This document shows, in pieces, positions 1 to 64,000 of a stretch of DNA of 64,000 bases. The notes beneath the pieces are model-generated. The model did no database searches and was not told the DNA's origin. It was given only the letters and a program-made list of their open reading frames with translations. Position 1 is the first letter of the stretch, and every line of letters starts with the position of its first letter. The stretch is from Opitutus sp. Lineage in GTDB: Bacteria; Verrucomicrobiota; Verrucomicrobiia; Opitutales; Opitutaceae. Position numbers and translations under genes: made by a program. The stretch covers positions 1,426,001 to 1,490,000 of the forward strand of contig JACEUQ010000001.1 of the NCBI GenBank assembly GCA_024998815.1, given 5' to 3'.

Positions 1-1471
1 CCGGTGCGCTTGATCACGCGGTGTGAGCGCACGATGAGCAGCGTGCGCACGAAGGGTAGCCCGATCGTGGCGGGCTCAAGGGCCAGGGCCGTCAACTCCC
101 ACTGGTTGATGCGTCCGTGGCCAGGTTCGGTGTGGGCAAAAAAGGGGAGCCAGGGAGATCGCAGGCCTGAGCGCAGGCGTGCATCTTGGGCTGGTTACCC
201 TTCAGTTGCAGCAGGTAATCGCCGCCGCGTTCGACGATGGCACGAGCCGTGTCTTTTTGGCAGTGCAGGGCGTCGGCGGTGATCAGTTTTTCGTCCAGGG
301 CCGGACCGTTGAGGATCGCCTGGGTAGCGCTGGGTTGTTCGCTGCGAGCGGTACCCTCTTTTTGGTCGATGACCGCCACCGTATACGGCGTTCCGTCCTC
401 GTGGTCGGCCAGGGTCAGCAGGCCCACTTGATTGCGGATCATCTTGCCGTCCATGGCTAGGGCCAGGGGTAAATTGCCGGCCTGGGCGGCCAGCCAGCCA
501 CTGAGTTTTTCGGCGAAGCAGGTCGGATCGAGCCGGGTGAGGACCTGATAAAAAACACCGTACCCAGGCACCGACCAGAAAGCTTTCGTCCCGGCCTTGC
601 GCGGCAGGCACAGCTCGCGGCGCTGGGCTTGGCTGAGGGTGGTGGCAAAGCGCGCGATCTCGGCGATTTCGCGCCGGCCGGCCATCAGTGCCATGGCCAC
701 CAGCGTGAGCACTGGGCCGATACGAAACGTGGTGTTGGCCCCGCGCGGGTCGGGCACCGTGCGCAAGAGCTCCAGCAGGCTGCACATTTGCGCGACTCGC
801 AGTGGCATCGTGCCCGAGGGGGCTGCTCGCAGCCCGGCCCGGTGCTCCTCGGGTAAATCCGCCCCGCGCAAGCAGCCTCGCGCGTTAGCCTTGAGCTCGC
901 GCATCCACAGCTTCTTGGGACTGTCGTTGGCCACGTAAAAGTCCGCCCGGTGCCGACTGTAACCGGCACTCGTGCCCACAGCCGTCCAGTTGCTCGCCTT
1001 GTAGCAGGTCCCCTCAAAGCACTCCGGATCGGTAAAGGTTTCGGCGAGCAGCGGGGTGTAACCAAACTCGCCGTGCCAATGCCCTGCGAGTTCTCGCAGC
1101 ACCAACCCGAGCACCTGCGAAGCCAGGTTCGGCTCGGAACCCTTCGGGGTGAGCAGAAGGAATCTCCTGTTCTGCACAATCAGACTGAGCCGCTCCACCC
1201 GCGTGGTAGCACTCCAGCCAATCCATAGATCCCGGTCTTTGAGTGCATAGCTCGCCGGGCCCCACACCAACAGGGCCACCGCCTGCCCGCCTCGTTCGAC
1301 CACCTGCCTCAGGTAGTCTCCCACCGGCTGCCCTGGCCCTAGATAATGCTTCTCGCGCAGCTGCTGGTCGAACCACTCCTGCTCATCGGTTGTGGCCACC
1401 CGCACCTGCAATTGCCGGTCCCCCGTTTTTGCGCTCTTCGCTTCGTCTGGTTCAGAGTTCATCCCACCCAA
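1..1471 (-). pseudogene. DruA/DUF4338-ISAs1 transposase fusion, frameshifted and cut by window edge
   Basis: The open frame runs from 1471 to 92 (459 residues). Residues about 40-195 match the DUF4338 domain of Druantia DruA: HYLGPGQPVGDYLRQ, DLWIGWS, LASQVLG and GTCYKASNW are all recognisable. Residues about 228-450 are an ISAs1-family DDE transposase: LRTVPDPRG, AMDGK (D341), TADALHCQKD (D400) and LQLKGNQP. The frame then leaves the family pattern and stops. The expected continuation, HTEPGHGRINQWEL, is present in the -1 frame from about 140 down to position 1, so the protein continues off the left edge. The break falls on a run of six T (coding strand). The family's third acidic residue usually follows HGRI; here N stands there, so catalytic competence is uncertain. 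Either a decayed gene or a frameshifted one. Confidence 0.85.
137..143 (-). other. Slippery heptamer T TTT TTG at the transposase frame break
   Basis: In the transposase frame the codons read CCT TTT TTG, so the heptamer T TTT TTG fits the X XXY YYZ pattern used for -1 programmed frameshifting. Slipping by -1 here would give GSPFFAHTEPGHGR and restore the ISAs1 C-terminus. A plain one-base deletion in the T run explains the sequence equally well, and no stimulatory hairpin was established. Confidence 0.45.
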
Positions 1472-1635
1472 GCAGAAGCAAAATCGCCTCTTTCGTCTAG
1501 CCCAAAGTTACTCCGCTCATCCCCAATCACTTCCAATTGATGAGGAAAAGCCCCTGCCGTTAACAGTCCGAGCTTATACGCGATTTCAACGTCGGAAAAT
1601 CAGGCCAACTGGGGCCAGAGTTAACGGGTACGAAT
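1472..1635. other. Spacer between the ISAs1 element and bioC; probable IS end near 1556
   Basis: No gene is seen. Read on the minus strand, a terminal-repeat-like CAGGGGCTTTTCC begins at 1556, a plausible outer end for the ISAs1 element because members of that family often begin CAGG. The partner end lies outside the window, so this cannot be confirmed. Confidence 0.3.
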
Positions 1636-2400
1636 TCAATCCACCCGTTCGGCTTCGAAGCGGTAAAACACCCAGGTCGCAGGCACGCCCCGCTCGTCGC
1701 GGTGGCGCGCCTCGTACTCGCGCAACACACTCCGCAACCGCCCTGGGGCGAACTGCGTCACCGGAGCCGCGCCCACCCCGTGCAGGCTGCGCAACTGGTC
1801 CAACGCCGTTTTTTGATAAAACACCCGGGTGCTCTCCTCGCTGCGCACGCGCCGCAGCCCGCCGCGTTCGAGCGCTTCGTCCCACACCGCCGGAGTGCGC
1901 CACGTCAACGGGCTCGACCCCGGGGTCAGCGCCCGCAGTTCGGACAAACTGCCTTCGACGAATAAACCGGCGAGCACCCGTCCGCCGGACTTGAGGGCTT
2001 CGCGCCAGGAGGCGAAAACCGCCCGAGGATCCTCCATCCATTGCAGCATGCTGCTGCTAAAAATCCAGTCGCACGCCAGCTCACGCTCCGGTGCCTCGGC
2101 GCGCATCACCCGCCACGGCACCTGCGGCAACGCGGCGCGGCCTTCGTTGCACATCGCTTCCGCCATATCGGTGGCCGTCAACGCGCCGGTCCAGGGCAAC
2201 AGCCGCCGGGTAAACACGCCCGTGCCTGCACCCAGCTCCAGCGCCCGACCGCTGCGTTCCGTCGGAAGCCACTCGGCCAGCCACTCGGCCATCGCCACCT
2301 GCACCGCCGCGTGTCCGGCATAGGTGCCGGCCGCACGGCCAAAACTGTCGCGCACGTGCGCGAGAGAGGTCGTCGTGGGGGAGGTGGGCGCGGGGTTCAT
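1636..2400 (-). CDS. bioC: BioC, malonyl-ACP O-methyltransferase
   Basis: A 254-residue class I SAM-dependent methyltransferase. The SAM-binding motif LELGAGTG is at residues 54-61, and the BioC-like opening (VRDSFGRAAGTYAGHAAVQ) and FSSSMLQWMEDP follow. BioC methylates malonyl-ACP so that it can be extended to pimeloyl-ACP by the fatty acid machinery. It is the last gene of the biotin operon, and its ATG overlaps the stop of the BioH-like gene by 4 bp, which implies translational coupling. Length is typical of the family. Function is inferred from motifs and from the biotin context, which together make it strong. Confidence 0.9.
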   Translation of the reverse strand: MNPAPTSPTTTSLAHVRDSFGRAAGTYAGHAAVQVAMAEWLAEWLPTERSGRALELGAGTGVFTRRLLPWTGALTATDMAEAMCNEGRAALPQVPWRVMRAEAPERELACDWIFSSSMLQWMEDPRAVFASWREALKSGGRVLAGLFVEGSLSELRALTPGSSPLTWRTPAVWDEALERGGLRRVRSEESTRVFYQKTALDQLRSLHGVGAAPVTQFAPGRLRSVLREYEARHRDERGVPATWVFYRFEAERVD

Positions 2401-3008
2401 TGGTAATCACGCGCCCACGCGTGCAACAATGCTTCCGGGTGGTGGCTGGCGCCGTCCACCGCGTTAAGCGCTGGCTGAATCCGCACCAACATCCCCGCGT
2501 CCAGCAGCGCATCCTCGTCACCGACGTAACCCGTCCAGCCCTGCGGCCACGGCGCGTCACAGCGGTCCTGAGCGAGTTTATCCAACCCCCATTGTAACTC
2601 CTCGGCGGACACGAGTGGTCCCGCCCTCTCACAGCCCAGCAGCCCGGCGCGCGTATAAAAATCCGCCAACGCCGCGACCGGATCACGCCGCACCCAGCGC
2701 GCCAGATAACGCACCTGAGTGCGTGGCGCTTTCCCGCCCAATGCCTCCTCCTGTGCAAACGCCAGCACCGGCGCGAGCAAGACGACACGCGGCGTCAGTT
2801 GCGCCACCGCCGCAGCCTCCTGCAACAGCAGCAGCGAACCCAGCGAATAGCCCGCCACCGAATCCCACGGCCCGCCCGCACGGAGGTGCTCCAGCCAATT
2901 CGGCTCAGCCGAAAAAAAGTGATGTTCGTCGTCGGGAAATGCCGCCTGTACCAGTGGCGCAAACCAGCCCGCCGGCACCGCCCAGCCCAGTATCCAAGCG
3001 ATCCTCAC
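2397..3008 (-). CDS. BioH/BioG-like pimeloyl-ACP methyl ester esterase (alpha/beta hydrolase)
   Basis: A 203-residue small alpha/beta hydrolase. The nucleophile elbow GYSLG is at residues 53-57 (Ser55); a candidate acid lies in VGDEDALL (D164 or D166) and candidate histidines are H189/H190. In biotin synthesis such an enzyme (BioH, BioG, BioV and others are non-homologous or distant replacements) removes the methyl group from pimeloyl-ACP methyl ester, ending the BioC-BioH cycle. It sits between bioD/F and bioC with 4-bp overlaps on both sides, which supports this role. Which esterase subfamily it belongs to cannot be told from motifs, so no symbol is given. Confidence 0.75.
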   Translation of the reverse strand: MRIAWILGWAVPAGWFAPLVQAAFPDDEHHFFSAEPNWLEHLRAGGPWDSVAGYSLGSLLLLQEAAAVAQLTPRVVLLAPVLAFAQEEALGGKAPRTQVRYLARWVRRDPVAALADFYTRAGLLGCERAGPLVSAEELQWGLDKLAQDRCDAPWPQGWTGYVGDEDALLDAGMLVRIQPALNAVDGASHHPEALLHAWARDYQ

Positions 3009-4855
3009 GACAACTCCCGTCCGGCGGCCAACGCCACCAGCAGGCGCGTTTCGTCCGCCTCGTTGAACGTGCGTTGCAACGACAGTCGCAGTCGGCTCGT
3101 GCCTTCGGGAACCGTAGGCGGCCGCACCGCCGCCACCCCGATGCCCGCCGCGCGCAGGTGCGTGGCCAACGCCACCGTCCGCCCCGCGTCGCCGATCATA
3201 ATGGGCACGATGGGCGCGTCGCCTTCGGGCGCGTCCCAGCCCGCCCCGCGCAGCCGCTCACGCAGGCGCCGGGACGCGTGTTTCCACCCGACTTGGTCGG
3301 CGGCCGCCAATTCGCGCACACGCCCGACCGCCGCCCGCGCCGCCGCAGCCGAGGGCGGTGGCAAAGCCGTGGAGTAGATAAATTCACCAGCTTCGTTAAT
3401 CAGCGCGTCGCGCCACAGCTCGTGGTGAAACAGGGTGTAGGCACCGCCCGAGGCGAGAGTCTTACCGCAGGTGCCGACCAGCACATCGACGTCGGCCACC
3501 ACGCCCTGTTCCTCGGCCAAACCCGCGCCCGTCATACCGTACCAACCGAGGGCATGGGCCTCGTCGAGAATCCAGCAAAACCCGTGACGATGGCGCAGCT
3601 CGGCGATCCGCCGCAGATCTGGGTAATCGCCGTCCATGCTGAATACGCTTTCCGTCACCACAAACACGGTACGGCCCGGTTCGGCGGCGAGCAGTTCGCG
3701 CTCCAATGCATCGAGATCGAGATGCGGATAACGGCGCAATCGCGCCCCGCTGCGCAGGATGCCCGCCACCATGCTGTGGTGGATCAAGCGATCGGCCAGC
3801 ACCAGATCGCCGGGCTTGGGCAGCGTCCCCAACACCCCGCCATTAGCCGCGTAACCGCTGCTCCAAATCAGCCCGTGGGCAAACCCGTGCCAGGCGCACA
3901 AGGTCGCGCTCAACTCGGCGTGGGCGCGCCGCCAACCTGTGATCAGCGGCGAGGCGGCCGCCGACGTGCCTTCGTCCCAGGCGGTGCGTGCCGCCGCCGC
4001 CGCCACCACCGGATCATGGGCGAGTGCGAGGTAGTCGTTACTCGATAAATTCAAAACAGCGGCGTCTCCCGAATAAACCCGCAGCGAGCGTCGCAACCCA
4101 GCTTGGGTGCGCTCCGCCAAGCGCTCCCCCACCCGCTCGGCCAGCGCTCCGGATGGTAACGCACCGGCTAACGGTAAACTCACCGGCGCGCCCGATGGTA
4201 ATGGGGCCGCCAGTACGTCTGCCGAAAATTGCGTAGGGGTAACCGCTCCATAGGCCAACTCGCCCCAGACCGGCAGACCAAGGACGGCCAGGGTTTTCCG
4301 CGTGGAGGTGGCGACTTCTGGCGACGGCGGACCGCCGACTTGGTTTAACCAAATACCGGCACGCAGGCCACGCGACCGGGCGTAATCCAAAACGAGACGG
4401 GACTGGTTAATCGCACCGAGTCGGTCGGCCACGACCAACACCACGGAATCAGCGCCAATCGCGCGGGCGAAATCGGCCCAGTCGCGCCCGCTCGCGTCCA
4501 GCGGCACGGCCAGCCCGCCTGCGCCCTCAACCAGGCGCCAATCGCAGTCCGGCAGCCGGCGATAATCCGCCACCACGTCATCCCACGCCAGGGCGCCGCC
4601 CTCGGCTGCGGCCGCATCAAGCGGGTTGATCGCCGCCGCGTACCGGCGCAGCGTCACCGCGACCGACGCCGGCAGTCCGGCAAGCGCAGCCGCGCACTCA
4701 GCGTCCCCCAGATACGCCGCATCGCGCACTCCGCTTTCAACCGGCTTGACGATCTGCACGCGCCCGCCGCGCGCCGCCAAAGCACGCGCCAGCGCTGCGG
4801 TGACGCGCGTCTTGCCGATCCCGGTGTCGGCACCGGAAATAAGAATCGTCTGCAT
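3005..4855 (-). CDS. BioD-BioF fusion: dethiobiotin synthetase plus 8-amino-7-oxononanoate synthase
   Basis: A single 616-residue frame joins two biotin enzymes. Residues 1-220 are BioD: P-loop GADTGIGKT (8-16), KPVESG (37-42) and VEGAGGLAVPL from 109. Residues about 250-616 are BioF, a PLP-dependent alpha-oxoamine synthase: LSSNDYLAL, TGWRRAHAEL, SSGYAANGG, DEAHALGWYG (431-440), and the PLP lysine in GTCGKTLASGG (K465). BioF condenses pimeloyl-ACP with alanine; BioD makes dethiobiotin two steps later, so the fused activities are not consecutive: BioA acts between them. The start is the ATG giving MQTILISGADTG, the natural BioD N-terminus. The stop overlaps the next gene by 4 bp. Confidence 0.92.
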   Translation of the reverse strand: MQTILISGADTGIGKTRVTAALARALAARGGRVQIVKPVESGVRDAAYLGDAECAAALAGLPASVAVTLRRYAAAINPLDAAAAEGGALAWDDVVADYRRLPDCDWRLVEGAGGLAVPLDASGRDWADFARAIGADSVVLVVADRLGAINQSRLVLDYARSRGLRAGIWLNQVGGPPSPEVATSTRKTLAVLGLPVWGELAYGAVTPTQFSADVLAAPLPSGAPVSLPLAGALPSGALAERVGERLAERTQAGLRRSLRVYSGDAAVLNLSSNDYLALAHDPVVAAAAARTAWDEGTSAAASPLITGWRRAHAELSATLCAWHGFAHGLIWSSGYAANGGVLGTLPKPGDLVLADRLIHHSMVAGILRSGARLRRYPHLDLDALERELLAAEPGRTVFVVTESVFSMDGDYPDLRRIAELRHRHGFCWILDEAHALGWYGMTGAGLAEEQGVVADVDVLVGTCGKTLASGGAYTLFHHELWRDALINEAGEFIYSTALPPPSAAAARAAVGRVRELAAADQVGWKHASRRLRERLRGAGWDAPEGDAPIVPIMIGDAGRTVALATHLRAAGIGVAAVRPPTVPEGTSRLRLSLQRTFNEADETRLLVALAAGRELS

Positions 4856-4891
4856 GCGGCGAGTGGAGTGATTAACCCCGGACCGTCAGGC

Positions 4892-5977
4892 TCAGTGGTG
4901 ATGATGATGACCCGCGCCCTCGTGGGAATGGTCATGGCCGCAGCCCTGCGAAGTGCAGGCTTTCGCCCACGTGCCGTCTTCGCCGGCGCGATCGTCTTCG
5001 ACCGGCATTTCGCCGCCGAGCGGGTGCATGCCGAGACGACGCAGCAGGGTGAAATCTTCACCGCGGCCGGGATTGGGCGTAGTGAGGAGTTTTTCACCAA
5101 GGAAAATGCTATTGGCGCCCGCCGAGAAACACAGCGCCTGCAGCTCATCGCTCATGTGGGTGCGCCCAGCCGAGAGGCGGACCATCGTCTTCGGCATGAG
5201 GATACGCGCGACCGCGATCACGCGGACGAACTCGATCGGATCGACCGGGTCGTTTTCCGCCATCGGGGTGCCTTCGACGGGGACGAGGGAGTTAATCGGC
5301 ACCGAGTCGGGATGGGGGCTGAGGCTGGCGAGTTCGTGCAGGAGCTTGATGCGGTCGTCGAGGGATTCACCCAGGCCGATGATGCCGCCGCTGCACACTT
5401 CGAGGCCGGCGCGGCGCACCGTTTCCAGGGTGGTCAGGCGGTCGTCGTAGGTGCGGGTGGTGATGATCTCGGGGTAAAACTCGCGCGACGTATCCAGGTT
5501 GTGGTTGTAAACCTTGCAGCCGGCCTCCTTGAGGCGAACAGCCTGGTGTTCTTGGACCATGCCGAGGGTGCAGCACACCTCGAGACCGAGGTCGGCCACG
5601 CCTCGAACGGTGTTCAGCACGGAGTCGAATTGGGCGCCGTCGCGCACTTCGCGCCAGGCCGCGCCCATGCAAAAGCGCGAAGCCCCGCCGGCCTTGGCCG
5701 CGCGGGCGGCGACGAGAACTTGCTCGGTAGCCATGAGCGGCTCGGGCAGCAGCGCGGCGTCGGGATGGTGAGCGGATTGCGGGCAGTATTTGCAGTCTTC
5801 CTGGCAGCGGCCGGTCTTGATCGACTGCAGGGTGCAGAGCTGCACCGCGTCTGCGTCGTGGTGCGTGCGGTGCACCTGCATGGCGCGGAACAGCAGCTCA
5901 GGGAATGGCAGGTCGTAGAGCGCTCGAATGGCGCGCAAGTCGGGCGTGGCGGAGGTCGTGGCGGTGGTGGAGTTCAT
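4892..5977 (-). CDS. bioB: BioB, biotin synthase
   Basis: A 361-residue radical SAM enzyme that inserts sulphur into dethiobiotin. The [4Fe-4S] SAM cluster ligands are C58, C62 and C65 in [11 protein letters not shown]. Other BioB signatures are present: [32 protein letters not shown], and the arginine-containing VRLSAGR expected to hold the auxiliary cluster. The C-terminus is extended by a histidine- and cysteine-rich tail ending [15 protein letters not shown], which is not part of the catalytic barrel. The gene lies 36 bp upstream of bioD/F and overlaps bioA by 4 bp. Confidence 0.96.
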
Positions 5978-7311
5978 ACGAGGAAAGGGAGGGTGTCGTC
6001 GATGGAGCGACGGGTGCGGTTAACCAGTTCGCCGAGCTCGGCCTGATCCAGGCAAAGCGGCGGCACGAGCAGAAGAGAATCACCGAGTGGGCGCAGCAAA
6101 AGCCCGTGATCACGGGCGCGCAGGCAGACCTGCAAACCCGCGCGCAACGCCACCGGATACACCCCGCCGCCCGCGGGCGCGAGGTCGATGGCAGAGGTCA
6201 ACCCGCGCTGGCGCAGGTCTGACACATGCGGGTGCCCGGCAAACGCCTCGGTCAGCAAGCGCCCAAACACCTCGGCGCGCGCCGCGATCACGCCGCTCTC
6301 GATGAGCGGGCGCAGTTTGCGAATGTTGGCTAAAGCGACGGCCGCCGCCAGAGGGTTGCCGGTAAACGTATGCCCGTGGAAAAACGCCCTCCGGCTTTCG
6401 TAGGCGCCAAGGAAGGCGTCGTAAATTTCACCGCGCACCAGGGTCGCGGCCAGCGGCAGGTATCCGCCGGTGAGCCCCTTGGCCAAACACAGAAAATCGG
6501 GCGTCACCCCTTCTTGGGTACAAACGAGCATCGGCCCGAGGCGGCCAAAGCCGACAAACACCTCGTCCATGATCAGGTGCACCCCGTGGGCCCGGCACAG
6601 TTCGGCCACCGCGCGAATAAACCCGGGAGGTTGCAGGCGCATTCCGGCGGCGCCTTGAACGGAGGGCTCAATGATGAGGCAGGCCGTCTCGTCGGCCTTG
6701 GCCTGCAACAACGCGGCGAGCGCCGCCAAGCTGGCGGTCGCGTCATCGGCCGCAGGAGCCGGAAAGTGATCGGCCCCAAAACACCAGGGGCGAAAGCGGT
6801 CGTGAAAAAAGCCACTGTCGCCCACCGCCATGGTCCCGAACGTGTCGCCGTGATAACCCCCGGCCATACCGATGACCCCGCGCTTTTCGGGGCGACCGGC
6901 GAGTTGCCAAAATTGAAACGATTGTTTGAGGGCGACCTCAACCGCACCGGAACCGTTGTCGGTGTAAAAAACATGCTCGAGCCCGCGCGGGGCGAGGCTG
7001 ACCAACTCCGCGGCCAAATCCGCGCCGGGGGCGTGGGCAAGGCCGAGCAAAGTAGCGTGGGCAACGCGGCCGAGCTGGTCGATCAACGCGGCGTTAAGAT
7101 CAGGGTCGTTGTGGCCGTGAACATTGGTCCAGATCGAGGCGGTGCCATCGAGGTAGGTGCGCCCCTCGGTATCGGTGAGCCAGCCGCCCCGACCCGAAGC
7201 GATCACCAAAGGAGGTAAGGAAGCGTATTCGCGCATCTGGCTAAACGGATGCCACACATGGCGCCGATCCGTCTCAACGGTCGAAGCGGTGGTGGGTGTG
7301 GCGAGTGTCAT
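5974..7311 (-). CDS. bioA: BioA, adenosylmethionine-8-amino-7-oxononanoate aminotransferase
   Basis: A 445-residue fold-type I PLP aminotransferase, converting KAPA to DAPA with SAM as amino donor. Seen in the sequence: HVWHPFSQM (BioA N-terminal signature), [37 protein letters not shown], the PLP-interacting DEVFVGFGR (249-257), the PLP lysine K278 in CLAKGLTGG, and [11 protein letters not shown]. It is the first gene of the biotin operon; the ATG at 7311 gives a normal-length BioA and lies 54 bp from the probable BirA operator. Confidence 0.96.
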
Positions 7312-7365
7312 GGCGCGGCGCGGTTTCGCTACACCTACCGAAGCGCCCGGGTGAGAACAAGTCCA

Positions 7366-7397
7366 TTGTTAGCCAACCCACGAAAACGTGTTAACAA
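7366..7397. promoter_or_regulatory. Probable BirA operator upstream of the biotin operon
   Basis: Two 9-bp half-sites, TTGTTAGCC (7366-7374) and TGTTAACAA (7389-7397), form an inverted repeat separated by exactly 14 bp. Each differs by one base from the TTGTTAACC / GGTTAACAA halves of the biotin-repressor operator known in many bacteria, which have a 14-16 bp spacer. It lies 54 bp upstream of the bioA start. The half-sites could overlap a promoter, but no clear -35/-10 pair was identified. The BirA gene is not in this window. Confidence 0.7.
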
Positions 7398-7458
7398 GAC
7401 TCGTACTTACCGACAAAAGAAGCCGCCAGACGGCGCACAGCTGTCGCGGCTGCCCAAC

Positions 7459-7491
7459 AAAAAACCCGCCGGTTAAGGCGGGTTTAAAAAA
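7459..7491 (-). terminator. Rho-independent terminator of the ferredoxin gene
   Basis: Stem AAACCCGCC (7462-7470) pairs with GGCGGGTTT (7477-7485) around a 6-base loop. Read on the minus strand it is followed by a T tract at 7464-7459, about 30 bp after the ferredoxin stop. Confidence 0.85.
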
Positions 7492-7516
7492 CCAGGTTAT
7501 AAGACCAATGGTCTAA

Positions 7517-7753
7517 TCAGGCGTCGCCGTCGTTACCGATGGCCTCGACTGGGCAACCCTCTAGAGCTTCCATGCACAGGGCGACATCATCCTCGGTCAC
7601 CGGCTGCTTGTGCACGAAAGAATAACCGCCCTCATCGTGACGGCTGAAAAACTCCGGTGCGGTTTCGCGGCAGAGGTCGCAGTCGATGCATTGCTGATCG
7701 ACGAAGAATTTACCGGCGATGTTTTGCTCCCACTTGTCTGCTTTGTTAGCCAT
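7517..7753 (-). CDS. Small [4Fe-4S] ferredoxin
   Basis: Taking the ATG at 7753 gives 78 residues beginning MANKADKWEQ. Cluster ligands are C22, C25 and C28 in CIDCDLC and C67 in GCPVEAI, the pattern of a monocluster [4Fe-4S] ferredoxin; C60 is an additional cysteine of the kind that can form a disulphide in such proteins. The sequence has an acidic surface. The upstream in-frame extension to 7951 has no ferredoxin character and is not adopted. It is monocistronic, ends in a clear terminator, and diverges from the rhomboid gene. It could supply electrons to BioB, but that is only inference from proximity. Confidence 0.88.
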   Translation of the reverse strand: MANKADKWEQNIAGKFFVDQQCIDCDLCRETAPEFFSRHDEGGYSFVHKQPVTEDDVALCMEALEGCPVEAIGNDGDA

Positions 7754-7918
7754 ATTTCGCACGAAAACCGAATGCCTAAAACTGTCAAGCGGCCAAACCG
7801 ACCGCCACCAACAATTAACCGGGGTCCGTAAGCCCGCCCCACCTCGACGGACCAAAACACAGGAGACCGTGGTTGGCGGCTTGTGTTTCTCGCCCCGCTT
7901 TACATGTTTTGGGCCAGC

Positions 7919-8803
7919 ATGATTTTCGATCGACCCTACATGCGCGACCAAGATGAGCGCCCCCCCCTTTCGGCCCTTAAATGGCTGATGGGCACCCTTG
8001 TGGCCGCTTTTGTCATCGAAAACATCTGTCTCGGCTGGTTCGGCGGCGACTTTGCCGCCCTGTTTTTTCGCAGCCTAACGCTTTCGCCTGAATGTATTAA
8101 AACCGGCTTCGTCTGGTCGCTTGCCACTCATGGCCTGTTGCACGACCCGAAAAACCTCTTCGATCTCCTTTTTACCCTGCTGGCGATCTTCGTTTTCGGC
8201 CGCGCGGTCATCCCCGAAATCGGCCCCAAACGTTTTTTACAGGTCTTTGTCGCTGCCGTGATTTTAGGCGGCGTGACGTGGCTGGCGGTCAACTGGACAG
8301 GTGCCGAACGGCTGTTTGGTGCCTCCGCCGGCGTCAGTGCGCTGATCGTGCTGTTCGCCTGCCTCAACCCGGAGCAGCCGATCGCCATTTTCATGGTGGA
8401 TGTCGGAATGAAGGCTAAGCACCTTGCCCTTGGTTTGTTGTGCATCGACGTCCTCGGCTTGGTTTTACTCGAAATTCCCGGCCGTACCTCCTGGTTTACC
8501 ATGGCGCATTCTGCCCACCTCGGCGGAATGGCAGCGGGTTGGCTCTATTTCAGAGCGACGCGTCTTAATGAAGCGCCCTTGTTTAACAGCAAACCCGCCA
8601 TCGAACTGCCTCGCTGGTTCCGCCGCAGCCGTAAAACCACCAGCCCTGCCCCGGCCTTTAAAATCAACCTAGGCGGCGTCGCCGACTTCAAAGCGGAGGT
8701 CGATCGCATCCTCGACAAAATCAACAGCCACGGATTCCAATCCCTTAGCGCGGAAGAAAAACGCCGGCTCGACCAAGCCCGCGACCACCTTAACCGCCGC
8801 TGA
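7919..8803 (+). CDS. Rhomboid-family intramembrane serine protease
   Basis: From the ATG at 7919 the protein has 294 residues and about six membrane segments. The active-site serine is S136 in FGASAGVSAL and the paired histidine is H200 in AHSAHLGGMAAGW; the loop/helix motif with WSLATHGLLHDPKNLFDLL (67-84) is also rhomboid-like. After the membrane core a basic linker leads to a cytosolic C-terminal domain (about 245-294) predicted helical, containing VDRILDKINSHG and LSAEEKRRLDQA, a tail seen on other verrucomicrobial and Bacteroidetes rhomboids. Two ATGs lie upstream in frame (7883, 7904); none has a good ribosome binding site, so the exact start is uncertain. Substrate unknown. Confidence 0.88.
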   Translation: MIFDRPYMRDQDERPPLSALKWLMGTLVAAFVIENICLGWFGGDFAALFFRSLTLSPECIKTGFVWSLATHGLLHDPKNLFDLLFTLLAIFVFGRAVIPEIGPKRFLQVFVAAVILGGVTWLAVNWTGAERLFGASAGVSALIVLFACLNPEQPIAIFMVDVGMKAKHLALGLLCIDVLGLVLLEIPGRTSWFTMAHSAHLGGMAAGWLYFRATRLNEAPLFNSKPAIELPRWFRRSRKTTSPAPAFKINLGGVADFKAEVDRILDKINSHGFQSLSAEEKRRLDQARDHLNRR

Positions 8804-8890
8804 AACCTGGGCTTTGACCGTTCGCGACGATCCCCCTTCTTTACCTGTTATCTTTACCCCTAGAACCGCCTAAGCGATCCCCCCATTTTA

Positions 8891-11074
8891 ATGCACCTGC
8901 TCACCCGTCTCGCGCGCCTCGCCTGCTTTGCCCTGCTGCCGTTCCTTTTCACAACTGGGGCCTGCGCCGAACAGGAATCACGATTCCGCGCACCACCCCT
9001 GCTCGACATTGAGGCCCGAACCCTGATCAAGCTGCTCGAAGAGGTTCATTACAATCGAGATGCCGTTAAAACAGCGACCTATGCAGAGGTGATCCCCGAT
9101 TACCTAACCGCCTTGGACGGACAGCGCCTCTTTTTTCTCGAAACCGACAAAGCCGATTTCGTCGAACGCTATAAGCCCGACTCGCTTTATTGGACCCTCA
9201 CCTCGATGGGCAAAATCGATGCGGCTTACGCCATTTTCACGGTTTACCAAAAACGCGTCACCGAGCGGGTCGAATGGATCCAACAGGTATTAAAAGGGAA
9301 ATTCGACTTAACCACCAACGACAGCTTTCTGATCGACCGCTCCAAGGCTGCGTGGCCGGCCACGGTGGACGACGCCGACAGCCTATGGAACCAACGCCTG
9401 CGCTTCGAATTGATCAAGGAGGTCCTCAATAAAAAGTCTCTTGAGGAGGCCAAGAAAAACGTCGGCAAACGCTACGCCCGCCTCCTCAAAAACATGAGCG
9501 ACATCGAGAGCTCCGACATCTCCGAGATGTTCCTCGGCTGTATCGCCCGGCTTTACGACCCTCATTCCACCTACTTCTCGGCCGACACCTACGAGGATTT
9601 CGGCATCCAAATGCGCCTGCAACTGGTGGGCATTGGCGCCCTGTTGAGCATCGATGATGACCAATGCGTGATCAAAGACGTCATACCCGGCGGCCCCGCC
9701 GACTTGGACAAACAGATCAAGGCCAACGACAAGATCATTTCCGTCGCCCAGGATGGCGGAGAACCCGTCGAGGTCATCGGCATGAAACTGCGCAAGATCG
9801 TTGACATGATTCGCGGAGCCAAAGGCACGCGCGTGCACCTGCTGATCGAACCGGTGGACGGAGCCACCTCCGCCACCCGTAAACAAATCGTGATCACCCG
9901 CAACGTCGTAAATCTGGACTCGTCCCGCGCCCACGGTGCGATTTTCGAGGTGCCTGACGCCGAAGGTAAAATCACCCCCATCGGCGTCATCACCTTGCCC
10001 ACGTTTTACGGGCCCGACATGTCGGGTGAAGGCAAGGCCCAGAACAGCGCCACCAAGGACATCGAGGACATCCTTACCCGTATGAAAACTGCCCGGATTC
10101 AGGGTCTCGTTCTGGACCTGCGCCGTAACGGCGGCGGTCTGCTCAGTGAGGCGATCTCACTGACCGGATTGTTCATCAAAAACGGCCCCGTTGTCCAGGT
10201 GCGCGCCTATTCAGGCGAAATCAAGGTCGATGATGATGATGATCCCTCGATTGCCTACGACGGCCCCCTAACCGTGCTGGTTTCCCGCTTCAGCGCCTCG
10301 GCATCCGAGATCGTCGCCGGCGCCCTGCAAAACTATGGTCGCGCCGTTATTGTTGGCGACAGTTCCACGCACGGTAAAGGCTCCGTCCAAACCGTATTAG
10401 AATTGCGCAACCTGGTCCCCCAACTCGCTCGCGGCGGGGCCAAGAGCGGCGCCACCAAGCTCACCGTCCAGAAATTCTACCTGCCCAACGGCGCCTCCAC
10501 CCAGCTCAAGGGCGTCGAACCCGATGTCGTTCTCCCCTCGGTCAATAATTTCCTGCCCATCGGTGAATCCGATTTGCCCCATGCGCTGGCCTGGGACCAC
10601 ATCGCTTCGAGTCGGTTTAACGGTCAACCGCTGTCTCCTGCTCAACTCTCCCCACTGGTCACTGCCAGCGCACAACGGCAAAGTCATCTCGCTGAATTCG
10701 ACTACCAACGCCGGGCGATCGAGTGGTTCAAAACCCGCCAGGAGCAAAAGTCGGCCTCGCTCAATCTGGAGCAGCGGCAGCTCGAAAAGGTGGCCGACGA
10801 AACCTTCAAAAAGAACATGAAGGCGGAACGAAAACAACTCGCGGCGGCCGACTACAAATTTGCCGAAGTATTACTCGCCCCTCCGGCGCCCCCGCGCGCC
10901 AAATCGGCCAAAAAAGACGAAGATTCCACCTCCGAGGACGACGAACCCGAGGACGATGAAAACGAACGCTACCCATCTGCCGACATCCCGCTGCGCGAAG
11001 CGCTTCGCGTGGTGCAAGACCTGATCAAGCCACCCGTTGCCACCACGATCGTGACCATAACCACCACCCCATAA
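8891..11074 (+). CDS. prc: Tail-specific (C-terminal processing) protease, S41 family
   Basis: A 727-residue periplasmic protease of the Tsp/Prc type. A signal peptide (MHLLTRLARLACFALL, hydrophobic to about residue 25) precedes an N-terminal helical region, a PDZ domain (about 245-335, VGIGALLSIDDDQCVIKDVIPGGPAD) and the S41 catalytic core: the serine in SASASEIVAGAL (about residue 470) and the lysine in GKGSVQT (about 495) form the Ser-Lys dyad. The C-terminal third is the helical, lysine-rich extension typical of long Prc proteins, followed by a very acidic stretch (SEDDEPEDDENE). These enzymes degrade or trim periplasmic proteins at their C-termini. Monocistronic. Confidence 0.93.
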   Translation: MHLLTRLARLACFALLPFLFTTGACAEQESRFRAPPLLDIEARTLIKLLEEVHYNRDAVKTATYAEVIPDYLTALDGQRLFFLETDKADFVERYKPDSLYWTLTSMGKIDAAYAIFTVYQKRVTERVEWIQQVLKGKFDLTTNDSFLIDRSKAAWPATVDDADSLWNQRLRFELIKEVLNKKSLEEAKKNVGKRYARLLKNMSDIESSDISEMFLGCIARLYDPHSTYFSADTYEDFGIQMRLQLVGIGALLSIDDDQCVIKDVIPGGPADLDKQIKANDKIISVAQDGGEPVEVIGMKLRKIVDMIRGAKGTRVHLLIEPVDGATSATRKQIVITRNVVNLDSSRAHGAIFEVPDAEGKITPIGVITLPTFYGPDMSGEGKAQNSATKDIEDILTRMKTARIQGLVLDLRRNGGGLLSEAISLTGLFIKNGPVVQVRAYSGEIKVDDDDDPSIAYDGPLTVLVSRFSASASEIVAGALQNYGRAVIVGDSSTHGKGSVQTVLELRNLVPQLARGGAKSGATKLTVQKFYLPNGASTQLKGVEPDVVLPSVNNFLPIGESDLPHALAWDHIASSRFNGQPLSPAQLSPLVTASAQRQSHLAEFDYQRRAIEWFKTRQEQKSASLNLEQRQLEKVADETFKKNMKAERKQLAAADYKFAEVLLAPPAPPRAKSAKKDEDSTSEDDEPEDDENERYPSADIPLREALRVVQDLIKPPVATTIVTITTTP

Positions 11075-11107
11075 TCGCCCCACCGCGCCCGTTGAGGTTT
11101 ACTTCAT

Positions 11108-11177
11108 CCTTGAGCTCACGCTCAAGGCCACGCGCTTAGCGAACACACTCCTTGTGGCCTTGAGCGTGAGCTCAAGG
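11108..11177. repeat. REP1 pair (BIME-like) of two inverted palindromic units
   Basis: Each unit carries the self-complementary core CCTTGAGCTCACGCTCAAGG followed by CCAC. One copy is at 11108-11131 and the inverted copy at 11154-11177, with a 22-bp loop. The whole 70-bp pair recurs in the opposite orientation at 17228-17297. It lies downstream of prc and convergent with the antiporter gene, and could act as a bidirectional terminator. Confidence 0.9.
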
Positions 11178-11256
11178 TGTTTACCCAACGGGTCTCCCCA
11201 TCCCTTCGTCATTACCGTCCAAAAACCGGGACTTCCCAGCCCTGCCCACCGCCGGC

Positions 11257-12717
11257 CTACAGCCAAAGAAAACAAGCCGCCATCACCACCGTTGGAGCGA
11301 GTGCTCCGAGGAATAACCCAAGCGGTGAAATGCCCTCGGGAAAGAACGGCTGTAAGATCGACTGGCCCGCCGGATTGGGCGCGTTGGCAATGACCGTCAG
11401 CCCCCCACCCGTCACAGCACCTGCGACCACCATGTACTTAAGCGGATCGGTAAAACCAGGGACCAAGGTGGCGAGGTAGGTAATCGCCGCATTGTCGTTA
11501 AAGGCCGTGAGCACCGTGGCCGTCAGGAACAGCGGCACCTCACCGAGGCTCTTGAGCACGGGCTCGATCCACCACCCCTGCAGCCCGCCGTGGATCACCA
11601 AGCCCGCGAGGAAAAAGCCCACCAACAACGAGGGCTTGAGATCAAGCGTGCGCTGGTGATGCGCGGTCGCCTGCGTGAACGCCAAAAAGAACAGGAATCC
11701 GCCGATAAACAGCGCCGGATAGTGCGCAAAATAAACCGTGCAGGCCAAAAAACCGAGCTGCACCAGCGTCACCCATGCCGGAATCGCCCGCTCCTTAGTG
11801 CGGTTAGTACCCTCTGACTGCTGATCGCGACGGGCTTGCAAGACCGAAAACTCCTTTCGGAACACGAGGTAAAAAGCCACCGTGGAAACCGCGATACCCA
11901 CGACCGCTTTCCAGCCAAAATGCTGCAGCATGTGCAGCATGTCCCATTTCCAAGGACCGGCGACCATCAGCACGGGCGGTGCCGCAAAATGCGTCAGCGT
12001 TCCGCCCACTGAAATGCTCACAAACAACAGCCCAAGCGTCGCATAGGAAAACCGAATCGAGGGCTTCAGGGCGTAAAATTGGCGCGCCAGCAGGAGTGCC
12101 GAAATAGTCATCGCTGCAGGCTCGGTGATAAAAGAGCCCAAAATCGGGCCGATGATCAGGATGGCCAACCACCAGGCCGCGACCGTCCCGCGCCCCAAAG
12201 CCGCCACCGCGCGCATGCCCTGCTCGGCCACGCTCAGCACGGGCCGTGTTGAGGCAATCGCCATGATCACCACCACAAACATCGGCTCGGTGAAATTCAC
12301 TTTTTTGCCGATATAATCCACCAGCGTGGGCCACCCCTTAAACGCGGTGACCGCAGCCGCGAGGGCGATTACCCAGATTCCGAAAATCGCTTCGATCTCC
12401 CCAAAAAAATGCAGGATCTGCCCCTTAAAACTCACCTCGTCAGGATAACCGTCCTCGTCGCTGTCCTTAACCGTTTCGCGACGCAGCTTTATCTGCTTCG
12501 CATGAGCTGCCTCCGCTTCATGCGCCCAATGCCGGAACTTCCCCGCTACAAACGTATGCAGGATCGCCATCAAAAAGATCGCTGTGGCCACGCCGTTAAA
12601 CGGCTCGGCTTGCAAACGCCCCAGCAACACCTCCACCACACCGCCGTTGGCCGGATCGGCGTAAGCTGACAGCGCACGCGGGAAATCAGCTATCAGGGCG
12701 TCTGCGGGCGTGCTCAT
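11257..12717 (-). CDS. Putative Na+/H+ antiporter (ion transporter superfamily)
   Basis: A 486-residue polytopic membrane protein with about 11-12 hydrophobic segments. Distinctive stretches are IASTRPVLSVAEQ, FITEPAAMTISALLLARQF, TAFNDNAAITYLATLVPG and TGGGLTVIANAPNPAG; the paired FNDNA and TEPAA motifs in re-entrant regions fit the ion-transporter (NhaD/ArsB/DASS-like) fold and the family annotated as putative Na+/H+ antiporter. A charged cytoplasmic loop (KLRRETVKDSDEDGYPDE) follows the first segment. It is translationally coupled (4-bp overlap) to the upstream phosphatase gene. The transported ion is not proven by sequence. Confidence 0.8.
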   Translation of the reverse strand: MSTPADALIADFPRALSAYADPANGGVVEVLLGRLQAEPFNGVATAIFLMAILHTFVAGKFRHWAHEAEAAHAKQIKLRRETVKDSDEDGYPDEVSFKGQILHFFGEIEAIFGIWVIALAAAVTAFKGWPTLVDYIGKKVNFTEPMFVVVIMAIASTRPVLSVAEQGMRAVAALGRGTVAAWWLAILIIGPILGSFITEPAAMTISALLLARQFYALKPSIRFSYATLGLLFVSISVGGTLTHFAAPPVLMVAGPWKWDMLHMLQHFGWKAVVGIAVSTVAFYLVFRKEFSVLQARRDQQSEGTNRTKERAIPAWVTLVQLGFLACTVYFAHYPALFIGGFLFFLAFTQATAHHQRTLDLKPSLLVGFFLAGLVIHGGLQGWWIEPVLKSLGEVPLFLTATVLTAFNDNAAITYLATLVPGFTDPLKYMVVAGAVTGGGLTVIANAPNPAGQSILQPFFPEGISPLGLFLGALAPTVVMAACFLWL

Positions 12718-13358
12718 GGTAGAATTTCAGCCAACGAGGATAGTCTATAAATAAACTGCGCCGCTTCGCGTTTCACTTTGTCACGCGCCGTATAGCGGCC
12801 AAAACCGACAAACAGGTCGACCACCGGCTTGGCCTCCAAGTCACTGGCGCCGTCGCCCACCATCACGACCTTGGCAGGAGAAAGCTCACACTTGAGGCGC
12901 TCAATCACCTCCGGTTTGCCGCCTGAACGCGTGGTCGGGTAGACCTCGTCGAAACCGGTGTAATTGCCCGCCTCGTCAAAAAACAAGTCCACCGCCTCGA
13001 TTCGCTCAATGCCCAGATAATCGGCCAGTGGGCGGATCGCATTACGAAAACCGCCGCTGATGATCATCGGTGTCCAGCCCGCAGCGCGCGCGGCGGCAAT
13101 GGCGGCCAAGGCTTCAGGCTCAACGGTTTCTATGTAACGGCGCCCGATGGCGGCGACGTCGCTCGAACTCGGGCGAATGATCTCCAAGCGGCGGCCGAAG
13201 ACGGCTTCGACGGCGATTTTGCCATCCATTGCCTCGTTGGTCATTTCCTCGACGCGCTTAAACACATCCGGGCCACGCAAGCGCCCGAGTTCGTCGATTC
13301 CTTCAATCGCGCTCAGGGTGCTATCGCAGTCAAAAATCAGGAGTTTGAGTGAAGACAT
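12714..13358 (-). CDS. SerB-like HAD phosphatase
   Basis: A 214-residue haloacid dehalogenase phosphatase. Motif I is FDCDST (nucleophile D10, acid D12), motif II is SGGF (S101), motif III lysine is K148 in RSGGKPEV, and motif IV is GDGASD (168-173). The helical cap region and overall length fit phosphoserine phosphatase SerB, which makes serine from phosphoserine, but related HAD enzymes share these motifs. It starts the two-gene operon with the antiporter. Confidence 0.82.
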   Translation of the reverse strand: MSSLKLLIFDCDSTLSAIEGIDELGRLRGPDVFKRVEEMTNEAMDGKIAVEAVFGRRLEIIRPSSSDVAAIGRRYIETVEPEALAAIAAARAAGWTPMIISGGFRNAIRPLADYLGIERIEAVDLFFDEAGNYTGFDEVYPTTRSGGKPEVIERLKCELSPAKVVMVGDGASDLEAKPVVDLFVGFGRYTARDKVKREAAQFIYRLSSLAEILP

Positions 13359-13588
13359 CGCGCCACGAAAAGGGCCGTTTTGGCCCCATGCAATGCCTTA
13401 AACCCGAAATCCATCCGAGCCGCTTGGGCGCACAGACGCCAAGGTAAGACGCAGATCTGAAGATAAGGTTTTTTCGGACGATTCCATCACCCAAGCCACG
13501 CACCAACGGTGCAAAGGATTGCAAAACCATCATCACCCAGGAATCTTGCCAGTTTTCCCCATGCCTAATCCCGCCGCCCCCCCGCGCA

Positions 13589-14890
13589 TTGCAAAACCTG
13601 TCGCCGTCATCGGGTCACTACCGCTGGCTCATTTGCATCCTGCTGTTTTTCGCCACCACGATCAATTACGTGGACCGCCAGATCCTCTCTTTGATCAAGC
13701 CGATCCTGGACGAGAAAATCGGCTGGACGAACGAGCAATTCGGTTGGGTTAACTCCGCCTTTCAAGCCGCTTACGCCATCAGCCTGCTCGGCTTTGGCTG
13801 GTTGATCGATCGCTACGGGACCAAGATCGGTTACGCCGTTTCCATCGCCTCGTGGAGCGTGGCCGCCATGGCGCACGCGGCAGTGCATAGCCTGAGCGGC
13901 TTTTTTGGCGTGCGGGTCTTCCTCGGCCTGGGCGAAGGCGGCAATTTCCCTGCGGCCATCAAGGCGGTCGCCACGTGGTTCCCCAAACGCGAGCGGGCCC
14001 TCGCCACGAGCCTGTTTAACTCCGGCTCCAATGTCGGCGCCATGCTCGCCCCCGCGATCGTCCCTTGGCTGGCGCTCACCTATGGTTGGCAAAGCCCGTT
14101 CGTCATCGCCGGCCTAGCCGGTTTTGTCTGGCTGCTGTTTTGGATCCCGCTCTACGGCAACCCAGCCAACTCGAAACGGGTGAACGCGGGCGAACAGGCT
14201 TGGATCACCCAGGATGAAGCCGCCGCCGGTGCGCCGGCTGATACCGCCAAAATCCCGTGGAAAAGCCTGCTGCGTTATCGCCAGACCTGGGGCTACATTG
14301 CGGCACGGTTTTTGACCGACCCCGTATGGTGGTTCTTCCTGATCTGGCTGCCGGATTACTTTAAGAAAACGCGTCACCTCGACATCAAAAACAGCTGGGT
14401 TCACCTGGTGACGATCTATGCCATCGTGACCGTGCTGAGCATCTTCGGCGGTTGGGTCACCGGCCACCTCACCGGACGCGGCTGGACGGTCACGCGGGCG
14501 CGCAAAACCTGCATGCTCATTTTCGCCTTTGCGGTGGTTCCGATCGCCTTTGCAACCCATTGCGGCGACTGGACGGCCGTGGTGGTCATCGGTCTTGCCG
14601 GTGCGGCGCACCAGGCGTGGTCGGCCAATCTATTTTCCACGGTTTCGGATATGTTCCCCAACCGGGCAGTAGCCTCGATGGTCGGCTTGGGCGGCATGGC
14701 GGGCTCGGTAGGCGGCATCCTGTTTCCCGTGGTGTCAGGCCGCCTGCTGGACCATTTCCAAGCAGCGGGTAACATCACCCTGGGTTACGGCATGCTCTTC
14801 GGCTTCTGCGGCGGCGCCTACCTGCTGGCCTTTATCATCAATCACCTGCTCACCCCCCGATTCGAACCGGTTAAACTGATCGAGAACTGA
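13589..14890 (+). CDS. Major facilitator superfamily transporter (anion:cation symporter type)
   Basis: A 433-residue protein with twelve membrane segments. TTINYVDRQIL, GWLIDRYGTKIGYAV, FFGVRVFLGLGEGGNFPAA and ATWFPKRERALATSLFNSGSNVGAM are signatures of the ACS family that takes up hexuronates, glucarate and similar sugar acids. The open frame begins with TTG at 13589. An ATG at 13561 lies in another frame (MPNPAAPPR) and would join this frame if one base were lost from the seven-C run at 13577-13583, so the true start is uncertain. No sugar-acid catabolic genes are adjacent. Confidence 0.88.
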   Translation: MQNLSPSSGHYRWLICILLFFATTINYVDRQILSLIKPILDEKIGWTNEQFGWVNSAFQAAYAISLLGFGWLIDRYGTKIGYAVSIASWSVAAMAHAAVHSLSGFFGVRVFLGLGEGGNFPAAIKAVATWFPKRERALATSLFNSGSNVGAMLAPAIVPWLALTYGWQSPFVIAGLAGFVWLLFWIPLYGNPANSKRVNAGEQAWITQDEAAAGAPADTAKIPWKSLLRYRQTWGYIAARFLTDPVWWFFLIWLPDYFKKTRHLDIKNSWVHLVTIYAIVTVLSIFGGWVTGHLTGRGWTVTRARKTCMLIFAFAVVPIAFATHCGDWTAVVVIGLAGAAHQAWSANLFSTVSDMFPNRAVASMVGLGGMAGSVGGILFPVVSGRLLDHFQAAGNITLGYGMLFGFCGGAYLLAFIINHLLTPRFEPVKLIEN

Positions 14891-14914
14891 TAGTTGAGAG
14901 AGTCCTGATGGCCG

Positions 14915-14945
14915 CCGTCCTGCACCGCATCGCGGTGCAGGACGG
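14915..14945. repeat. Perfect 14-bp hairpin downstream of the MFS gene
   Basis: CCGTCCTGCACCGC (14915-14928) is the exact complement of 14932-14945, with a 3-base loop. There is no T tract after it. It may protect the 3' end of the transporter mRNA or be a solitary repeat palindrome. The remaining spacer to 15043 shows nothing recognisable. Confidence 0.7.
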
Positions 14946-15043
14946 TGTGAAGTGCCCTAGGAGAACACTCTATTAACAACCTAGCGGTTATTAACGTAGA
15001 GCTGTGGTTATGGCTTATTACGTCCGAGGCTTAGCCGCATGAA

Positions 15044-15080
15044 GTAGCGCAGACTTCCAGTCTGCTGCTGGAGTTTGGCC
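15044..15080. repeat. REP2 palindrome
   Basis: Core GCAGACTTCCAGTCTGC (15049-15065), preceded by GTAGC and followed by the arm CTGGAGTTTGGCC. The same core and arm occur near 17329-17415, and the core near 41786-41855 and 47139-47255. Confidence 0.85.
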
Positions 15081-15220
15081 CCAAAACGAGTTGAGATCCG
15101 TCCCCCCAGCTAAGGCAGAGCCTGTCCCGAAAGCATAAAAACCTAGCAGTGAACTATTAGCATAAGTTTAATGATGCCTAAAGAGGGGTAATTCCCTGGT
15201 TTTGGTCAAAAAAAAGCCGC

Positions 15221-15226
15221 TATAAT
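15221..15226 (+). promoter_or_regulatory. TATAAT -10 box placed for a leaderless transposase mRNA
   Basis: A perfect TATAAT lies only five bases before the transposase ATG (15232), so transcription should begin at or beside the start codon. The same arrangement is present in every copy of the element. No convincing -35 was found at the usual distance. Confidence 0.5.
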
Positions 15227-15231
15227 CGGCC

Positions 15232-16725
15232 ATGAAGTCAAAACCCGTATCCGCCACCTCGGCCATTGCCCTGCAACGCTGGTTGCGTCCGGCGCTAACG
15301 CCAGTCGGTGCCAATAAAGATTACGCCGAGTTTCGCCAGCAATTGGAAGGACTCGACGCGTTGTTGCGTGGCAGCCACTTGGAGACGATGGCGATGGACT
15401 TTGCCAAGGCGGGGGCAGGCCAAGCCAGTGTCGCACAACTACGCCAGCGTATGGAGTTTGCGCTCAAAGCGTTACGCTTTGAAGTGTTGCGGGTGCATTT
15501 GGGCAACATATCCTTTCGCGAGCTTTCCCGTAGCATTGCCTCAAGTGATTTACTGGCGGATTTTTGCGGTGTTCGCACGCTTGAGGGAATCAAGGGGGCG
15601 TCCAAAAGTGTGCTGGAGCGGGCCTCGAAGTTTTTCACCGCCGAACAGGTGCGCTGGATGGGGCAAGTGTTGGTGGAGATGTGCGGCGAGAAGGATCGCG
15701 CCACTGAACTCGGGTTGAGCGCGCCGCTGGACATGGATGTTTGCCTCATCGACGGCACGTGCTTGGAGACCAACATCCACTTCCCGGTGGACTGGGTGCT
15801 GTTGCGTGATGTGTCCAAGACTTTGCTCAAGGCCATGATTTTAATCCGCCGCGCTGGACTGCTCCACCGTATGCCTGAAGAGCCGGAGTGCTTTGCCAAG
15901 CAGATGAACAAGTTGTGCATGTCAATGACCCACGCAGGCCGCCGCAACGACGCCAAGCGCGCGCGTAAACAGATCCTGCGCAAGATGAAGACGCTGTTAC
16001 GCACGATCGGAGAACATGCCCGCCGCCACCGCGACCTGTTGGCGCAGAAGTATAGCCAAACCCATTACAGCCAACGCCAAACCAAGCGGATAACCACCCG
16101 CATCGACGCTATGCTCGGCCAACTGCCCGCCGTCATCAAGCAGGCCCACGAGCGCATCATCGGCGGACGCCCGGTGCCCAACGACCAAAAGATCCTCAGC
16201 GTGCATGAACTTGATGTGAACGTACTGGTTCGCGGCAAAGCAGGGAGCCAAGTCGAGTTTGGCAACTCGTTGCTGTTGAGCGAGGCGCTCTCCGGTTTAA
16301 TCACCGACTGGCAACTCTACCAGGGCGCGGCTCCGGCAGAATGGTGCCAACTCGAGGAAAGCCTGGCGCGGCAGAACCGCTTTGACCTGAGTGCGCCGAT
16401 TAGCGCGGTCGGCACCGACCGCGGCTTCGCCACCAAAAAAACTTCCGCAATGCTCAAGCAACAAGACGTTTACGATGCGGTATGCCCGCGTGATCCGCAC
16501 GCGCTCAAGGAGCGTTTGAGCGAAAAACGCTTCGCCCAATTGCAGCGGCGCCGTTCGGCGACCGAAGCGCGCATTGCGATCCTCAAACAACGCCTCGGCG
16601 GACGCTTGCGCTGTAAAGGGTTTGCCAACCGCTACCGTTCGGTGGGTTGGAGTGTACTCGGTCACAACCTCTGGCTGGTGTCACGAATCCTTGCCGAGGA
16701 AATAACACTTCCGCTGGCCGCTTAA
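15232..16725 (+). CDS. Transposase of ISNCY-like element, copy 1
   Basis: A 497-residue DDE transposase. Candidate catalytic acids are D in VCLIDGTCLETNIHFP (about residue 180), D in AVGTDRGFATKK (about 398) and E in RRSATEARIAILKQ. The pattern of the first motif, with E-T-N-I-H-F/Y-P, matches transposases filed as ISNCY (and near IS1182). The C-terminus ends LPLAA, as does the 1.9-kb element's transposase here, which suggests the two families are related. Intact in copies 1, 2 and 4. Confidence 0.88.
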   Translation: MKSKPVSATSAIALQRWLRPALTPVGANKDYAEFRQQLEGLDALLRGSHLETMAMDFAKAGAGQASVAQLRQRMEFALKALRFEVLRVHLGNISFRELSRSIASSDLLADFCGVRTLEGIKGASKSVLERASKFFTAEQVRWMGQVLVEMCGEKDRATELGLSAPLDMDVCLIDGTCLETNIHFPVDWVLLRDVSKTLLKAMILIRRAGLLHRMPEEPECFAKQMNKLCMSMTHAGRRNDAKRARKQILRKMKTLLRTIGEHARRHRDLLAQKYSQTHYSQRQTKRITTRIDAMLGQLPAVIKQAHERIIGGRPVPNDQKILSVHELDVNVLVRGKAGSQVEFGNSLLLSEALSGLITDWQLYQGAAPAEWCQLEESLARQNRFDLSAPISAVGTDRGFATKKTSAMLKQQDVYDAVCPRDPHALKERLSEKRFAQLQRRRSATEARIAILKQRLGGRLRCKGFANRYRSVGWSVLGHNLWLVSRILAEEITLPLAA

Positions 16726-16925
16726 TTCAATTTTCCGGCAAAAATGTGAATAACCCTGGGGCTCGCCCCGGCTTTGCCGTACCTTACTACCGCGCTTGGG
16801 GGCGGGAAAAATCGATTCGGGCCGCCGTTTAACGTCGCTGGGGTGATTCGTGCCACCTCGTTCGCCCGCAATCCCAATGGACCTCTGCGCACTTTTTAAA
16901 AATCCGGAAATTTGGGACAGGCTCT

Positions 16926-17097
16926 AAGGTAGAAGCGTACCGCATGTAGCAACGGCATGGGTTTCGATGCGTTCGTTGACGTGCGGGTGGCTGTTGCGAA
17001 GTCTGCGAAACTCTCCGGAGTGATCAGCTCAGATCGCCATACATGATGCGCAGCACCTGTGTGGTTCTTGGCACGAGTTAAACGGCCAAACTCCAGA
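16926..17097. other. Gene-free spacer right of IS copy 1
   Basis: No supported gene. It ends with GGCCAAACTCCAG (17083), the arm that accompanies REP2 elsewhere, so the IS probably landed among intergenic repeats. Confidence 0.5.
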
Positions 17098-17121
17098 CCT
17101 TGAGCTCACGCTCAAGGCCAC
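17098..17121. repeat. REP1 single unit
   Basis: Exact copy of the 24-bp REP1 unit (core CCTTGAGCTCACGCTCAAGG plus CCAC), here unpaired. Confidence 0.85.
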
Positions 17122-17227
17122 GTTCGGGCGGGTGCGGCCTGGAGTGTGCCTTTGCCTGGGTGGCTTTGGCTCGGTGTGGCTTCGTGCGTGAGCACGAGGT
17201 GTTTTTTCTGGCTGCGGTGCGCCGAAT

Positions 17228-17297
17228 CCTTGAGCTCACGCTCAAGGCCACAAGGAGTGTGTTCGCGAAGAGTGTGGCCTTGAGCGTGAGCTCAAGG
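17228..17297. repeat. REP1 pair (BIME-like), inverted relative to 11108
   Basis: REP1 units at 17228-17251 and inverted at 17274-17297. The loop reads AAGGAGTGTGTTCGCGAAGA, nearly the complement of the loop at 11132-11153, so the whole 70-bp unit is one conserved element copied in the opposite orientation. Confidence 0.9.
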
Positions 17298-17328
17298 ATT
17301 CGGCTGATCTGCGTTCGACTAGTCAGGG

Positions 17329-17415
17329 GCCAAACTCCAGGAGCAGACTTCCAGTCTGCTGTGTTTCAATCCCGGCGCGGCAAACCGGAACAGACTGGAA
17401 GTCTGCGCTACTTTT
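17329..17415. repeat. REP2 pair
   Basis: REP2 core at 17343-17359 and an inverted partner CAGACTGGAAGTCTGCGCTA at 17391-17410, just downstream of the sufS stop (converging). The arm GGCCAAACTCCAG flanks it on the left. Confidence 0.85.
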
Positions 17416-17422
17416 CAAAGGC

Positions 17423-18658
17423 TTAACCGGCGAAGAACTTCAGAATGCGGCGCATCGATTTCACCAGCAGCTCGATCTCGGCCTCGGTGTTGTACACGTA
17501 AAAACTCGCGCGCGTGGTGCTGGGCAGCCCGAACTTGCGCATCAGCGGCTGGTTGCAGTGGTGGCCACCACGCAGGGCGATGCCGTCTTGGTCGGCAAAG
17601 GTCACCACGTCGTGGGCGTGCGCTTCGGCAAAGGCGAAGCTCACCAAACCGCCGCGCGGCTGCCCCGGCTTGGGGCCGAGAACCCGAATGCCTGGCAACT
17701 CGCTCAGGGCCGCACAGGCATGTTGCGCAAGCGCATGGTCGTGCGCACTGATCGCCGGCCGCCCAAGGGCGTCGAGGTAGTCAAACGCCGCGCTCAGCCC
17801 GATCGCATCGGCGATATTGGGCGTGCCCGCCTCAAACCGCTCCGGGGACGGCTTCCAGGTCGCGCCTTCGTAAGTCACCGACACCACCATGCCGCCGCCG
17901 GTCTGGTAAGGCGGCATAGCGTCCAGCAGCGCCCGCTTGCCATACAACACACCGATGCCCGTGGGGCCGGCCATTTTGTGCCCGCTGAAGGCTAGAAAAT
18001 CGCAGCCAAGTGCCTGCACGTCGATGGGTTCGTGGCCGATGGATTGCGCGGCGTCGATCAGCGTCAGCGCACCGACCGCGCGGGCTTTGGCGCAGAGCGC
18101 GGCGGCATCGTTGAGCACGCCCAAGGTGTTGGACAGGTGGGTGAAGGCGAAGAGCTTCACCTGCGGGGTGAGCAACCGGTCGAGTGCATCCAGGTCGAGC
18201 CCGTGCTCGCCGTCCGCCCCGATGACCGGAACGTAGCGCAGGGTCGCACCGGTGCGACGGGCCAGTTCCTGCCACGGCACGAGGTTGGAGTGGTGCTCCA
18301 TTTCGGTTGTCAGGATAACATCGCCGGCGCGCAGATTGGCGTTACCCCAGGAATGAGCGACCAGGTTGACCGACTCGGTGGTGCCGCGCGTAAACACGAT
18401 CTCGGCGGCGTGGGCCGCGTTGATGAAGCGTGCCGCACGCGCGCGGGCGCCCTCAAAGCCATCGGTGGCGCGCATGGACAGGGCGTGAAGACCGCGGTGA
18501 ACGTTCGAGTTGTCGCGTTCGTAAAAGCGCGACATCGCGGTGATCACGCTACGCGGCTTGTGGGTGGTGGCACCGTTATCGAGATAAACGAGGGGCTTGC
18601 CGCCAACGAGTTGATCAAGCGCTGGGAAATCGAGACGAAGGTCGGGCGAGAGGGACAT
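17423..18658 (-). CDS. sufS: SufS, cysteine desulfurase
   Basis: A 411-residue class II cysteine desulfurase, which takes sulphur from cysteine as an enzyme persulphide for Fe-S cluster assembly. Motifs: YLDNGATTHKP, VHRGLH, FTRGTTESVNLVA, EHHSNLVPWQ, DAAQSIGH, the PLP lysine K228 in FSGHKMAGPTG, and the persulphide cysteine C368 in LRGGHHCNQP (RxGxHC type of SufS/CsdA). It lies downstream of sufU on the same strand with a 176-bp repeat-filled gap. Sulphur delivered this way would also serve the Fe-S enzyme BioB of this window. Confidence 0.95.
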   Translation of the reverse strand: MSLSPDLRLDFPALDQLVGGKPLVYLDNGATTHKPRSVITAMSRFYERDNSNVHRGLHALSMRATDGFEGARARAARFINAAHAAEIVFTRGTTESVNLVAHSWGNANLRAGDVILTTEMEHHSNLVPWQELARRTGATLRYVPVIGADGEHGLDLDALDRLLTPQVKLFAFTHLSNTLGVLNDAAALCAKARAVGALTLIDAAQSIGHEPIDVQALGCDFLAFSGHKMAGPTGIGVLYGKRALLDAMPPYQTGGGMVVSVTYEGATWKPSPERFEAGTPNIADAIGLSAAFDYLDALGRPAISAHDHALAQHACAALSELPGIRVLGPKPGQPRGGLVSFAFAEAHAHDVVTFADQDGIALRGGHHCNQPLMRKFGLPSTTRASFYVYNTEAEIELLVKSMRRILKFFAG

Positions 18659-18698
18659 GGCGGTGAGGGGTCAATTCGACGGCGGGCGTTACGGAAAA

Positions 18699-18838
18699 GA
18701 TTAATCGTTCTCGTTCTCCTACTCTTACTCCTACTCGTTCCTGTTGATCCAAAGCGCTCGCTCTGCCCTGAGATTTCGGAATGAGAAAGTTTAGGATAAC
18801 GAGAAAGAGAAAGATTAAGAGAACGAGTAAGAGTTTAT
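18699..18838. repeat. Imperfect purine/pyrimidine inverted repeat between sufU and sufS
   Basis: An arm rich in CTC/CTT triplets (about 18700-18745) faces an arm of GAGAAAGAGAAAG-type purines (about 18781-18834). Each strand is almost pure pyrimidine on one side and pure purine on the other. The right arm touches the sufU stop codon. Confidence 0.7.
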
Positions 18839-19266
18839 GCGGAGGCGGGCTGCTTGAGGGCTTCGAGCGTGGCGTGCCAGCCGAGGGTGGCGCATTTAAT
18901 ACGCGCCGGGAAGGCATGCACGCCGGCGAAGGCCGCCAGATCACTGATCTCTTCGGGCGCTTGGCCGGTGGTGACGATGGATTTAAAATCGTTAAAAAGC
19001 GCCTCGGCTTCGGCGGGCGTTTTGCCTTTGACTAGGGTGGTCATCAGCGAGGTGCTGGCCTGCGAAATGGCGCATCCCGAGCCCTCAAAACCAATCGCAT
19101 CGATCCGGCTACTGGGGTCGAGGTGCAGGTAAACCGTGCAGTTGTCGCCGCAACTCGGATTGTCTCCGGTGGCCACCCGGTTGGCGGTGGGCGGCTTGCC
19201 CCGGTTGCGGGGGCGCTTGTTGTGGTCAAGGATCACCGATTGATAAAGGTCGCTGAGGTCGGACAT
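18835..19266 (-). CDS. sufU: SufU, Fe-S cluster assembly sulphur-transfer protein
   Basis: With the ATG at 19266 the protein has 143 residues (MSDLSDLYQSVILDHNKRPR), the normal SufU N-terminus; a 15-residue upstream extension is ignored. Zinc/sulphur ligands match the SufU pattern: C39 and D41 in NPSCGDNC, C65 in GSGCAISQAS and C125 in RIKCATLGW. SufU accepts sulphur from SufS. Adjacent to sufS, consistent with a minimal SufSU pair; SufBCD are not in the window. Confidence 0.94.
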   Translation of the reverse strand: MSDLSDLYQSVILDHNKRPRNRGKPPTANRVATGDNPSCGDNCTVYLHLDPSSRIDAIGFEGSGCAISQASTSLMTTLVKGKTPAEAEALFNDFKSIVTTGQAPEEISDLAAFAGVHAFPARIKCATLGWHATLEALKQPASA

Positions 19267-19401
19267 GGGAGGGCGCAACCAGTAACCCAGCTTCCCGCTC
19301 CATTGAAGCACAATCTGGGGTGGGTTTTTTACTAGGGCCCAAACCCACTTGCCCGACCTCGCACAATCGGCCCAAAACCCACGCCGGTTAGCCCAACCTA
19401 A

Positions 19402-22400
19402 TTAGCTCGCGCCGGAGAAATTACGCCGGATCACCTCGTCAACATCGCCCAGCTTGATGGGTTTAGTGATGAAGTCGTTCATGCCAGCAGCTAGGCACGC
19501 GTCGCGGTCGGACTGCAGCGCGTTGGCGGTCAGCGCGATGATGCACGGCTGCGGGTGGGCTGACTCTTTTTTGCGGATAATCCGCGCCGCATCGAAGCCG
19601 TCCATCTCGGGCATTTGCAGATCCATGAACACAAGCTGGTAGGGGTGCCGAGCGACGGCTGCGACCGCCTCAAGCCCGTTGGCGACAGCGTCGGCCTGGT
19701 AACCCAGGCGATCGAGCAGGCGGAGCGCGACGCGCTGGTTAACGAGGTTGTCCTCGACGAGCAGCACACGCAGCGGAATTTGGGCGGCAAGCAGGGGTTC
19801 CTGCGAGGACAGGCTAAAGGTCGGCACGGAGGTACTCGACGGGAAGAGCGCGTGTAGCGCCCGGTTCAGCGCGAAGTTGCGCAGCGGCCGGGACACGGCG
19901 GCGAAGCGCGCCTGCGCCGTCCAGCTTGGAGCAGCCACGCAGCTGCTGATGAGCAGGCCAACAAGCGGAATTCCGCCGCCCACCAGGGCTTCATGCAGCG
20001 GCGGCGTACCGGCAATTTCGGGCAGTTCCAAATCGAGTACGGCCGCCACCGGGCTGCATTCTTTGAGTAAGGCGGCGGCGACTTGCGCGTTGGCCGCAGG
20101 CAAAACAGCCACTCCATGCGAGCGGAAAAAGGCGCTCAAGCGGGCGAGGTTAACCGGGTTGTCGTCGACGCACAGGACCGGCCCCGAGGCCAATTCCGGC
20201 GGCAGGCTGGGAGCTGAAAAACCGCCCACCACCGGCTCGACTTGAACCGTGAAGGTGAACGTAGAACCTTTATTGAGCTCACTGGTGACGCCGATGCGCC
20301 CACCCATGAGCAGGCAAAGACGCTGGCAAATCGCCAACCCCAGGCCGGTGCCACCATACTTGCGGGTGGTCGAGGAATCGACCTGCGAGAACGGCTTAAA
20401 CAGCCGGTCAATGCCCTCGGCGGAAATGCCAATTCCGCTATCACGCACCGCGATCGCAAGGCGCAGGTGGTTGGCGCACAGCGGCGGCTGGGCAACGTCC
20501 GCTTCGGCCAAGCCCACCGTGACGTTAATGCTTCCCGAGGGGGTAAACTTGACTGCGTTGTTGATCAGGTTGGAGAGAATCTGCCGGATCCGGTTCACGT
20601 CACCGATAACCATCTGCGGCACCGCAGGATCGATGTACGAAGCCACTTCAAGGCGGCGGTCCGCGGCTTGGCCGGAGAACAGATCGAGCGTTTCCTCCAC
20701 ACAGGTCCCGATCTCAAAGGCATCCTGGTCGAGCTCCAGTTTACCCGACTCAATTTTGGAGAAATCCAGCAGGTCGTTGATAATGGACAGCAGGGCCTCG
20801 CCGCTGGTGCGAATCGTGTTAACCGAGTCGCGTTGCTCCGGGTTGAGCGGCGTGTCCAGCAGCAGACTGGTCATGCCAATGACGCCATTCATCGGCGTGC
20901 GGATCTCGTGCGACATCGAGGCGAGGAACTCGCTCTTGGCCCGCGAGGCGGAATCGGCCTCGGTTTTGGCTCGGCGTAGCGCGTTTTCAGTTTCAACGCG
21001 CACGGTGATGTCGGAGGCAATCGCGATGAAGTTTTCCAGCACCCCGCTCTGGTTGCGGATGGGCTGAATCTCGATTTGCACGTGGTACTTCCGCCCCGAC
21101 TTGGAATAAATAACGATGTCGGTGGAAACACCCTGGCCGCGTCCGAGTGCGCAGCGAATGCGCCGCAGCGTGTGCGCACAGGTTTCCGGCCCCGCGGTAA
21201 AGCCCACCGGGTTGCGGCCGACAACTTCCGCAAAACTGAACTCCGTGACCCGCTCAAAGGAGTCGTTGACCCACTCGATGAGGCCATCGGGTTTGATGAT
21301 AAACACGGGATTGTCCGTGCGACTGGCGACCAGCGAGAGTTTGCGCGCGGCGGCCTGGCTCGCGAGCAAGGCCTGCTCGGCTTCGCGCCGGAAGGTCACG
21401 TCCTGCAGGGTTCCGACGATACGATCCGGTTCGCCCGAGGTGGAATAGGCCACGATCTTGGAGCGCATGTAGAGCCAGCGCCACACCCCGGTGTCGGTGC
21501 GCACCCGATACACGGGGTCAATAAAGGCGTTCAAGCCGTTGAGCTGCGTCTGCAGCGTGGCCTCATAGCCAGCCAAATCCTCGGCATGAATCAGCGCCTG
21601 CCACGCCGCCGGGGTGGTGTACTCATTGCCGGTCAATTGGCCGAGCATCGCCCATACGCTTCTACTGAAATGAAGGGTGTTCAAGCGGCAGTCCCACTCG
21701 AAGATACCCACGACGGTTGCATCCAGGGTGAGACGCAAACGCTCATCGGACACCTTCAACATCGCCTCGACCCGGCGCCGTTCATCGTTTTCGGAACGAA
21801 GGAGTTGGTTGCTGGTTTCGGCGGCCACCAAGCCGGCCCGCGCCGTGCGCGCCAAGTGGATACTCAAACCGAGCAACAGGGTGATACCCATGCCAGCGAA
21901 GAGGGATAACTCGGGCAGGTAGCGGCGATTTTTTCGCACCGATTCCTCGTTGGGCTCCATGGCGATGCGCAGCCGCCGGTTCTGCACGGTAAACACGGAC
22001 TCCAACGAGAGCTGACCATCGGTGCTGGGCGCACCAAGTTTAGCGGAGGCGTAAAGACGGTCGTCGCCCAGATAAACCGCACACCGGTGCTGCGTACTTA
22101 ACTGCAGGCGCTGGTTGAGCTCCTCGAAAAAGCGTTGGTAGGTAAACTCGGCTGCGATGTAGCCGACCAGCATGCTCGAGCGATAAATGGGCGCGTACAT
22201 AACGAAACCAGGGCCGTGGCCGTCGATGGCCAACGTGCCCGTCGCCATTGGGCCCCCGCTCAGAGACACTTTGTTGAGGGTTGCACGCCGCTCGTACACC
22301 ACAAACTGGTTGAACGCGATGAGGTGCTCGTTGCCCGCGCGTGGATAATACCAGACCGTCGCTCCCGTGGGCGCGACTCGCGCCAAGGAAAGCGCCCCGG

Positions 22401-23295
22401 GTGCCTCGCCCAACCAGGTGACCGCATCGGCTTCCCATAACCCGTCAGCCGTATCCGCAGTCCAACGCCGGGCCATACGCTCCAGACTGCCGGCGTGGCG
22501 CTCAAACTCGGCATTGATCGTGCCCGCGAGGCTGTTGATGGCGAGCTGGGCATTGGCCCCCAGATACGCGGTTTCCCGCTCACGCAGTCCCGCCCATAGA
22601 ATAACCGTGAACATCGCACAGGTGATAATCACCGGAACGGGCAACCAGGCAGGCGGGGCGACCTTGCGCTGACTATGCTCGGCCCACGCGAGCAGCAGCC
22701 CCGCGCAGCCACTCAACAACATGATCACCGCCACCACCGGTGGCAGATTGAGGCTCGAGCCCCAGCGATAGCCCACCGAAAAATTCAGCGAATAACCGAT
22801 CAGCGTGGTGATGCCGATTGCGCCCAAGAGCGAACCGCCGATGGCCAGGGCGAGCAGTCGCCGCATTTCGCTATAATTGCTGACCAGCCACGGCAACAAA
22901 CCCCCGATCAAAATAAGGGTAATGGCGGCGACCAGCGGCATGTGCCCGACGGCGCGCACGCTCTCGCCTGTCAGCGCCGAGGTGATCCACGCCTCCAGCC
23001 CGGAAACCTGCCCCAACTCATTTTCAACCAATGAAACCAAACCCAGCAGCGCAGGCCCCAGCGCCAACCACGCCGCATTGCGATACCCCTGCTCGATGGC
23101 GATCAAGACACACCCCAACACCCCCAGCCCCAAGACGACCGGCACCGTCTCGATGCTGCGAATGTCTCCGGAGCCAAAGGGGTCGCCCCCGAGAAACAGC
23201 ACCCCCGCTGCCAAGGCCACGGCGAGCCCCGCCAGGCCGAGCACCAGACGCCGGATCAATGAGGCCGAAGGACTCGTGTTAAAGGGATGAATCAT
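19402..23295 (-). CDS. Hybrid sensor histidine kinase with membrane sensor, PAS domains and two receivers
   Basis: A 1297-residue kinase. The first 200 residues contain about six membrane segments; a further segment near 225 opens an extracytoplasmic CHASE-like sensor (to about 460) closed by another membrane helix. Two PAS/PAC units follow (about 510-640 and 650-770, VGRNPVGFTAG). HisKA has its histidine in SHEIRTPMNG (about 795); HATPase has NLINNAVKFTPSG and GGTGLGLAIC. Receiver 1 (VLCVDDNPVNL; D near 1087 in AAVLDLELPEI) is divergent; receiver 2 (LLVEDNLVNQ; D near 1224 in VFMDLQMPEMDG) is canonical. Stimulus and output partner are unknown. Confidence 0.93.
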   Translation of the reverse strand: MIHPFNTSPSASLIRRLVLGLAGLAVALAAGVLFLGGDPFGSGDIRSIETVPVVLGLGVLGCVLIAIEQGYRNAAWLALGPALLGLVSLVENELGQVSGLEAWITSALTGESVRAVGHMPLVAAITLILIGGLLPWLVSNYSEMRRLLALAIGGSLLGAIGITTLIGYSLNFSVGYRWGSSLNLPPVVAVIMLLSGCAGLLLAWAEHSQRKVAPPAWLPVPVIITCAMFTVILWAGLRERETAYLGANAQLAINSLAGTINAEFERHAGSLERMARRWTADTADGLWEADAVTWLGEAPGALSLARVAPTGATVWYYPRAGNEHLIAFNQFVVYERRATLNKVSLSGGPMATGTLAIDGHGPGFVMYAPIYRSSMLVGYIAAEFTYQRFFEELNQRLQLSTQHRCAVYLGDDRLYASAKLGAPSTDGQLSLESVFTVQNRRLRIAMEPNEESVRKNRRYLPELSLFAGMGITLLLGLSIHLARTARAGLVAAETSNQLLRSENDERRRVEAMLKVSDERLRLTLDATVVGIFEWDCRLNTLHFSRSVWAMLGQLTGNEYTTPAAWQALIHAEDLAGYEATLQTQLNGLNAFIDPVYRVRTDTGVWRWLYMRSKIVAYSTSGEPDRIVGTLQDVTFRREAEQALLASQAAARKLSLVASRTDNPVFIIKPDGLIEWVNDSFERVTEFSFAEVVGRNPVGFTAGPETCAHTLRRIRCALGRGQGVSTDIVIYSKSGRKYHVQIEIQPIRNQSGVLENFIAIASDITVRVETENALRRAKTEADSASRAKSEFLASMSHEIRTPMNGVIGMTSLLLDTPLNPEQRDSVNTIRTSGEALLSIINDLLDFSKIESGKLELDQDAFEIGTCVEETLDLFSGQAADRRLEVASYIDPAVPQMVIGDVNRIRQILSNLINNAVKFTPSGSINVTVGLAEADVAQPPLCANHLRLAIAVRDSGIGISAEGIDRLFKPFSQVDSSTTRKYGGTGLGLAICQRLCLLMGGRIGVTSELNKGSTFTFTVQVEPVVGGFSAPSLPPELASGPVLCVDDNPVNLARLSAFFRSHGVAVLPAANAQVAAALLKECSPVAAVLDLELPEIAGTPPLHEALVGGGIPLVGLLISSCVAAPSWTAQARFAAVSRPLRNFALNRALHALFPSSTSVPTFSLSSQEPLLAAQIPLRVLLVEDNLVNQRVALRLLDRLGYQADAVANGLEAVAAVARHPYQLVFMDLQMPEMDGFDAARIIRKKESAHPQPCIIALTANALQSDRDACLAAGMNDFITKPIKLGDVDEVIRRNFSGAS

Positions 23296-23578
23296 CGCGT
23301 TAGGGCACTCCCCTGCCCTCCCGACCGGAATGCGCCACAGCCTGAAATCAGATGCATTTCCATGATGAATTCCAGCTTAACGATGGCACGCCTAGGGGGC
23401 AGTAACATGAAAATTGTCGGATTGAACTCTGAGGTACTGCAAAAACAACGGAATACTTCGATCCTTTTAGCCGCGAAAGATCGCAGAGAACGCATAGAAA
23501 TACAGGGGTTGTTCTTTGCGCTCCTTGCGTTCTTTCGCGGCCAAACTGCCTTGGATTGTTGATCCGACACTTTAAATA
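23296..23578. repeat. Gene-free spacer filled by the composite 'AAAGTGTCGGAT/GCGAAAGAACGC' repeat
   Basis: A partial GGCAGTAACATGAAAATTGTCGG lies at 23398. From 23466 an imperfect palindrome begins TAGCCGCGAAAGATCGCAGA and returns as TTGCGTTCTTTCGCGGCC, followed by the inverted end ATCCGACACTTTAAATATTACTGCC at 23561-23586. The last codons and stop of the AsmA-like gene (minus strand) lie in this right end. Related copies are at 33162 and 45206. Confidence 0.8.
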
Positions 23579-26446
23579 TTACTGCCTAAGGGCATTTGGC
23601 GTCGCAGTGTCTACGTTTGGCGGCGTGCTGGGCGTGCTGGGCGTGCTGGGCGGGCTTGGCGGTGCGGTGGAGACACTCGGAGAAGCATTGTTTTTTTCGC
23701 CGCCGATCAGCGAATTGAGCAGGCGACTGGGGCCGTAGGCAAAGATCCACGACGGGCTGTTCAACATGCCAGTCAGCTTCACCTCCAACGCCCGCGAGAA
23801 GGGCGTCAGCACAAAGCCAACAGCATTGCCCACCACCGACGAATTTTCGTCGAACGGGAAAACCTTCGTCGTGAAATCCAGCGTGCCGTCCCGCAACCGA
23901 TAAAAACCCTTGGCCTGGATCAACGCGCTCGGCCCGGTGATACGCAGCTCGTCGAACCGCAACCGCTCTCCCTGCAGCGCGAAGGGCGCCTCGACCCGGT
24001 TGAGCGAAAAGCTCCCTAAATTAATCAAGGTCCCACTCAAGGCCTCGGACAGCGGCCCGAACAAATTCAACTGCCCCAGTTCCGAGCCATGGATCACCGC
24101 GCGTCCGTTGCCGTTAAAACTAAAAAAGTCCGTGTACATGCCCTCCGCCGCGAGCGTGAGATCCAGTTTCCCCTGGTCATAAAGCGTCTGCCGGGCCCGC
24201 GCGGCCTTGCCGGATTCGCTCACCGCGGGGACCGCGGCAGTATTCGGCTGCAACTGCGCCACCGCCTGCATCGCGGCGCCAAGATTGGCGTCGGCCAGAG
24301 CGATATTAAACGACAACCGGCGCGCGTCCGCCGGCCCCTGCACGAGCGCCGTGCCTTTGGCACCGCCCCGGGCGAAAACCACCGCCAGCTCGGGCAACTC
24401 AATGCGTTCGTCGCGCAAGAGCGCTTTGACCTTCAGGTCGGCCAGCGGGAAACCGTGGTAGGTCATCGCCCCGGTCGAACTCAAATCGATGTCGATGTGC
24501 TCATGTTTGCCGCCCACCGCAGCCGCGCTGTCGACCCGGCCGCTTAATTTCAACTGCGGTGGCACCGTGAAGGCATAGGGCGCGAGCAACTCAGCGGACT
24601 CCTGCTTAAACAACTCCCCAATCGTCTCCAACGGCAGCGTGGAATCGACCTCGAACTCCATCGTCGTCCACGTGTTTTTATCAAGATTGAGCGTGCGCGA
24701 GAGCCACCCTTGCGCCCCGTGACCCGCACGGGTGACGTCGAAGTGGCGGATGTCGAACCAGTGCGGCCTCAGGTACAGCCGCGTACGCACGCGCTCGAAA
24801 GTCACGCCCTTTAGCCCGGTATCGGCGCAGTCCGCCTGAACAAAAACCTGTGTCGCCGTCAGATCGCCCCAGCGCCCCAGCACATCCACATCAGCCACGG
24901 GCAAGGAGGCATTAAAGGTAAACGTGCTCCAGAAATCGCTCCACCAACTATGAAACCACTTATCGATGCCCATCGGCCGCAGCCCACCGGTGAGCAAGAA
25001 GCGAAAGTCCAACGTCTGTGCGTCCATCTCATAGCTGCCGTGAGCCAAACTATCGCCCAGCCGCAGCACCAGATTGTCGCAGAAAACCCGCTTGCCGTCG
25101 TAGGTGAACTCCGCGCCCGTCTCAGCGAGCGGCACCCCGCCCACCAACACGTGCCCACTGTGCAAGCTCCCCTGCGCCTGCGCGAGTTTCCAGCCCGGCG
25201 CGAACGATGCCTTTACATGCAGCGGGGCCGGCTGCGCGGGGATGAGCAAATTCCCCAACTCTCGCCCGATCTGGCGCCCCGCGAAGGTGAGCGTGGCCGC
25301 ATCGACGAAGCCATCCAGCGCCACCTCGGCCGTCCCGGTTTTGGGCTCCACCGTGCCTTGTACCCGCCAGGGCGCGCCCGCCAGCGTCAGGGAAACGTCG
25401 ACCGCAAAACGGCCGTCCTCGGGTTGGCTGGCCGTACTGGCAAGCGGCCCGATTTCGATCTCGCGCCACCGCAACGAGGCGAACTCCATTTCCAGCAGGC
25501 TCGGCGCAAATCCATACGCCCCGCCGGGCGCCCCACTGAGCCGGAACGCCAGCCCCTGCGCCGTGATTTCCTTCGGCAGTTGCAGCGACGCAACCGCACC
25601 TTCGATGTCCAAGGGCACTCGGCCCAGTTCGCTTAGCGGCAGCGTGCTGTCGGCGCGTACCCCGAACAGAAAACCGGTCGCCCCGCCTGGCAATTTACCC
25701 AGATCGATCCCTACTGCGCGGAACTCCACCTTCGCCTGCGCCCCCGCATTGCCCATCGCCGTGAGTTTAATGTCCACGCGCGGGGTATCAAAGGCCCCCA
25801 GCCAGCTGTCGGCGGCCTGAATCTGCCGGGCAACTCCCAGCCACGCCGCGCTAAAGGTTTTAACCTGCTCCTGGAGGCTCGCACGCTGCGCCCCCTCCTG
25901 CCCGCGCGGAGTCGGAAACCGCCCGTAAACTTGCACCGGGACTTGGCGAATGTAACCAGCCAGGTGCGACAAAACGATTTCGCGTCCAGACCGGTGTAGC
26001 TCCAGGTCCACGTCACCCACCATCACTTCGTCCACTCCCGACAGCGATTGCATCCCGGGTAAATGCAGATCCATCCCACTGACCCGCACCTCACTCAGAC
26101 TCAGCTCACCGACGAGCAGACTCCAAAGATCGATGTTGGTATAAACCGAACCGGCCGTAACCAAGGGGTCCTCCATCGAAATGGGCCCAACGCGTACATC
26201 CTCGCAGCGAACATCACCGGAAAAATCGATGCGAACCAGGCCCAGCTTCACCCTCAGCCCGTGCTCGGCCAGCCGCGTTTCGATGGCATGCCGGGCAGAC
26301 TCGGGCAGCAAGATGTGCCGCGAGGACAACACATACAGCTGCGCGGCAAGGACGCTGAGCAGCAGCAGCCAACCCGCCCAAAGGACCGCGCGGGCCCCGA
26401 GGCGAGTCACCCACCAGCTCACTTTCCATGCCTGCCGAAATGCCAT
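23579..26446 (-). CDS. AsmA-like/DUF3971-type large envelope protein
   Basis: A 955-residue protein with one N-terminal membrane anchor (about 20-40, AVLWAGWLLLLSVLAAQLYVL) and a very long beta-rich periplasmic body, as in the AsmA/YhdP/TamB superfamily of bridge-like lipid transporters. The C-terminal region (SALIQAKGFYRLRDGTLDFTT and the segment after it, with PFSRALEVKLTGMLNSPSW) resembles the AsmA C-terminal module. It ends in a short PST-rich tail (PPSTPSTPSTPP). It is the last gene of an operon with a Gld-type ABC exporter (2-bp gap after the DUF4340 gene), suggesting a shared role in envelope export or lipid handling. Substrate unknown. Confidence 0.72.
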   Translation of the reverse strand: MAFRQAWKVSWWVTRLGARAVLWAGWLLLLSVLAAQLYVLSSRHILLPESARHAIETRLAEHGLRVKLGLVRIDFSGDVRCEDVRVGPISMEDPLVTAGSVYTNIDLWSLLVGELSLSEVRVSGMDLHLPGMQSLSGVDEVMVGDVDLELHRSGREIVLSHLAGYIRQVPVQVYGRFPTPRGQEGAQRASLQEQVKTFSAAWLGVARQIQAADSWLGAFDTPRVDIKLTAMGNAGAQAKVEFRAVGIDLGKLPGGATGFLFGVRADSTLPLSELGRVPLDIEGAVASLQLPKEITAQGLAFRLSGAPGGAYGFAPSLLEMEFASLRWREIEIGPLASTASQPEDGRFAVDVSLTLAGAPWRVQGTVEPKTGTAEVALDGFVDAATLTFAGRQIGRELGNLLIPAQPAPLHVKASFAPGWKLAQAQGSLHSGHVLVGGVPLAETGAEFTYDGKRVFCDNLVLRLGDSLAHGSYEMDAQTLDFRFLLTGGLRPMGIDKWFHSWWSDFWSTFTFNASLPVADVDVLGRWGDLTATQVFVQADCADTGLKGVTFERVRTRLYLRPHWFDIRHFDVTRAGHGAQGWLSRTLNLDKNTWTTMEFEVDSTLPLETIGELFKQESAELLAPYAFTVPPQLKLSGRVDSAAAVGGKHEHIDIDLSSTGAMTYHGFPLADLKVKALLRDERIELPELAVVFARGGAKGTALVQGPADARRLSFNIALADANLGAAMQAVAQLQPNTAAVPAVSESGKAARARQTLYDQGKLDLTLAAEGMYTDFFSFNGNGRAVIHGSELGQLNLFGPLSEALSGTLINLGSFSLNRVEAPFALQGERLRFDELRITGPSALIQAKGFYRLRDGTLDFTTKVFPFDENSSVVGNAVGFVLTPFSRALEVKLTGMLNSPSWIFAYGPSRLLNSLIGGEKNNASPSVSTAPPSPPSTPSTPSTPPNVDTATPNALRQ

Positions 26447-26448
26447 AC

Positions 26449-28578
26449 TTAAGGAGCGGCGACGGGGACCACGGGGACTGAAGCAGGCACCACAGGGGCT
26501 TCCGTGGCTGCAGGAACGGCGGGCGCCGCAGGAACTGAAGGGTCTGCTGGAACCACAGGCGCCGTTGTGGCGGCTGGGGCCGCAGGGACGACAGGAACCA
26601 AAGGCGCCGCAGGCGGGCCGGGATCACGTGCGCCGTAGGTCAGCAGCCACAGGGCATCGAGCAGGGTTTGCTCGACGGAAAAGACCACCCCAAATTCAGC
26701 CGATCCGGCCAACTGGGCGCCACCGCCCGAGCGTTCGGCGATCTGGAGTGTGGTGACGCTTTTTTGCGGCGCATCGGTCGCACCGCCAAGCGCGAGTGTG
26801 GCCTCCAGCGCGTATTTCCAAGGTGTGGGCTGTCCATCGACGAGCGTGGTCGGCGTGAACGCATCACTCACGAATTGTTTGGCGCGCAGGGTCGTCAGCC
26901 CTTCCATCACGGTCTTCAGGGCGGCACGGCGCGCCTCAGGTTCGGCAGCGAGTGCGGCCTCCCACGTCTGTCCTTCGGCCAGGCTCAGGTTGACGAGCGG
27001 CTGCTCGGGTGAGGCGTTGGCCACGAGTTTGAGCCCGGTGATGCGGGCGCCCTCGGGAAGGGTGCGAACCGTGCGGTCACGGTAAAACAACGGCGCGACC
27101 GGCAGGCCGTTAAGCGTATCAGCGGCCACTGCGTAGATAAACGATTGCCCCAATACGCGCGCCTGCAAGGTGCCGCCCTGCTGGCTGCTCACCCCGATTT
27201 GCACCGTCAGTCGACGAGGCGCAGCCAGCCCGCCATTGGCGGCGGCGACAGGCGCCAGGGTCAGCGTGATTTCACGCTGGGGCAGGTTAAACCCGAAATT
27301 CTCGATCTCGGCATCCGACGGCGCATCGCGCAGGTAACCCGACTCACCCGGCACCGGGGAGGCCACCGTGAGCAGCGCAAGGCGCTGGAGCAGGTGGGTA
27401 ATCAGCGTGGTGTCGGCCGCGAGGGCTGGGCCGCCAGCAGCGGACACGATCTGCCAACCGGTGGTGTCGTTGCGACGCAGCACCAGCGGCTCACGCTGGC
27501 CAGGCGCGCCAAGGGTTACGGTGGTCACCAAGCTCGGGTCAAAGTCCAGAATACGCGGCTCGCGCAGGGTCTCTTGGGCGCGGCGCAGGGTTTCAAACAG
27601 GCTGTCCGGAATCGTGGTCACGAAGACTTGGGTGCGATCCTCCATCCGCGCGTAGTACGCGGTGGCGGGCGCCGGATCCTTCTTTGCGTCGTCCTTTTTC
27701 ACGGCGATTTTAACCGGATAAACACGCCCCACCAGCAAGGTTTCGCGGCGGCTGTTGCCCTCCACCGTCACCCGCATCACCGGCTTGTCCAAACCGCTCT
27801 CCGACACGGGCGCAGCCGCCAGGAAATCAACCGCGCGCAGCCGGTTCAGTCCGCTAATCACCACTTCGGTGGGCGCCTTGTTGGCGCGGGTCACAATCGG
27901 TGCCTCAAAGGCCCACTGTGCCCCATCGCGGCGCAGGCGCACCCGCGGGGCGGGCGCCGCATTCTGCATCCCCAGCGAGCGCACTTCAAAAACCGGGATC
28001 GTAAACAACGTGTCGGTTCGCAGCTCCTCCATGCCCACGACCAAACTCTCCGCCAGACTCCGCCCCACCACGTGGACCTTCTTGCCGTCGGGCGAGAGCA
28101 CATACAGGCGATTACCCACCTTCGTGGTGTCGCCAATTTCCAGCCGCGTGGACAGCGCCGGCGCCCCAGGCACGGCGGACGGGCGCGTGAAGGTCAGCGT
28201 CAGCTTCGACGGCTTGAGCCCGTAGTCGGCCAACGACTGGCCGTTGGCCGCCAATCCCTCGACGGCGAAACTCGTCTCCGCTTCCAGGAACTCGAGTTCG
28301 TGAATGATGCGCCGCACGGCAAAATCGTTGGCCGGCCAGTTGATGGGGTCCTTGAGCTCCCACGGCGCGTTGTCGCTAGGGCGTTCCAGCCGAATGCGCT
28401 GGGTCTTGCCCTCCGAGGTGATTTCCAGGGAGTTCGTGCCGATGGCCTCATTGCCGAGGACGCGTTTGCTGAACCGGGCGGATTCTTGCTCCGCCTGCCA
28501 CTCGCGGCGGGCGTAGATGATCACCGCCAGCAAAGCGACATTCAGGAGGAGCAGGACAAGCGTGACTTTGGTGCGCAT
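26449..28578 (-). CDS. DUF4340-domain protein of the Gld-type ABC system
   Basis: A 709-residue protein with one N-terminal membrane segment (VTLVLLLLNVALLAVIIYA) and a long extracytoplasmic region. The stretch from about 60 (LERPSDNAPWELKDPINWPAND) to about 250, with GDTTKVGNRLYVLSPDGKKV, is characteristic of DUF4340 proteins, which are regularly encoded next to GldG/GldF-like ABC exporters. The C-terminus is a low-complexity tail of repeated APVVPA/VPAAP motifs about 50 residues long, probably a flexible linker. It lies 18 bp downstream of the GldG-like gene. Confidence 0.82.
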   Translation of the reverse strand: MRTKVTLVLLLLNVALLAVIIYARREWQAEQESARFSKRVLGNEAIGTNSLEITSEGKTQRIRLERPSDNAPWELKDPINWPANDFAVRRIIHELEFLEAETSFAVEGLAANGQSLADYGLKPSKLTLTFTRPSAVPGAPALSTRLEIGDTTKVGNRLYVLSPDGKKVHVVGRSLAESLVVGMEELRTDTLFTIPVFEVRSLGMQNAAPAPRVRLRRDGAQWAFEAPIVTRANKAPTEVVISGLNRLRAVDFLAAAPVSESGLDKPVMRVTVEGNSRRETLLVGRVYPVKIAVKKDDAKKDPAPATAYYARMEDRTQVFVTTIPDSLFETLRRAQETLREPRILDFDPSLVTTVTLGAPGQREPLVLRRNDTTGWQIVSAAGGPALAADTTLITHLLQRLALLTVASPVPGESGYLRDAPSDAEIENFGFNLPQREITLTLAPVAAANGGLAAPRRLTVQIGVSSQQGGTLQARVLGQSFIYAVAADTLNGLPVAPLFYRDRTVRTLPEGARITGLKLVANASPEQPLVNLSLAEGQTWEAALAAEPEARRAALKTVMEGLTTLRAKQFVSDAFTPTTLVDGQPTPWKYALEATLALGGATDAPQKSVTTLQIAERSGGGAQLAGSAEFGVVFSVEQTLLDALWLLTYGARDPGPPAAPLVPVVPAAPAATTAPVVPADPSVPAAPAVPAATEAPVVPASVPVVPVAAP

Positions 28579-28596
28579 GGGGAGGTCGGCGAAAAG

Positions 28597-30069
28597 TTAG
28601 TTGCGACGGGTAATGTAAACGACGATCCCGAGGGTGGCAGCGAGGCCGGGCAGGATAAAAATAAGGCTGAAGCGCAGGCGCTGCAGCTGCTCCTGGCTCA
28701 GGGCGAGCTGGAACTTCTCGATCGGCCGGGCCGGTACATTCAGGTCGATGTCGCGGTCGGTCGTCCAGTTGATCGCTGCCATGAAAAACGTGAGGTTACC
28801 GATCACCCCGAGTCGCCCGTTGGCGATCCAGTCCGCGCTGCCAAAGGTGACCAACCGGCCACCGGGAACGGTGAACGGCAGGTTACTGCGGGCCGTGCGG
28901 CGCTCGGAAGCAGTGACCACCATGATGCGCCCCGGCATATCGACGCCGACGTCGTACTTGGGCGTGCCGCGCTCACGGTAGTTACGCTCGCCCCACGCCT
29001 GCTCAGAGGTGGCGACCAGCGGCTTCACCTCCAGATTGGTGTCGAGGGTACGGCCCGGATCGGGGCGCACTGAGCGCGATAACCCGAAGCGCAGGGGGAT
29101 TTTATAACTCAACAGCGAGCTGGTGATCGGGTGGTCTTTTTCCAAAGCGGGCAAGATCAGGTCGCCCGTCTCGCTCTGCGCGGAGGTCCCTGAATCAAAT
29201 ACCACCACATCGTCCACCAACACGCCCCAGTCAAAGAAAAGGTCGTCCAGCCCGGTCGGATAACCGGGTGCCAGCAACGCCAGGATGCGCCCCGCTCGGT
29301 TCGAGAGGTACTGGCGCAGCAACTCCTGCTCGGCGGCATCAAAGCGCCCCTGCTGCCCAACAATCACCAGCACGGCGGCGTCGTCTGGAATTTTGCGCGA
29401 CAGCGATAAATCCAGCGAATCGACCGCGAAGTTGCGCGCCTTCAGCTCCGCATCGAGCGCCGACAGCCCGCGCGCCGGACTCACGTCATCCACGGCCATC
29501 TCGCCATGGCCGGTGAGGAAATAGATTTTTTTCTTCGTCGGGCTGGAGACATCGAGGATCGCCGCAGTGAACGCCTGTTCGCCTCGGAACGCCTTTTTCT
29601 CCTGGTTTTCCACGCGGTAAAGCTCGTCGAGCCCCACCACCCGGCGCCGGTCCCCGCAGAGCACAAGAATGGTGTTGGGCTGGTCGATCCCGAGCAGCTC
29701 CGCCTCGCGCCGCCGCTGGAACACGTCGATAAACTCGGTGGTGACCTTGCCACGGGCGTTACCCGCTGTGGCGAAACCGTACTCCCTCAGCAATCCCGTC
29801 ACATCGCGGTGCGCGTGGTTCACCTGCTCGTTGTCACTGTCGGCATTGAGCGTGACGATAACGCGCACAGGCTCCGTCAGGTTTTTCAGGTACGCGCGTG
29901 TCTCCGGCGAGAGCGAGTGGCGGTGATTCGTCGTGAGGTCAAAGCGCCAGCCGTAGTGAATGGCTAGGTAGTTGAGACCGGCGAACAACGACACAAAAAG
30001 CACGACCTGCGCGAGCAGGTTAAAGGTGCGCACCCAGCGGACCGTGCGGAAGGAGGTTATCTTGGCCAT
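28597..30069 (-). CDS. GldG-like ABC-transporter-associated protein
   Basis: A 490-residue protein with membrane helices at both ends (about 17-40 and 465-487) and a soluble region of the GldG/IFT52-like type: RFDLTTNHRHSLSPETRAYLKNL, VRVIVTLNAD, ILVLCGDRRR, KIYFLTGHGE and the glutamine amidotransferase-like VLVIVGQQG. In Flavobacteria GldA, GldF and GldG form an ABC complex linked to gliding/type IX secretion; homologues in other phyla occur as ABC-permease-GldG-DUF4340 operons of unknown substrate. The order here is exactly that. Confidence 0.87.
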   Translation of the reverse strand: MAKITSFRTVRWVRTFNLLAQVVLFVSLFAGLNYLAIHYGWRFDLTTNHRHSLSPETRAYLKNLTEPVRVIVTLNADSDNEQVNHAHRDVTGLLREYGFATAGNARGKVTTEFIDVFQRRREAELLGIDQPNTILVLCGDRRRVVGLDELYRVENQEKKAFRGEQAFTAAILDVSSPTKKKIYFLTGHGEMAVDDVSPARGLSALDAELKARNFAVDSLDLSLSRKIPDDAAVLVIVGQQGRFDAAEQELLRQYLSNRAGRILALLAPGYPTGLDDLFFDWGVLVDDVVVFDSGTSAQSETGDLILPALEKDHPITSSLLSYKIPLRFGLSRSVRPDPGRTLDTNLEVKPLVATSEQAWGERNYRERGTPKYDVGVDMPGRIMVVTASERRTARSNLPFTVPGGRLVTFGSADWIANGRLGVIGNLTFFMAAINWTTDRDIDLNVPARPIEKFQLALSQEQLQRLRFSLIFILPGLAATLGIVVYITRRN

Positions 30070-30071
30070 GA

Positions 30072-30833
30072 TCAGCTGTGGAGGAGTTTGGCTTCGACGC
30101 CGAGGATGCTAAAAATCAGCGCGAGCACGGTGCCGCTCACATAAAAGAGGATCTGGCGGGTATCGACCACCCCTCGGGTAAAGTCTTCGAGGTGACGGAA
30201 GACCATCGTGTAGTCGATGGCGGCACGCAGCGGGTGCATCGACTCAAGGTTGAGCACCTCCACGGTGCTCACAAAACGCACCCCGATGATGATGGCAAAA
30301 AGCAGGGTGAAAGAGAGTATGCCGGCCACCGCCTGGTTGCGGGAGAGCGAACTGGCAAACACCCCGAGCGCCACGTAAAGCAGCCCGGACACCGCAATGA
30401 ACAAATAACCGCCGACCAGCGGCCCGCTGTCGAGAAACCGCGCGTCCCCGGCGAAGCGGTGCAGAATATAAAAAAAGCCCCCGGTCGATGCCCACAGCAG
30501 CAGGTACAAAAAGTACGCGGCAAAATACTTGCCGAGCACGACTTCGGTCGTGGAAACCGGCGACGTAAGCAACGTTTCCAACGTGCCCAGCCGGCGCTCC
30601 TCCGCCAGGCATTTCATGGTGAGCAGTGGCACCATAAAAAACACCGGCAGCCAGAACAGTTGAAAGAAAACTGCGGCCGGGGAGGTTTCCTGTGCCGAGG
30701 CGCTGTAGCTCTCCAGTACCCCGGAAAAGATAAAGCCCATCACCGTGAGAAAAAGCACGGCGGCGATGTACGTGCTGGGGCTCACCAGCAACATTCTGAT
30801 CTCGTGACTGAGGATGGTCGTAAAGTGCTTCAT
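30072..30833 (-). CDS. ABC-2 type permease (GldF-like)
   Basis: A 253-residue integral membrane protein with six predicted helices. The N-terminal MKHFTTILSHEIRMLLVSP and the cytoplasmic loop LTMKCLAEERRLGTLETLLTSPVSTTEVVLGKY are the hallmark of ABC-2 permeases of the GldF type. It overlaps the ATPase stop by 4 bp and is followed after 2 bp by the GldG-like gene, so the three are co-translated parts of one exporter. Confidence 0.9.
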   Translation of the reverse strand: MKHFTTILSHEIRMLLVSPSTYIAAVLFLTVMGFIFSGVLESYSASAQETSPAAVFFQLFWLPVFFMVPLLTMKCLAEERRLGTLETLLTSPVSTTEVVLGKYFAAYFLYLLLWASTGGFFYILHRFAGDARFLDSGPLVGGYLFIAVSGLLYVALGVFASSLSRNQAVAGILSFTLLFAIIIGVRFVSTVEVLNLESMHPLRAAIDYTMVFRHLEDFTRGVVDTRQILFYVSGTVLALIFSILGVEAKLLHS

Positions 30834-31849
30834 GGGGTGCTTTTTTGAGTCTTGGTGGGTAGGGCGGCCGGTGCATCCACTTTTTCCCAGCCGCGCCGGG
30901 TGGCGGCGAGGAACACGTCTTCCAGCGTGGGCTGGATCCGGCTGAGCGAGCGCACGCGGAAACGCATGTCCGTAGCGAGTGCACCCAGCACGGCTTCACC
31001 GAGGTCTTCGTCGCGCGTGCTGGTGAGCATGAGCTTGCAAAATCCTGCCGCATCAGGCGCGCCGCTTTCAGCGATTTGGAGCGTGGCATCAACGTCGCTG
31101 AGGGCCTTGGGCAACGCTGTAACCAGTTCGCCAGCCACCACCAATTCGTAGCGCGCCTGCCCAAAAACTTCCCGCCTCAAGTCCGCCGGTGTACCGGCTG
31201 CCACGACGCGGCCCTGATTGATAATCAACACCCGGTCGCAGGTCATCTCGATCTCGGGCAAAATGTGCGAGGAAATGATCACCGTCATGCGCCCGCGCAG
31301 GCTCGCGATGAGGTCGCGCACGATCAAAATCTGGTGCGGGTCGAGCCCGATGGTCGGCTCGTCCATGATGATTACCGGCGGCTCGGCGAGGATCGCATCG
31401 GCAATGCCCACGCGCTGGCGAAAACCCTTGGACAGTTTACCGATGATGCGGTGGCGCACCCGCGTGAGGTCGCACAACTCCAGCACCTCGTCGATGCGCG
31501 GCCCGAGCTTGCGGCGCGAAATCTCCTTAAGGCGCCCCCGGTAGTGCAGGTACTCGGCCACCCGCATATCCTCGGGCAGCGGGTTATTCTCCGGCATGTA
31601 GCCGATGAGCTTTTTAACCTCGTCGCCGCGCGAAGCCACCGGCACCCCGCAGACGTTAACCTCGCCGGCGGTCGCGGGCAGGTAACCGGTGAGAATGCGC
31701 ATCGTCGTGCTCTTGCCCGCACCGTTGGGCCCCAGGAAGCCCAGAATCTCGCCCCGGGCCACGCTAAAACTGATCTTACTGACGGCGGGATGGCCGGAGT
31801 AGATTTTTACGAGGTCGCGGACTTCGATGGCGGGAGTTTCGGCGGACAT
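30830..31849 (-). CDS. ABC transporter ATP-binding protein (GldA-like)
   Basis: With the ATG at 31849 (MSAETPAIEVRDLVKIYSG) the protein has 339 residues. Walker A is GPNGAGKST (40-48), the signature region is KLSKGFRQRVGIADAI, and Walker B is PVIIMDEPTIGLDP; the H-loop is in VIISSHILPEIE. The C-terminal 100 residues form the additional domain found on ABC-2 exporter ATPases. It is the first gene of the five-gene operon running to the AsmA-like gene. A 12-residue upstream extension exists but lacks family similarity. Confidence 0.92.
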   Translation of the reverse strand: MSAETPAIEVRDLVKIYSGHPAVSKISFSVARGEILGFLGPNGAGKSTTMRILTGYLPATAGEVNVCGVPVASRGDEVKKLIGYMPENNPLPEDMRVAEYLHYRGRLKEISRRKLGPRIDEVLELCDLTRVRHRIIGKLSKGFRQRVGIADAILAEPPVIIMDEPTIGLDPHQILIVRDLIASLRGRMTVIISSHILPEIEMTCDRVLIINQGRVVAAGTPADLRREVFGQARYELVVAGELVTALPKALSDVDATLQIAESGAPDAAGFCKLMLTSTRDEDLGEAVLGALATDMRFRVRSLSRIQPTLEDVFLAATRRGWEKVDAPAALPTKTQKSTP

Positions 31850-32263
31850 GGTTGGGCGGGGCAGTGAAGGCTGTGGGTGGAGCAAATGCGATGGTTTATC
31901 GCAGGTTTAAGCGATATGTCGTTGAGGGCTTTTTTAAGGCAAAACCAATCTCGATACCATTTCCCAATTAAAGAAATACAAACGAACCGGTTTACCGCTA
32001 ATGAACGCTAATGGCCGCTAATGAAAACCAGTGATCCAGCGCTTCTGAATTAGCGTATCTTAGCGTTCATTAGCGGTTAAAAATTCCGTTGTTTGTTGCT
32101 GGATTGCTGGTGCGTTGGTTACCTTTGCGACTTCTGCGCTTTTTTGCGGCTAAATCATCGGTTCGTTACCCCAAGCTGAGTTCGCTCATTTTTTGTGTCA
32201 TGTAGTGATTTTTGTGGCCAACGGATCGATTAATTCCGCCTTAAAATAGGCCATATCATGAGT
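31850..32263. repeat. Gene-free spacer with 'CGCTAATG' inverted repeat
   Basis: Between 31993 and 32080, TTTACCGCTAATGAACGCTA faces TTAGCGTTCATTAGCGGTTA across a spacer, an imperfect palindrome. The part from about 32185 (TTTTTGTGTCATGTAGTGAT, then TTTTTGTGGCCAACGGATCG) recurs at 33319-33355. No gene is seen. Confidence 0.7.
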
Positions 32264-33046
32264 TTAAATCATTGAATTCAAGCGATATGCTGTAGCGAGG
32301 CCGAGCAACGTCAAATCGGGGACAACCCGCACTGTTTGGCGCAGGCGCGATTCCAAGAAACTTGCGTTGCCCCCGGTGATAAACAGATACGGCCCCATTT
32401 CCCCCCGGCAGGCCAGCTCCGCGAGCACCCCGTCGAGCAGCGCCTGAATCAGGCCCGGGAAACCCACCACGGTGCCGATGCGCATGGCCTCGGTGGTGGA
32501 TTTGCCGATCATGCCGGTGATTTCCAGCGAGTCGTCGAGCAACGGCAGTTGCGCGGTACGCTCGTGTAAGTAGCGCCGCGTGACCTCCAAGCCCGGCGCG
32601 ATAATCCCGCCTTCGTAGCCCCCGAGCTGCGTGATCACGTCAAAAGTCACCGCCGTGCCCGAATCGATCACCACCGCTGGACTGCCCCCAAAGGCATGGG
32701 CGGCGGCGGCATTGGCCAGCCGATCCTGGCCGATTTCTGCGGGATTGGGGTAGGTAATGGGCACGCCAAGCCGACACTCGTGCGTGAGCTGAAAAACCGG
32801 CAAAGCCGAATGGGCGGCCAACACGGCACGCAAGCGCGGGTTGGCGGCCGGCACCACCGAGCAGAACGCGACGCCGACAAGGAGCGGGCAGTTGCGAGCG
32901 AGCGCGTTGATCACCTGCGGAAGACCGGTGGCGGGATCTTCGAGAGTAGCGGTGTTAACCACGCCCAAGTCGGTGGTGGTGTCGTCGTCGCCGACCACCC
33001 CGAAGTGCGTGTGGGTATTACCAATGTCGATGCAGAGAAGCGCCAT
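32264..33046 (-). CDS. coaX: CoaX, type III pantothenate kinase
   Basis: With the ATG at 33046 (MALLCIDIGNTHTHFG) the protein has 260 residues, the usual CoaX length; the in-frame extension to 33151 is not adopted. ASKHA-fold signatures: CIDIGNTHTHFG for phosphate binding, GQDRLANAAAAHAFGG (GxDR motif), VIDSGTAVTFDVI and GGIIAPGLEVTRRYLHERTA. CoaX phosphorylates pantothenate in the first step of coenzyme A synthesis and, unlike CoaA, is insensitive to CoA feedback. Single gene. Confidence 0.94.
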   Translation of the reverse strand: MALLCIDIGNTHTHFGVVGDDDTTTDLGVVNTATLEDPATGLPQVINALARNCPLLVGVAFCSVVPAANPRLRAVLAAHSALPVFQLTHECRLGVPITYPNPAEIGQDRLANAAAAHAFGGSPAVVIDSGTAVTFDVITQLGGYEGGIIAPGLEVTRRYLHERTAQLPLLDDSLEITGMIGKSTTEAMRIGTVVGFPGLIQALLDGVLAELACRGEMGPYLFITGGNASFLESRLRQTVRVVPDLTLLGLATAYRLNSMI

Positions 33047-33161
33047 GAATGGAAAACCAACACTGTCCAATGCCGAAGCGCACCGGTGCAAGCGCTTAGA
33101 GCCAAAACCTGAAAGGCTTGTTAAAGGATTGGGCGCGGAAATAGGCCGCACGGTCTACTCG

Positions 33162-33286
33162 GTAGTAACATTTAAAGTGTCGGATAAAACCAAGGCAGTT
33201 TAGCCGCGAAAGAACGCAGAGAACGCATAGAAATACAGGGTTTGATCTTTGCGCTCCTTGCGTTCTTTCGCGGCCACATCATCCGG
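33162..33286. repeat. Composite 'AAAGTGTCGGAT/GCGAAAGAACGC' repeat
   Basis: GTAGTAACATTTAAAGTGTC (33163) is followed by GGATAAAACCAAGGCAG and an imperfect palindrome whose arms are TTAGCCGCGAAAGAACGCAG (33200) and TTGCGTTCTTTCGCGGCC (33258). Nearly the same as the inverted copy at 23466-23586. It is followed to 33430 by a short shared segment and no gene. Confidence 0.85.
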
Positions 33287-33430
33287 TCCCCCCATCAGTC
33301 ACGTCCGTGCTGGCTCGTTTTTGTGTCATCTCGTGATTTTTGTGGCCAACGGATCGGGTGCCATCCGCCTACCTCCCGCTTAAAGCGCTCGATTTTCTCC
33401 GCCCAATCAGGCTTCCTGATAAAAATCGCC

Positions 33431-34429
33431 ATGTCCCAACCTTCCTTAGATGACGACGAATCCCCCGCTGCGGGTGACAGAAAGACCTTCTGGGCACACC
33501 TTGACGACCTTCGCAAGGCCTTGATCCGCTCTGCGATAGCCGTTTGCATCGCCCTCTTCCTCTGCCTCTTCATCAGCGACAAACTGATGAATATCCTAGA
33601 GTACCCGATTCGGCACATGAACATGTTCGAGAAGCCCAAGCCGACGGTCACCTTTCAAATCGGTGACGCCAAAATGGGCCCCTACACCGTCGCCCCCGAA
33701 CAATTCAAAGGACTACCTGAAGGAACTGCGCCCCAGGTGGTATTTAACGTCGGCTCCGCCGTGATCGACGGCAAACAAGTCGCCACGCTTGAGTTGGACA
33801 CCCAAACCCCCATCAGCACCGAAACAACGCGGGTAAAACTCCACAACTTTGGCCCAGCCGAAGGCTTTTTTCTGGCCTTTCGTATCTCGATTTATGGCGG
33901 GCTAATCCTCTCCTGCCCGTTTTGGGCCTACTTCATGGGCTCGTTTATTTTCCCCGCCTTCAACCTGAACGAAAAAAAAATCATCTTTCAATGGGTCGGC
34001 TGGGGCACGCTGCTGTTTTTAGCTGGCATTTCATTAACCTATTTCCTGCTCCTACCGATCGCCCTACGCGCGTCCATTGAATACTCGCAGCTCATGGGCT
34101 TCGATGCCTACACTTGGCGGGCCGACGAATACATCAAGTTCGTCACCCACTTCCTCCTCGGCATGGGGCTGGGATTTCAATTCCCGGTCATCGTCTTAAT
34201 ATTGGTGAAAATCGGGGTCCTGACCCACCACCAACTCGGCAAGTATCGCCGCCATGTGGTGGTCCTCTCCCTGATCTTGGGCGCCCTGCTCACCACCCCC
34301 GAAGTGATCACCCAGATATCGATGGCAGTCCCGCTCTATATACTCTACGAAATCTCCATCTGGATCGCCTGGTATTGGGACTGGAAAAAACGCAAAGCCG
34401 CGCGCCTGGCCGGCGACATCGACATCTGA
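33431..34429 (+). CDS. tatC: TatC, Sec-independent (Tat) translocase subunit with enlarged first loop
   Basis: With the ATG at 33431 (MSQPSLDDDESPA) the protein has 332 residues, longer than the usual ~250. The TatC opening HLDDLRKALIRS precedes TM1, and EGFFLAFRISIYGGLILSCPFWAYFMGSFIFPAF leads into TM2. Between them is an extracytoplasmic insert of roughly 75 residues (about 60-135) not present in E. coli TatC. The later helices, including LTYFLLLPIALRASIEYSQ, GMGLGFQFPVIVLILVKIGVLT and RRHVVVLSLILGALLTTPEVITQ, are typical. TatC recognises twin-arginine signals. No tatA/B gene is adjacent. Confidence 0.93.
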   Translation: MSQPSLDDDESPAAGDRKTFWAHLDDLRKALIRSAIAVCIALFLCLFISDKLMNILEYPIRHMNMFEKPKPTVTFQIGDAKMGPYTVAPEQFKGLPEGTAPQVVFNVGSAVIDGKQVATLELDTQTPISTETTRVKLHNFGPAEGFFLAFRISIYGGLILSCPFWAYFMGSFIFPAFNLNEKKIIFQWVGWGTLLFLAGISLTYFLLLPIALRASIEYSQLMGFDAYTWRADEYIKFVTHFLLGMGLGFQFPVIVLILVKIGVLTHHQLGKYRRHVVVLSLILGALLTTPEVITQISMAVPLYILYEISIWIAWYWDWKKRKAARLAGDIDI

Positions 34430-34666
34430 TCTGGCTGAGTCATTGCCCACGAAACACACGAAATGACACGAAACTAAGTCTGTCGATCTACAGCCTATTG
34501 GACCACGGAACACACGGAATACACGGAAGAACCAATCCGTTTGAACCACTAATGAACACTAATAGTCGCTAATAACACAAGGCATCAGAATTCGCCAGAT
34601 CCGCCATAAGTAACAATCACTGCACATGAGTGGTTAACGGCTCGATCCGAATTTTCGTAGCATTTA
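34430..34666. repeat. Gene-free spacer with 'CACGAAACACACGAAATG' and 'CACTAATGAACACTAAT' repeats
   Basis: Contains short direct repeats of the types CCACGAAACACACGAAATGA (34448), CCACGGAACACACGGAATAC (34503) and ACCACTAATGAACACTAATA (34544). These recur at 41430-41475, 46800-47060, 49920-50130, 54105-54405 and 59440-59470. The IS21 element inserted into this material. Confidence 0.75.
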
Positions 34667-34673
34667 GTGTATT
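34667..34673. repeat. IS21 target-site duplication, left
   Basis: GTGTATT, identical to 39377-39383 on the other side of the IS21 element. Confidence 0.9.
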
Positions 34674-34790
34674 TGTGAGCGGCGAGCGGGAAAGCGTCTA
34701 TTTCTGGCGGTTAGGAATGCACTTCTTCTTCGGTGGATCTTCTTCCCCTTAAAAAGAGTAATACTCTTCTTCCGTGGGTGGGTTTTCTTC

Positions 34791-36103
34791 GGTTCTTCCC
34801 GTTTTGTTGTGGGTTCGGGCATAAAAGCAGCTAAAAAGTAAAGATGAGCATAAGCGCACATGAACATTACCGGCGGTTGCTGTTGCTGCCGGAACCGTGG
34901 GAAGTAACCAAAGTGGAGGAAGACATTCTCGGACTAAACGTGACGGTCTGGTTACGATGGCCAGACGGGGCCAAGGTGCCGTGCCCAGTGTGCGGTCAGT
35001 TGATGCCTATTTACGACCGAATGAAGGAGCGGAGTTGGCGTCACCGTGATGTGATGCAATATCGACTCGAACTGCGGTGCGCGGTGCCCCGCTGCGATTG
35101 CGAGGAGCATGGTGTTAAAACGATGCACGTGCCGTGGGCCGAACCAGGCTCGCGGTTCACCTCGCTTTTTGAAAGCTTTGCCGTGGCCGTGATCGCCTCT
35201 AGCCGATCGCTAAGCCAAGCCGCCGAGTTGCTGGGACTTCATTGGGATAGTGTACAACGTATAATCGATCAGGCTGTTGAGCGAGGCTTGGCGCGGCGAA
35301 ACCTCGACGGCATCACCCGAGTTGGCTTAGACGAAAAGAGTTTTTTGCGCGGTCAAAGCTACGTTTCATTGATGACCGATCTCACCGGTCGGCGGGTACT
35401 GGACGTGGTTCCAGGCCGGGATACAGGGAGTGGGTTAAAGCTTTGGGCATCATTATCAAAGGAGCAAATTGACGGGATTGAAGCCGTCGCGATGGACATG
35501 GGTGCATCCTTCATCGCCGCCACCCACCAGGCCGCGCCCAACGCTGACATCGTTCACGACCGCTTTCATGTTTCAAAGCCTATGAACGAGGCGGTCGATC
35601 ATACCCGCCGGGATGAGGCCGCTGAACTCGCTGCCAAAGGCGATGACATCTTAAAACGCACTCGCTTTCTTTGGCTGCATGGCATCGTTCCTGATGACCG
35701 CAAAGAGCACTTCGAGGCGCTGCTGGAGTCCAATCTTCGTACGGCCAAGGCATGGGCTTATAAAGAGCAGCTGGTCGAGTTTTGGGGACAACCCAACGCC
35801 GATGCGGGTAATACTTTCTTCCAGCTGTGGTATCGCTCGGTTATGAGTAGCCGCCTGCCCAGAGTCAAAAAAGTAGCAAAGTCACTAAAAGCCCATCTGG
35901 CCGGATTACTGACTTACTTTAAGCACCGTATTTCGAATGCACTCACCGAGGGTTTTAATTCAAAAATCCAAGCAATTAAAGCCGATGCTCGTGGCTTCCG
36001 TAAGTTCGAAAACTATCGCACCCGTATTCTTTTCTTTTGTGGTAAACTCGACCTCGAGCCTAATTTCCCCCCAGCCCTAACCCACAGTATTCCGTGAAGA
36101 ACC
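34791..36103 (+). mobile_element. ISL3-family element nested in the IS21 element
   Basis: Terminal repeats are GGTTCTTCCCGTTTTGTTGT on the left and, inverted, GGTTCTTCACGGAATACTGT on the right; both continue GGGTT(C/A)GGGC. An 8-bp target duplication TTTTCTTC is at 34783-34790 and 36104-36111, the size typical for ISL3. The element is 1313 bp and carries one gene. Confidence 0.95.
34844..36097 (+). CDS. ISL3-family transposase
   Basis: A 417-residue transposase. The N-terminal zinc finger has CPVCG (about 47-51) and the pair of cysteines in CAVPRCDC; a helix-turn-helix lies in LSQAAELLGLHWDSVQRI. The DDE domain has D in RVGLDEKSFLRG (about 165), D in AVAMDMGASFI, and E in NALTEGFNSKIQAIK near the C-terminus. 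VPGRDTGSGL and HDRFHVSKPMNEAVD are ISL3 signatures. The gene fills almost the whole element and appears intact. Confidence 0.95.
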   Translation: MSISAHEHYRRLLLLPEPWEVTKVEEDILGLNVTVWLRWPDGAKVPCPVCGQLMPIYDRMKERSWRHRDVMQYRLELRCAVPRCDCEEHGVKTMHVPWAEPGSRFTSLFESFAVAVIASSRSLSQAAELLGLHWDSVQRIIDQAVERGLARRNLDGITRVGLDEKSFLRGQSYVSLMTDLTGRRVLDVVPGRDTGSGLKLWASLSKEQIDGIEAVAMDMGASFIAATHQAAPNADIVHDRFHVSKPMNEAVDHTRRDEAAELAAKGDDILKRTRFLWLHGIVPDDRKEHFEALLESNLRTAKAWAYKEQLVEFWGQPNADAGNTFFQLWYRSVMSSRLPRVKKVAKSLKAHLAGLLTYFKHRISNALTEGFNSKIQAIKADARGFRKFENYRTRILFFCGKLDLEPNFPPALTHSIP

Positions 36104-36186
36104 TTTTCTTCCCTGTCCGGCTGGGGATATGAGGGGTGCGAATGGGTGGAGATTGAACCGGCGGGACGCTTGGCGGATGCACAGCG

Positions 36187-36744
36187 ATGCATCCAACCGG
36201 TTCACGCAAGTGTTTGCACTGTGTCGATTTCTTTCTGCCCGACGCGCATAACCGCGAGCGTCAGCGCTACTGCGGGAAGCCGGGATGCCGACGGGCGAGC
36301 CGGGCGGCCAGTCAGGCCAAATGGTTGGCGAAGCCGGAGAACCTCGACCACTGGAAAGGCCCAGAAAATGTCCAACGGGTGCAGGAGTGGCGGAAGGCCA
36401 ATCCGGGGTACTCAAGGCGGAGGGGGCCGCGACGGCGGGTGGCGTTACAAGACATCCCAACTACGCAATCCGTTGTGCACCAGCCTAAAGCCGAGCCGGT
36501 CGCCGAGGTGGCGTTACCGAATCCCTGCGTGCCGTTACAAGACAGATGGGAGTCGCAAAACCCTGTGCTCGTGGGGCTTATCGCGCAGTTCGCCGGAGTG
36601 ACGTTACAAGAGGACCTCGAACCCATGCTGCGACACCTGCAATCCCGGGGGCGGGTGATCCTGGGCATCGACGTCCAGCCGCCCGATTATGCAAAAACAA
36701 CCGATCGATCGCGAACAACTCCGGCGCACGCCGGCCCAGTTTAG
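36187..36744 (+). CDS. IS21 accessory protein 1, zinc-finger-like
   Basis: A 185-residue protein. Near the N-terminus CLHC (9-12) and CGKPGC (about 29-34) form a likely zinc site, followed by a basic region with ASRAASQAKWLAKPEN and EWRKANPGYSRRRG. Three repeats V(A/P/T)LQ(D/E) occur further on. Proteins of this form are found upstream of istA in a subgroup of IS21 elements from several phyla; no function is established. It overlaps the next gene by 56 bp in another frame. Start chosen as the ATG giving MHPTGSRKCLHC. Confidence 0.65.
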   Translation: MHPTGSRKCLHCVDFFLPDAHNRERQRYCGKPGCRRASRAASQAKWLAKPENLDHWKGPENVQRVQEWRKANPGYSRRRGPRRRVALQDIPTTQSVVHQPKAEPVAEVALPNPCVPLQDRWESQNPVLVGLIAQFAGVTLQEDLEPMLRHLQSRGRVILGIDVQPPDYAKTTDRSRTTPAHAGPV

Positions 36745-37048
36745 CTGGCTGGACCACCGGCTGGTGCGGGGCAATTACCTGGGGCGGGCCAGTGCCCCCG
36801 CCTGGGGCCTCTATCTGGTCCTGGTCACCGTGGGCGACGCCGACGGGCTGAGTTACTACGCCACGCGCACCCTGGCCCGGCTGCTCACGCTCAGCGAGGA
36901 CGGCCTGGTCGAGGCGCGCCGGCAGTTAATCGAGGCCGGGGTGATCGCCTACGCCGCGCCACTTTACCAGGTGCTCTCCTTGGACCGGGGCAGGCCAACG
37001 CACACGCTGGCGGCAACGCCGCCGCCGAGCCGGGAGGTGGGCGCGTGA
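36689..37048 (+). CDS. IS21 accessory protein 2, winged-helix-like
   Basis: A 119-residue protein. LDHRLVRGNYLGRASAPAWG, GLSYYATRTLARLLTLSEDG and EARRQLIEAGVIAY have the layout of a small winged helix-turn-helix, as in plasmid or phage replication-initiator and regulator domains. Its stop overlaps the istA start by 4 bp (start codon of istA is in the ATGA-like junction GTGATCG), so it is co-expressed with the transposition genes. Function unknown; DNA binding is inferred from the fold pattern. Confidence 0.65.
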   Translation: MQKQPIDREQLRRTPAQFSWLDHRLVRGNYLGRASAPAWGLYLVLVTVGDADGLSYYATRTLARLLTLSEDGLVEARRQLIEAGVIAYAAPLYQVLSLDRGRPTHTLAATPPPSREVGA

Positions 37049-38511
37049 TCGATTACGAACTGTATTGCCGGATAAAACAGGCGGAGGCGGCCGGTCACAG
37101 TGCGCCGCAAATCGCCCGCTCGCTCCAGTTGCACGTGCAGACGGTGAGGCGCTGGCAGGCGCAGGAAAAGTACGTGCGCAGCCAGGCCGCGCAGGTGCCT
37201 AGGCCAAGCAAGCTCGACGTGCACAAGCCGGCGATCGCGCGCTGGCTGGAGGCCCATCCGTTCACCGCCATGCAGCTCTGGCAAAAGGTGCGCGAGCGGG
37301 GGTACACGGGCGGGTATTCAATTTTGAAAGACTACGTGCGGCGGGTGCGGCCGAGGAACCTGGAGGCGTTTCTTACCCTCAAGTTTGCCCCCGGCCAGAC
37401 CGCGCAGGTGGACTGGGGCAGTTTTGGCGCGGTGGAGGTGGACGGCACCCGGCGGGCTTTAAGTTTTTTCGTCATGGTTTTGGGGTACAGCCGGTTCCTG
37501 CATGTGGAATTTACCCTCGGGCAGGGCCAGGAGTGGTGGCTGGGCTGTCACCGGCGCGCCTTTGAAAAACTCGGCGGGGTGCCGCGCGAGGTGATGGTGG
37601 ACAACTGCAAGACGGCCGTCCTCTCGCATGTGCCCGGGACCGACCCGGTGTACAACGCCCAGTACCTGGACTTTGCCCGGCACTACGGGTTTACGATAAA
37701 AGCGTGCGGGCCGGGGCATCCGCAGTCCAAGGGCATGGTGGAAAACGCGGTGGGTTACGTGAAAAAAAGCTTCCTTGGCGGGCGGCAGATGAACGGGTTT
37801 ACCGAGCTGGGGCCGGCCGCCAGCTTGTGGCTGGAAACGGTGGCCAACGTGCGCGTTCACGCTGAAACCCAGGGCCGGCCGGTGGACCGGCTGCCCGAGG
37901 AGCGCGCTGCGCTCCTGCCGCTTAACCCGGTGGCCAGTCCGGCGGTGCGCACCTTAAGCGTGCGGGCGTCGCGGCGGTGCCGGGTGAGTATCGAAACGAA
38001 CCGCTACTCGGTGCCCACGAAGTTTGCCGGGGCGCTACTCACCGCGCAGATCGAGGGGGCGCAGGTGAGGTTTTATGCGGACCGCACCCTGGTGGCCGAG
38101 CATGCCCGCAGTTTTGCCCGCCGCGCCGATGTGGAAAACCCCGAGCATGTGCGCGAACTCGAGGAGCGCAAACGGCAGGGGGCGCGGCAGCGCCTGCGGC
38201 TACGGTTTTTGGAACTGAGCCCGGCGGCACCCGCCTACCAACGGGGGCTGGAGGAGCGCCGGCTCAACGCGGGACACCACCTGGCGACTATCGTGGGTTT
38301 GGTGGCCCTGTATGGAACGGAGGCAGTCGGCCGGGCGATCGAAAGCGCCCATGAACTCGGCGCCTACTCCAGCGATTACATCCTCAACTTGCTCGAACAA
38401 CGCGCGCGGGCCTTGCCGCAAGCCGGGCCGATCCACCTCACCCGCGCCGACGCGTTGGCCGCACTGGAACTCGAACTGCGTCCCCCGGATTTAAGCCCCT
38501 ATACCCAATGA
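37045..38511 (+). CDS. istA: IstA, IS21-family transposase
   Basis: A 488-residue transposase starting with GTG. An N-terminal helix-turn-helix (AAGHSAPQIARSLQLHVQTVRRW, split across about residues 14-36) is followed by the rve-type DDE core: D in TAQVDWGSFGAV, D in EVMVDNCKTAVL and E in KGMVENAVGYVKK. The C-terminal region has RRCRVSIETNRYSVPTKFAG, the usual IstA DNA-binding stretch. It overlaps istB by 4 bp, the normal IS21 arrangement. Confidence 0.95.
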   Translation: MIDYELYCRIKQAEAAGHSAPQIARSLQLHVQTVRRWQAQEKYVRSQAAQVPRPSKLDVHKPAIARWLEAHPFTAMQLWQKVRERGYTGGYSILKDYVRRVRPRNLEAFLTLKFAPGQTAQVDWGSFGAVEVDGTRRALSFFVMVLGYSRFLHVEFTLGQGQEWWLGCHRRAFEKLGGVPREVMVDNCKTAVLSHVPGTDPVYNAQYLDFARHYGFTIKACGPGHPQSKGMVENAVGYVKKSFLGGRQMNGFTELGPAASLWLETVANVRVHAETQGRPVDRLPEERAALLPLNPVASPAVRTLSVRASRRCRVSIETNRYSVPTKFAGALLTAQIEGAQVRFYADRTLVAEHARSFARRADVENPEHVRELEERKRQGARQRLRLRFLELSPAAPAYQRGLEERRLNAGHHLATIVGLVALYGTEAVGRAIESAHELGAYSSDYILNLLEQRARALPQAGPIHLTRADALAALELELRPPDLSPYTQ

Positions 38512-39275
38512 AAACAGAACCCGAAAAAACCGATTTATTAAAAGATCAACTCAAGTACCTGAAACTCGGTTACCTGCTGCGCCACCACGGCGAACTCACG
38601 GCCGAGGCGGCCAAGGCGCGCTGTTCGCACGCCGAATTTTTACGCCGACTGGTGCAGGCCGAGACCCAGGACCGCCAGATCCGGGCGCTGGAGCGGCGCA
38701 TCCAGGCAGCGCGCTTCCCGGTCAAGAAAACCGTCGACCAGTTCCAGTGGGACTGGCCCAAGGAGTTGAACGAAGCGCAGGTGCGGCACCTCTTCGAACT
38801 GGGCTTTGTCAAGGAGCGCACCAACGCGGTGTTTTGCGGTGGTGTGGGGCTTGGGAAGACACATCTCGCGAGCGCGTTGGGCTACGCGGCGTGCCAGGCG
38901 GGCTACACGGTGCTGTTTACGACGGCGGTGGACGCGATCAACGCCCTGGTCACCGCCCAGTCCCTGCACCGGTTGCAAGCCGAGTTGAAGCGTTACATGA
39001 CCCCTGCGGTGCTCGTGCTCGATGAGGTCGGCTACCTGCCGCTCGACAAGTCGGGGGCCGACCTGCTCTTCCAGATCGTCAGCCAACGCTACGAACGCGG
39101 CTCGCTGATCGTCACCACCAACAAGGCCTACAAACACTGGGCAGGGATCTTTAACAACGACGCTGGCATCACCGCGGCGATCCTGGACCGCCTACTGCAC
39201 CGGGCCCAGACCGTCGTCATCGAGGGCAAATCCTACCGCATGAAAGACCGCCTGGCCGACGAACCTGCAAGCTGA
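38508..39275 (+). CDS. istB: IstB, IS21-family helper ATPase
   Basis: A 255-residue DnaC/IstB-like AAA+ ATPase that helps IstA choose targets. Walker A is GGVGLGKTHLA (about 111-121), Walker B is VLVLDEVGYLPLD, and sensor 1 is SLIVTTNKAYKHW. The N-terminal IstB-specific helices (LLKDQLKYLKLGYL) are present. Length is typical and the gene is intact, so the element may be capable of movement unless the ISL3 insertion blocks the left-end promoter. Confidence 0.95.
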   Translation: MKTEPEKTDLLKDQLKYLKLGYLLRHHGELTAEAAKARCSHAEFLRRLVQAETQDRQIRALERRIQAARFPVKKTVDQFQWDWPKELNEAQVRHLFELGFVKERTNAVFCGGVGLGKTHLASALGYAACQAGYTVLFTTAVDAINALVTAQSLHRLQAELKRYMTPAVLVLDEVGYLPLDKSGADLLFQIVSQRYERGSLIVTTNKAYKHWAGIFNNDAGITAAILDRLLHRAQTVVIEGKSYRMKDRLADEPAS

Positions 39276-39376
39276 CCGGGCCTGATGATCGGCCCCTGGC
39301 GGGGCCGGTCATCGGCTTTTACGACAGGTGATTTTGTAACCGCCAGAAATAGACGGTGTTCGCGCCGCCGCTCACA

Positions 39377-39408
39377 GTGTATTTCGTGGGCAATAATTCT
39401 GTAGCTCG
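39377..39408. repeat. IS21 right target duplication and spacer
   Basis: GTGTATT (39377-39383) duplicates 34667-34673 and continues TCGTGGGCAATAATT, part of the dispersed intergenic repeat that the element split. Confidence 0.85.
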
Positions 39409-41316
39409 AGCCTCCTCGAAAAGCCTTTCGCAACGGGCGTATTCCCGCCCCGGCCGGCCACTGGGGGCGCAAACAGCCCTGAACGAACTCGGTTTACGTG
39501 TTCACGAAGGGGCGGCGGCCTAAAAACAGCCCCGGCCCCATCACCAAGGTCGCTTTTCCAACGGCGAAGTCCACGGCGGTTCGCTCCGGGGCTTTTGCAC
39601 CGAACTAATTGAACCGATTTGGGTTAGCCGCGACGAGCGAAGCGACTCAGGCCGCCAAGGGCAGCGGCTTTTCCTGAGACCTTCTCGCGCGCACCAAAAT
39701 CATCCGGTCAAAGTTGTGCGCGAGGATCTTCAGGGTCAGTTCGCTGCGCACCGCCGCCAACCCGCGACGACCCGGCCGGCCGAACCCGTGGTTGAACTTG
39801 AGCGTAAACATCAGCGACTCGATCGCGCTGCGCTCGGCGCGAAGCGTGATATAATCCTGGTGGTTCCACAGTTCCTCGCCGAGCAAGGCGCGCCCCTTGG
39901 CGCCGGAGATGCTCACCTTGGCCACCTTCAGCTCGTATGCCTGCGCCAGCCCTTCGGCGCTGGAGTAGCCGTCGTCGACGTTCGCGCTCGCCGGCACCAG
40001 GCCCGTGTTGGCGATATTCTGGATCAGCAGGGGCACCAGTTGCTTGCAATCAGCCACGTTGCCCGCGTCGAGAATCAGCGCGGTGACAAAACCGCCGCGG
40101 CTGCGGGCCAATTGCGGCTTGTAGCCAATCACCGGTTCCCGCCCGCCTTTTTCAATAAAAGCAGCACTGCGATCGGCCAGGCTGAGGACCCTTTCCCTCG
40201 ACTTGGTCTTCACCCCATCATGCACCCGCGCAATGCTTTGCTGGATCGTCGTAATCACCGCGACCACGTCCCCGTGGATGCAGTCCAGTAGGTCTTCCGC
40301 GATCCGGCGCTTGGAGGGCCGCAGCTTGGACAGTTTAACATTTGCTTCGGCCTCTGCGGCTTCTACTTGGGTGAGCAACTTGCCGCCCAACTTGCAGGCG
40401 ATTTGGTAAAACTGGTCGTAGAGCAGCCGGAGTTTTTGGGCTCGGCGGGGACCACCACCCAGCAGGGCGATGGCGCGGGCGCTCTTTCGCAACTCCTCCA
40501 GCCAGTGGTCTTTGAAGCCATCCTGCAGCGAGTTAAGCCCGACCTGGTCGAGCTTGCCGCCCATGCGGTAGGCTCGCTCAAAGAGGCGGTAAATGATACC
40601 GGAGTCTGTTGGCCAGCAACTGGATGCCTTGATCGCCGTGCTGTCCAGGGTGATATCGGTAAACGAATCGAGCCCTTCGGCCAAAATATCGGCCAATTGG
40701 GCCCGGTGGATCAGGGCGAGAGTACTCTCACTCAGGCGATTTATCAGGGGGCCAACGGTATTAGGTGCAGGCAGCGTGTACCCCAAATCATCGAGCAAGG
40801 TGCGCAACGATGCCGATTCAAGCAGCACCATCCGGGGGCAGGCACTGTATTGCGACCCCAAGTAACCGGTGGCCATGGCCGTGATAAAAACCACAACAGC
40901 GGGGGTGCGCGGACGCCCTGCGGCGAGGAACTCGGCTTGCGTTTTTTCCGCCGTGCCTGACGCCGGCACGGCGAACAACGCCTCGGTCTGCGCCAGTTCG
41001 AACTCCCGGTCCTTCCGCCGTTCGCGCTTTTCCGCCATGGCGTGGGCGTCGAGATCGGCGGTCATGGCCACTTCGATTTCGGGGTGGGACCGCCAAAAGC
41101 GCTGTAATTGCAGTAAGAAATCACCAAAATCACTGCGCGCCGGGGTTGAAAAGAAGTCGCCGGAGGGATAAACGATCGATTCGTTACTTGATAATTTAAC
41201 GCCGCTACTTATTTTGTTTCCTGTTTTCATGCAGTATAATACGGCACTTTTACAGTAAACTTAAATCACATAAGTTGTTTTTACTAGAAAAAACCAAAAA
41301 CCTTTTCGAGGAGGCT
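39409..41316 (-). mobile_element. 1.9-kb ISNCY-like element, copy A (minus orientation)
   Basis: Inverted ends are AGCCTCCTCGAAAAG and CTTTTCGAGGAGGCT; length 1908 bp. An identical element in opposite orientation lies at 57431-59338. The 4-bp flanks here (CTCG left, CATG right) do not match, unlike those of copy B, so this copy has probably been involved in a rearrangement or its target repeat has mutated. Confidence 0.92.
39647..41230 (-). CDS. Transposase of the 1.9-kb element, copy A
   Basis: A 527-residue DDE transposase. Candidate acids: D in DITLDSTAIKASS (about 200), D in ANVDDGYSSAEGLA and E in AERSAIESLMFTLK. The first motif continues to a PTDSGIIYRLF element, aligned with PVDWVLLRDV of the 1.8-kb element's transposase, and both proteins end in PLAA, so the two families are probably related members of the ISNCY grouping. 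A TATACT box lies within a few bases of the ATG, again suggesting a leaderless transcript. Identical to copy B. Confidence 0.88.
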   Translation of the reverse strand: MKTGNKISSGVKLSSNESIVYPSGDFFSTPARSDFGDFLLQLQRFWRSHPEIEVAMTADLDAHAMAEKRERRKDREFELAQTEALFAVPASGTAEKTQAEFLAAGRPRTPAVVVFITAMATGYLGSQYSACPRMVLLESASLRTLLDDLGYTLPAPNTVGPLINRLSESTLALIHRAQLADILAEGLDSFTDITLDSTAIKASSCWPTDSGIIYRLFERAYRMGGKLDQVGLNSLQDGFKDHWLEELRKSARAIALLGGGPRRAQKLRLLYDQFYQIACKLGGKLLTQVEAAEAEANVKLSKLRPSKRRIAEDLLDCIHGDVVAVITTIQQSIARVHDGVKTKSRERVLSLADRSAAFIEKGGREPVIGYKPQLARSRGGFVTALILDAGNVADCKQLVPLLIQNIANTGLVPASANVDDGYSSAEGLAQAYELKVAKVSISGAKGRALLGEELWNHQDYITLRAERSAIESLMFTLKFNHGFGRPGRRGLAAVRSELTLKILAHNFDRMILVRARRSQEKPLPLAA

Positions 41317-41986
41317 CATGCTAGGCGTGGTTGCCCACGGGATAGATGGTCTGCACGGAAGAATTGGAGTGTATGGCGGTAAGCGAATACATTAATTTGC
41401 TTCACCTGTAAAACTAGCGGTTTGAAAAAGGTTTGTTTCTTCCGTGTATTCGGTGTGTTCCGTGGGCAATAAATCAGTGGTGAGTAGCGGGTAGCGAGCA
41501 GTCATATCCTGCATTAGGGATAGCTTCATCTTAAACACCCCACTTCAACGCCACCTGATACTAACGACAGAAACACTTTAGACTTTTCCCCGACATGGGC
41601 GAGACGCCCAGGCCACGCTCGGAAACGCTCGACGTGGCACGGGCGTCTCGCCCTTGGGATTTGAGGCTAAACGCATTCAGCTGCTGGTATGTGGCCACGA
41701 ATGACGGAGTGATTTCCCGCGGCACACACGGACGACTTCGACGTCGGTCGGCCGGGGAATAGGGGGTCGGGCGCGAAAAAGAGAGCAGCGTCCAGTCTGC
41801 TTTTACGCGCCGCCCGTTCCATAACCTTGAGCAGACTGGAAGTCTGCGCTACTTTTTCGCCCGCGTTACGAGTCGGCGGTGCTCGGGTGGCCTGAGGGCT
41901 GGAACGGGGCAGGGCGGAAAAATTCATTTTTTCCTTTCATGAGTGGGGCTCAAGTGGTTGAGTGAATGCGCCCCTAAATAGAAATC
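41317..41986. repeat. Gene-free spacer with several palindromic repeats
   Basis: GAAACACACG-type repeats at about 41430-41475; a palindrome with arms GGGCGAGACGCCCAGGCCAC (41597) and GTGGCACGGGCGTCTCGCCC (41634); and REP2 material at 41786-41855 (CAGACTGGAAGTCTGCGCTA at 41834). An 86-residue minus-strand frame here is repeat translated by chance. Confidence 0.75.
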
Positions 41987-43176
41987 ATGATCGCAAATCG
42001 TCAACAGGGCTTGGTTAATGCCTACGCAGTTATTGCGGCATTGATCGCGGTGTTCTTTTTGTTGGTTTACTCAGGGCTGGTCGGGTATTTGCCCTGGATC
42101 CACCTTTCCCCGCCGGAACGTTTAGTCCCCTACTGTGTGGCAGTTTTCGTGGGCATGTTGATCAGTATGAGTGGGCTGCGTAAACGCGGCTACAACCTGC
42201 ATCTGATGGGGCGGTTTGGTGGGATTAGCCTGGCGCTACGGCAGGTGTTACATGTCTCGGCCTGCCTCTTCGGATTGATGTTTGTCCTTAAGGACCATGC
42301 CATTAGCCGACTTTTTTTGGTTCCTACCTACTTTTTTTGGGCGTTTATCTTGCACAGCTGCACCGGGCGTTTCCGGCGAAACTAGCCAGCTGGTTTTTCG
42401 GGAGTTCCTCGCAGATGCCTACGTTGTTTATCGGCAGTGGGCGTGACTAGTTTGACTTGGATGATTGGATCAGCAACCGCGGGCATTTGGGCATTCGCTC
42501 GGTCGGATTGGTGTCGGATGAGCCCCCGACGCGGGCCGACGCCGCTATTGCGCCCTATTTGGGCAAAGTGGACCAATTGCGCGAGGTGATCCGCAGCGCG
42601 AAGGTGCGCCAAGTGGTTTTGTTGAAGTGGATGGCGGATACCGAGGCCTTGGAGCGGATTATTGAGGACTGTGAGGCGGAGGGGTGTCGGTTCTTGATTC
42701 ACAATGACTTGCAGTCCCGCTTCGCGCGTCCGCTGATACCAATTAAGGAAGGGGGGCGGGATTTTTTGTCGCTCAAAGAGGAGCCGCTGGAGGATCCGAT
42801 CAATCGGGCGACGAAGCGCTTGATGGATATTGCGATTTCGTTACCCGTGGTGCTGCTGGTGTTGCCGCCGCTGTGTTTGTTCGTTTGGGCGGTGCAGTGC
42901 ATTCAGGCGCCGGGGCCGTTGTTTTTTGTGCGGCCGCGTGGGGGGAAAAACCGCACTGAGTTTAATATGCTCAAATTCCGTTCGATGTATGTGTCGAACC
43001 GGAATGTGAACCAGCAAGCAACGGCCAACGATAACCGGATTTATCCGCTGGGGCGTTTTTTGCGTAAAAGCAGTTTGGATGAATTCCCGCAGTTTGTGAA
43101 CGTGCTTTTTGGGGAGATGAGTGTGGTGGGGCCACGGCCTCACCTGCCGCAACACGACACCGAGTTTAGTTTAATT

Positions 43177-44985
43177 AGAGCCTGTCCCGAAAGCATAAAA
43201 ACCTAGCAGTGAACTATTAGCATAAGTTTAATGATGCCTAAAGAGGGGTAATTCCCTGGTTTTGGTCAAAAAAAAGCCGCTATAATCGGCCATGAAGTCA
43301 AAACCCGTATCCGCCACCTCGGCCATTGCCCTGCAACGCTGGTTGCGTCCGGCGCTAACGCCAGTCGGTGCCAATAAAGATTACGCCGAGTTTCGCCAGC
43401 AATTGGAAGGACTCGACGCGTTGTTGCGTGGCAGCCACTTGGAGACGATGGCGATGGACTTTGCCAAGGCGGGGGCAGGCCAAGCCAGTGTCGCACAACT
43501 ACGCCAGCGTATGGAGTTTGCGCTCAAAGCGTTACGCTTTGAAGTGTTGCGGGTGCATTTGGGCAACATATCCTTTCGCGAGCTTTCCCGTAGCATTGCC
43601 TCAAGTGATTTACTGGCGGATTTTTGCGGTGTTCGCACGCTTGAGGGAATCAAGGGGGCGTCCAAAAGTGTGCTGGAGCGGGCCTCGAAGTTTTTCACCG
43701 CCGAACAGGTGCGCTGGATGGGGCAAGTGTTGGTGGAGATGTGCGGCGAGAAGGATCGCGCCACTGAACTCGGGTTGAGCGCGCCGCTGGACATGGATGT
43801 TTGCCTCATCGACGGCACGTGCTTGGAGACCAACATCCACTTCCCGGTGGACTGGGTGCTGTTGCGTGATGTGTCCAAGACTTTGCTCAAGGCCATGATT
43901 TTAATCCGCCGCGCTGGACTGCTCCACCGTATGCCTGAAGAGCCGGAGTGCTTTGCCAAGCAGATGAACAAGTTGTGCATGTCAATGACCCACGCAGGCC
44001 GCCGCAACGACGCCAAGCGCGCGCGTAAACAGATCCTGCGCAAGATGAAGACGCTGTTACGCACGATCGGAGAACATGCCCGCCGCCACCGCGACCTGTT
44101 GGCGCAGAAGTATAGCCAAACCCATTACAGCCAACGCCAAACCAAGCGGATAACCACCCGCATCGACGCTATGCTCGGCCAACTGCCCGCCGTCATCAAG
44201 CAGGCCCACGAGCGCATCATCGGCGGACGCCCGGTGCCCAACGACCAAAAGATCCTCAGCGTGCATGAACTTGATGTGAACGTACTGGTTCGCGGCAAAG
44301 CAGGGAGCCAAGTCGAGTTTGGCAACTCGTTGCTGTTGAGCGAGGCGCTCTCCGGTTTAATCACCGACTGGCAACTCTACCAGGGCGCGGCTCCGGCAGA
44401 ATGGTGCCAACTCGAGGAAAGCCTGGCGCGGCAGAACCGCTTTGACCTGAGTGCGCCGATTAGCGCGGTCGGCACCGACCGCGGCTTCGCCACCAAAAAA
44501 ACTTCCGCAATGCTCAAGCAACAAGACGTTTACGATGCGGTATGCCCGCGTGATCCGCACGCGCTCAAGGAGCGTTTGAGCGAAAAACGCTTCGCCCAAT
44601 TGCAGCGGCGCCGTTCGGCGACCGAAGCGCGCATTGCGATCCTCAAACAACGCCTCGGCGGACGCTTGCGCTGTAAAGGGTTTGCCAACCGCTACCGTTC
44701 GGTGGGTTGGAGTGTACTCGGTCACAACCTCTGGCTGGTGTCACGAATCCTTGCCGAGGAAATAACACTTCCGCTGGCCGCTTAATTCAATTTTCCGGCA
44801 AAAATGTGAATAACCCTGGGGCTCGCCCCGGCTTTGCCGTACCTTACTACCGCGCTTGGGGGCGGGAAAAATCGATTCGGGCCGCCGTTTAACGTCGCTG
44901 GGGTGATTCGTGCCACCTCGTTCGCCCGCAATCCCAATGGACCTCTGCGCACTTTTTAAAAATCCGGAAATTTGGGACAGGCTCT
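43177..44985 (+). mobile_element. 1.8-kb ISNCY-like element, copy 2
   Basis: 1809 bp, same ends as copy 1, flanked by a perfect 4-bp duplication AATT (43173-43176 and 44986-44989). It is inserted in the sugar transferase pseudogene, which fixes the element boundaries and target size for the family. Confidence 0.96.
43292..44785 (+). CDS. Transposase of ISNCY-like element, copy 2
   Basis: Identical in amino-acid sequence to the 497-residue transposase at 15232-16725, with the same TATAAT five bases before the ATG. Intact. Confidence 0.9.
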   Translation: MKSKPVSATSAIALQRWLRPALTPVGANKDYAEFRQQLEGLDALLRGSHLETMAMDFAKAGAGQASVAQLRQRMEFALKALRFEVLRVHLGNISFRELSRSIASSDLLADFCGVRTLEGIKGASKSVLERASKFFTAEQVRWMGQVLVEMCGEKDRATELGLSAPLDMDVCLIDGTCLETNIHFPVDWVLLRDVSKTLLKAMILIRRAGLLHRMPEEPECFAKQMNKLCMSMTHAGRRNDAKRARKQILRKMKTLLRTIGEHARRHRDLLAQKYSQTHYSQRQTKRITTRIDAMLGQLPAVIKQAHERIIGGRPVPNDQKILSVHELDVNVLVRGKAGSQVEFGNSLLLSEALSGLITDWQLYQGAAPAEWCQLEESLARQNRFDLSAPISAVGTDRGFATKKTSAMLKQQDVYDAVCPRDPHALKERLSEKRFAQLQRRRSATEARIAILKQRLGGRLRCKGFANRYRSVGWSVLGHNLWLVSRILAEEITLPLAA

Positions 44986-45205
44986 AATTAGCAATGCGTA
45001 CCGGGTGCGCGCACTGGTCAAGCCGGGCATCACCGGTTTGGCCCAAGTCAACGGTTACCGGGGCGAAATCACCGAGCCGGAAAAACTACATCGGCGGGTG
45101 CACTGGGATTTGGTGTATGTGAGCGAGTGGTCGCTGGGGTTGGATTTGCATATCGTGCTACGCACGGCATTGCAGGTGGTTAAGCCGCCGGAGGCAGCTT
45201 ATTAG

Positions 45206-45561
45206 TAGGCAGTAACATTTAAAGTGTCGGATTAAACCAATGCAGTTTAGCCGCAAAAGAACGCAGAGAGCGCAAAGAACAAGCACTGTTTTTCTATGCG
45301 ATCTCTGCGTTCTTTCGCGGCTAAAAGAGGCTCGAAGTATTTCGTTCATTTTACAGTGCCGGCACATCCTACAACTCGAAGGTGACTGCCATAGGGTGGG
45401 GACCGGCGGTTGGAGGTGCTGCACACTTTGAGTACCGGGGCAAGGGAGGTCGTAGCTGGCTCCCTTTTGGGTCAAGACCCACTCACTTTGACAGTCAATG
45501 GGCGCTACAGTGGGGGCCAAGTTAGTCCTATCCCCCAACCCCTCCAAGGAGCCCCCAAACT
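45206..45561. repeat. Gene-free spacer beginning with the composite repeat
   Basis: AGGCAGTAACATTTAAAGTG (45207) starts directly after the sugar transferase stop and leads into a palindrome (TTAGCCGCAAAAGAACGCAG at 45246; CTGCGTTCTTTCGCGGCTAA at 45306). From 45360 a weaker variant (CATCCTACAACTCGAAGGTG, resembling 62858) follows. AAGGAG at 45546 is a likely ribosome binding site for the next gene. Confidence 0.75.
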
Positions 45562-46770
45562 GTGAAAATTCTTTTTGTCCACGAGCGCTTTGGCGCACTC
45601 GGCGGCGCCGAAGTCAACATCTTGGCCACCGCGGAAGCGTTTCTTAATCACGGTCATGAAACCGGGCTGCTGCACGGCCCCGGCACCGGCAAGGAGGAGT
45701 CCGCCTGGTTGCAGACGTTTCCCTCTCGCTTTCAGTACGACACGGCCAGCAGCGGAGGGGCGGCCCTCTCGCTCGCTCTTCGCCAGTTCAAGCCCGACGT
45801 TATTTTTCTGCATAAAATGGGCGACCCGGTTTTGATGGCCGCGCTGGTCGAAAACCCCGTGCCCGTGGTGCGCATGATTCATGATCACGACCTGATCTGC
45901 ATGCGCAGCTACCGCTATAATCCGCTCAACCGAAGCATTTGCACCCGGGCGACATCGGGCTGGTGCGTTTTCCCCTGCGGTGCCTGCATCACGCGTAACC
46001 ACGGCCCGGGCCTGCCACTTAAATGGGGCAGTTATTCGGCCAAGCGCCAGGAAATCGAGCTGAATCATAAACTCGCCGCCTTGGTCGTCGCCAGTCGCTA
46101 CATGAAGGGTGAATTGGTGAACAATGGCTTCCAGTCTGATCAAATTTCGGTTCACGCACCCGTGCCTCGCCCTACCGGCGGTACCTTCGAAAGCTCCTTT
46201 GATTCCCGTAACCTAGTGGTTTATTCGGGCCAAATCATCCGCGGCAAGGGGGTCGATGTCCTGCTCGAATCTTTGGCCAAAATCACCACCCACTTCGAGG
46301 CGGTCATCATCGGTGATGGCAGCCACAGGGCTTACTGCGAGCGGCTGAGCCGACGCCTCGGGCTGAGCCACCGGGTGCATTTTACGGGATTTGTGCCCCA
46401 GGCCGAACTGAAGATTTATCACCGCAACGCCAGTGTCGCGGTGGTCAGTTCGGTTTGGCCCGAGCCGTTTGGTGCGGTGGGGCTGGAGGCCATGCGCTGC
46501 GGTCTGCCTGTGGTGGGTTTCGATTCCGGCGGGATCGGCGAATGGCTTATCGATGGCGAGACGGGCTACCTTGTGCCTTGGATGGATCGCCAGCAGTATG
46601 CCGGCCGCATCGAGGTGCTGCTGCGCAATAAAAAATTGGCGCGAACGCTGGGGGAAAATGGCCGCGAGTTGTCCGAGCGGCGCTTCAGCTTCGCAAGCTA
46701 CATTCGTGATCTCGAGGGTCTGCTCGCCCGCACCGCGCATGCGCGTCCTGATCTGATTGAATCGAACTGA
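45562..46770 (+). CDS. GT4-family glycosyltransferase
   Basis: A 402-residue GT-B glycosyltransferase starting with GTG (MKILFVHERFGALGGAEVNIL). The N-terminal Rossmann domain has the G-G-A-E motif of GT4 enzymes; the C-terminal domain has VYSGQIIRGKGVDVLLESLAKI, IIGDGSHRAYCERL, VHFTGFVPQAEL and the retaining E-x7-E motif EPFGAVGLE with FDSGGIGEWL. A cysteine-rich insert (CTRATSGWCVFPCGACITR) in the first domain is seen in a subset of such enzymes. It presumably adds a sugar during exopolysaccharide synthesis, given the sugar transferases on both sides. Confidence 0.9.
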   Translation: MKILFVHERFGALGGAEVNILATAEAFLNHGHETGLLHGPGTGKEESAWLQTFPSRFQYDTASSGGAALSLALRQFKPDVIFLHKMGDPVLMAALVENPVPVVRMIHDHDLICMRSYRYNPLNRSICTRATSGWCVFPCGACITRNHGPGLPLKWGSYSAKRQEIELNHKLAALVVASRYMKGELVNNGFQSDQISVHAPVPRPTGGTFESSFDSRNLVVYSGQIIRGKGVDVLLESLAKITTHFEAVIIGDGSHRAYCERLSRRLGLSHRVHFTGFVPQAELKIYHRNASVAVVSSVWPEPFGAVGLEAMRCGLPVVGFDSGGIGEWLIDGETGYLVPWMDRQQYAGRIEVLLRNKKLARTLGENGRELSERRFSFASYIRDLEGLLARTAHARPDLIESN

Positions 46771-47339
46771 CGAAAAACCTAGTCCGCATTCAACGAGCTA
46801 CCAACGAGCCGTTTTAACCGCGAATGAACGCGAAATTCCGCTAATCAAACCAATGCTTCATTGCTTCTGGTGACTCCGCTGCGGGATCGGGGGCGCCCGC
46901 CCGATCCATTTGCCACAAAAAACACAACATGACACAAAAACGCGGCCCCCAATTGATTTAACCGCGAAGGCTCGCGAAGTTGCGCGAAGAATAACTTAAA
47001 TAGTTGTTATCCAATTGAATTTATCCCCTTCGCGAGTCTCTGGTTCGTCTTCGCGGTTAAAAATCCGGCATCTTGGTTTCGCATTTACCTACCTAATCGA
47101 ACGGTCGAGGAACTAAGTAACAAATCGAAGGCGCGGGAAGTAGCGCAGACTTCCAGTCTGCTTTGATTCAATCTCGGCCCTGTAACCCTGAGCAGACTGG
47201 AAGTCTGCGCTACTTCTCGAACCGTTAAGCAGACTGGAAGTCTGCGCTACTTCTCGAACCGTTACTTTCCTGCTTCTTCCGACCTCCGACTCAGGCGAAT
47301 CGCCGGGGCTGCCTAAACCCAAAAAAATCCCGAACTCCC
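46771..47339. repeat. Gene-free spacer packed with dispersed repeats
   Basis: Contains TTTTAACCGCGAATGAACGC (46813), AACCGCGAAGGCTCGCGAAG (46960) with the inverted return TTCGCGAGTCTCTGGTTCGT (47029), and three REP2 units: GTAGCGCAGACTTCCAGTCT at 47142, and inverted copies at about 47193 and 47229. No gene is supported. Confidence 0.8.
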
Positions 47340-48077
47340 ATGACCACTCATACCAAACTTTTACGCCAGCAGCGCCACTTTGATCACCTCGCCTCGTTTG
47401 AATCGGCCCGGGGACGTTGGTGGCTGTTGACTCGCCTGCGCGGGCAGCGTCTCGCCTGGCGCTACGCCCTGAATAGTGGGGCTTGCATTAAACGAGTCCT
47501 AGATCTCGTCGGTAGCCTGGCCGCCTTGATTTTGCTCAGCCCCCTTTTTGTGTTCATTATCATCGCAATTCGTTGCGAGGACCGCGGGCCGACGATTTTC
47601 ACCCAGACGCGCGTCGGCCGCCACGGGCGGTTGTTTAAAATCTATAAATTCCGCTCCATGCACCTGGATGCCGAGGCGCGCCTGCAAGGCCTGCTCGCAG
47701 CCAATCACCACAGCCACGGGGTGACTTTTAAGCTCAAAAACGACCCGCGGATTACCTGCGTGGGGCGCTGGCTGAGGAAGTTGTCGCTGGATGAACTGCC
47801 CCAGTTTTTCAATGTGTTGAACGGCGACATGTCGCTGGTTGGGCCGCGCCCGCCGATTCCCCGCGAAGTCACCCGCTACACCTTGGCTGACCGGCGGCGT
47901 TTGGCTGCGGCACCCGGCATCACGTGCATTTGGCAAGTCAGTGGGCGAGCGGAGATCGACTTTCCCCAGCAGGTCGAACTCGACGTGCGGTACATCGAAA
48001 CCCAGAGCCTTTGGCAGGACCTGCGAATCCTGGCGAAAACCCTTCCTGCCGTCATTTTTGGCGGCGGCGCGTACTAA
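47340..48077 (+). CDS. Bacterial sugar transferase (undecaprenyl-phosphate sugar-1-phosphate transferase)
   Basis: A 245-residue protein with one hydrophobic segment (VLDLVGSLAALILLSPLFVFIIIA, from about 52) and the PF02397-type catalytic domain: TQTRVGRHGRLFKIYKFRSM, LRKLSLDELPQFFNVL, SLVGPRPPIPREV, and APGITCIWQVSGRAEIDFP. Such monotopic enzymes start polysaccharide repeat units on undecaprenyl phosphate. It lacks the N-terminal helices of WcaJ-like proteins and so resembles short forms. It may substitute functionally for the broken gene at 41987. Its stop overlaps the next start (TAATG). Confidence 0.92.
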   Translation: MTTHTKLLRQQRHFDHLASFESARGRWWLLTRLRGQRLAWRYALNSGACIKRVLDLVGSLAALILLSPLFVFIIIAIRCEDRGPTIFTQTRVGRHGRLFKIYKFRSMHLDAEARLQGLLAANHHSHGVTFKLKNDPRITCVGRWLRKLSLDELPQFFNVLNGDMSLVGPRPPIPREVTRYTLADRRRLAAAPGITCIWQVSGRAEIDFPQQVELDVRYIETQSLWQDLRILAKTLPAVIFGGGAY

Positions 48078-49177
48078 TGAACGCCCTGCTCATTTGCCCT
48101 GGTCCGCGCCCGGCCGTTGCGTTACTGGCCGAAGCCACTCCGTTGGCAACCGCGCCAATGTTGGGAAAATGCCTGGTTGAATACTGGATCGAGTACCTGG
48201 TGGGGCGCAGCGTGACCGATATTCGAATTCGTGCTGCCGACCGCCCTGAGCAAATCGCTGCGCTGGTGGGGGACGGCTCCCGCTGGGGAGTTCACATTGT
48301 CGTGGAATCTGAATCCCATGAGTCGAGCCCCGCCCAGGCCGCCGCGAATTATTGCGCGCACTGGAAGGATCGACCCGAGTTCATCGTGCAATTGGACCAC
48401 TTGCCCGGCCGGCCGGGGCGTCTGCTCTTCGAGAGCTATGCCGCGTGGTTTAATGAGCTGTACGAGTGGATACCCCGGGCGCAAACGGACGATCGGATCG
48501 GGCAGTGTGAGATCGAGCCTGGGGTGTGGGTGGGGCTGCGCGCGCGCATCAGCGATTCGGCGCGTTTCCTGCCACCGTGTTGGCTGGGCGACCATGTGGC
48601 GATCAACCGTGACGCGGTAATCGGGCCTGGGGCGATTATCGAGCCGGGGGCCATCGTGGGGGAGGGGGCGCACGTCACTCAAAGCATCATTGGTGCGGCC
48701 ACCTTCGTTGGCGCGCAGATCAAGATCGAGAACTCGATTGCCAGCCGGCACACGTTGATCGACTGGACGAACAATTCGAGCCTGCGGGTTCCGGATGCGT
48801 GCTGGCTGAGCTCGCTGCGCGGTCCGCTCTGCGCCCAGCGCCCCGCGGTTGGCCGGGGGGCCATGAAAATTAAGACCGACGGCAACCGGCTTCACATCTC
48901 CCAGCTCGGTGAGTTGAGTGCGGTGAACTCAACGCCGTTTATGGATGCCATTCGTGAAACGCTGACCACGGCGGCTTCACTGATTGAGGTCGATCTCACC
49001 AGCACGCACTTCATGGACAGCTGTGGTTTGGCCACCTTGTGCAGCCTGCATCGCATCACCAGTGCATTGGGAATCCGGTTGCGCCTGCTGCATCCCCGGC
49101 CGCCGATTCAGCAGTTACTCAAATTGACGCAGCTGTACGAGTTTTTCGACATCGACGGGGTAGGAGCGGGGAGCTGA
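48077..49177 (+). CDS. Nucleotidyltransferase-like / left-handed beta-helix / STAS fusion protein
   Basis: Start taken at the ATG overlapping the previous stop, giving 366 residues. Residues 1-130 (MNALLICPGPRPAVALLAEATPLATAPMLGK, shown in parts) resemble a degenerate sugar-nucleotidyltransferase Rossmann domain. Residues about 150-240 are hexapeptide repeats of a left-handed beta-helix (AVIGPGAIIEPGAIVGEGAH, GAATFVGAQIKIENSI). From about 270 a STAS domain follows (KIKTDGNRLHISQLGELSAV), with the usual serine in FMDSCGLATL. STAS domains of anti-sigma-factor antagonists are switched by phosphorylation of that serine. The fusion suggests regulated control of polysaccharide synthesis; this is inference. 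Confidence 0.75.
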   Translation: MNALLICPGPRPAVALLAEATPLATAPMLGKCLVEYWIEYLVGRSVTDIRIRAADRPEQIAALVGDGSRWGVHIVVESESHESSPAQAAANYCAHWKDRPEFIVQLDHLPGRPGRLLFESYAAWFNELYEWIPRAQTDDRIGQCEIEPGVWVGLRARISDSARFLPPCWLGDHVAINRDAVIGPGAIIEPGAIVGEGAHVTQSIIGAATFVGAQIKIENSIASRHTLIDWTNNSSLRVPDACWLSSLRGPLCAQRPAVGRGAMKIKTDGNRLHISQLGELSAVNSTPFMDAIRETLTTAASLIEVDLTSTHFMDSCGLATLCSLHRITSALGIRLRLLHPRPPIQQLLKLTQLYEFFDIDGVGAGS

Positions 49178-49350
49178 GAGCTGGGAGCTGAGAGCTGGGA
49201 GCTGAGAGCTGGGAGCTATGAGCTGGGAGCTGAGAGCTGAGAGCTGGGAGCTATGAGCTGGGAGCTATGAGCTGGGAGCTGAGATATGGGAGCTGGGAGC
49301 TATGAGCTGAGAGCTTGGAGCTGAGAGCTGGGAGCTATGAGCTGGGAGGG
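49178..49350. repeat. Tandem heptamer array of GAGCTGG/GAGCTGA/GAGCTAT units
   Basis: Starts in the last codons of the STAS gene and continues for about 170 bp as seven-base units all beginning GAGCT, changing only in the last two bases. A short related stretch in the opposite orientation lies at 50058-50085. After it, a partial REP1 (TTCACGCTCAAGGCCAC) is at 49367. Confidence 0.9.
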
Positions 49351-49469
49351 ACGACCTCCGTGTAAGTTCACGCTCAAGGCCACGAGGAATAGAATGCGAG
49401 GCTGGGTTCGCGGGCCGTCTTTGAGTTTGCGTTGAGCACGCTGACGGGCAGTTTTTCATCCATTACCCT

Positions 49470-49913
49470 ATGAGCCGTGCTGAAGCCCTTTCTCCTGCGT
49501 CGGATCCCGCCCTTGACGCCGTTTTGGTGGTCGATGACGAGGTTCCTCTGCTTGAGGTTTTTGCCGAGGCTCTCGGTACTCGCTTCGAGGTGACCACGGC
49601 GACTTCCGCCCGCGAGGCCGAATTCATTTTGCGCAAGAAAAAATTCAAGGTGGTCGTCGCGGATCATCTCATGCCCGGTGGTAACGGGATGAGTTTTCTG
49701 GTGCGGGCCCGTGAGGAGTACCCGTACATGCAGCGCGTGTTGGTGACCGGGTACATGAAGCCCGAAATGCTGCTGCGGAGCGTGAACGAGGCGGCGCTTT
49801 TCCGCTACCTGCTAAAACCGGTCGCGGTGATGGAGTTGGTCACGGTGGTCGCTGATGCGGCCAAACTCCATGACGCGGTGAAATCCGCAGGAGCAGTGGG
49901 CGCCACCAACTGA
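49470..49913 (+). CDS. Single-domain response regulator
   Basis: A 147-residue protein consisting of one receiver domain. The acidic pair is in VLVVDDEVPLLEVF, the phospho-acceptor aspartate is in KVVVADHLMPGGNG (about residue 66), the conserved threonine in VLVTGYMKPE, and the lysine in RYLLKPVAV. No output domain follows, so it must act through a partner. The sequence resembles receivers of RpfG-type regulators. No kinase is adjacent; it stands alone between the polysaccharide genes and the pseudopilin operon. Confidence 0.9.
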   Translation: MSRAEALSPASDPALDAVLVVDDEVPLLEVFAEALGTRFEVTTATSAREAEFILRKKKFKVVVADHLMPGGNGMSFLVRAREEYPYMQRVLVTGYMKPEMLLRSVNEAALFRYLLKPVAVMELVTVVADAAKLHDAVKSAGAVGATN

Positions 49914-50391
49914 TCGCCGCTGAGTGTTTAACCGCGAAGTGCGCGAAGGGGCGCGAAGTCGGTAGAGGAATACGGATTGGTATCACAGAGCCGAGCCTGA
50001 GACCAGACACAGCGGCCACGGAGCAAGACAATGACGAGTTTAAGATCGAAGCTTCCAGCTCATAGCTCTTAGCTCCCAGCTCATTATTGCCCACGAAACA
50101 CGCGAAATGACACGAAAAGGCGGCCCTTAATCGATTTAACCGCGAAGGCGCTATTCAAAGCGTCGGATTCGGAAGTAGCGCGGTGCTTCAGCCTGCATCA
50201 GTAATTGCAGGAGTGAATTCGTTGTAAACCTGCGGGCTAAAGCACCGCACTACCTCAGAATTCTATCCGTAAAATCGAAGGTTCCCGCCTGCTCGCCATT
50301 GGAAGGGGTGAAAACCCTTAATTTCTCGAATTTTTGACAGTTTTGCGTTGAAGAGGCCGATGCGGATGCGTTCCATCGGGCGTTTCCCCCT
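49914..50391. repeat. Gene-free spacer with repeats and REP3 palindrome
   Basis: Repeats CCGCGAAGTGCGCGAAGGGG (49932) and GCCCACGAAACACGCGAAAT (50089) occur. REP3 arms GTAGCGCGGTGCTTCAGCCT (50175) and GGGCTAAAGCACCGCACTAC (50234) pair with 20 of 23 bases. TTGACA at 50334 could be the -35 of the pseudopilin operon, but no clear -10 is seen. Confidence 0.75.
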
Positions 50392-51051
50392 ATGTTTACC
50401 CGAGCACGACCCCCCGTGCGTGAGGCCCGCCTTAAGCATCAGGCACCTGCACGAGCGTTTACCCTAATTGAATTGCTGACCGTGATCTCGATCATCGCGA
50501 TCTTGTCCGCCATCAGCCTTAACGTGGTGAAAGGCGTCAAGGAGCGCTCCGCAGTTGGCCTGGCGAAGGCCGAGCTCGCCGCCCTCTCGCAGGCGCTGGA
50601 AATGTATAAACTGCAGTACGGCGACTACCCGCAGACGGGTGGCGCTACGAACGCTTCTCTGTCGTCAACGACAGCTTCGGCCACGGACGCCCAAGGTATT
50701 CTATTTAACGCGCTAACCGGTAAGCGGGGGCCATTACCGGCCGAAACCAAAATCGACGGCAAGGCCTACGTGGACTTGGCCCGATTCGTATTACAGTCTC
50801 CGACAACTATGCCGGCATCAGGGGCGAATACTGTGGCCAACGCGTTTGTTGATCCTTGGGGGAATCGTTATTTGTATTATTACAAAACGGGCACTTCGGC
50901 CCAATGGAACACGACCCCGTCTTATGTCTTACTTTCAGTCGGGATGGATGATGCACCAACGGGCGTGGATACGGCACCAACGGTAACAACGGCCGGAGTT
51001 GTGACGCCTAATACCACTTACGGAGATAATGATATTTACGCTAATAAATAA
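50392..51051 (+). CDS. GspG-like pseudopilin 1
   Basis: A 219-residue protein with a basic leader and the prepilin motif FTLIELLTVISIIAIL; the residue before the F is alanine rather than the canonical glycine (ARA-FTLIE). After the helix, KAELAALSQALEMYKLQYGDYPQ and DPWGNRYLYYY are the major-pseudopilin (GspG) pattern. First gene of five consecutive prepilin-like genes that end at a strong terminator. These probably form a pilus-like or secretion-related fibre. Confidence 0.85.
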   Translation: MFTRARPPVREARLKHQAPARAFTLIELLTVISIIAILSAISLNVVKGVKERSAVGLAKAELAALSQALEMYKLQYGDYPQTGGATNASLSSTTASATDAQGILFNALTGKRGPLPAETKIDGKAYVDLARFVLQSPTTMPASGANTVANAFVDPWGNRYLYYYKTGTSAQWNTTPSYVLLSVGMDDAPTGVDTAPTVTTAGVVTPNTTYGDNDIYANK

Positions 51052-51055
51052 TACA

Positions 51056-51715
51056 ATGAATCCAGTTTACATGAATAAATATAGCCGGAGTGGTTTTACG
51101 CTCATTGAGCTTTTGACCGTCATTGCGATTATCGGTATTCTGGCCGCGATCATCATTCCTGCGGCGGGCGGGGTGAAGACGTCTGCCAACAAGGCCAAGA
51201 CCAAGGCGATGTTCAGTCAGTGGTCGCTCGCCATGGATTTGTTTAAGAGCGATTACGGCTATTATCCGGCGATTGGGTCGACCACACCAACCGGTTCATC
51301 GACTAAATTGGTTGTTGCGACAAGTTTCTTTGCTGCCTTGACCGGCAAAGATTACTTGGGGACTGCGATTACACCAGCCGCCAATCTTTACGGTAATACG
51401 CGCAAGCTCTCCTTTTATTCACCTGCGAGCGCCGATGTGGATAGCACGGGAAAGTTAGTGGATGCTTTTGGTAATACCGAATTTGCTGTATTTACTGACA
51501 CCAATGGTGACGGAATTATCAATAATGTGACTCCTTCTGGTGGGGTGGCTGATAGTCCTGTGTTGTCGCTGCAGGCAGTTAAAAACATCGACGGTGTTTC
51601 CATTCTACCAACAATATCCGCAAACTTCGATCCTGCTGTGGGTGTACGTGCTGGTGTGATTTTTTATTCGGCAGGTAAGGGGACGAACGAAAAAGATATC
51701 GTCACCAGTTGGTAA
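51056..51715 (+). CDS. GspG-like pseudopilin 2
   Basis: About 219 residues from the ATG at 51056; starts at 51029 and 51071 are also possible (a GGAG lies just before 51029). The processing site is RSG-FTLIELLTVIAIIGIL, canonical. The body has KTKAMFSQWSLAMDLFKSDYGYYP and DAFGNTEFAVFTDTNGDG, again the GspG pattern, the latter resembling the calcium-binding loop region of major pseudopilins. Follows pseudopilin 1 directly. Confidence 0.85.
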   Translation: MNPVYMNKYSRSGFTLIELLTVIAIIGILAAIIIPAAGGVKTSANKAKTKAMFSQWSLAMDLFKSDYGYYPAIGSTTPTGSSTKLVVATSFFAALTGKDYLGTAITPAANLYGNTRKLSFYSPASADVDSTGKLVDAFGNTEFAVFTDTNGDGIINNVTPSGGVADSPVLSLQAVKNIDGVSILPTISANFDPAVGVRAGVIFYSAGKGTNEKDIVTSW

Positions 51716-51736
51716 TCAACGCGGGTTTATATAAAA

Positions 51737-52456
51737 ATGAAAACGCATAACGCAGTACGATGCCGGTCTTCGGCTTTTACCTTGATTGAGTTGTTGGTGG
51801 TGATCGGCCTGATCGGCCTGTTGGCGGGTGGTTTGGGCGTGGCGATGAAGAACAAGAACCCCGGTTCGGGACTACGCTCCGCTCAAAGTGTTTTGGTCAG
51901 CCTCCTATCGTCGGCCCGAGGCCAGTCCGCACTCAATCAAGTGGATGCAATGATGTTGGTACAAGCTGACCCGGCCAGAGATAATTTTTTGCGTTCGGTG
52001 AGAGTAGTGGTGCAGACTGCTTCAGGGGCCACTACATGGCAAGAGGTCGGCGGCGAGGTTGTGTTGCCAGAGGGAATTTATGTTGTTCCTCCTGTAACTT
52101 CCGTGGCGAACGCAACCTTATCACTGCTCAATAATAGCGATACCAAACGTCGCTCCCTTTTTGTTAACACTGGAACTGTTACAGGTGGTACATCTGGACT
52201 TGGCATTCTTGTGCCTGCGGGGACTTATTTTCAGTCACTCCGGCTTACTTCTCTCGGCAGCGTATTAGATGCCACCAGTACAACTGCAACAAACTCTGGA
52301 ATTAAGGTTACGGGCGGCCGACTTTTAGTGGCGGCTGGCCGCCAGACCGGACCGACCGCGTGGGAGTTGGATAATGTCAGCGCGATTCGTGGTTTTGTGG
52401 TTAGCACCTACGGGGTCGCCACTTTGATCAATGACACAGCAACTTTAGATAACTAA
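51737..52456 (+). CDS. Prepilin-like protein, Verru_Chthon cassette D-like
   Basis: A 239-residue protein with leader MKTHNAVRCRSSA and helix FTLIELLVVIGLIGLLAGG; the residue before F is alanine. LVSLLSSARGQSALNQVDAMMLVQAD resembles minor pseudopilin GspH and the D protein of the Verru_Chthon cassette. Codon use from here on is more AT-rich than in the flanking metabolic genes. Assignment to the cassette is by order and length. Confidence 0.75.
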   Translation: MKTHNAVRCRSSAFTLIELLVVIGLIGLLAGGLGVAMKNKNPGSGLRSAQSVLVSLLSSARGQSALNQVDAMMLVQADPARDNFLRSVRVVVQTASGATTWQEVGGEVVLPEGIYVVPPVTSVANATLSLLNNSDTKRRSLFVNTGTVTGGTSGLGILVPAGTYFQSLRLTSLGSVLDATSTTATNSGIKVTGGRLLVAAGRQTGPTAWELDNVSAIRGFVVSTYGVATLINDTATLDN

Positions 52457-52461
52457 TTTAT

Positions 52462-52953
52462 ATGAAACAGAATAAACGTAAATCGGGTTTTTCTTTGGTA
52501 GAAGTGGTGGTATCGGTGGGCATTTTCGCCGTGGCAATTGTGGGCATCATTGGTTTGTTTGCGCCCACCACCAAAAATGTGGCCGCTGTGGCCGATTCTG
52601 ATGGCTCCACCCGTGCGGTGGCGGCGATTCAGTCGTATTTGAAAGAGCAGGGTTTTACTGGGACGCAAGCAATCGTCGATGCCGGCACTAAGTATTACGC
52701 CAATAAAGGTGCGAATGTGATCGGGGATGCTAACTTGGCTACATTTTCAAATAACGATAAGTTTTTCGAATTTACGTTAACGCGTAACACGGATCTATCG
52801 CCATCAACTGCTGCTGATGCTACAGCTGGTTTTCTCGCCTTTACCATTACTTTAAAGTGGCCTGCCTACACTCCAACGGCTGATGGGGTTGGTGCGGTGG
52901 TAGCGGACAGCCAGAAAAGCAGCCTGATCGTTCCTGCGGCAGTCACCCGTTAA
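52462..52953 (+). CDS. Prepilin-like protein, Verru_Chthon cassette B-like (GspI/PilV type)
   Basis: A 163-residue protein with the canonical site KSG-FSLVEVVVSVGIFAVAIVG, the FSLxEV form typical of GspI/PilV minor pseudopilins and of the cassette B protein. It sits 5 bp after the previous gene and 4 bp before the next, so the set is one operon. Confidence 0.78.
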   Translation: MKQNKRKSGFSLVEVVVSVGIFAVAIVGIIGLFAPTTKNVAAVADSDGSTRAVAAIQSYLKEQGFTGTQAIVDAGTKYYANKGANVIGDANLATFSNNDKFFEFTLTRNTDLSPSTAADATAGFLAFTITLKWPAYTPTADGVGAVVADSQKSSLIVPAAVTR

Positions 52954-52957
52954 TACT

Positions 52958-54055
52958 ATGCCTACCATCGATTTTAAATCTACAGGGCGGAAGGGGTTTA
53001 CTCTGGTTGAGTTGATGGTCGCCATCGGGGTGACCGCGTTGCTGGTGAGCTTGATGTTGACCATCACGCTCAACGTCATGGGGGGGTGGAACAAATCCTC
53101 CGGTTCGCTCACCTCCGGAAACCAAGCCCGCTTGGTTTTGGATATGATCGCCCGCGATTTGCAGGGCGCGGTGATCAAGAAAGATGGCAACGCCTGGCTG
53201 GCGGCAAGCATTCAGCAGAATCAAACTCTTGGTGGTGATGCAGGTATGGCGAACGATGCCAGTTGGGCTGCGACCGGAACGATTAAACCGGCGGCGGCGG
53301 ATTCACTAAGTATTCCAACCATGAGTGGGTCCATTCCGCCCGATGTTGAGGGGTATCGTTTTGGTCAGGCTGGAACTTGGCTACGTTTTTTTACGTCCAT
53401 TACAGACACCAATACGGCGGATACCAGCGGTGGGAGCACGACCGACACCCATGTGTCGGCGCCACGCGCAGTGTCATATCAGATTATTCGTGCACCCGTT
53501 GTATTCGGAAGTTTGGAATATCGTTATCAACTGTTCCGCGCAGAGGTCAGTTCGGAAAATTCTTTTTCTGCCGGCTATGATTTATTTGCAACGGCATATA
53601 ACAGTATCGCTCCGGTCACCGAAACCTCCGTTTCGACCACGATTAAAGGAGCCGGAATTATTCGTAGGCCTGAAACGGCTGCGAATGATCGCCGTTTAGT
53701 CATTGCCAATAATGTAATTGATTTCGGTGTTCGTATGTATACACGGAACACATCGAAGTATTCTGTACAGTTGGCGTTTCCGTTGACTACGGCAAAGCTG
53801 GGGTTTGCCGCGACTATTCCGTCTGCTACTGTACCTGCCCCCGTGCCGACACCAGCACCGACCAGCGGTGCGATTGCATACGACTATGGGATACCGATTG
53901 TTGTTGAGGTATTCATGCGCGTTTTGACCGACGAAGGGGTGCTGCAGATTGATAATTTGGAGAATGGGCGGATCACCGGGGATTGGTGGGACATTGCTAT
54001 CAAAAACTCGAAGGTGTTTACCCGGCGGGTTGAGCTCAACTCGGCTGGGCTTTAG
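52958..54055 (+). CDS. Prepilin-like protein, Verru_Chthon cassette C-like (GspJ/PilW type)
   Basis: A 365-residue protein with site RKG-FTLVELMVAIGVTALLVSL followed by NKSSGSLTSGNQARLVLDMIARDL, the pattern of GspJ/PilW and of cassette C proteins. It ends with VEVFMRVLTDEGVLQIDNLE. In complete cassettes a much larger A protein follows; here a terminator follows instead. Confidence 0.78.
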   Translation: MPTIDFKSTGRKGFTLVELMVAIGVTALLVSLMLTITLNVMGGWNKSSGSLTSGNQARLVLDMIARDLQGAVIKKDGNAWLAASIQQNQTLGGDAGMANDASWAATGTIKPAAADSLSIPTMSGSIPPDVEGYRFGQAGTWLRFFTSITDTNTADTSGGSTTDTHVSAPRAVSYQIIRAPVVFGSLEYRYQLFRAEVSSENSFSAGYDLFATAYNSIAPVTETSVSTTIKGAGIIRRPETAANDRRLVIANNVIDFGVRMYTRNTSKYSVQLAFPLTTAKLGFAATIPSATVPAPVPTPAPTSGAIAYDYGIPIVVEVFMRVLTDEGVLQIDNLENGRITGDWWDIAIKNSKVFTRRVELNSAGL

Positions 54056-54081
54056 TTTTTATTGTTCGCAGTTTCGAAAAC

Positions 54082-54109
54082 GGGGCTCCATTTGGGGCCC
54101 CTTTTTTTT
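54082..54109 (+). terminator. Rho-independent terminator of the pseudopilin operon
   Basis: GGGGCTCC (54082-54089) pairs with GGGGCCCC (54094-54101; one G-U pair) around the loop ATTT, followed by eight T. Located 27 bp after the last stop. Confidence 0.92.
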
Positions 54110-54407
54110 GCCCACGAAACACACGAAATGATACGAAAGGCAGATCAATACGATTTTAACCGCTAATGTACGCTAATTGGCGCTAATGGAGGATCCTCCG
54201 AGCACGAGCTACAGAATTTTTGCTCACGGAATACACGAAATGACACGAAAAGTCGGATCGATCCGGTAACCACTCATGGGCACTGATTGTCACTGATATA
54301 GGATCCGGATAACCGCTGCCGTTTTGTTGCCCACGGAACACACGGAACACACGGAATACACGGAAGAATAGGATCTATCCGGCTTTAACCGCTAATGTAC
54401 GCTAATT
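54110..54407. repeat. Gene-free spacer of dispersed repeats
   Basis: Holds CCCACGAAACACACGAAATG (54111), AACCGCTAATGTACGCTAAT (54159 and again at about 54388), the palindrome GGAGGATCCTCC (54187) followed by GAGCACGAGCTA, and CCACGGAACACACGGAACAC (54331). The palindrome and its right flank recur at 57412-57429. IS copy 3 entered the last CGCTAATT. Confidence 0.8.
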
Positions 54408-56235
54408 AGAGCCTGTCCCAAATTTCCGGATTTTTAAAAAGTGCGCAGAGGTCCATTGGGATTGCGGGCGAACGAGGTGGCACGAATCACCCCAGCGACG
54501 TTAAACGGCGGCCCGAATCGATTTTTCCCGCCCCCAAGCGCGGTAGTAAGGTACGGCAAAGCCGGGGCGAGCCCCAGGGTTATTCACATTTTTGCCGGAA
54601 AATTGAATTAAGCGGCCAGCGGAAGTGTTATTTCCTCGGCAAGGATTCGTGACACCAGCCAGAGGTTGTGACCGAGTACACTCCAACCCACCGAACGGTA
54701 GCGGTTGGCAAACCCTTTACAGCGCAAGCGTCCGCCGAGGCGTTGTTTGAGGATCGCAATGCGCGCTTCGGTCGCCGAACGGCGCCGCTGCAATTGGGCG
54801 AAGCGTTTTTCGCTCAAACGCTCCTTGAGCGCGTGCGGATCACGCGGGCATACCGCATCGTAAACGTCTTGTTGCTTGAGCATTGCGGAAGTTTTTTTGG
54901 TGGCGAAGCCGCGGTCGGTGCCGACCGCGCTAATCGGCGCACTCAGGTCAAAGCGGTTCTGCCGCGCCAGGCTTTCCTCGAGTTGGCACCATTCTGCCGG
55001 AGCCGCGCCCTGGTAGAGTTGCCAGTCGGTGATTAAACCGGAGAGCGCCTCGCTCAACAGCAACGAGTTGCCAAACTCGACTTGGCTCCCTGCTTTGCCG
55101 CGAACCAGTACGTTCACATCAAGTTCATGCACGCTGAGGATCTTTTGGTCGTTGGGCACCGGGCGTCCGCCGATGATGCGCTCGTGGGCCTGCTTGATGA
55201 CGGCGGGCAGTTGGCCGAGCATAGCGTCGATGCGGGTGCATAGCGTCGATGCGGGTGGTTATCCGCTTGGTTTGGCGTTGGCTGTAATGGGTTTGGCTAT
55301 ACTTCTGCGCCAACAGGTCGCGGTGGCGGCGGGCATGTTCTCCGATCGTGCGTAACAGCGTCTTCATCTTGCGCAGGATCTGTTTACGCGCGCGCTTGGC
55401 GTCGTTGCGGCGGCCTGCGTGGGTCATTGACATGCACAACTTGTTCATCTGCTTGGCAAAGCACTCCGGCTCTTCAGGCATACGGTGGAGCAGTCCAGCG
55501 CGGCGGATTAAAATCATGGCCTTGAGCAAAGTCTTGGACACATCACGCAACAGCACCCAGTCCACCGGGAAGTGGATGTTGGTCTCCAAGCACGTGCCGT
55601 CGATGAGGCAAACATCCATGTCCAGCGGCGCGCTCAACCCGAGTTCAGTGGCGCGATCCTTCTCGCCGCACATCTCCACCAACACTTGCCCCATCCAGCG
55701 CACCTGTTCGGCGGTGAAAAACTTCGAGGCCCGCTCCAGCACACTTTTGGACGCCCCCTTGATTCCCTCAAGCGTGCGAACACCGCAAAAATCCGCCAGT
55801 AAATCACTTGAGGCAATGCTACGGGAAAGCTCGCGAAAGGATATGTTGCCCAAATGCACCCGCAACACTTCAAAGCGTAACGCTTTGAGCGCAAACTCCA
55901 TACGCTGGCGTAGTTGTGCGACACTGGCTTGGCCTGCCCCCGCCTTGGCAAAGTCCATCGCCATCGTCTCCAAGTGGCTGCCACGCAACAACGCGTCGAG
56001 TCCTTCCAATTGCTGGCGAAACTCGGCGTAATCTTTATTGGCACCGACTGGCGTTAGCGCCGGACGCAACCAGCGTTGCAGGGCAATGGCCGAGGTGGCG
56101 GATACGGGTTTTGACTTCATGGCCGATTATAGCGGCTTTTTTTTGACCAAAACCAGGGAATTACCCCTCTTTAGGCATCATTAAACTTATGCTAATAGTT
56201 CACTGCTAGGTTTTTATGCTTTCGGGACAGGCTCT
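54408..56235 (-). mobile_element. 1.8-kb ISNCY-like element, copy 3 (1828 bp, mutated)
   Basis: Same ends as the other copies, flanked by a perfect AATT duplication (54404-54407 and 56236-56239). It is 19 bp longer because 55219-55237 is repeated in tandem at 55238-55256 inside the transposase gene. Confidence 0.95.
54608..56120 (-). pseudogene. Transposase of copy 3, frameshifted by a 19-bp duplication
   Basis: Reading from 56120, the protein matches the intact copies up to about residue 294 (TTRIDAM), then the 19-bp duplication (not a multiple of three) shifts the frame and the sequence diverges until a stop. The C-terminal 204 residues remain open as a separate frame (55222-54608) starting at MLGQLPAVIKQ. 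The two last catalytic acids are therefore separated from the first, so this copy should be inactive on its own. Confidence 0.95.
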
Positions 56236-56239
56236 AATT

Positions 56240-57430
56240 AGCGCTAATACTATTTCTATGCCAAAACGGGTCTATAGCGTTTGAAGGAACAGTTTGTTTT
56301 AGCGAGAAGCCAACCCTCGCCGATCAATTTTCGAACGCGCTCTGGACCGTGCCAGATGGGATGGAGTTTCTCGCTGATGGCCGCTTCGATGTCGCCAAGG
56401 GTGTCGTAAAGAATGTTGCCGATGCGGTCCTTGATCAGATCACCAAGTTTTTCGACCGGGTTAAGTTCAGGGCTATAGGGAGGCAGCGAGATAATGCGTA
56501 CGTTCGGGGGCAGTTGATCGAGCGAGGTGTCGGTGTTCTGGTGGAAACCAGCCTGATCCCAGATGATGACGTGGACTGCTTCGGGATCACGGGTGCTGAT
56601 TTGGCGAAGAAAGGCGTGGCTCATGTCCAGACTTACTCCATCGGCGAACATGGCTTCGGCCAAACCATCGCCGGCTACCTCGAGCGCGGAGTAAAGATAG
56701 CCCCATTGGTAACGAGTGCGGTAAGGCGCAGTGGGGCGGTGCCCCCTTAAAGTCCACACGCGGCGCAAGACACTGATCAGTCCGTAGCGGTGTTCGTCGG
56801 CCACCCAAACCCTTACCTTCGTTCCTTTTGGTAAACCCAGCGCGGCTAGGCGAGTGTCCAACTCCCGCTTGAACGCATCGGCTTTGGCAGGATCCTTTTT
56901 CGCGTGACTTTTGCGCGGCAACTTCAGCTTCGCCCCCACCCGCCGCAGCCATCCATACACCCCGGGCCGTGACAAGTTCACCCCCTGGCTCTTCGCCCAA
57001 CGTTGGACTTCTTCGGCCCGCTTCCATCGGCCCTCTTTGAGCCCTTCGATCAACCCGGATTCAGCGCTCGGGGTCACTTGGGTGCTACCCGCCTTCGCGC
57101 CCCCTCTGGGCTTATTCTTGAGCCCCTGTACTCCCTCTTTGCGGAAACGTCCGATCCACTCGATCACCCGACTGCGTACCATCCCCGTCAACTCCGCAAT
57201 CTCCTCCAGGCTATGCTGTCCAGTAAACGCCAACCTCACGGCCATCAACCTGGCCTTTGGCAATCCTGCCTGCTCCTCCCCGGCCAACAGCGCCTTCACC
57301 TCTTTTCGCCCCTGCTCATCCACCAACTTGATTTTCGGTTTCATTGGTTTCCCCTAAAGCAGCAATCATTCCAATAGACCTGTTTAGCTAAATAAACGGT
57401 ATAATAGAGGATCCTCCGCGCACGAGCTAG
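56240..57430 (-). mobile_element. IS630-family element, approximate extent
   Basis: The element is squeezed between IS copy 3 and IS copy B. Candidate ends share AAACGGGTCTAT (56264, left) and, inverted, AAACAGGTCTAT (right, about 57375-57386), with CTATT near each outer edge (56250 and about 57405). The exact termini and the expected TA duplication could not be fixed. Confidence 0.6.
56256..57344 (-). CDS. IS630-family transposase
   Basis: A 362-residue Tc1/mariner-like DDE transposase. Two N-terminal helix-turn-helix units (HSLEEIAELTGMVRSRVIEW; VNLSRPGVYGWLRRVG) precede the catalytic part: D in RVWVADEHRYGL, D in VHVIIWDQAGFH, and E in SLPPYSPELNPVEKLGDLIK. All in one intact frame, so both halves that are often split by frameshift in IS630 are joined here. 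Confidence 0.93.
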   Translation of the reverse strand: MKPKIKLVDEQGRKEVKALLAGEEQAGLPKARLMAVRLAFTGQHSLEEIAELTGMVRSRVIEWIGRFRKEGVQGLKNKPRGGAKAGSTQVTPSAESGLIEGLKEGRWKRAEEVQRWAKSQGVNLSRPGVYGWLRRVGAKLKLPRKSHAKKDPAKADAFKRELDTRLAALGLPKGTKVRVWVADEHRYGLISVLRRVWTLRGHRPTAPYRTRYQWGYLYSALEVAGDGLAEAMFADGVSLDMSHAFLRQISTRDPEAVHVIIWDQAGFHQNTDTSLDQLPPNVRIISLPPYSPELNPVEKLGDLIKDRIGNILYDTLGDIEAAISEKLHPIWHGPERVRKLIGEGWLLAKTNCSFKRYRPVLA

Positions 57431-59338
57431 AGCCTCCTCGAAAAGGTTTTTGGTTTTTTCTAGTAAAAACAACTTATGTGATTTAAGTTTACTGTAAAAG
57501 TGCCGTATTATACTGCATGAAAACAGGAAACAAAATAAGTAGCGGCGTTAAATTATCAAGTAACGAATCGATCGTTTATCCCTCCGGCGACTTCTTTTCA
57601 ACCCCGGCGCGCAGTGATTTTGGTGATTTCTTACTGCAATTACAGCGCTTTTGGCGGTCCCACCCCGAAATCGAAGTGGCCATGACCGCCGATCTCGACG
57701 CCCACGCCATGGCGGAAAAGCGCGAACGGCGGAAGGACCGGGAGTTCGAACTGGCGCAGACCGAGGCGTTGTTCGCCGTGCCGGCGTCAGGCACGGCGGA
57801 AAAAACGCAAGCCGAGTTCCTCGCCGCAGGGCGTCCGCGCACCCCCGCTGTTGTGGTTTTTATCACGGCCATGGCCACCGGTTACTTGGGGTCGCAATAC
57901 AGTGCCTGCCCCCGGATGGTGCTGCTTGAATCGGCATCGTTGCGCACCTTGCTCGATGATTTGGGGTACACGCTGCCTGCACCTAATACCGTTGGCCCCC
58001 TGATAAATCGCCTGAGTGAGAGTACTCTCGCCCTGATCCACCGGGCCCAATTGGCCGATATTTTGGCCGAAGGGCTCGATTCGTTTACCGATATCACCCT
58101 GGACAGCACGGCGATCAAGGCATCCAGTTGCTGGCCAACAGACTCCGGTATCATTTACCGCCTCTTTGAGCGAGCCTACCGCATGGGCGGCAAGCTCGAC
58201 CAGGTCGGGCTTAACTCGCTGCAGGATGGCTTCAAAGACCACTGGCTGGAGGAGTTGCGAAAGAGCGCCCGCGCCATCGCCCTGCTGGGTGGTGGTCCCC
58301 GCCGAGCCCAAAAACTCCGGCTGCTCTACGACCAGTTTTACCAAATCGCCTGCAAGTTGGGCGGCAAGTTGCTCACCCAAGTAGAAGCCGCAGAGGCCGA
58401 AGCAAATGTTAAACTGTCCAAGCTGCGGCCCTCCAAGCGCCGGATCGCGGAAGACCTACTGGACTGCATCCACGGGGACGTGGTCGCGGTGATTACGACG
58501 ATCCAGCAAAGCATTGCGCGGGTGCATGATGGGGTGAAGACCAAGTCGAGGGAAAGGGTCCTCAGCCTGGCCGATCGCAGTGCTGCTTTTATTGAAAAAG
58601 GCGGGCGGGAACCGGTGATTGGCTACAAGCCGCAATTGGCCCGCAGCCGCGGCGGTTTTGTCACCGCGCTGATTCTCGACGCGGGCAACGTGGCTGATTG
58701 CAAGCAACTGGTGCCCCTGCTGATCCAGAATATCGCCAACACGGGCCTGGTGCCGGCGAGCGCGAACGTCGACGACGGCTACTCCAGCGCCGAAGGGCTG
58801 GCGCAGGCATACGAGCTGAAGGTGGCCAAGGTGAGCATCTCCGGCGCCAAGGGGCGCGCCTTGCTCGGCGAGGAACTGTGGAACCACCAGGATTATATCA
58901 CGCTTCGCGCCGAGCGCAGCGCGATCGAGTCGCTGATGTTTACGCTCAAGTTCAACCACGGGTTCGGCCGGCCGGGTCGTCGCGGGTTGGCGGCGGTGCG
59001 CAGCGAACTGACCCTGAAGATCCTCGCGCACAACTTTGACCGGATGATTTTGGTGCGCGCGAGAAGGTCTCAGGAAAAGCCGCTGCCCTTGGCGGCCTGA
59101 GTCGCTTCGCTCGTCGCGGCTAACCCAAATCGGTTCAATTAGTTCGGTGCAAAAGCCCCGGAGCGAACCGCCGTGGACTTCGCCGTTGGAAAAGCGACCT
59201 TGGTGATGGGGCCGGGGCTGTTTTTAGGCCGCCGCCCCTTCGTGAACACGTAAACCGAGTTCGTTCAGGGCTGTTTGCGCCCCCAGTGGCCGGCCGGGGC
59301 GGGAATACGCCCGTTGCGAAAGGCTTTTCGAGGAGGCT
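57431..59338 (+). mobile_element. 1.9-kb ISNCY-like element, copy B (plus orientation)
   Basis: 1908 bp with ends AGCCTCCTCGAAAAG and CTTTTCGAGGAGGCT, flanked by a perfect CTAG duplication (57427-57430 and 59339-59342). It entered the GCACGAGCTAG sequence of a dispersed repeat also present at 54199. Inverted relative to copy A. Confidence 0.94.
57517..59100 (+). CDS. Transposase of the 1.9-kb element, copy B
   Basis: Identical in amino-acid sequence to the 527-residue transposase of copy A (39647-41230). TATACT at 57509-57514 lies two bases before the ATG at 57517, so the transcript should be essentially leaderless. Intact. Confidence 0.9.
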   Translation: MKTGNKISSGVKLSSNESIVYPSGDFFSTPARSDFGDFLLQLQRFWRSHPEIEVAMTADLDAHAMAEKRERRKDREFELAQTEALFAVPASGTAEKTQAEFLAAGRPRTPAVVVFITAMATGYLGSQYSACPRMVLLESASLRTLLDDLGYTLPAPNTVGPLINRLSESTLALIHRAQLADILAEGLDSFTDITLDSTAIKASSCWPTDSGIIYRLFERAYRMGGKLDQVGLNSLQDGFKDHWLEELRKSARAIALLGGGPRRAQKLRLLYDQFYQIACKLGGKLLTQVEAAEAEANVKLSKLRPSKRRIAEDLLDCIHGDVVAVITTIQQSIARVHDGVKTKSRERVLSLADRSAAFIEKGGREPVIGYKPQLARSRGGFVTALILDAGNVADCKQLVPLLIQNIANTGLVPASANVDDGYSSAEGLAQAYELKVAKVSISGAKGRALLGEELWNHQDYITLRAERSAIESLMFTLKFNHGFGRPGRRGLAAVRSELTLKILAHNFDRMILVRARRSQEKPLPLAA

Positions 59339-59342
59339 CTAG

Positions 59343-59449
59343 CTTATACGGGAACGTTGGATGTTCAATGTTGGATGTTGAACGTTGTCCCGTAATGAGC
59401 GCGCATCAGTGACCATCAGTGGTTAAACCGGATCGATCCACCTTTCGTT
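59343..59449. other. Short spacer with repeat fragments
   Basis: Contains the near-repeat GTTGGATGTTCAATGTTGGA (59353) and part of the CAGTGACCATCAGTGGTTAA family. No gene. Confidence 0.5.
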
Positions 59450-59987
59450 TTATTTAGTGTGTTTCGTGGGCAAAACTGCCGTTGCCGGCGCCGCGCTCCC
59501 TAGCCGTACGATACGTGCCCCCTTTACCTCAAACACCGTCGGCACTTCCGCCGCACGCAGAAAAAACACCAGCGCCACCGGCTTGTTCTCGAAAAACCGC
59601 CAGGGCAACTCCGCCCGCCCAAAAAAACCCATCGTAAAGTTTCCCAAACTCTCCGCATACCCCTCCCACGTCCCCGTCACCCGCAACCGCGGCCAAGTCT
59701 GATACAAATTCCCGTTTTCAGTCCGGAAATACACATCCATCATCGCCCCCAGTTTCCCCCCGTTGGGCCGCGGCGCCCCCGCCCCTGGATTCAACTGGGC
59801 CGCCTTCAGCCGCCGCTCCAACACCAGCAGCATCTCCCGATCGACCTTAAACCCCTCCGGCAGGGCCAACTCCACCATCGCCGGCCGCAACGGCTCTGCC
59901 GGCAACGTGTCGATATGGAAGCGCCACAGCCCACCCGCTTCCTCCACCCGCACCCCCGCCGTCGCCAGCCACCGCCCTTGCTCAACT
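59450..59987 (-). pseudogene. 3' fragment of an unrecognised gene, cut by IS copy 4
   Basis: About 178 native residues remain; the 5' end is lost at the IS junction (59987/59988). Visible sequence includes GGLWRFHIDTLPAEPLRPAM, YFRTENGNLYQTWPRLRVTG, TWEGYAESLGNFTMGFFGRA and VPTVFEVKGARIVRLGS. The last part has the look of a beta-sandwich carbohydrate-binding module of the kind attached to glycoside hydrolases, but this is only an impression. The final residues (LPTKHTK) are translated from the dispersed CACGAAACACAC-type repeat, which supplies the stop codon. Confidence 0.65.
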
Positions 59988-61796
59988 AGAGCCTGTCCCG
60001 AAAGCATAAAAACCTAGCAGTGAACTATTAGCATAAGTTTAATGATGCCTAAAGAGGGGTAATTCCCTGGTTTTGGTCAAAAAAAAGCCGCTATAATCGG
60101 CCATGAAGTCAAAACCCGTATCCGCCACCTCGGCCATTGCCCTGCAACGCTGGTTGCGTCCGGCGCTAACGCCAGTCGGTGCCAATAAAGATTACGCCGA
60201 GTTTCGCCAGCAATTGGAAGGACTCGACGCGTTGTTGCGTGGCAGCCACTTGGAGACGATGGCGATGGACTTTGCCAAGGCGGGGGCAGGCCAAGCCAGT
60301 GTCGCACAACTACGCCAGCGTATGGAGTTTGCGCTCAAAGCGTTACGCTTTGAAGTGTTGCGGGTGCATTTGGGCAACATATCCTTTCGCGAGCTTTCCC
60401 GTAGCATTGCCTCAAGTGATTTACTGGCGGATTTTTGCGGTGTTCGCACGCTTGAGGGAATCAAGGGGGCGTCCAAAAGTGTGCTGGAGCGGGCCTCGAA
60501 GTTTTTCACCGCCGAACAGGTGCGCTGGATGGGGCAAGTGTTGGTGGAGATGTGCGGCGAGAAGGATCGCGCCACTGAACTCGGGTTGAGCGCGCCGCTG
60601 GACATGGATGTTTGCCTCATCGACGGCACGTGCTTGGAGACCAACATCCACTTCCCGGTGGACTGGGTGCTGTTGCGTGATGTGTCCAAGACTTTGCTCA
60701 AGGCCATGATTTTAATCCGCCGCGCTGGACTGCTCCACCGTATGCCTGAAGAGCCGGAGTGCTTTGCCAAGCAGATGAACAAGTTGTGCATGTCAATGAC
60801 CCACGCAGGCCGCCGCAACGACGCCAAGCGCGCGCGTAAACAGATCCTGCGCAAGATGAAGACGCTGTTACGCACGATCGGAGAACATGCCCGCCGCCAC
60901 CGCGACCTGTTGGCGCAGAAGTATAGCCAAACCCATTACAGCCAACGCCAAACCAAGCGGATAACCACCCGCATCGACGCTATGCTCGGCCAACTGCCCG
61001 CCGTCATCAAGCAGGCCCACGAGCGCATCATCGGCGGACGCCCGGTGCCCAACGACCAAAAGATCCTCAGCGTGCATGAACTTGATGTGAACGTACTGGT
61101 TCGCGGCAAAGCAGGGAGCCAAGTCGAGTTTGGCAACTCGTTGCTGTTGAGCGAGGCGCTCTCCGGTTTAATCACCGACTGGCAACTCTACCAGGGCGCG
61201 GCTCCGGCAGAATGGTGCCAACTCGAGGAAAGCCTGGCGCGGCAGAACCGCTTTGACCTGAGTGCGCCGATTAGCGCGGTCGGCACCGACCGCGGCTTCG
61301 CCACCAAAAAAACTTCCGCAATGCTCAAGCAACAAGACGTTTACGATGCGGTATGCCCGCGTGATCCGCACGCGCTCAAGGAGCGTTTGAGCGAAAAACG
61401 CTTCGCCCAATTGCAGCGGCGCCGTTCGGCGACCGAAGCGCGCATTGCGATCCTCAAACAACGCCTCGGCGGACGCTTGCGCTGTAAAGGGTTTGCCAAC
61501 CGCTACCGTTCGGTGGGTTGGAGTGTACTCGGTCACAACCTCTGGCTGGTGTCACGAATCCTTGCCGAGGAAATAACACTTCCGCTGGCCGCTTAATTCA
61601 ATTTTCCGGCAAAAATGTGAATAACCCTGGGGCTCGCCCCGGCTTTGCCGTACCTTACTACCGCGCTTGGGGGCGGGAAAAATCGATTCGGGCCGCCGTT
61701 TAACGTCGCTGGGGTGATTCGTGCCACCTCGTTCGCCCGCAATCCCAATGGACCTCTGCGCACTTTTTAAAAATCCGGAAATTTGGGACAGGCTCT
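59988..61796 (+). mobile_element. 1.8-kb ISNCY-like element, copy 4
   Basis: 1809 bp, same ends as copies 1 and 2. The flanks do not match (AACT left, ATAT right), and the sequences on the two sides belong to unrelated broken genes. This is the signature of recombination between two IS copies, or of a deletion beside the element. Confidence 0.94.
60103..61596 (+). CDS. Transposase of ISNCY-like element, copy 4
   Basis: Identical in amino-acid sequence to the transposases of copies 1 and 2; intact, with TATAAT just before the ATG. Confidence 0.9.
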   Translation: MKSKPVSATSAIALQRWLRPALTPVGANKDYAEFRQQLEGLDALLRGSHLETMAMDFAKAGAGQASVAQLRQRMEFALKALRFEVLRVHLGNISFRELSRSIASSDLLADFCGVRTLEGIKGASKSVLERASKFFTAEQVRWMGQVLVEMCGEKDRATELGLSAPLDMDVCLIDGTCLETNIHFPVDWVLLRDVSKTLLKAMILIRRAGLLHRMPEEPECFAKQMNKLCMSMTHAGRRNDAKRARKQILRKMKTLLRTIGEHARRHRDLLAQKYSQTHYSQRQTKRITTRIDAMLGQLPAVIKQAHERIIGGRPVPNDQKILSVHELDVNVLVRGKAGSQVEFGNSLLLSEALSGLITDWQLYQGAAPAEWCQLEESLARQNRFDLSAPISAVGTDRGFATKKTSAMLKQQDVYDAVCPRDPHALKERLSEKRFAQLQRRRSATEARIAILKQRLGGRLRCKGFANRYRSVGWSVLGHNLWLVSRILAEEITLPLAA

Positions 61797-62521
61797 ATAT
61801 AGACGCGCAGGACCGGACTGGGTCGGTAGGTTTTCGTTCGCATTTCCTCCGCCAGCGCAAGCAGCCATGCCGCCCGATAGGCTTCGTTCTTTACGAGCGT
61901 TTCCACCTCGAACCCGTCCACTCCCGGCACGCCGTCATTGGCGATCACCTGATCGAGCGCATCCGACAGAATGTCCTGCCGATACAGCTCTCCATACAAA
62001 CTATAGAACCGCCAATGCGGCTCCGCTTTTGCTTTCCGATATAGCACACGTTGCAGCTTCCGAACCTTCGGTGACGTTTTTATCCAGAGTTCATCACCCC
62101 AGCCATCGTCGGGTCCTTTGCCGCTCTGTGATGCGTGGGAACAAGTGCCCTCCCTTCGCTCCCCGGCGGTTTTAATGTCCGCTAGATCATCACTACTATG
62201 GAGGTCTCCGACTCCTGCCACGGCCCGTCCGGCCTTACGAGGTTTTGCCGCGCTTGTGCCGGTGGTTGAGGCATCGCAAGACGCCCCACCGCCGCAGGTC
62301 TCACCACTTAACCTAACGACCTTTCCCACCCCGCCGCCCCCGCTGACTCCGCCGACGTGTTGATCGGAAATCAACGATTTAGGTCCTACGTCTTTGCGAG
62401 ACTGCCTTTTCCGATCCTTGCAGGCTTCACCGTTCAGGTAGCGGCTGGACTCGTCGGTTGTTTCGGTAACGGAGCTCATTGGATGGGGTTCACCTTCGTT
62501 GCGGCTGACTGGTTCGGGCAC
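61797..62521 (-). pseudogene. Group II intron reverse transcriptase (LtrA-like), N-terminal fragment
   Basis: From the possible start at 62521 the first 145 residues are Ser/Gly-rich and may be intron RNA domain sequence that happens to be open; an RT more likely begins nearer KVRKLQRVLYRKAKAEPHWR (about residue 152). The RT-0 region follows: FYSLYGELYRQDILSDALDQ, NDGVPGVDGFEVE, LALAEEMRTKTYRPSPVLRVYI. The protein is cut just where PKPDG would normally follow RVYI, before the YADD active site. Confidence 0.85.
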
Positions 62522-62642
62522 ACGGTCGTGCTTTCCGGCGAGGCCTCGCGGCCTGCATCCGTGACCGGGCCCTTCGACCGCGAATCGTTAAATTCGGTCG
62601 AACAGACTTTCACTGTTATGGTTGTTAGTTTCATGGTCGCAC
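61797..62642 (-). mobile_element. Group II intron, 5' fragment truncated by IS copy 4
   Basis: On the minus strand a GTGCGACC at 62642 fits the conserved GUGYG 5' end of a bacterial group II intron. It is followed by about 120 bases of potentially structured sequence and then by the reverse transcriptase frame. Everything beyond the RT N-terminus, including the catalytic domains V and VI, is missing at the IS junction, so the intron cannot splice. The 5' flank (TTCCGTGGTTAAAACTTCGG) is a dispersed intergenic repeat. Confidence 0.7.
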
Positions 62643-62961
62643 ACCTGAACGCCGAAGTTTTAACCACGGAATTCACAGATGAGCACAGATAACAGAGTGT
62701 TACTGAATTTGAAGACAGGATGAAAAAAAGGGGATCAAGCTGAGTCCGTTTACCTCCTAAGGGATTGTATCTGTGAAATCTGTGTAATCTGTGGTTGGTT
62801 TGAACTTCGGAATTCAGGATAAACCGAGCATCGAAGTCACCTCGTTTGACCTCAAATGCATCCGACAACTCGAAGGTTACTGCCTACTAGGTTAACTTAA
62901 TGTCTAACCGTGAGCATTTATGGTACGTCAGCCTCATTTGCCCCTTTCATCGGGACTTTAA
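62643..62961. repeat. Gene-free spacer with 'ATCTGTGAATTCCGTGG'-type inverted repeat
   Basis: Arms GTTTTAACCACGGAATTCAC (62656) and, opposite, ATCTGTGTAATCTGTGGTTG (62779) surround a central stretch; then CATCCGACAACTCGAAGGTT (62858), related to 45366, and ACTGCCTACTAGG. No gene is supported. Confidence 0.7.
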
Positions 62962-62977
62962 ACGACGTTTGACCCAC
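62962..62977. repeat. Solitary 16-bp site, same family as the phased arrays
   Basis: ACGACGTTTGACCCAC, 86 bp left of the first array; possibly the last site of an eroded third unit. Confidence 0.7.
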
Positions 62978-63047
62978 CTTTTTGATCGATATGGGTAATT
63001 GTTGGATCGGTCCCGCAGCAATTGCCCCCGGAATACCCTTATCTCTA

Positions 63048-63344
63048 CCGAGGTTTGACCCATGGATTAAAGACTTTTCACCCAAGAAACCACGATAGGT
63101 GACCCACATCAGTCGTAACGCTGACGATGTCTGGCCCATCAATGCCTGACAGTTCACCCATGATTTACCGACTTCTGGCCCACATAAAACCCTTCTTTAT
63201 GTTGATTATCAGATGTTTAATGGTAGTAGAACAGATAGGAACTTGTTTGCTAAGATAAGAAGAACAACAGGTGATCGTGATTTGCTGCTGTTTTTTTAAA
63301 TGTTATTTATGATTAAGCAGTTAAATGCCCCCTGATTAAGCATA
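63048..63344. repeat. 297-bp unit 1: six helically phased 16-bp sites plus AT-rich tract
   Basis: Sites of consensus CCGAC(N3)TG(A/G)CCCAC start at 63048, 63070, 63092, 63124, 63146 and 63168: spacings 22-22-32-22-22. The last site ends CCCACATAAA. The following tract is AT-rich, contains AGTAGAACAGATA (63225), GTTTGCT (63245) and AGATAAG (63253), and ends in a weak hairpin followed by TTTTTTT (about 63264-63297). Unit 1 is more degenerate than unit 2. No open frame spans it. Confidence 0.9.
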
Positions 63345-63610
63345 CCGACTTTTGGCCCACAATTTACCGGTTTTTGACCCACCGAATCCCGACATCTGAC
63401 CCAGTTCGTCCAAAGGGTTCCCGACGTCTGACCCACGAACTACCGATATTTGAACCCTGTTATGCCGACTATTGACCCACATAAATAGAGGGTTATCATT
63501 TGTAATCAAGTACTTAAATTAAGTAGAACAGATATGACTTTGTTTGCTCAGATAAGATAAAGAAAGCAGAACAGGCACACGATCTGTTGGTGCTGTTCTT
63601 TTTTGACTCT
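63345..63610. repeat. Unit 2: six helically phased 16-bp sites plus AT-rich tract
   Basis: Sites start at 63345, 63367, 63389, 63421, 63443 and 63465: again 22-22-32-22-22. Best copies are CCGACTTTTGGCCCAC and CCGACGTCTGACCCAC. The block again ends CCCACATAAA, then AGTAGAACAGATA (63522), GTTTGCT (63542) and AGATAAG (63550), each exactly 297 bp from its counterpart in unit 1. All twelve sites lie on one helical face (22 bp is about two turns, 32 about three). Confidence 0.92.
63568..63604 (+). terminator. Terminator-like hairpin closing unit 2
   Basis: AGAACAGGCAC (63568-63578) pairs with GTGCTGTTCT (63590-63599), with one bulge, followed by six T. No protein gene precedes it on this strand, so it would end a non-coding transcript if functional. 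Confidence 0.6.
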
Positions 63611-63887
63611 TTTGATCGTGCCGAAATCACCGATTGGCTAACCCCGTAGCCTGCTACGCTACCGGGCCGTGACTCGTAAAATGGAAGTTGCTCTTAACGA
63701 GCTACTTTTAACGGTGAACGCGGGCTAGGACGGCGTTAGCCGATCTTCGGTTGGATCGTAAGCGCTCACCACGAAGGCATCGTTCGCGCCCCTCTTGCCA
63801 AGCTTGTTGAGTAAAATTCGACCAGAGAAACGATCCTTTCACGCATAATGCCTTGAAAAACAAATTCATCACATTAAATATTCAAGG
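63605..63887. other. Spacer left of the ATPase gene, with a possible minus-strand gene remnant
   Basis: GATTGGCTAAC (63632) and GTTAGCCGATC (63735) form an inverted repeat 92 bp apart. On the minus strand, from about 63838 to the TAG at 63725, a 37-residue frame (DRFSGRILLNKLGKRG, NDAFVVSAYDPTEDRLTPS) looks protein-like, perhaps the end of a decayed gene. Not assigned. Confidence 0.35.
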
Positions 63888-64000
63888 ATGATAGCCCGTC
63901 GCCGGCTCACCGCCCAACTGGAATGCAGCGTAGCCGAGAGCCGAATCACCGCGATTTTAGGCCCTCGCCAATGTGGTAAAACCACTTTGGCCCGAGCTTT
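63888..64000 (+). CDS. ATP-binding protein of the AAA/DUF4143 type, 5' part
   Basis: Only the first 37 codons are in the window (MIARRRLTAQLECSVAESRI and onward). The P-loop region ILGPRQCGKTTLARAF matches the opening of the large family of ATPases with a C-terminal DUF4143 domain, whose members usually read GPRQVGKTTLAR; here a cysteine replaces the valine. A weak AAGG precedes the ATG directly. Function of this family is not well defined; it is common near mobile DNA and toxin-like genes. Confidence 0.75.
   Translation, partial: MIARRRLTAQLECSVAESRITAILGPRQCGKTTLARA

Follow-up and report, generated by a model that had tools for sequence, protein, structure and literature searches.

The question raised by this locus is what a doubled array of short repeats is doing on a bacterial chromosome, i.e. 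whether it is a replication origin, a transposon end, a regulatory region or an old repeat. The array is near the right-hand end of a 64,000 nucleotide stretch of Opitutus sp. DNA (contig JACEUQ010000001.1), which is termed the window here. The array is real, it is regular and single-copy, its repeats are probably protein binding sites, and the order of its parts is origin-like; neither a partner gene for it nor a relative was found. The 16-bp putative sites, extracted by reading of the sequence, are arranged head-to-tail in two blocks of six. Both blocks display the pitch 22-22-32-22-22, and the offset from block 1 to block 2 is 297 bp. The features of the region that precede the AT-rich tracts, together with block 2, are as follows.

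Positions 62962–62977, plus strand: thirteenth site, standing alone 86 bp ahead of block 1, score 21.6
Positions 62993–63027, plus strand: 12-bp inverted repeat in the gap from the lone site to block 1; two of its pairs are G-T
Positions 63048–63183, plus strand: block 1, sites at 63048, 63070, 63092, 63124, 63146 and 63168
Positions 63345–63480, plus strand: block 2, sites at 63345, 63367, 63389, 63421, 63443 and 63465

An earlier note, made from the letters of the sequence, had described twelve sites in two identically spaced blocks 297 bp apart and a thirteenth site at 62962, and this description is borne out by extraction and by cross-validated matrices. The lone site is the top single site outside of the blocks with all three matrices (block A, block B and both). 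The consensus given in the note fits 11 of the 13 sites within three mismatches (the exceptions are 63070 and 63443), but it is too strict, being exact in 4 of 13. Over the whole window, matches to it with up to three mismatches number 47 against a chance mean of 48.1. The match count is at chance level, thus the signal resides in the clustering and the pitch. The inverted repeat, taken as RNA, gives about −17 kcal/mol in a 70-nt fold; this is equaled by 37 of 200 shuffled sequences and is not significant.

For cross-validation, a matrix was built from one block and a six-position template was scored with it over 101 kb on both strands. The block B matrix scores 83.5 on the block A template, where the mean of all positions is −76.5 (sd 14.8), and its next best scores elsewhere in the 101 kb are 10.7 (plus strand) and −16.6 (minus strand). 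Conversely, the block A matrix scores 99.0 on the block B template, with next best scores in the 101 kb of 5.5 (plus) and −13.5 (minus). Each matrix thus finds the other block at the exact template and nothing comparable in the 101 kb on either strand. The arrangement of the array is not due to chance. It is also single-copy in its own genome, and the alternative that the note itself had named, an ordinary dispersed repeat, does not describe it. On the other hand, the searches revealed no relative in which a gene accompanies the array.

The sites have been kept while the bases between them have diverged, as the note had stated: the two blocks are identical at 68 of 96 site positions and at 17 of 40 inter-site positions. 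At equivalent sites, 11.3 of 16 positions are alike between the blocks, against 11.0 of 16 at non-equivalent sites. Equivalence thus adds no likeness, and the blocks are held only to the consensus; that this is true of both copies suggests that the sites have been in use, at least formerly. The low inter-site agreement, together with the equivalent sites being no closer than the others, also makes the duplication of the 297-bp unit look old. The proposal that the spacing places all sites on one helix face is roughly true, but the six sites drift by approximately 150 degrees at 10.5 bp per turn. Predicted binding by one protein, and the parallel drawn with plasmid iterons, are supported by this architecture. 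A coding repeat was considered and rejected; the pitch is indivisible by 3 and the open reading frames that overlap the blocks do not exceed 79 aa.

An AT-rich tract comes after each block, and the tracts contain further elements.

Positions 63184–63340, plus strand: AT-rich tract of unit 1, 32% GC, homologous to the unit 2 tract
Positions 63207–63219, plus strand: IHF-like motif TATCAGATGTTTA, unit 1, one mismatch
Positions 63225–63237, minus strand: 13-mer TATCTGTTCTACT, unit 1
Positions 63481–63610, plus strand: AT-rich tract of unit 2, 33% GC
Positions 63504–63516, plus strand: IHF-like motif AATCAAGTACTTA, unit 2, exact, in register with that at 63207
Positions 63522–63534, minus strand: 13-mer TATCTGTTCTACT, unit 2, in register with and identical to the copy at 63225
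Positions 63560–63604, plus strand: hairpin then T6, terminator-like, unit 2, −13.4 kcal/mol

The GC fractions of the tracts (0.32 and 0.33) compare with 0.59 for the window. The tract-to-tract alignment score is 130, where the maximum of 200 shuffles is 93; since the tracts align along their length, the 297-bp unit has truly been duplicated, in agreement with the claim that an AT-rich tract was duplicated after each block. Among the non-overlapping 100-bp stretches of the 64 kb, the one that starts at 63466 is the least stable and the one that starts at 63216 is fourth. Of the least stable stretch (63466–63565), 85 of 100 bases are inside the unit 2 tract.

The consensus for IHF binding is WATCAANNNNTTR. 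In the two IHF-like motifs ATCA and TTA are kept and the bases between them are changed. A further motif with one mismatch is at 63846, outside of the units, and the exact motif occurs three times in the window when both strands are counted. In random tract-like sequences the exact motif is expected by chance in 1.7% of cases for one tract and in 4.5% for both tracts together, thus the motif at a shared offset is suggestive only, as a candidate bend site. The 13-mer TATCTGTTCTACT differs at two positions from an E. coli oriC 13-mer, a type of unwinding repeat, and is likewise suggestive of an unwinding-type element; its two copies are not independent as the tracts are homologous. The earlier note had observed neither the IHF-like motif at its shared offset nor the proneness of the tract to melting. 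A tract-encoded peptide was rejected: unit 1 has a 28-aa open reading frame, but by eye the copies differ non-synonymously and the unit 2 frame is cut short by a stop. A sigma-54 promoter was also rejected, the spacing being wrong by eye.

The order of the parts, i.e. sites, bend site and melting tract, is that of iteron origins, which suggests that the locus works like an origin or derives from one. Six head-to-tail sites in each unit would be bound by one sequence-specific protein, which would load along them. An IHF/HU-type protein would bend the DNA and fold the six sites towards the AT tract, and after folding the tract would open. The sites would then be replication initiator binding sites. 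Judged by sequence, the array has directly repeated, roughly phased, initiator-like sites, and the adjacent AT-rich region of low GC and low stability appears to be of the kind found at an iteron origin. The interpretation favored here, tentatively and with somewhat less than even confidence, is that this is an origin-like locus of the iteron type, made up of two tandem units and stranded or recruited on the chromosome.

Known iteron origins offer several comparisons. The R6K iteron is 22 bp long, the chlamydial repeats are also 22 bp, and the chlamydial phylum is thought to be related to that of the present host. The ori2 of Vibrio cholerae, which has RctB iterons, is described as having six head-to-tail 12-mers with 10 or 11 bp spacers, together with a site for IHF and a region rich in A-T (PMC6090056). 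The array resembles it in layout, with six head-to-tail sites at a pitch of about 22 bp, a candidate IHF site and an AT-rich region. However the site sequence is different, the GATC present in each ori2 12-mer is absent from the array sites, and the array has two units with no DnaA box in them. The R6K gamma origin, RK2 oriV and other iteron plasmids likewise have direct, roughly phased iterons beside an A+T-rich neighbor; a bending protein acts there, and the RK2 13-mers are partly like those of E. coli (PMC5043065). Unlike these, the array displays a triplet-10 bp-triplet grouping, the whole module is duplicated, and the genome is without a credible Rep_3 initiator. The chlamydial plasmid also has an iteron origin; Pgp2 is predicted to be its initiator from its modeled fold, which is similar to pi, RepE and RctB, and from its operon with a helicase (PMC11895440). 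That origin is on a plasmid with its own initiator gene in an operon, and it is likened to the array by description.

No initiator gene was seen beside the array. A search of the genome gave no credible Rep_3 match; the single match (E-value = 0.18) is below the cut-off, and the only long open reading frame at its locus is DnaJ-like by eye. The missing match counts little against an origin, as Pgp2 itself was predicted to be an initiator from a modeled fold. No DnaA box with up to one mismatch is present in the blocks or the tracts, and the only one in positions 62825–63900 is at 63808 (one mismatch). The array does not coincide with a switch in GC skew, which, taken in 4-kb steps, is −0.04 (60 kb) and −0.07 (64 kb) and is positive only from 68 to 84 kb. 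With no credible Rep_3 initiator, no DnaA box, and replication only predicted, the locus is not classed as a member of the iteron origins. Because no initiator has been found, the most likely form of the origin-like interpretation is that a replicon which was lost or became integrated left its origin stranded here, and that this origin persists as a relic or serves in titration or regulation. The array may still be used by an unrecognized initiator. That it is an additional origin in active use, or that of a replicon class not yet described, with two six-site/bend/unwinding modules and an initiator of unknown family, is quite improbable.

The AT-rich tracts also have a bearing on the main rival explanation, a doubtful one, in which the blocks serve as operators for a tandem pair of small RNA genes. 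There would be a regulator on the six sites, an IHF-like bend, a promoter in the AT tract and a short RNA that ends at a hairpin and T-run. The hairpin and T6 of unit 2 fit this, as only 8 of 200 shuffles are as good, and unit 1 has a T7; however the unit 1 counterpart of the hairpin is equaled by 126 of 200 shuffles, whole-tract folding deviates from shuffles by a z no further than −1.34, and a terminator scan of the region found none. Similarly, a promoter-like pair is found at 63472–63499 with its −35 hexamer within the last site, but such pairs occur in the region at chance (2 against 1.8 expected). The tract core is identical in both units at 42 of 57 columns, which also fits this explanation; yet it matches only one other of 371 genomes of the order (E-value = 0.009), and there is no Rfam match at E ≤1.

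The note had also proposed the multiple transposase sites of a Tn7/Tn5053/Mu-type end, and here the results are adverse. According to this explanation, the array would be the transposase sites of one Tn7/IS21/Mu-type end with a TGTGGG... terminus, the other end having been lost. The sequence CCCACA does close both blocks, and the genome is rich in IS21, with 54 transposase matches in 4.24 Mb, 50 of them over the cut-off. IS21 repeats usually number at least two per end, and are 23 bp apart in the element studied (PMC10122671), so that a likeness in pitch to the array exists. The terminal inverted repeats of IS21 thus resemble the array in having direct repeats of similar pitch and a TGT/ACA outer end. 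They differ in that the array has six repeats per block and no second end, and the ends of the main IS21 of this genome are unlike it: the boundaries agree in seven copies, and the element starts TGTGAGCGGCG (read in one copy), not TGTGGG. An inverted six-site array is present neither in the 64 kb to the left nor in the 37 kb to the right, where the extension advised in the note gave only isolated minus-strand single sites (15.6 at 18 kb and 12.3 at 8.6 kb past the window end). The best minus-strand template score in the 101 kb is −28.5, against 108 and 123 for the blocks. Two blocks would in addition mean two nested ends in tandem, the duplication takes in sequence outside of the supposed end, site clusters are lacking at five minor IS21 loci, and the array is single-copy. 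A transposon end is therefore considered very unlikely.

The occurrence of the array in other genomes was also analyzed. Every genome sample includes the source genome; the samples overlap and were not summed, and those of more than 40 genomes were searched with stricter filters which lose weak matches. A two-site pattern with up to one mismatch is found in 1 of 273 genomes of the order, and a site triplet model (R1) at E 0.01 in 1 of 120 genomes of the family; in both cases this is the source itself. At E 0.1, R1 matches 13 of 387 genomes of the phylum, i.e. the source and 12 others (E 0.005–0.09), where about 39 are expected by chance. When all 12 were scanned, none was found to have at least three such sites arrayed with a 22-bp pitch. 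There are pairs 22 bp apart in L092, L096 and L097, 24 bp apart in L099 and 44 bp apart in L100, and such pairs are what the best match to the model looks like. The R1 match in G441 was rejected as an 11-bp tandem repeat. Among 13 genomes of the genus at E 1, two others match R1 (E 0.2 and 0.6), and the tract model R2 matches one other among 372 genomes of the order (E 0.009).

No match was obtained by blastn against plasmid and phage records. In 28 relatives, the sole element to match elsewhere by blastn is a dispersed repeat at 62844–62896. This repeat has many copies in two relatives of the genus (G283 and G279) and several in the present genome. The array was not found in viral contigs across the pattern scans; the matches there were rejected, since three phage contigs have a palindromic repeat that is unrelated and four others have isolated pairs. 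The three phage contigs (L074, L075 and L076) have in common an array of GACCCATTTTGGGTT palindromic repeats beside an AT-rich repeat stretch.

To the left of the array is the 5′ part of a group II intron (61796–62824), which is 99.6% identical to positions 6370–7398 of L022. The L022 copy (5226–7398) has a 580 aa reverse transcriptase open reading frame, and its domain V is recognized by Rfam. The intron is found in at least 22 other places in the genome over more than 1 kb at 98%–100% identity (23 of 296 candidates were scored), thus it has spread strongly. Other mobile sequences are also present in the window. A copy of the IS21 family is at 37045–39275 with ends TGTGAGCGGCG, and a 497 aa transposase-like open reading frame has four copies at 15232, 43292, 54608–56120 and 60103. 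The scanned copy of the latter has no Pfam match, and its minus-strand copy is split into two open reading frames.

To the right of the array is an AAA_14/DUF4143 ATPase gene, followed by an HU-family gene approximately 2 kb past the array (L022 4584–4889). With the best candidates per genome scored, the HU gene has matches in 10 of 12 other genomes of the genus, and the ATPase gene in one, over 81 bases. Ten nearby proteins were scanned, and none is a plasmid or replication protein: one is the HU protein, one an ISL3 transposase, and eight are of chromosomal type (TatC, pantothenate kinase, two ABC-transport proteins, three glycosyl/sugar transferases and one hexapeptide/STAS protein). No replication or partition gene is among the 17 different proteins scanned in all.

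These surroundings relate to two further explanations. A partition centromere or titration site, where the array would hold a segregation or regulatory protein without opening of the DNA, is quite unlikely. Plasmid centromeres are also arrays of direct repeats, no initiator would be needed, and the single-copy location on the chromosome is suitable; however the 17 proteins from the window and just beyond include no partition gene, and the AT tract and its in-register motifs are left unexplained. An old tandem repeat without present function is improbable. It would agree with the array having been found in no other genome sampled and with its position, which has a broken intron on one side and, on the other, a gene that matches hardly any DNA of the genus, but in both copies the sites are kept to the consensus and the spacers are nearly randomized.

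If an initiator binds the array, it would be an iteron-type replicon module, in a lineage (Verrucomicrobia) for which a literature search found no paper on iterons, and it could provide genetic tools with an origin. Should no initiator bind, this is still a very regular multi-site array, and its protein could be retrieved directly with the array DNA.
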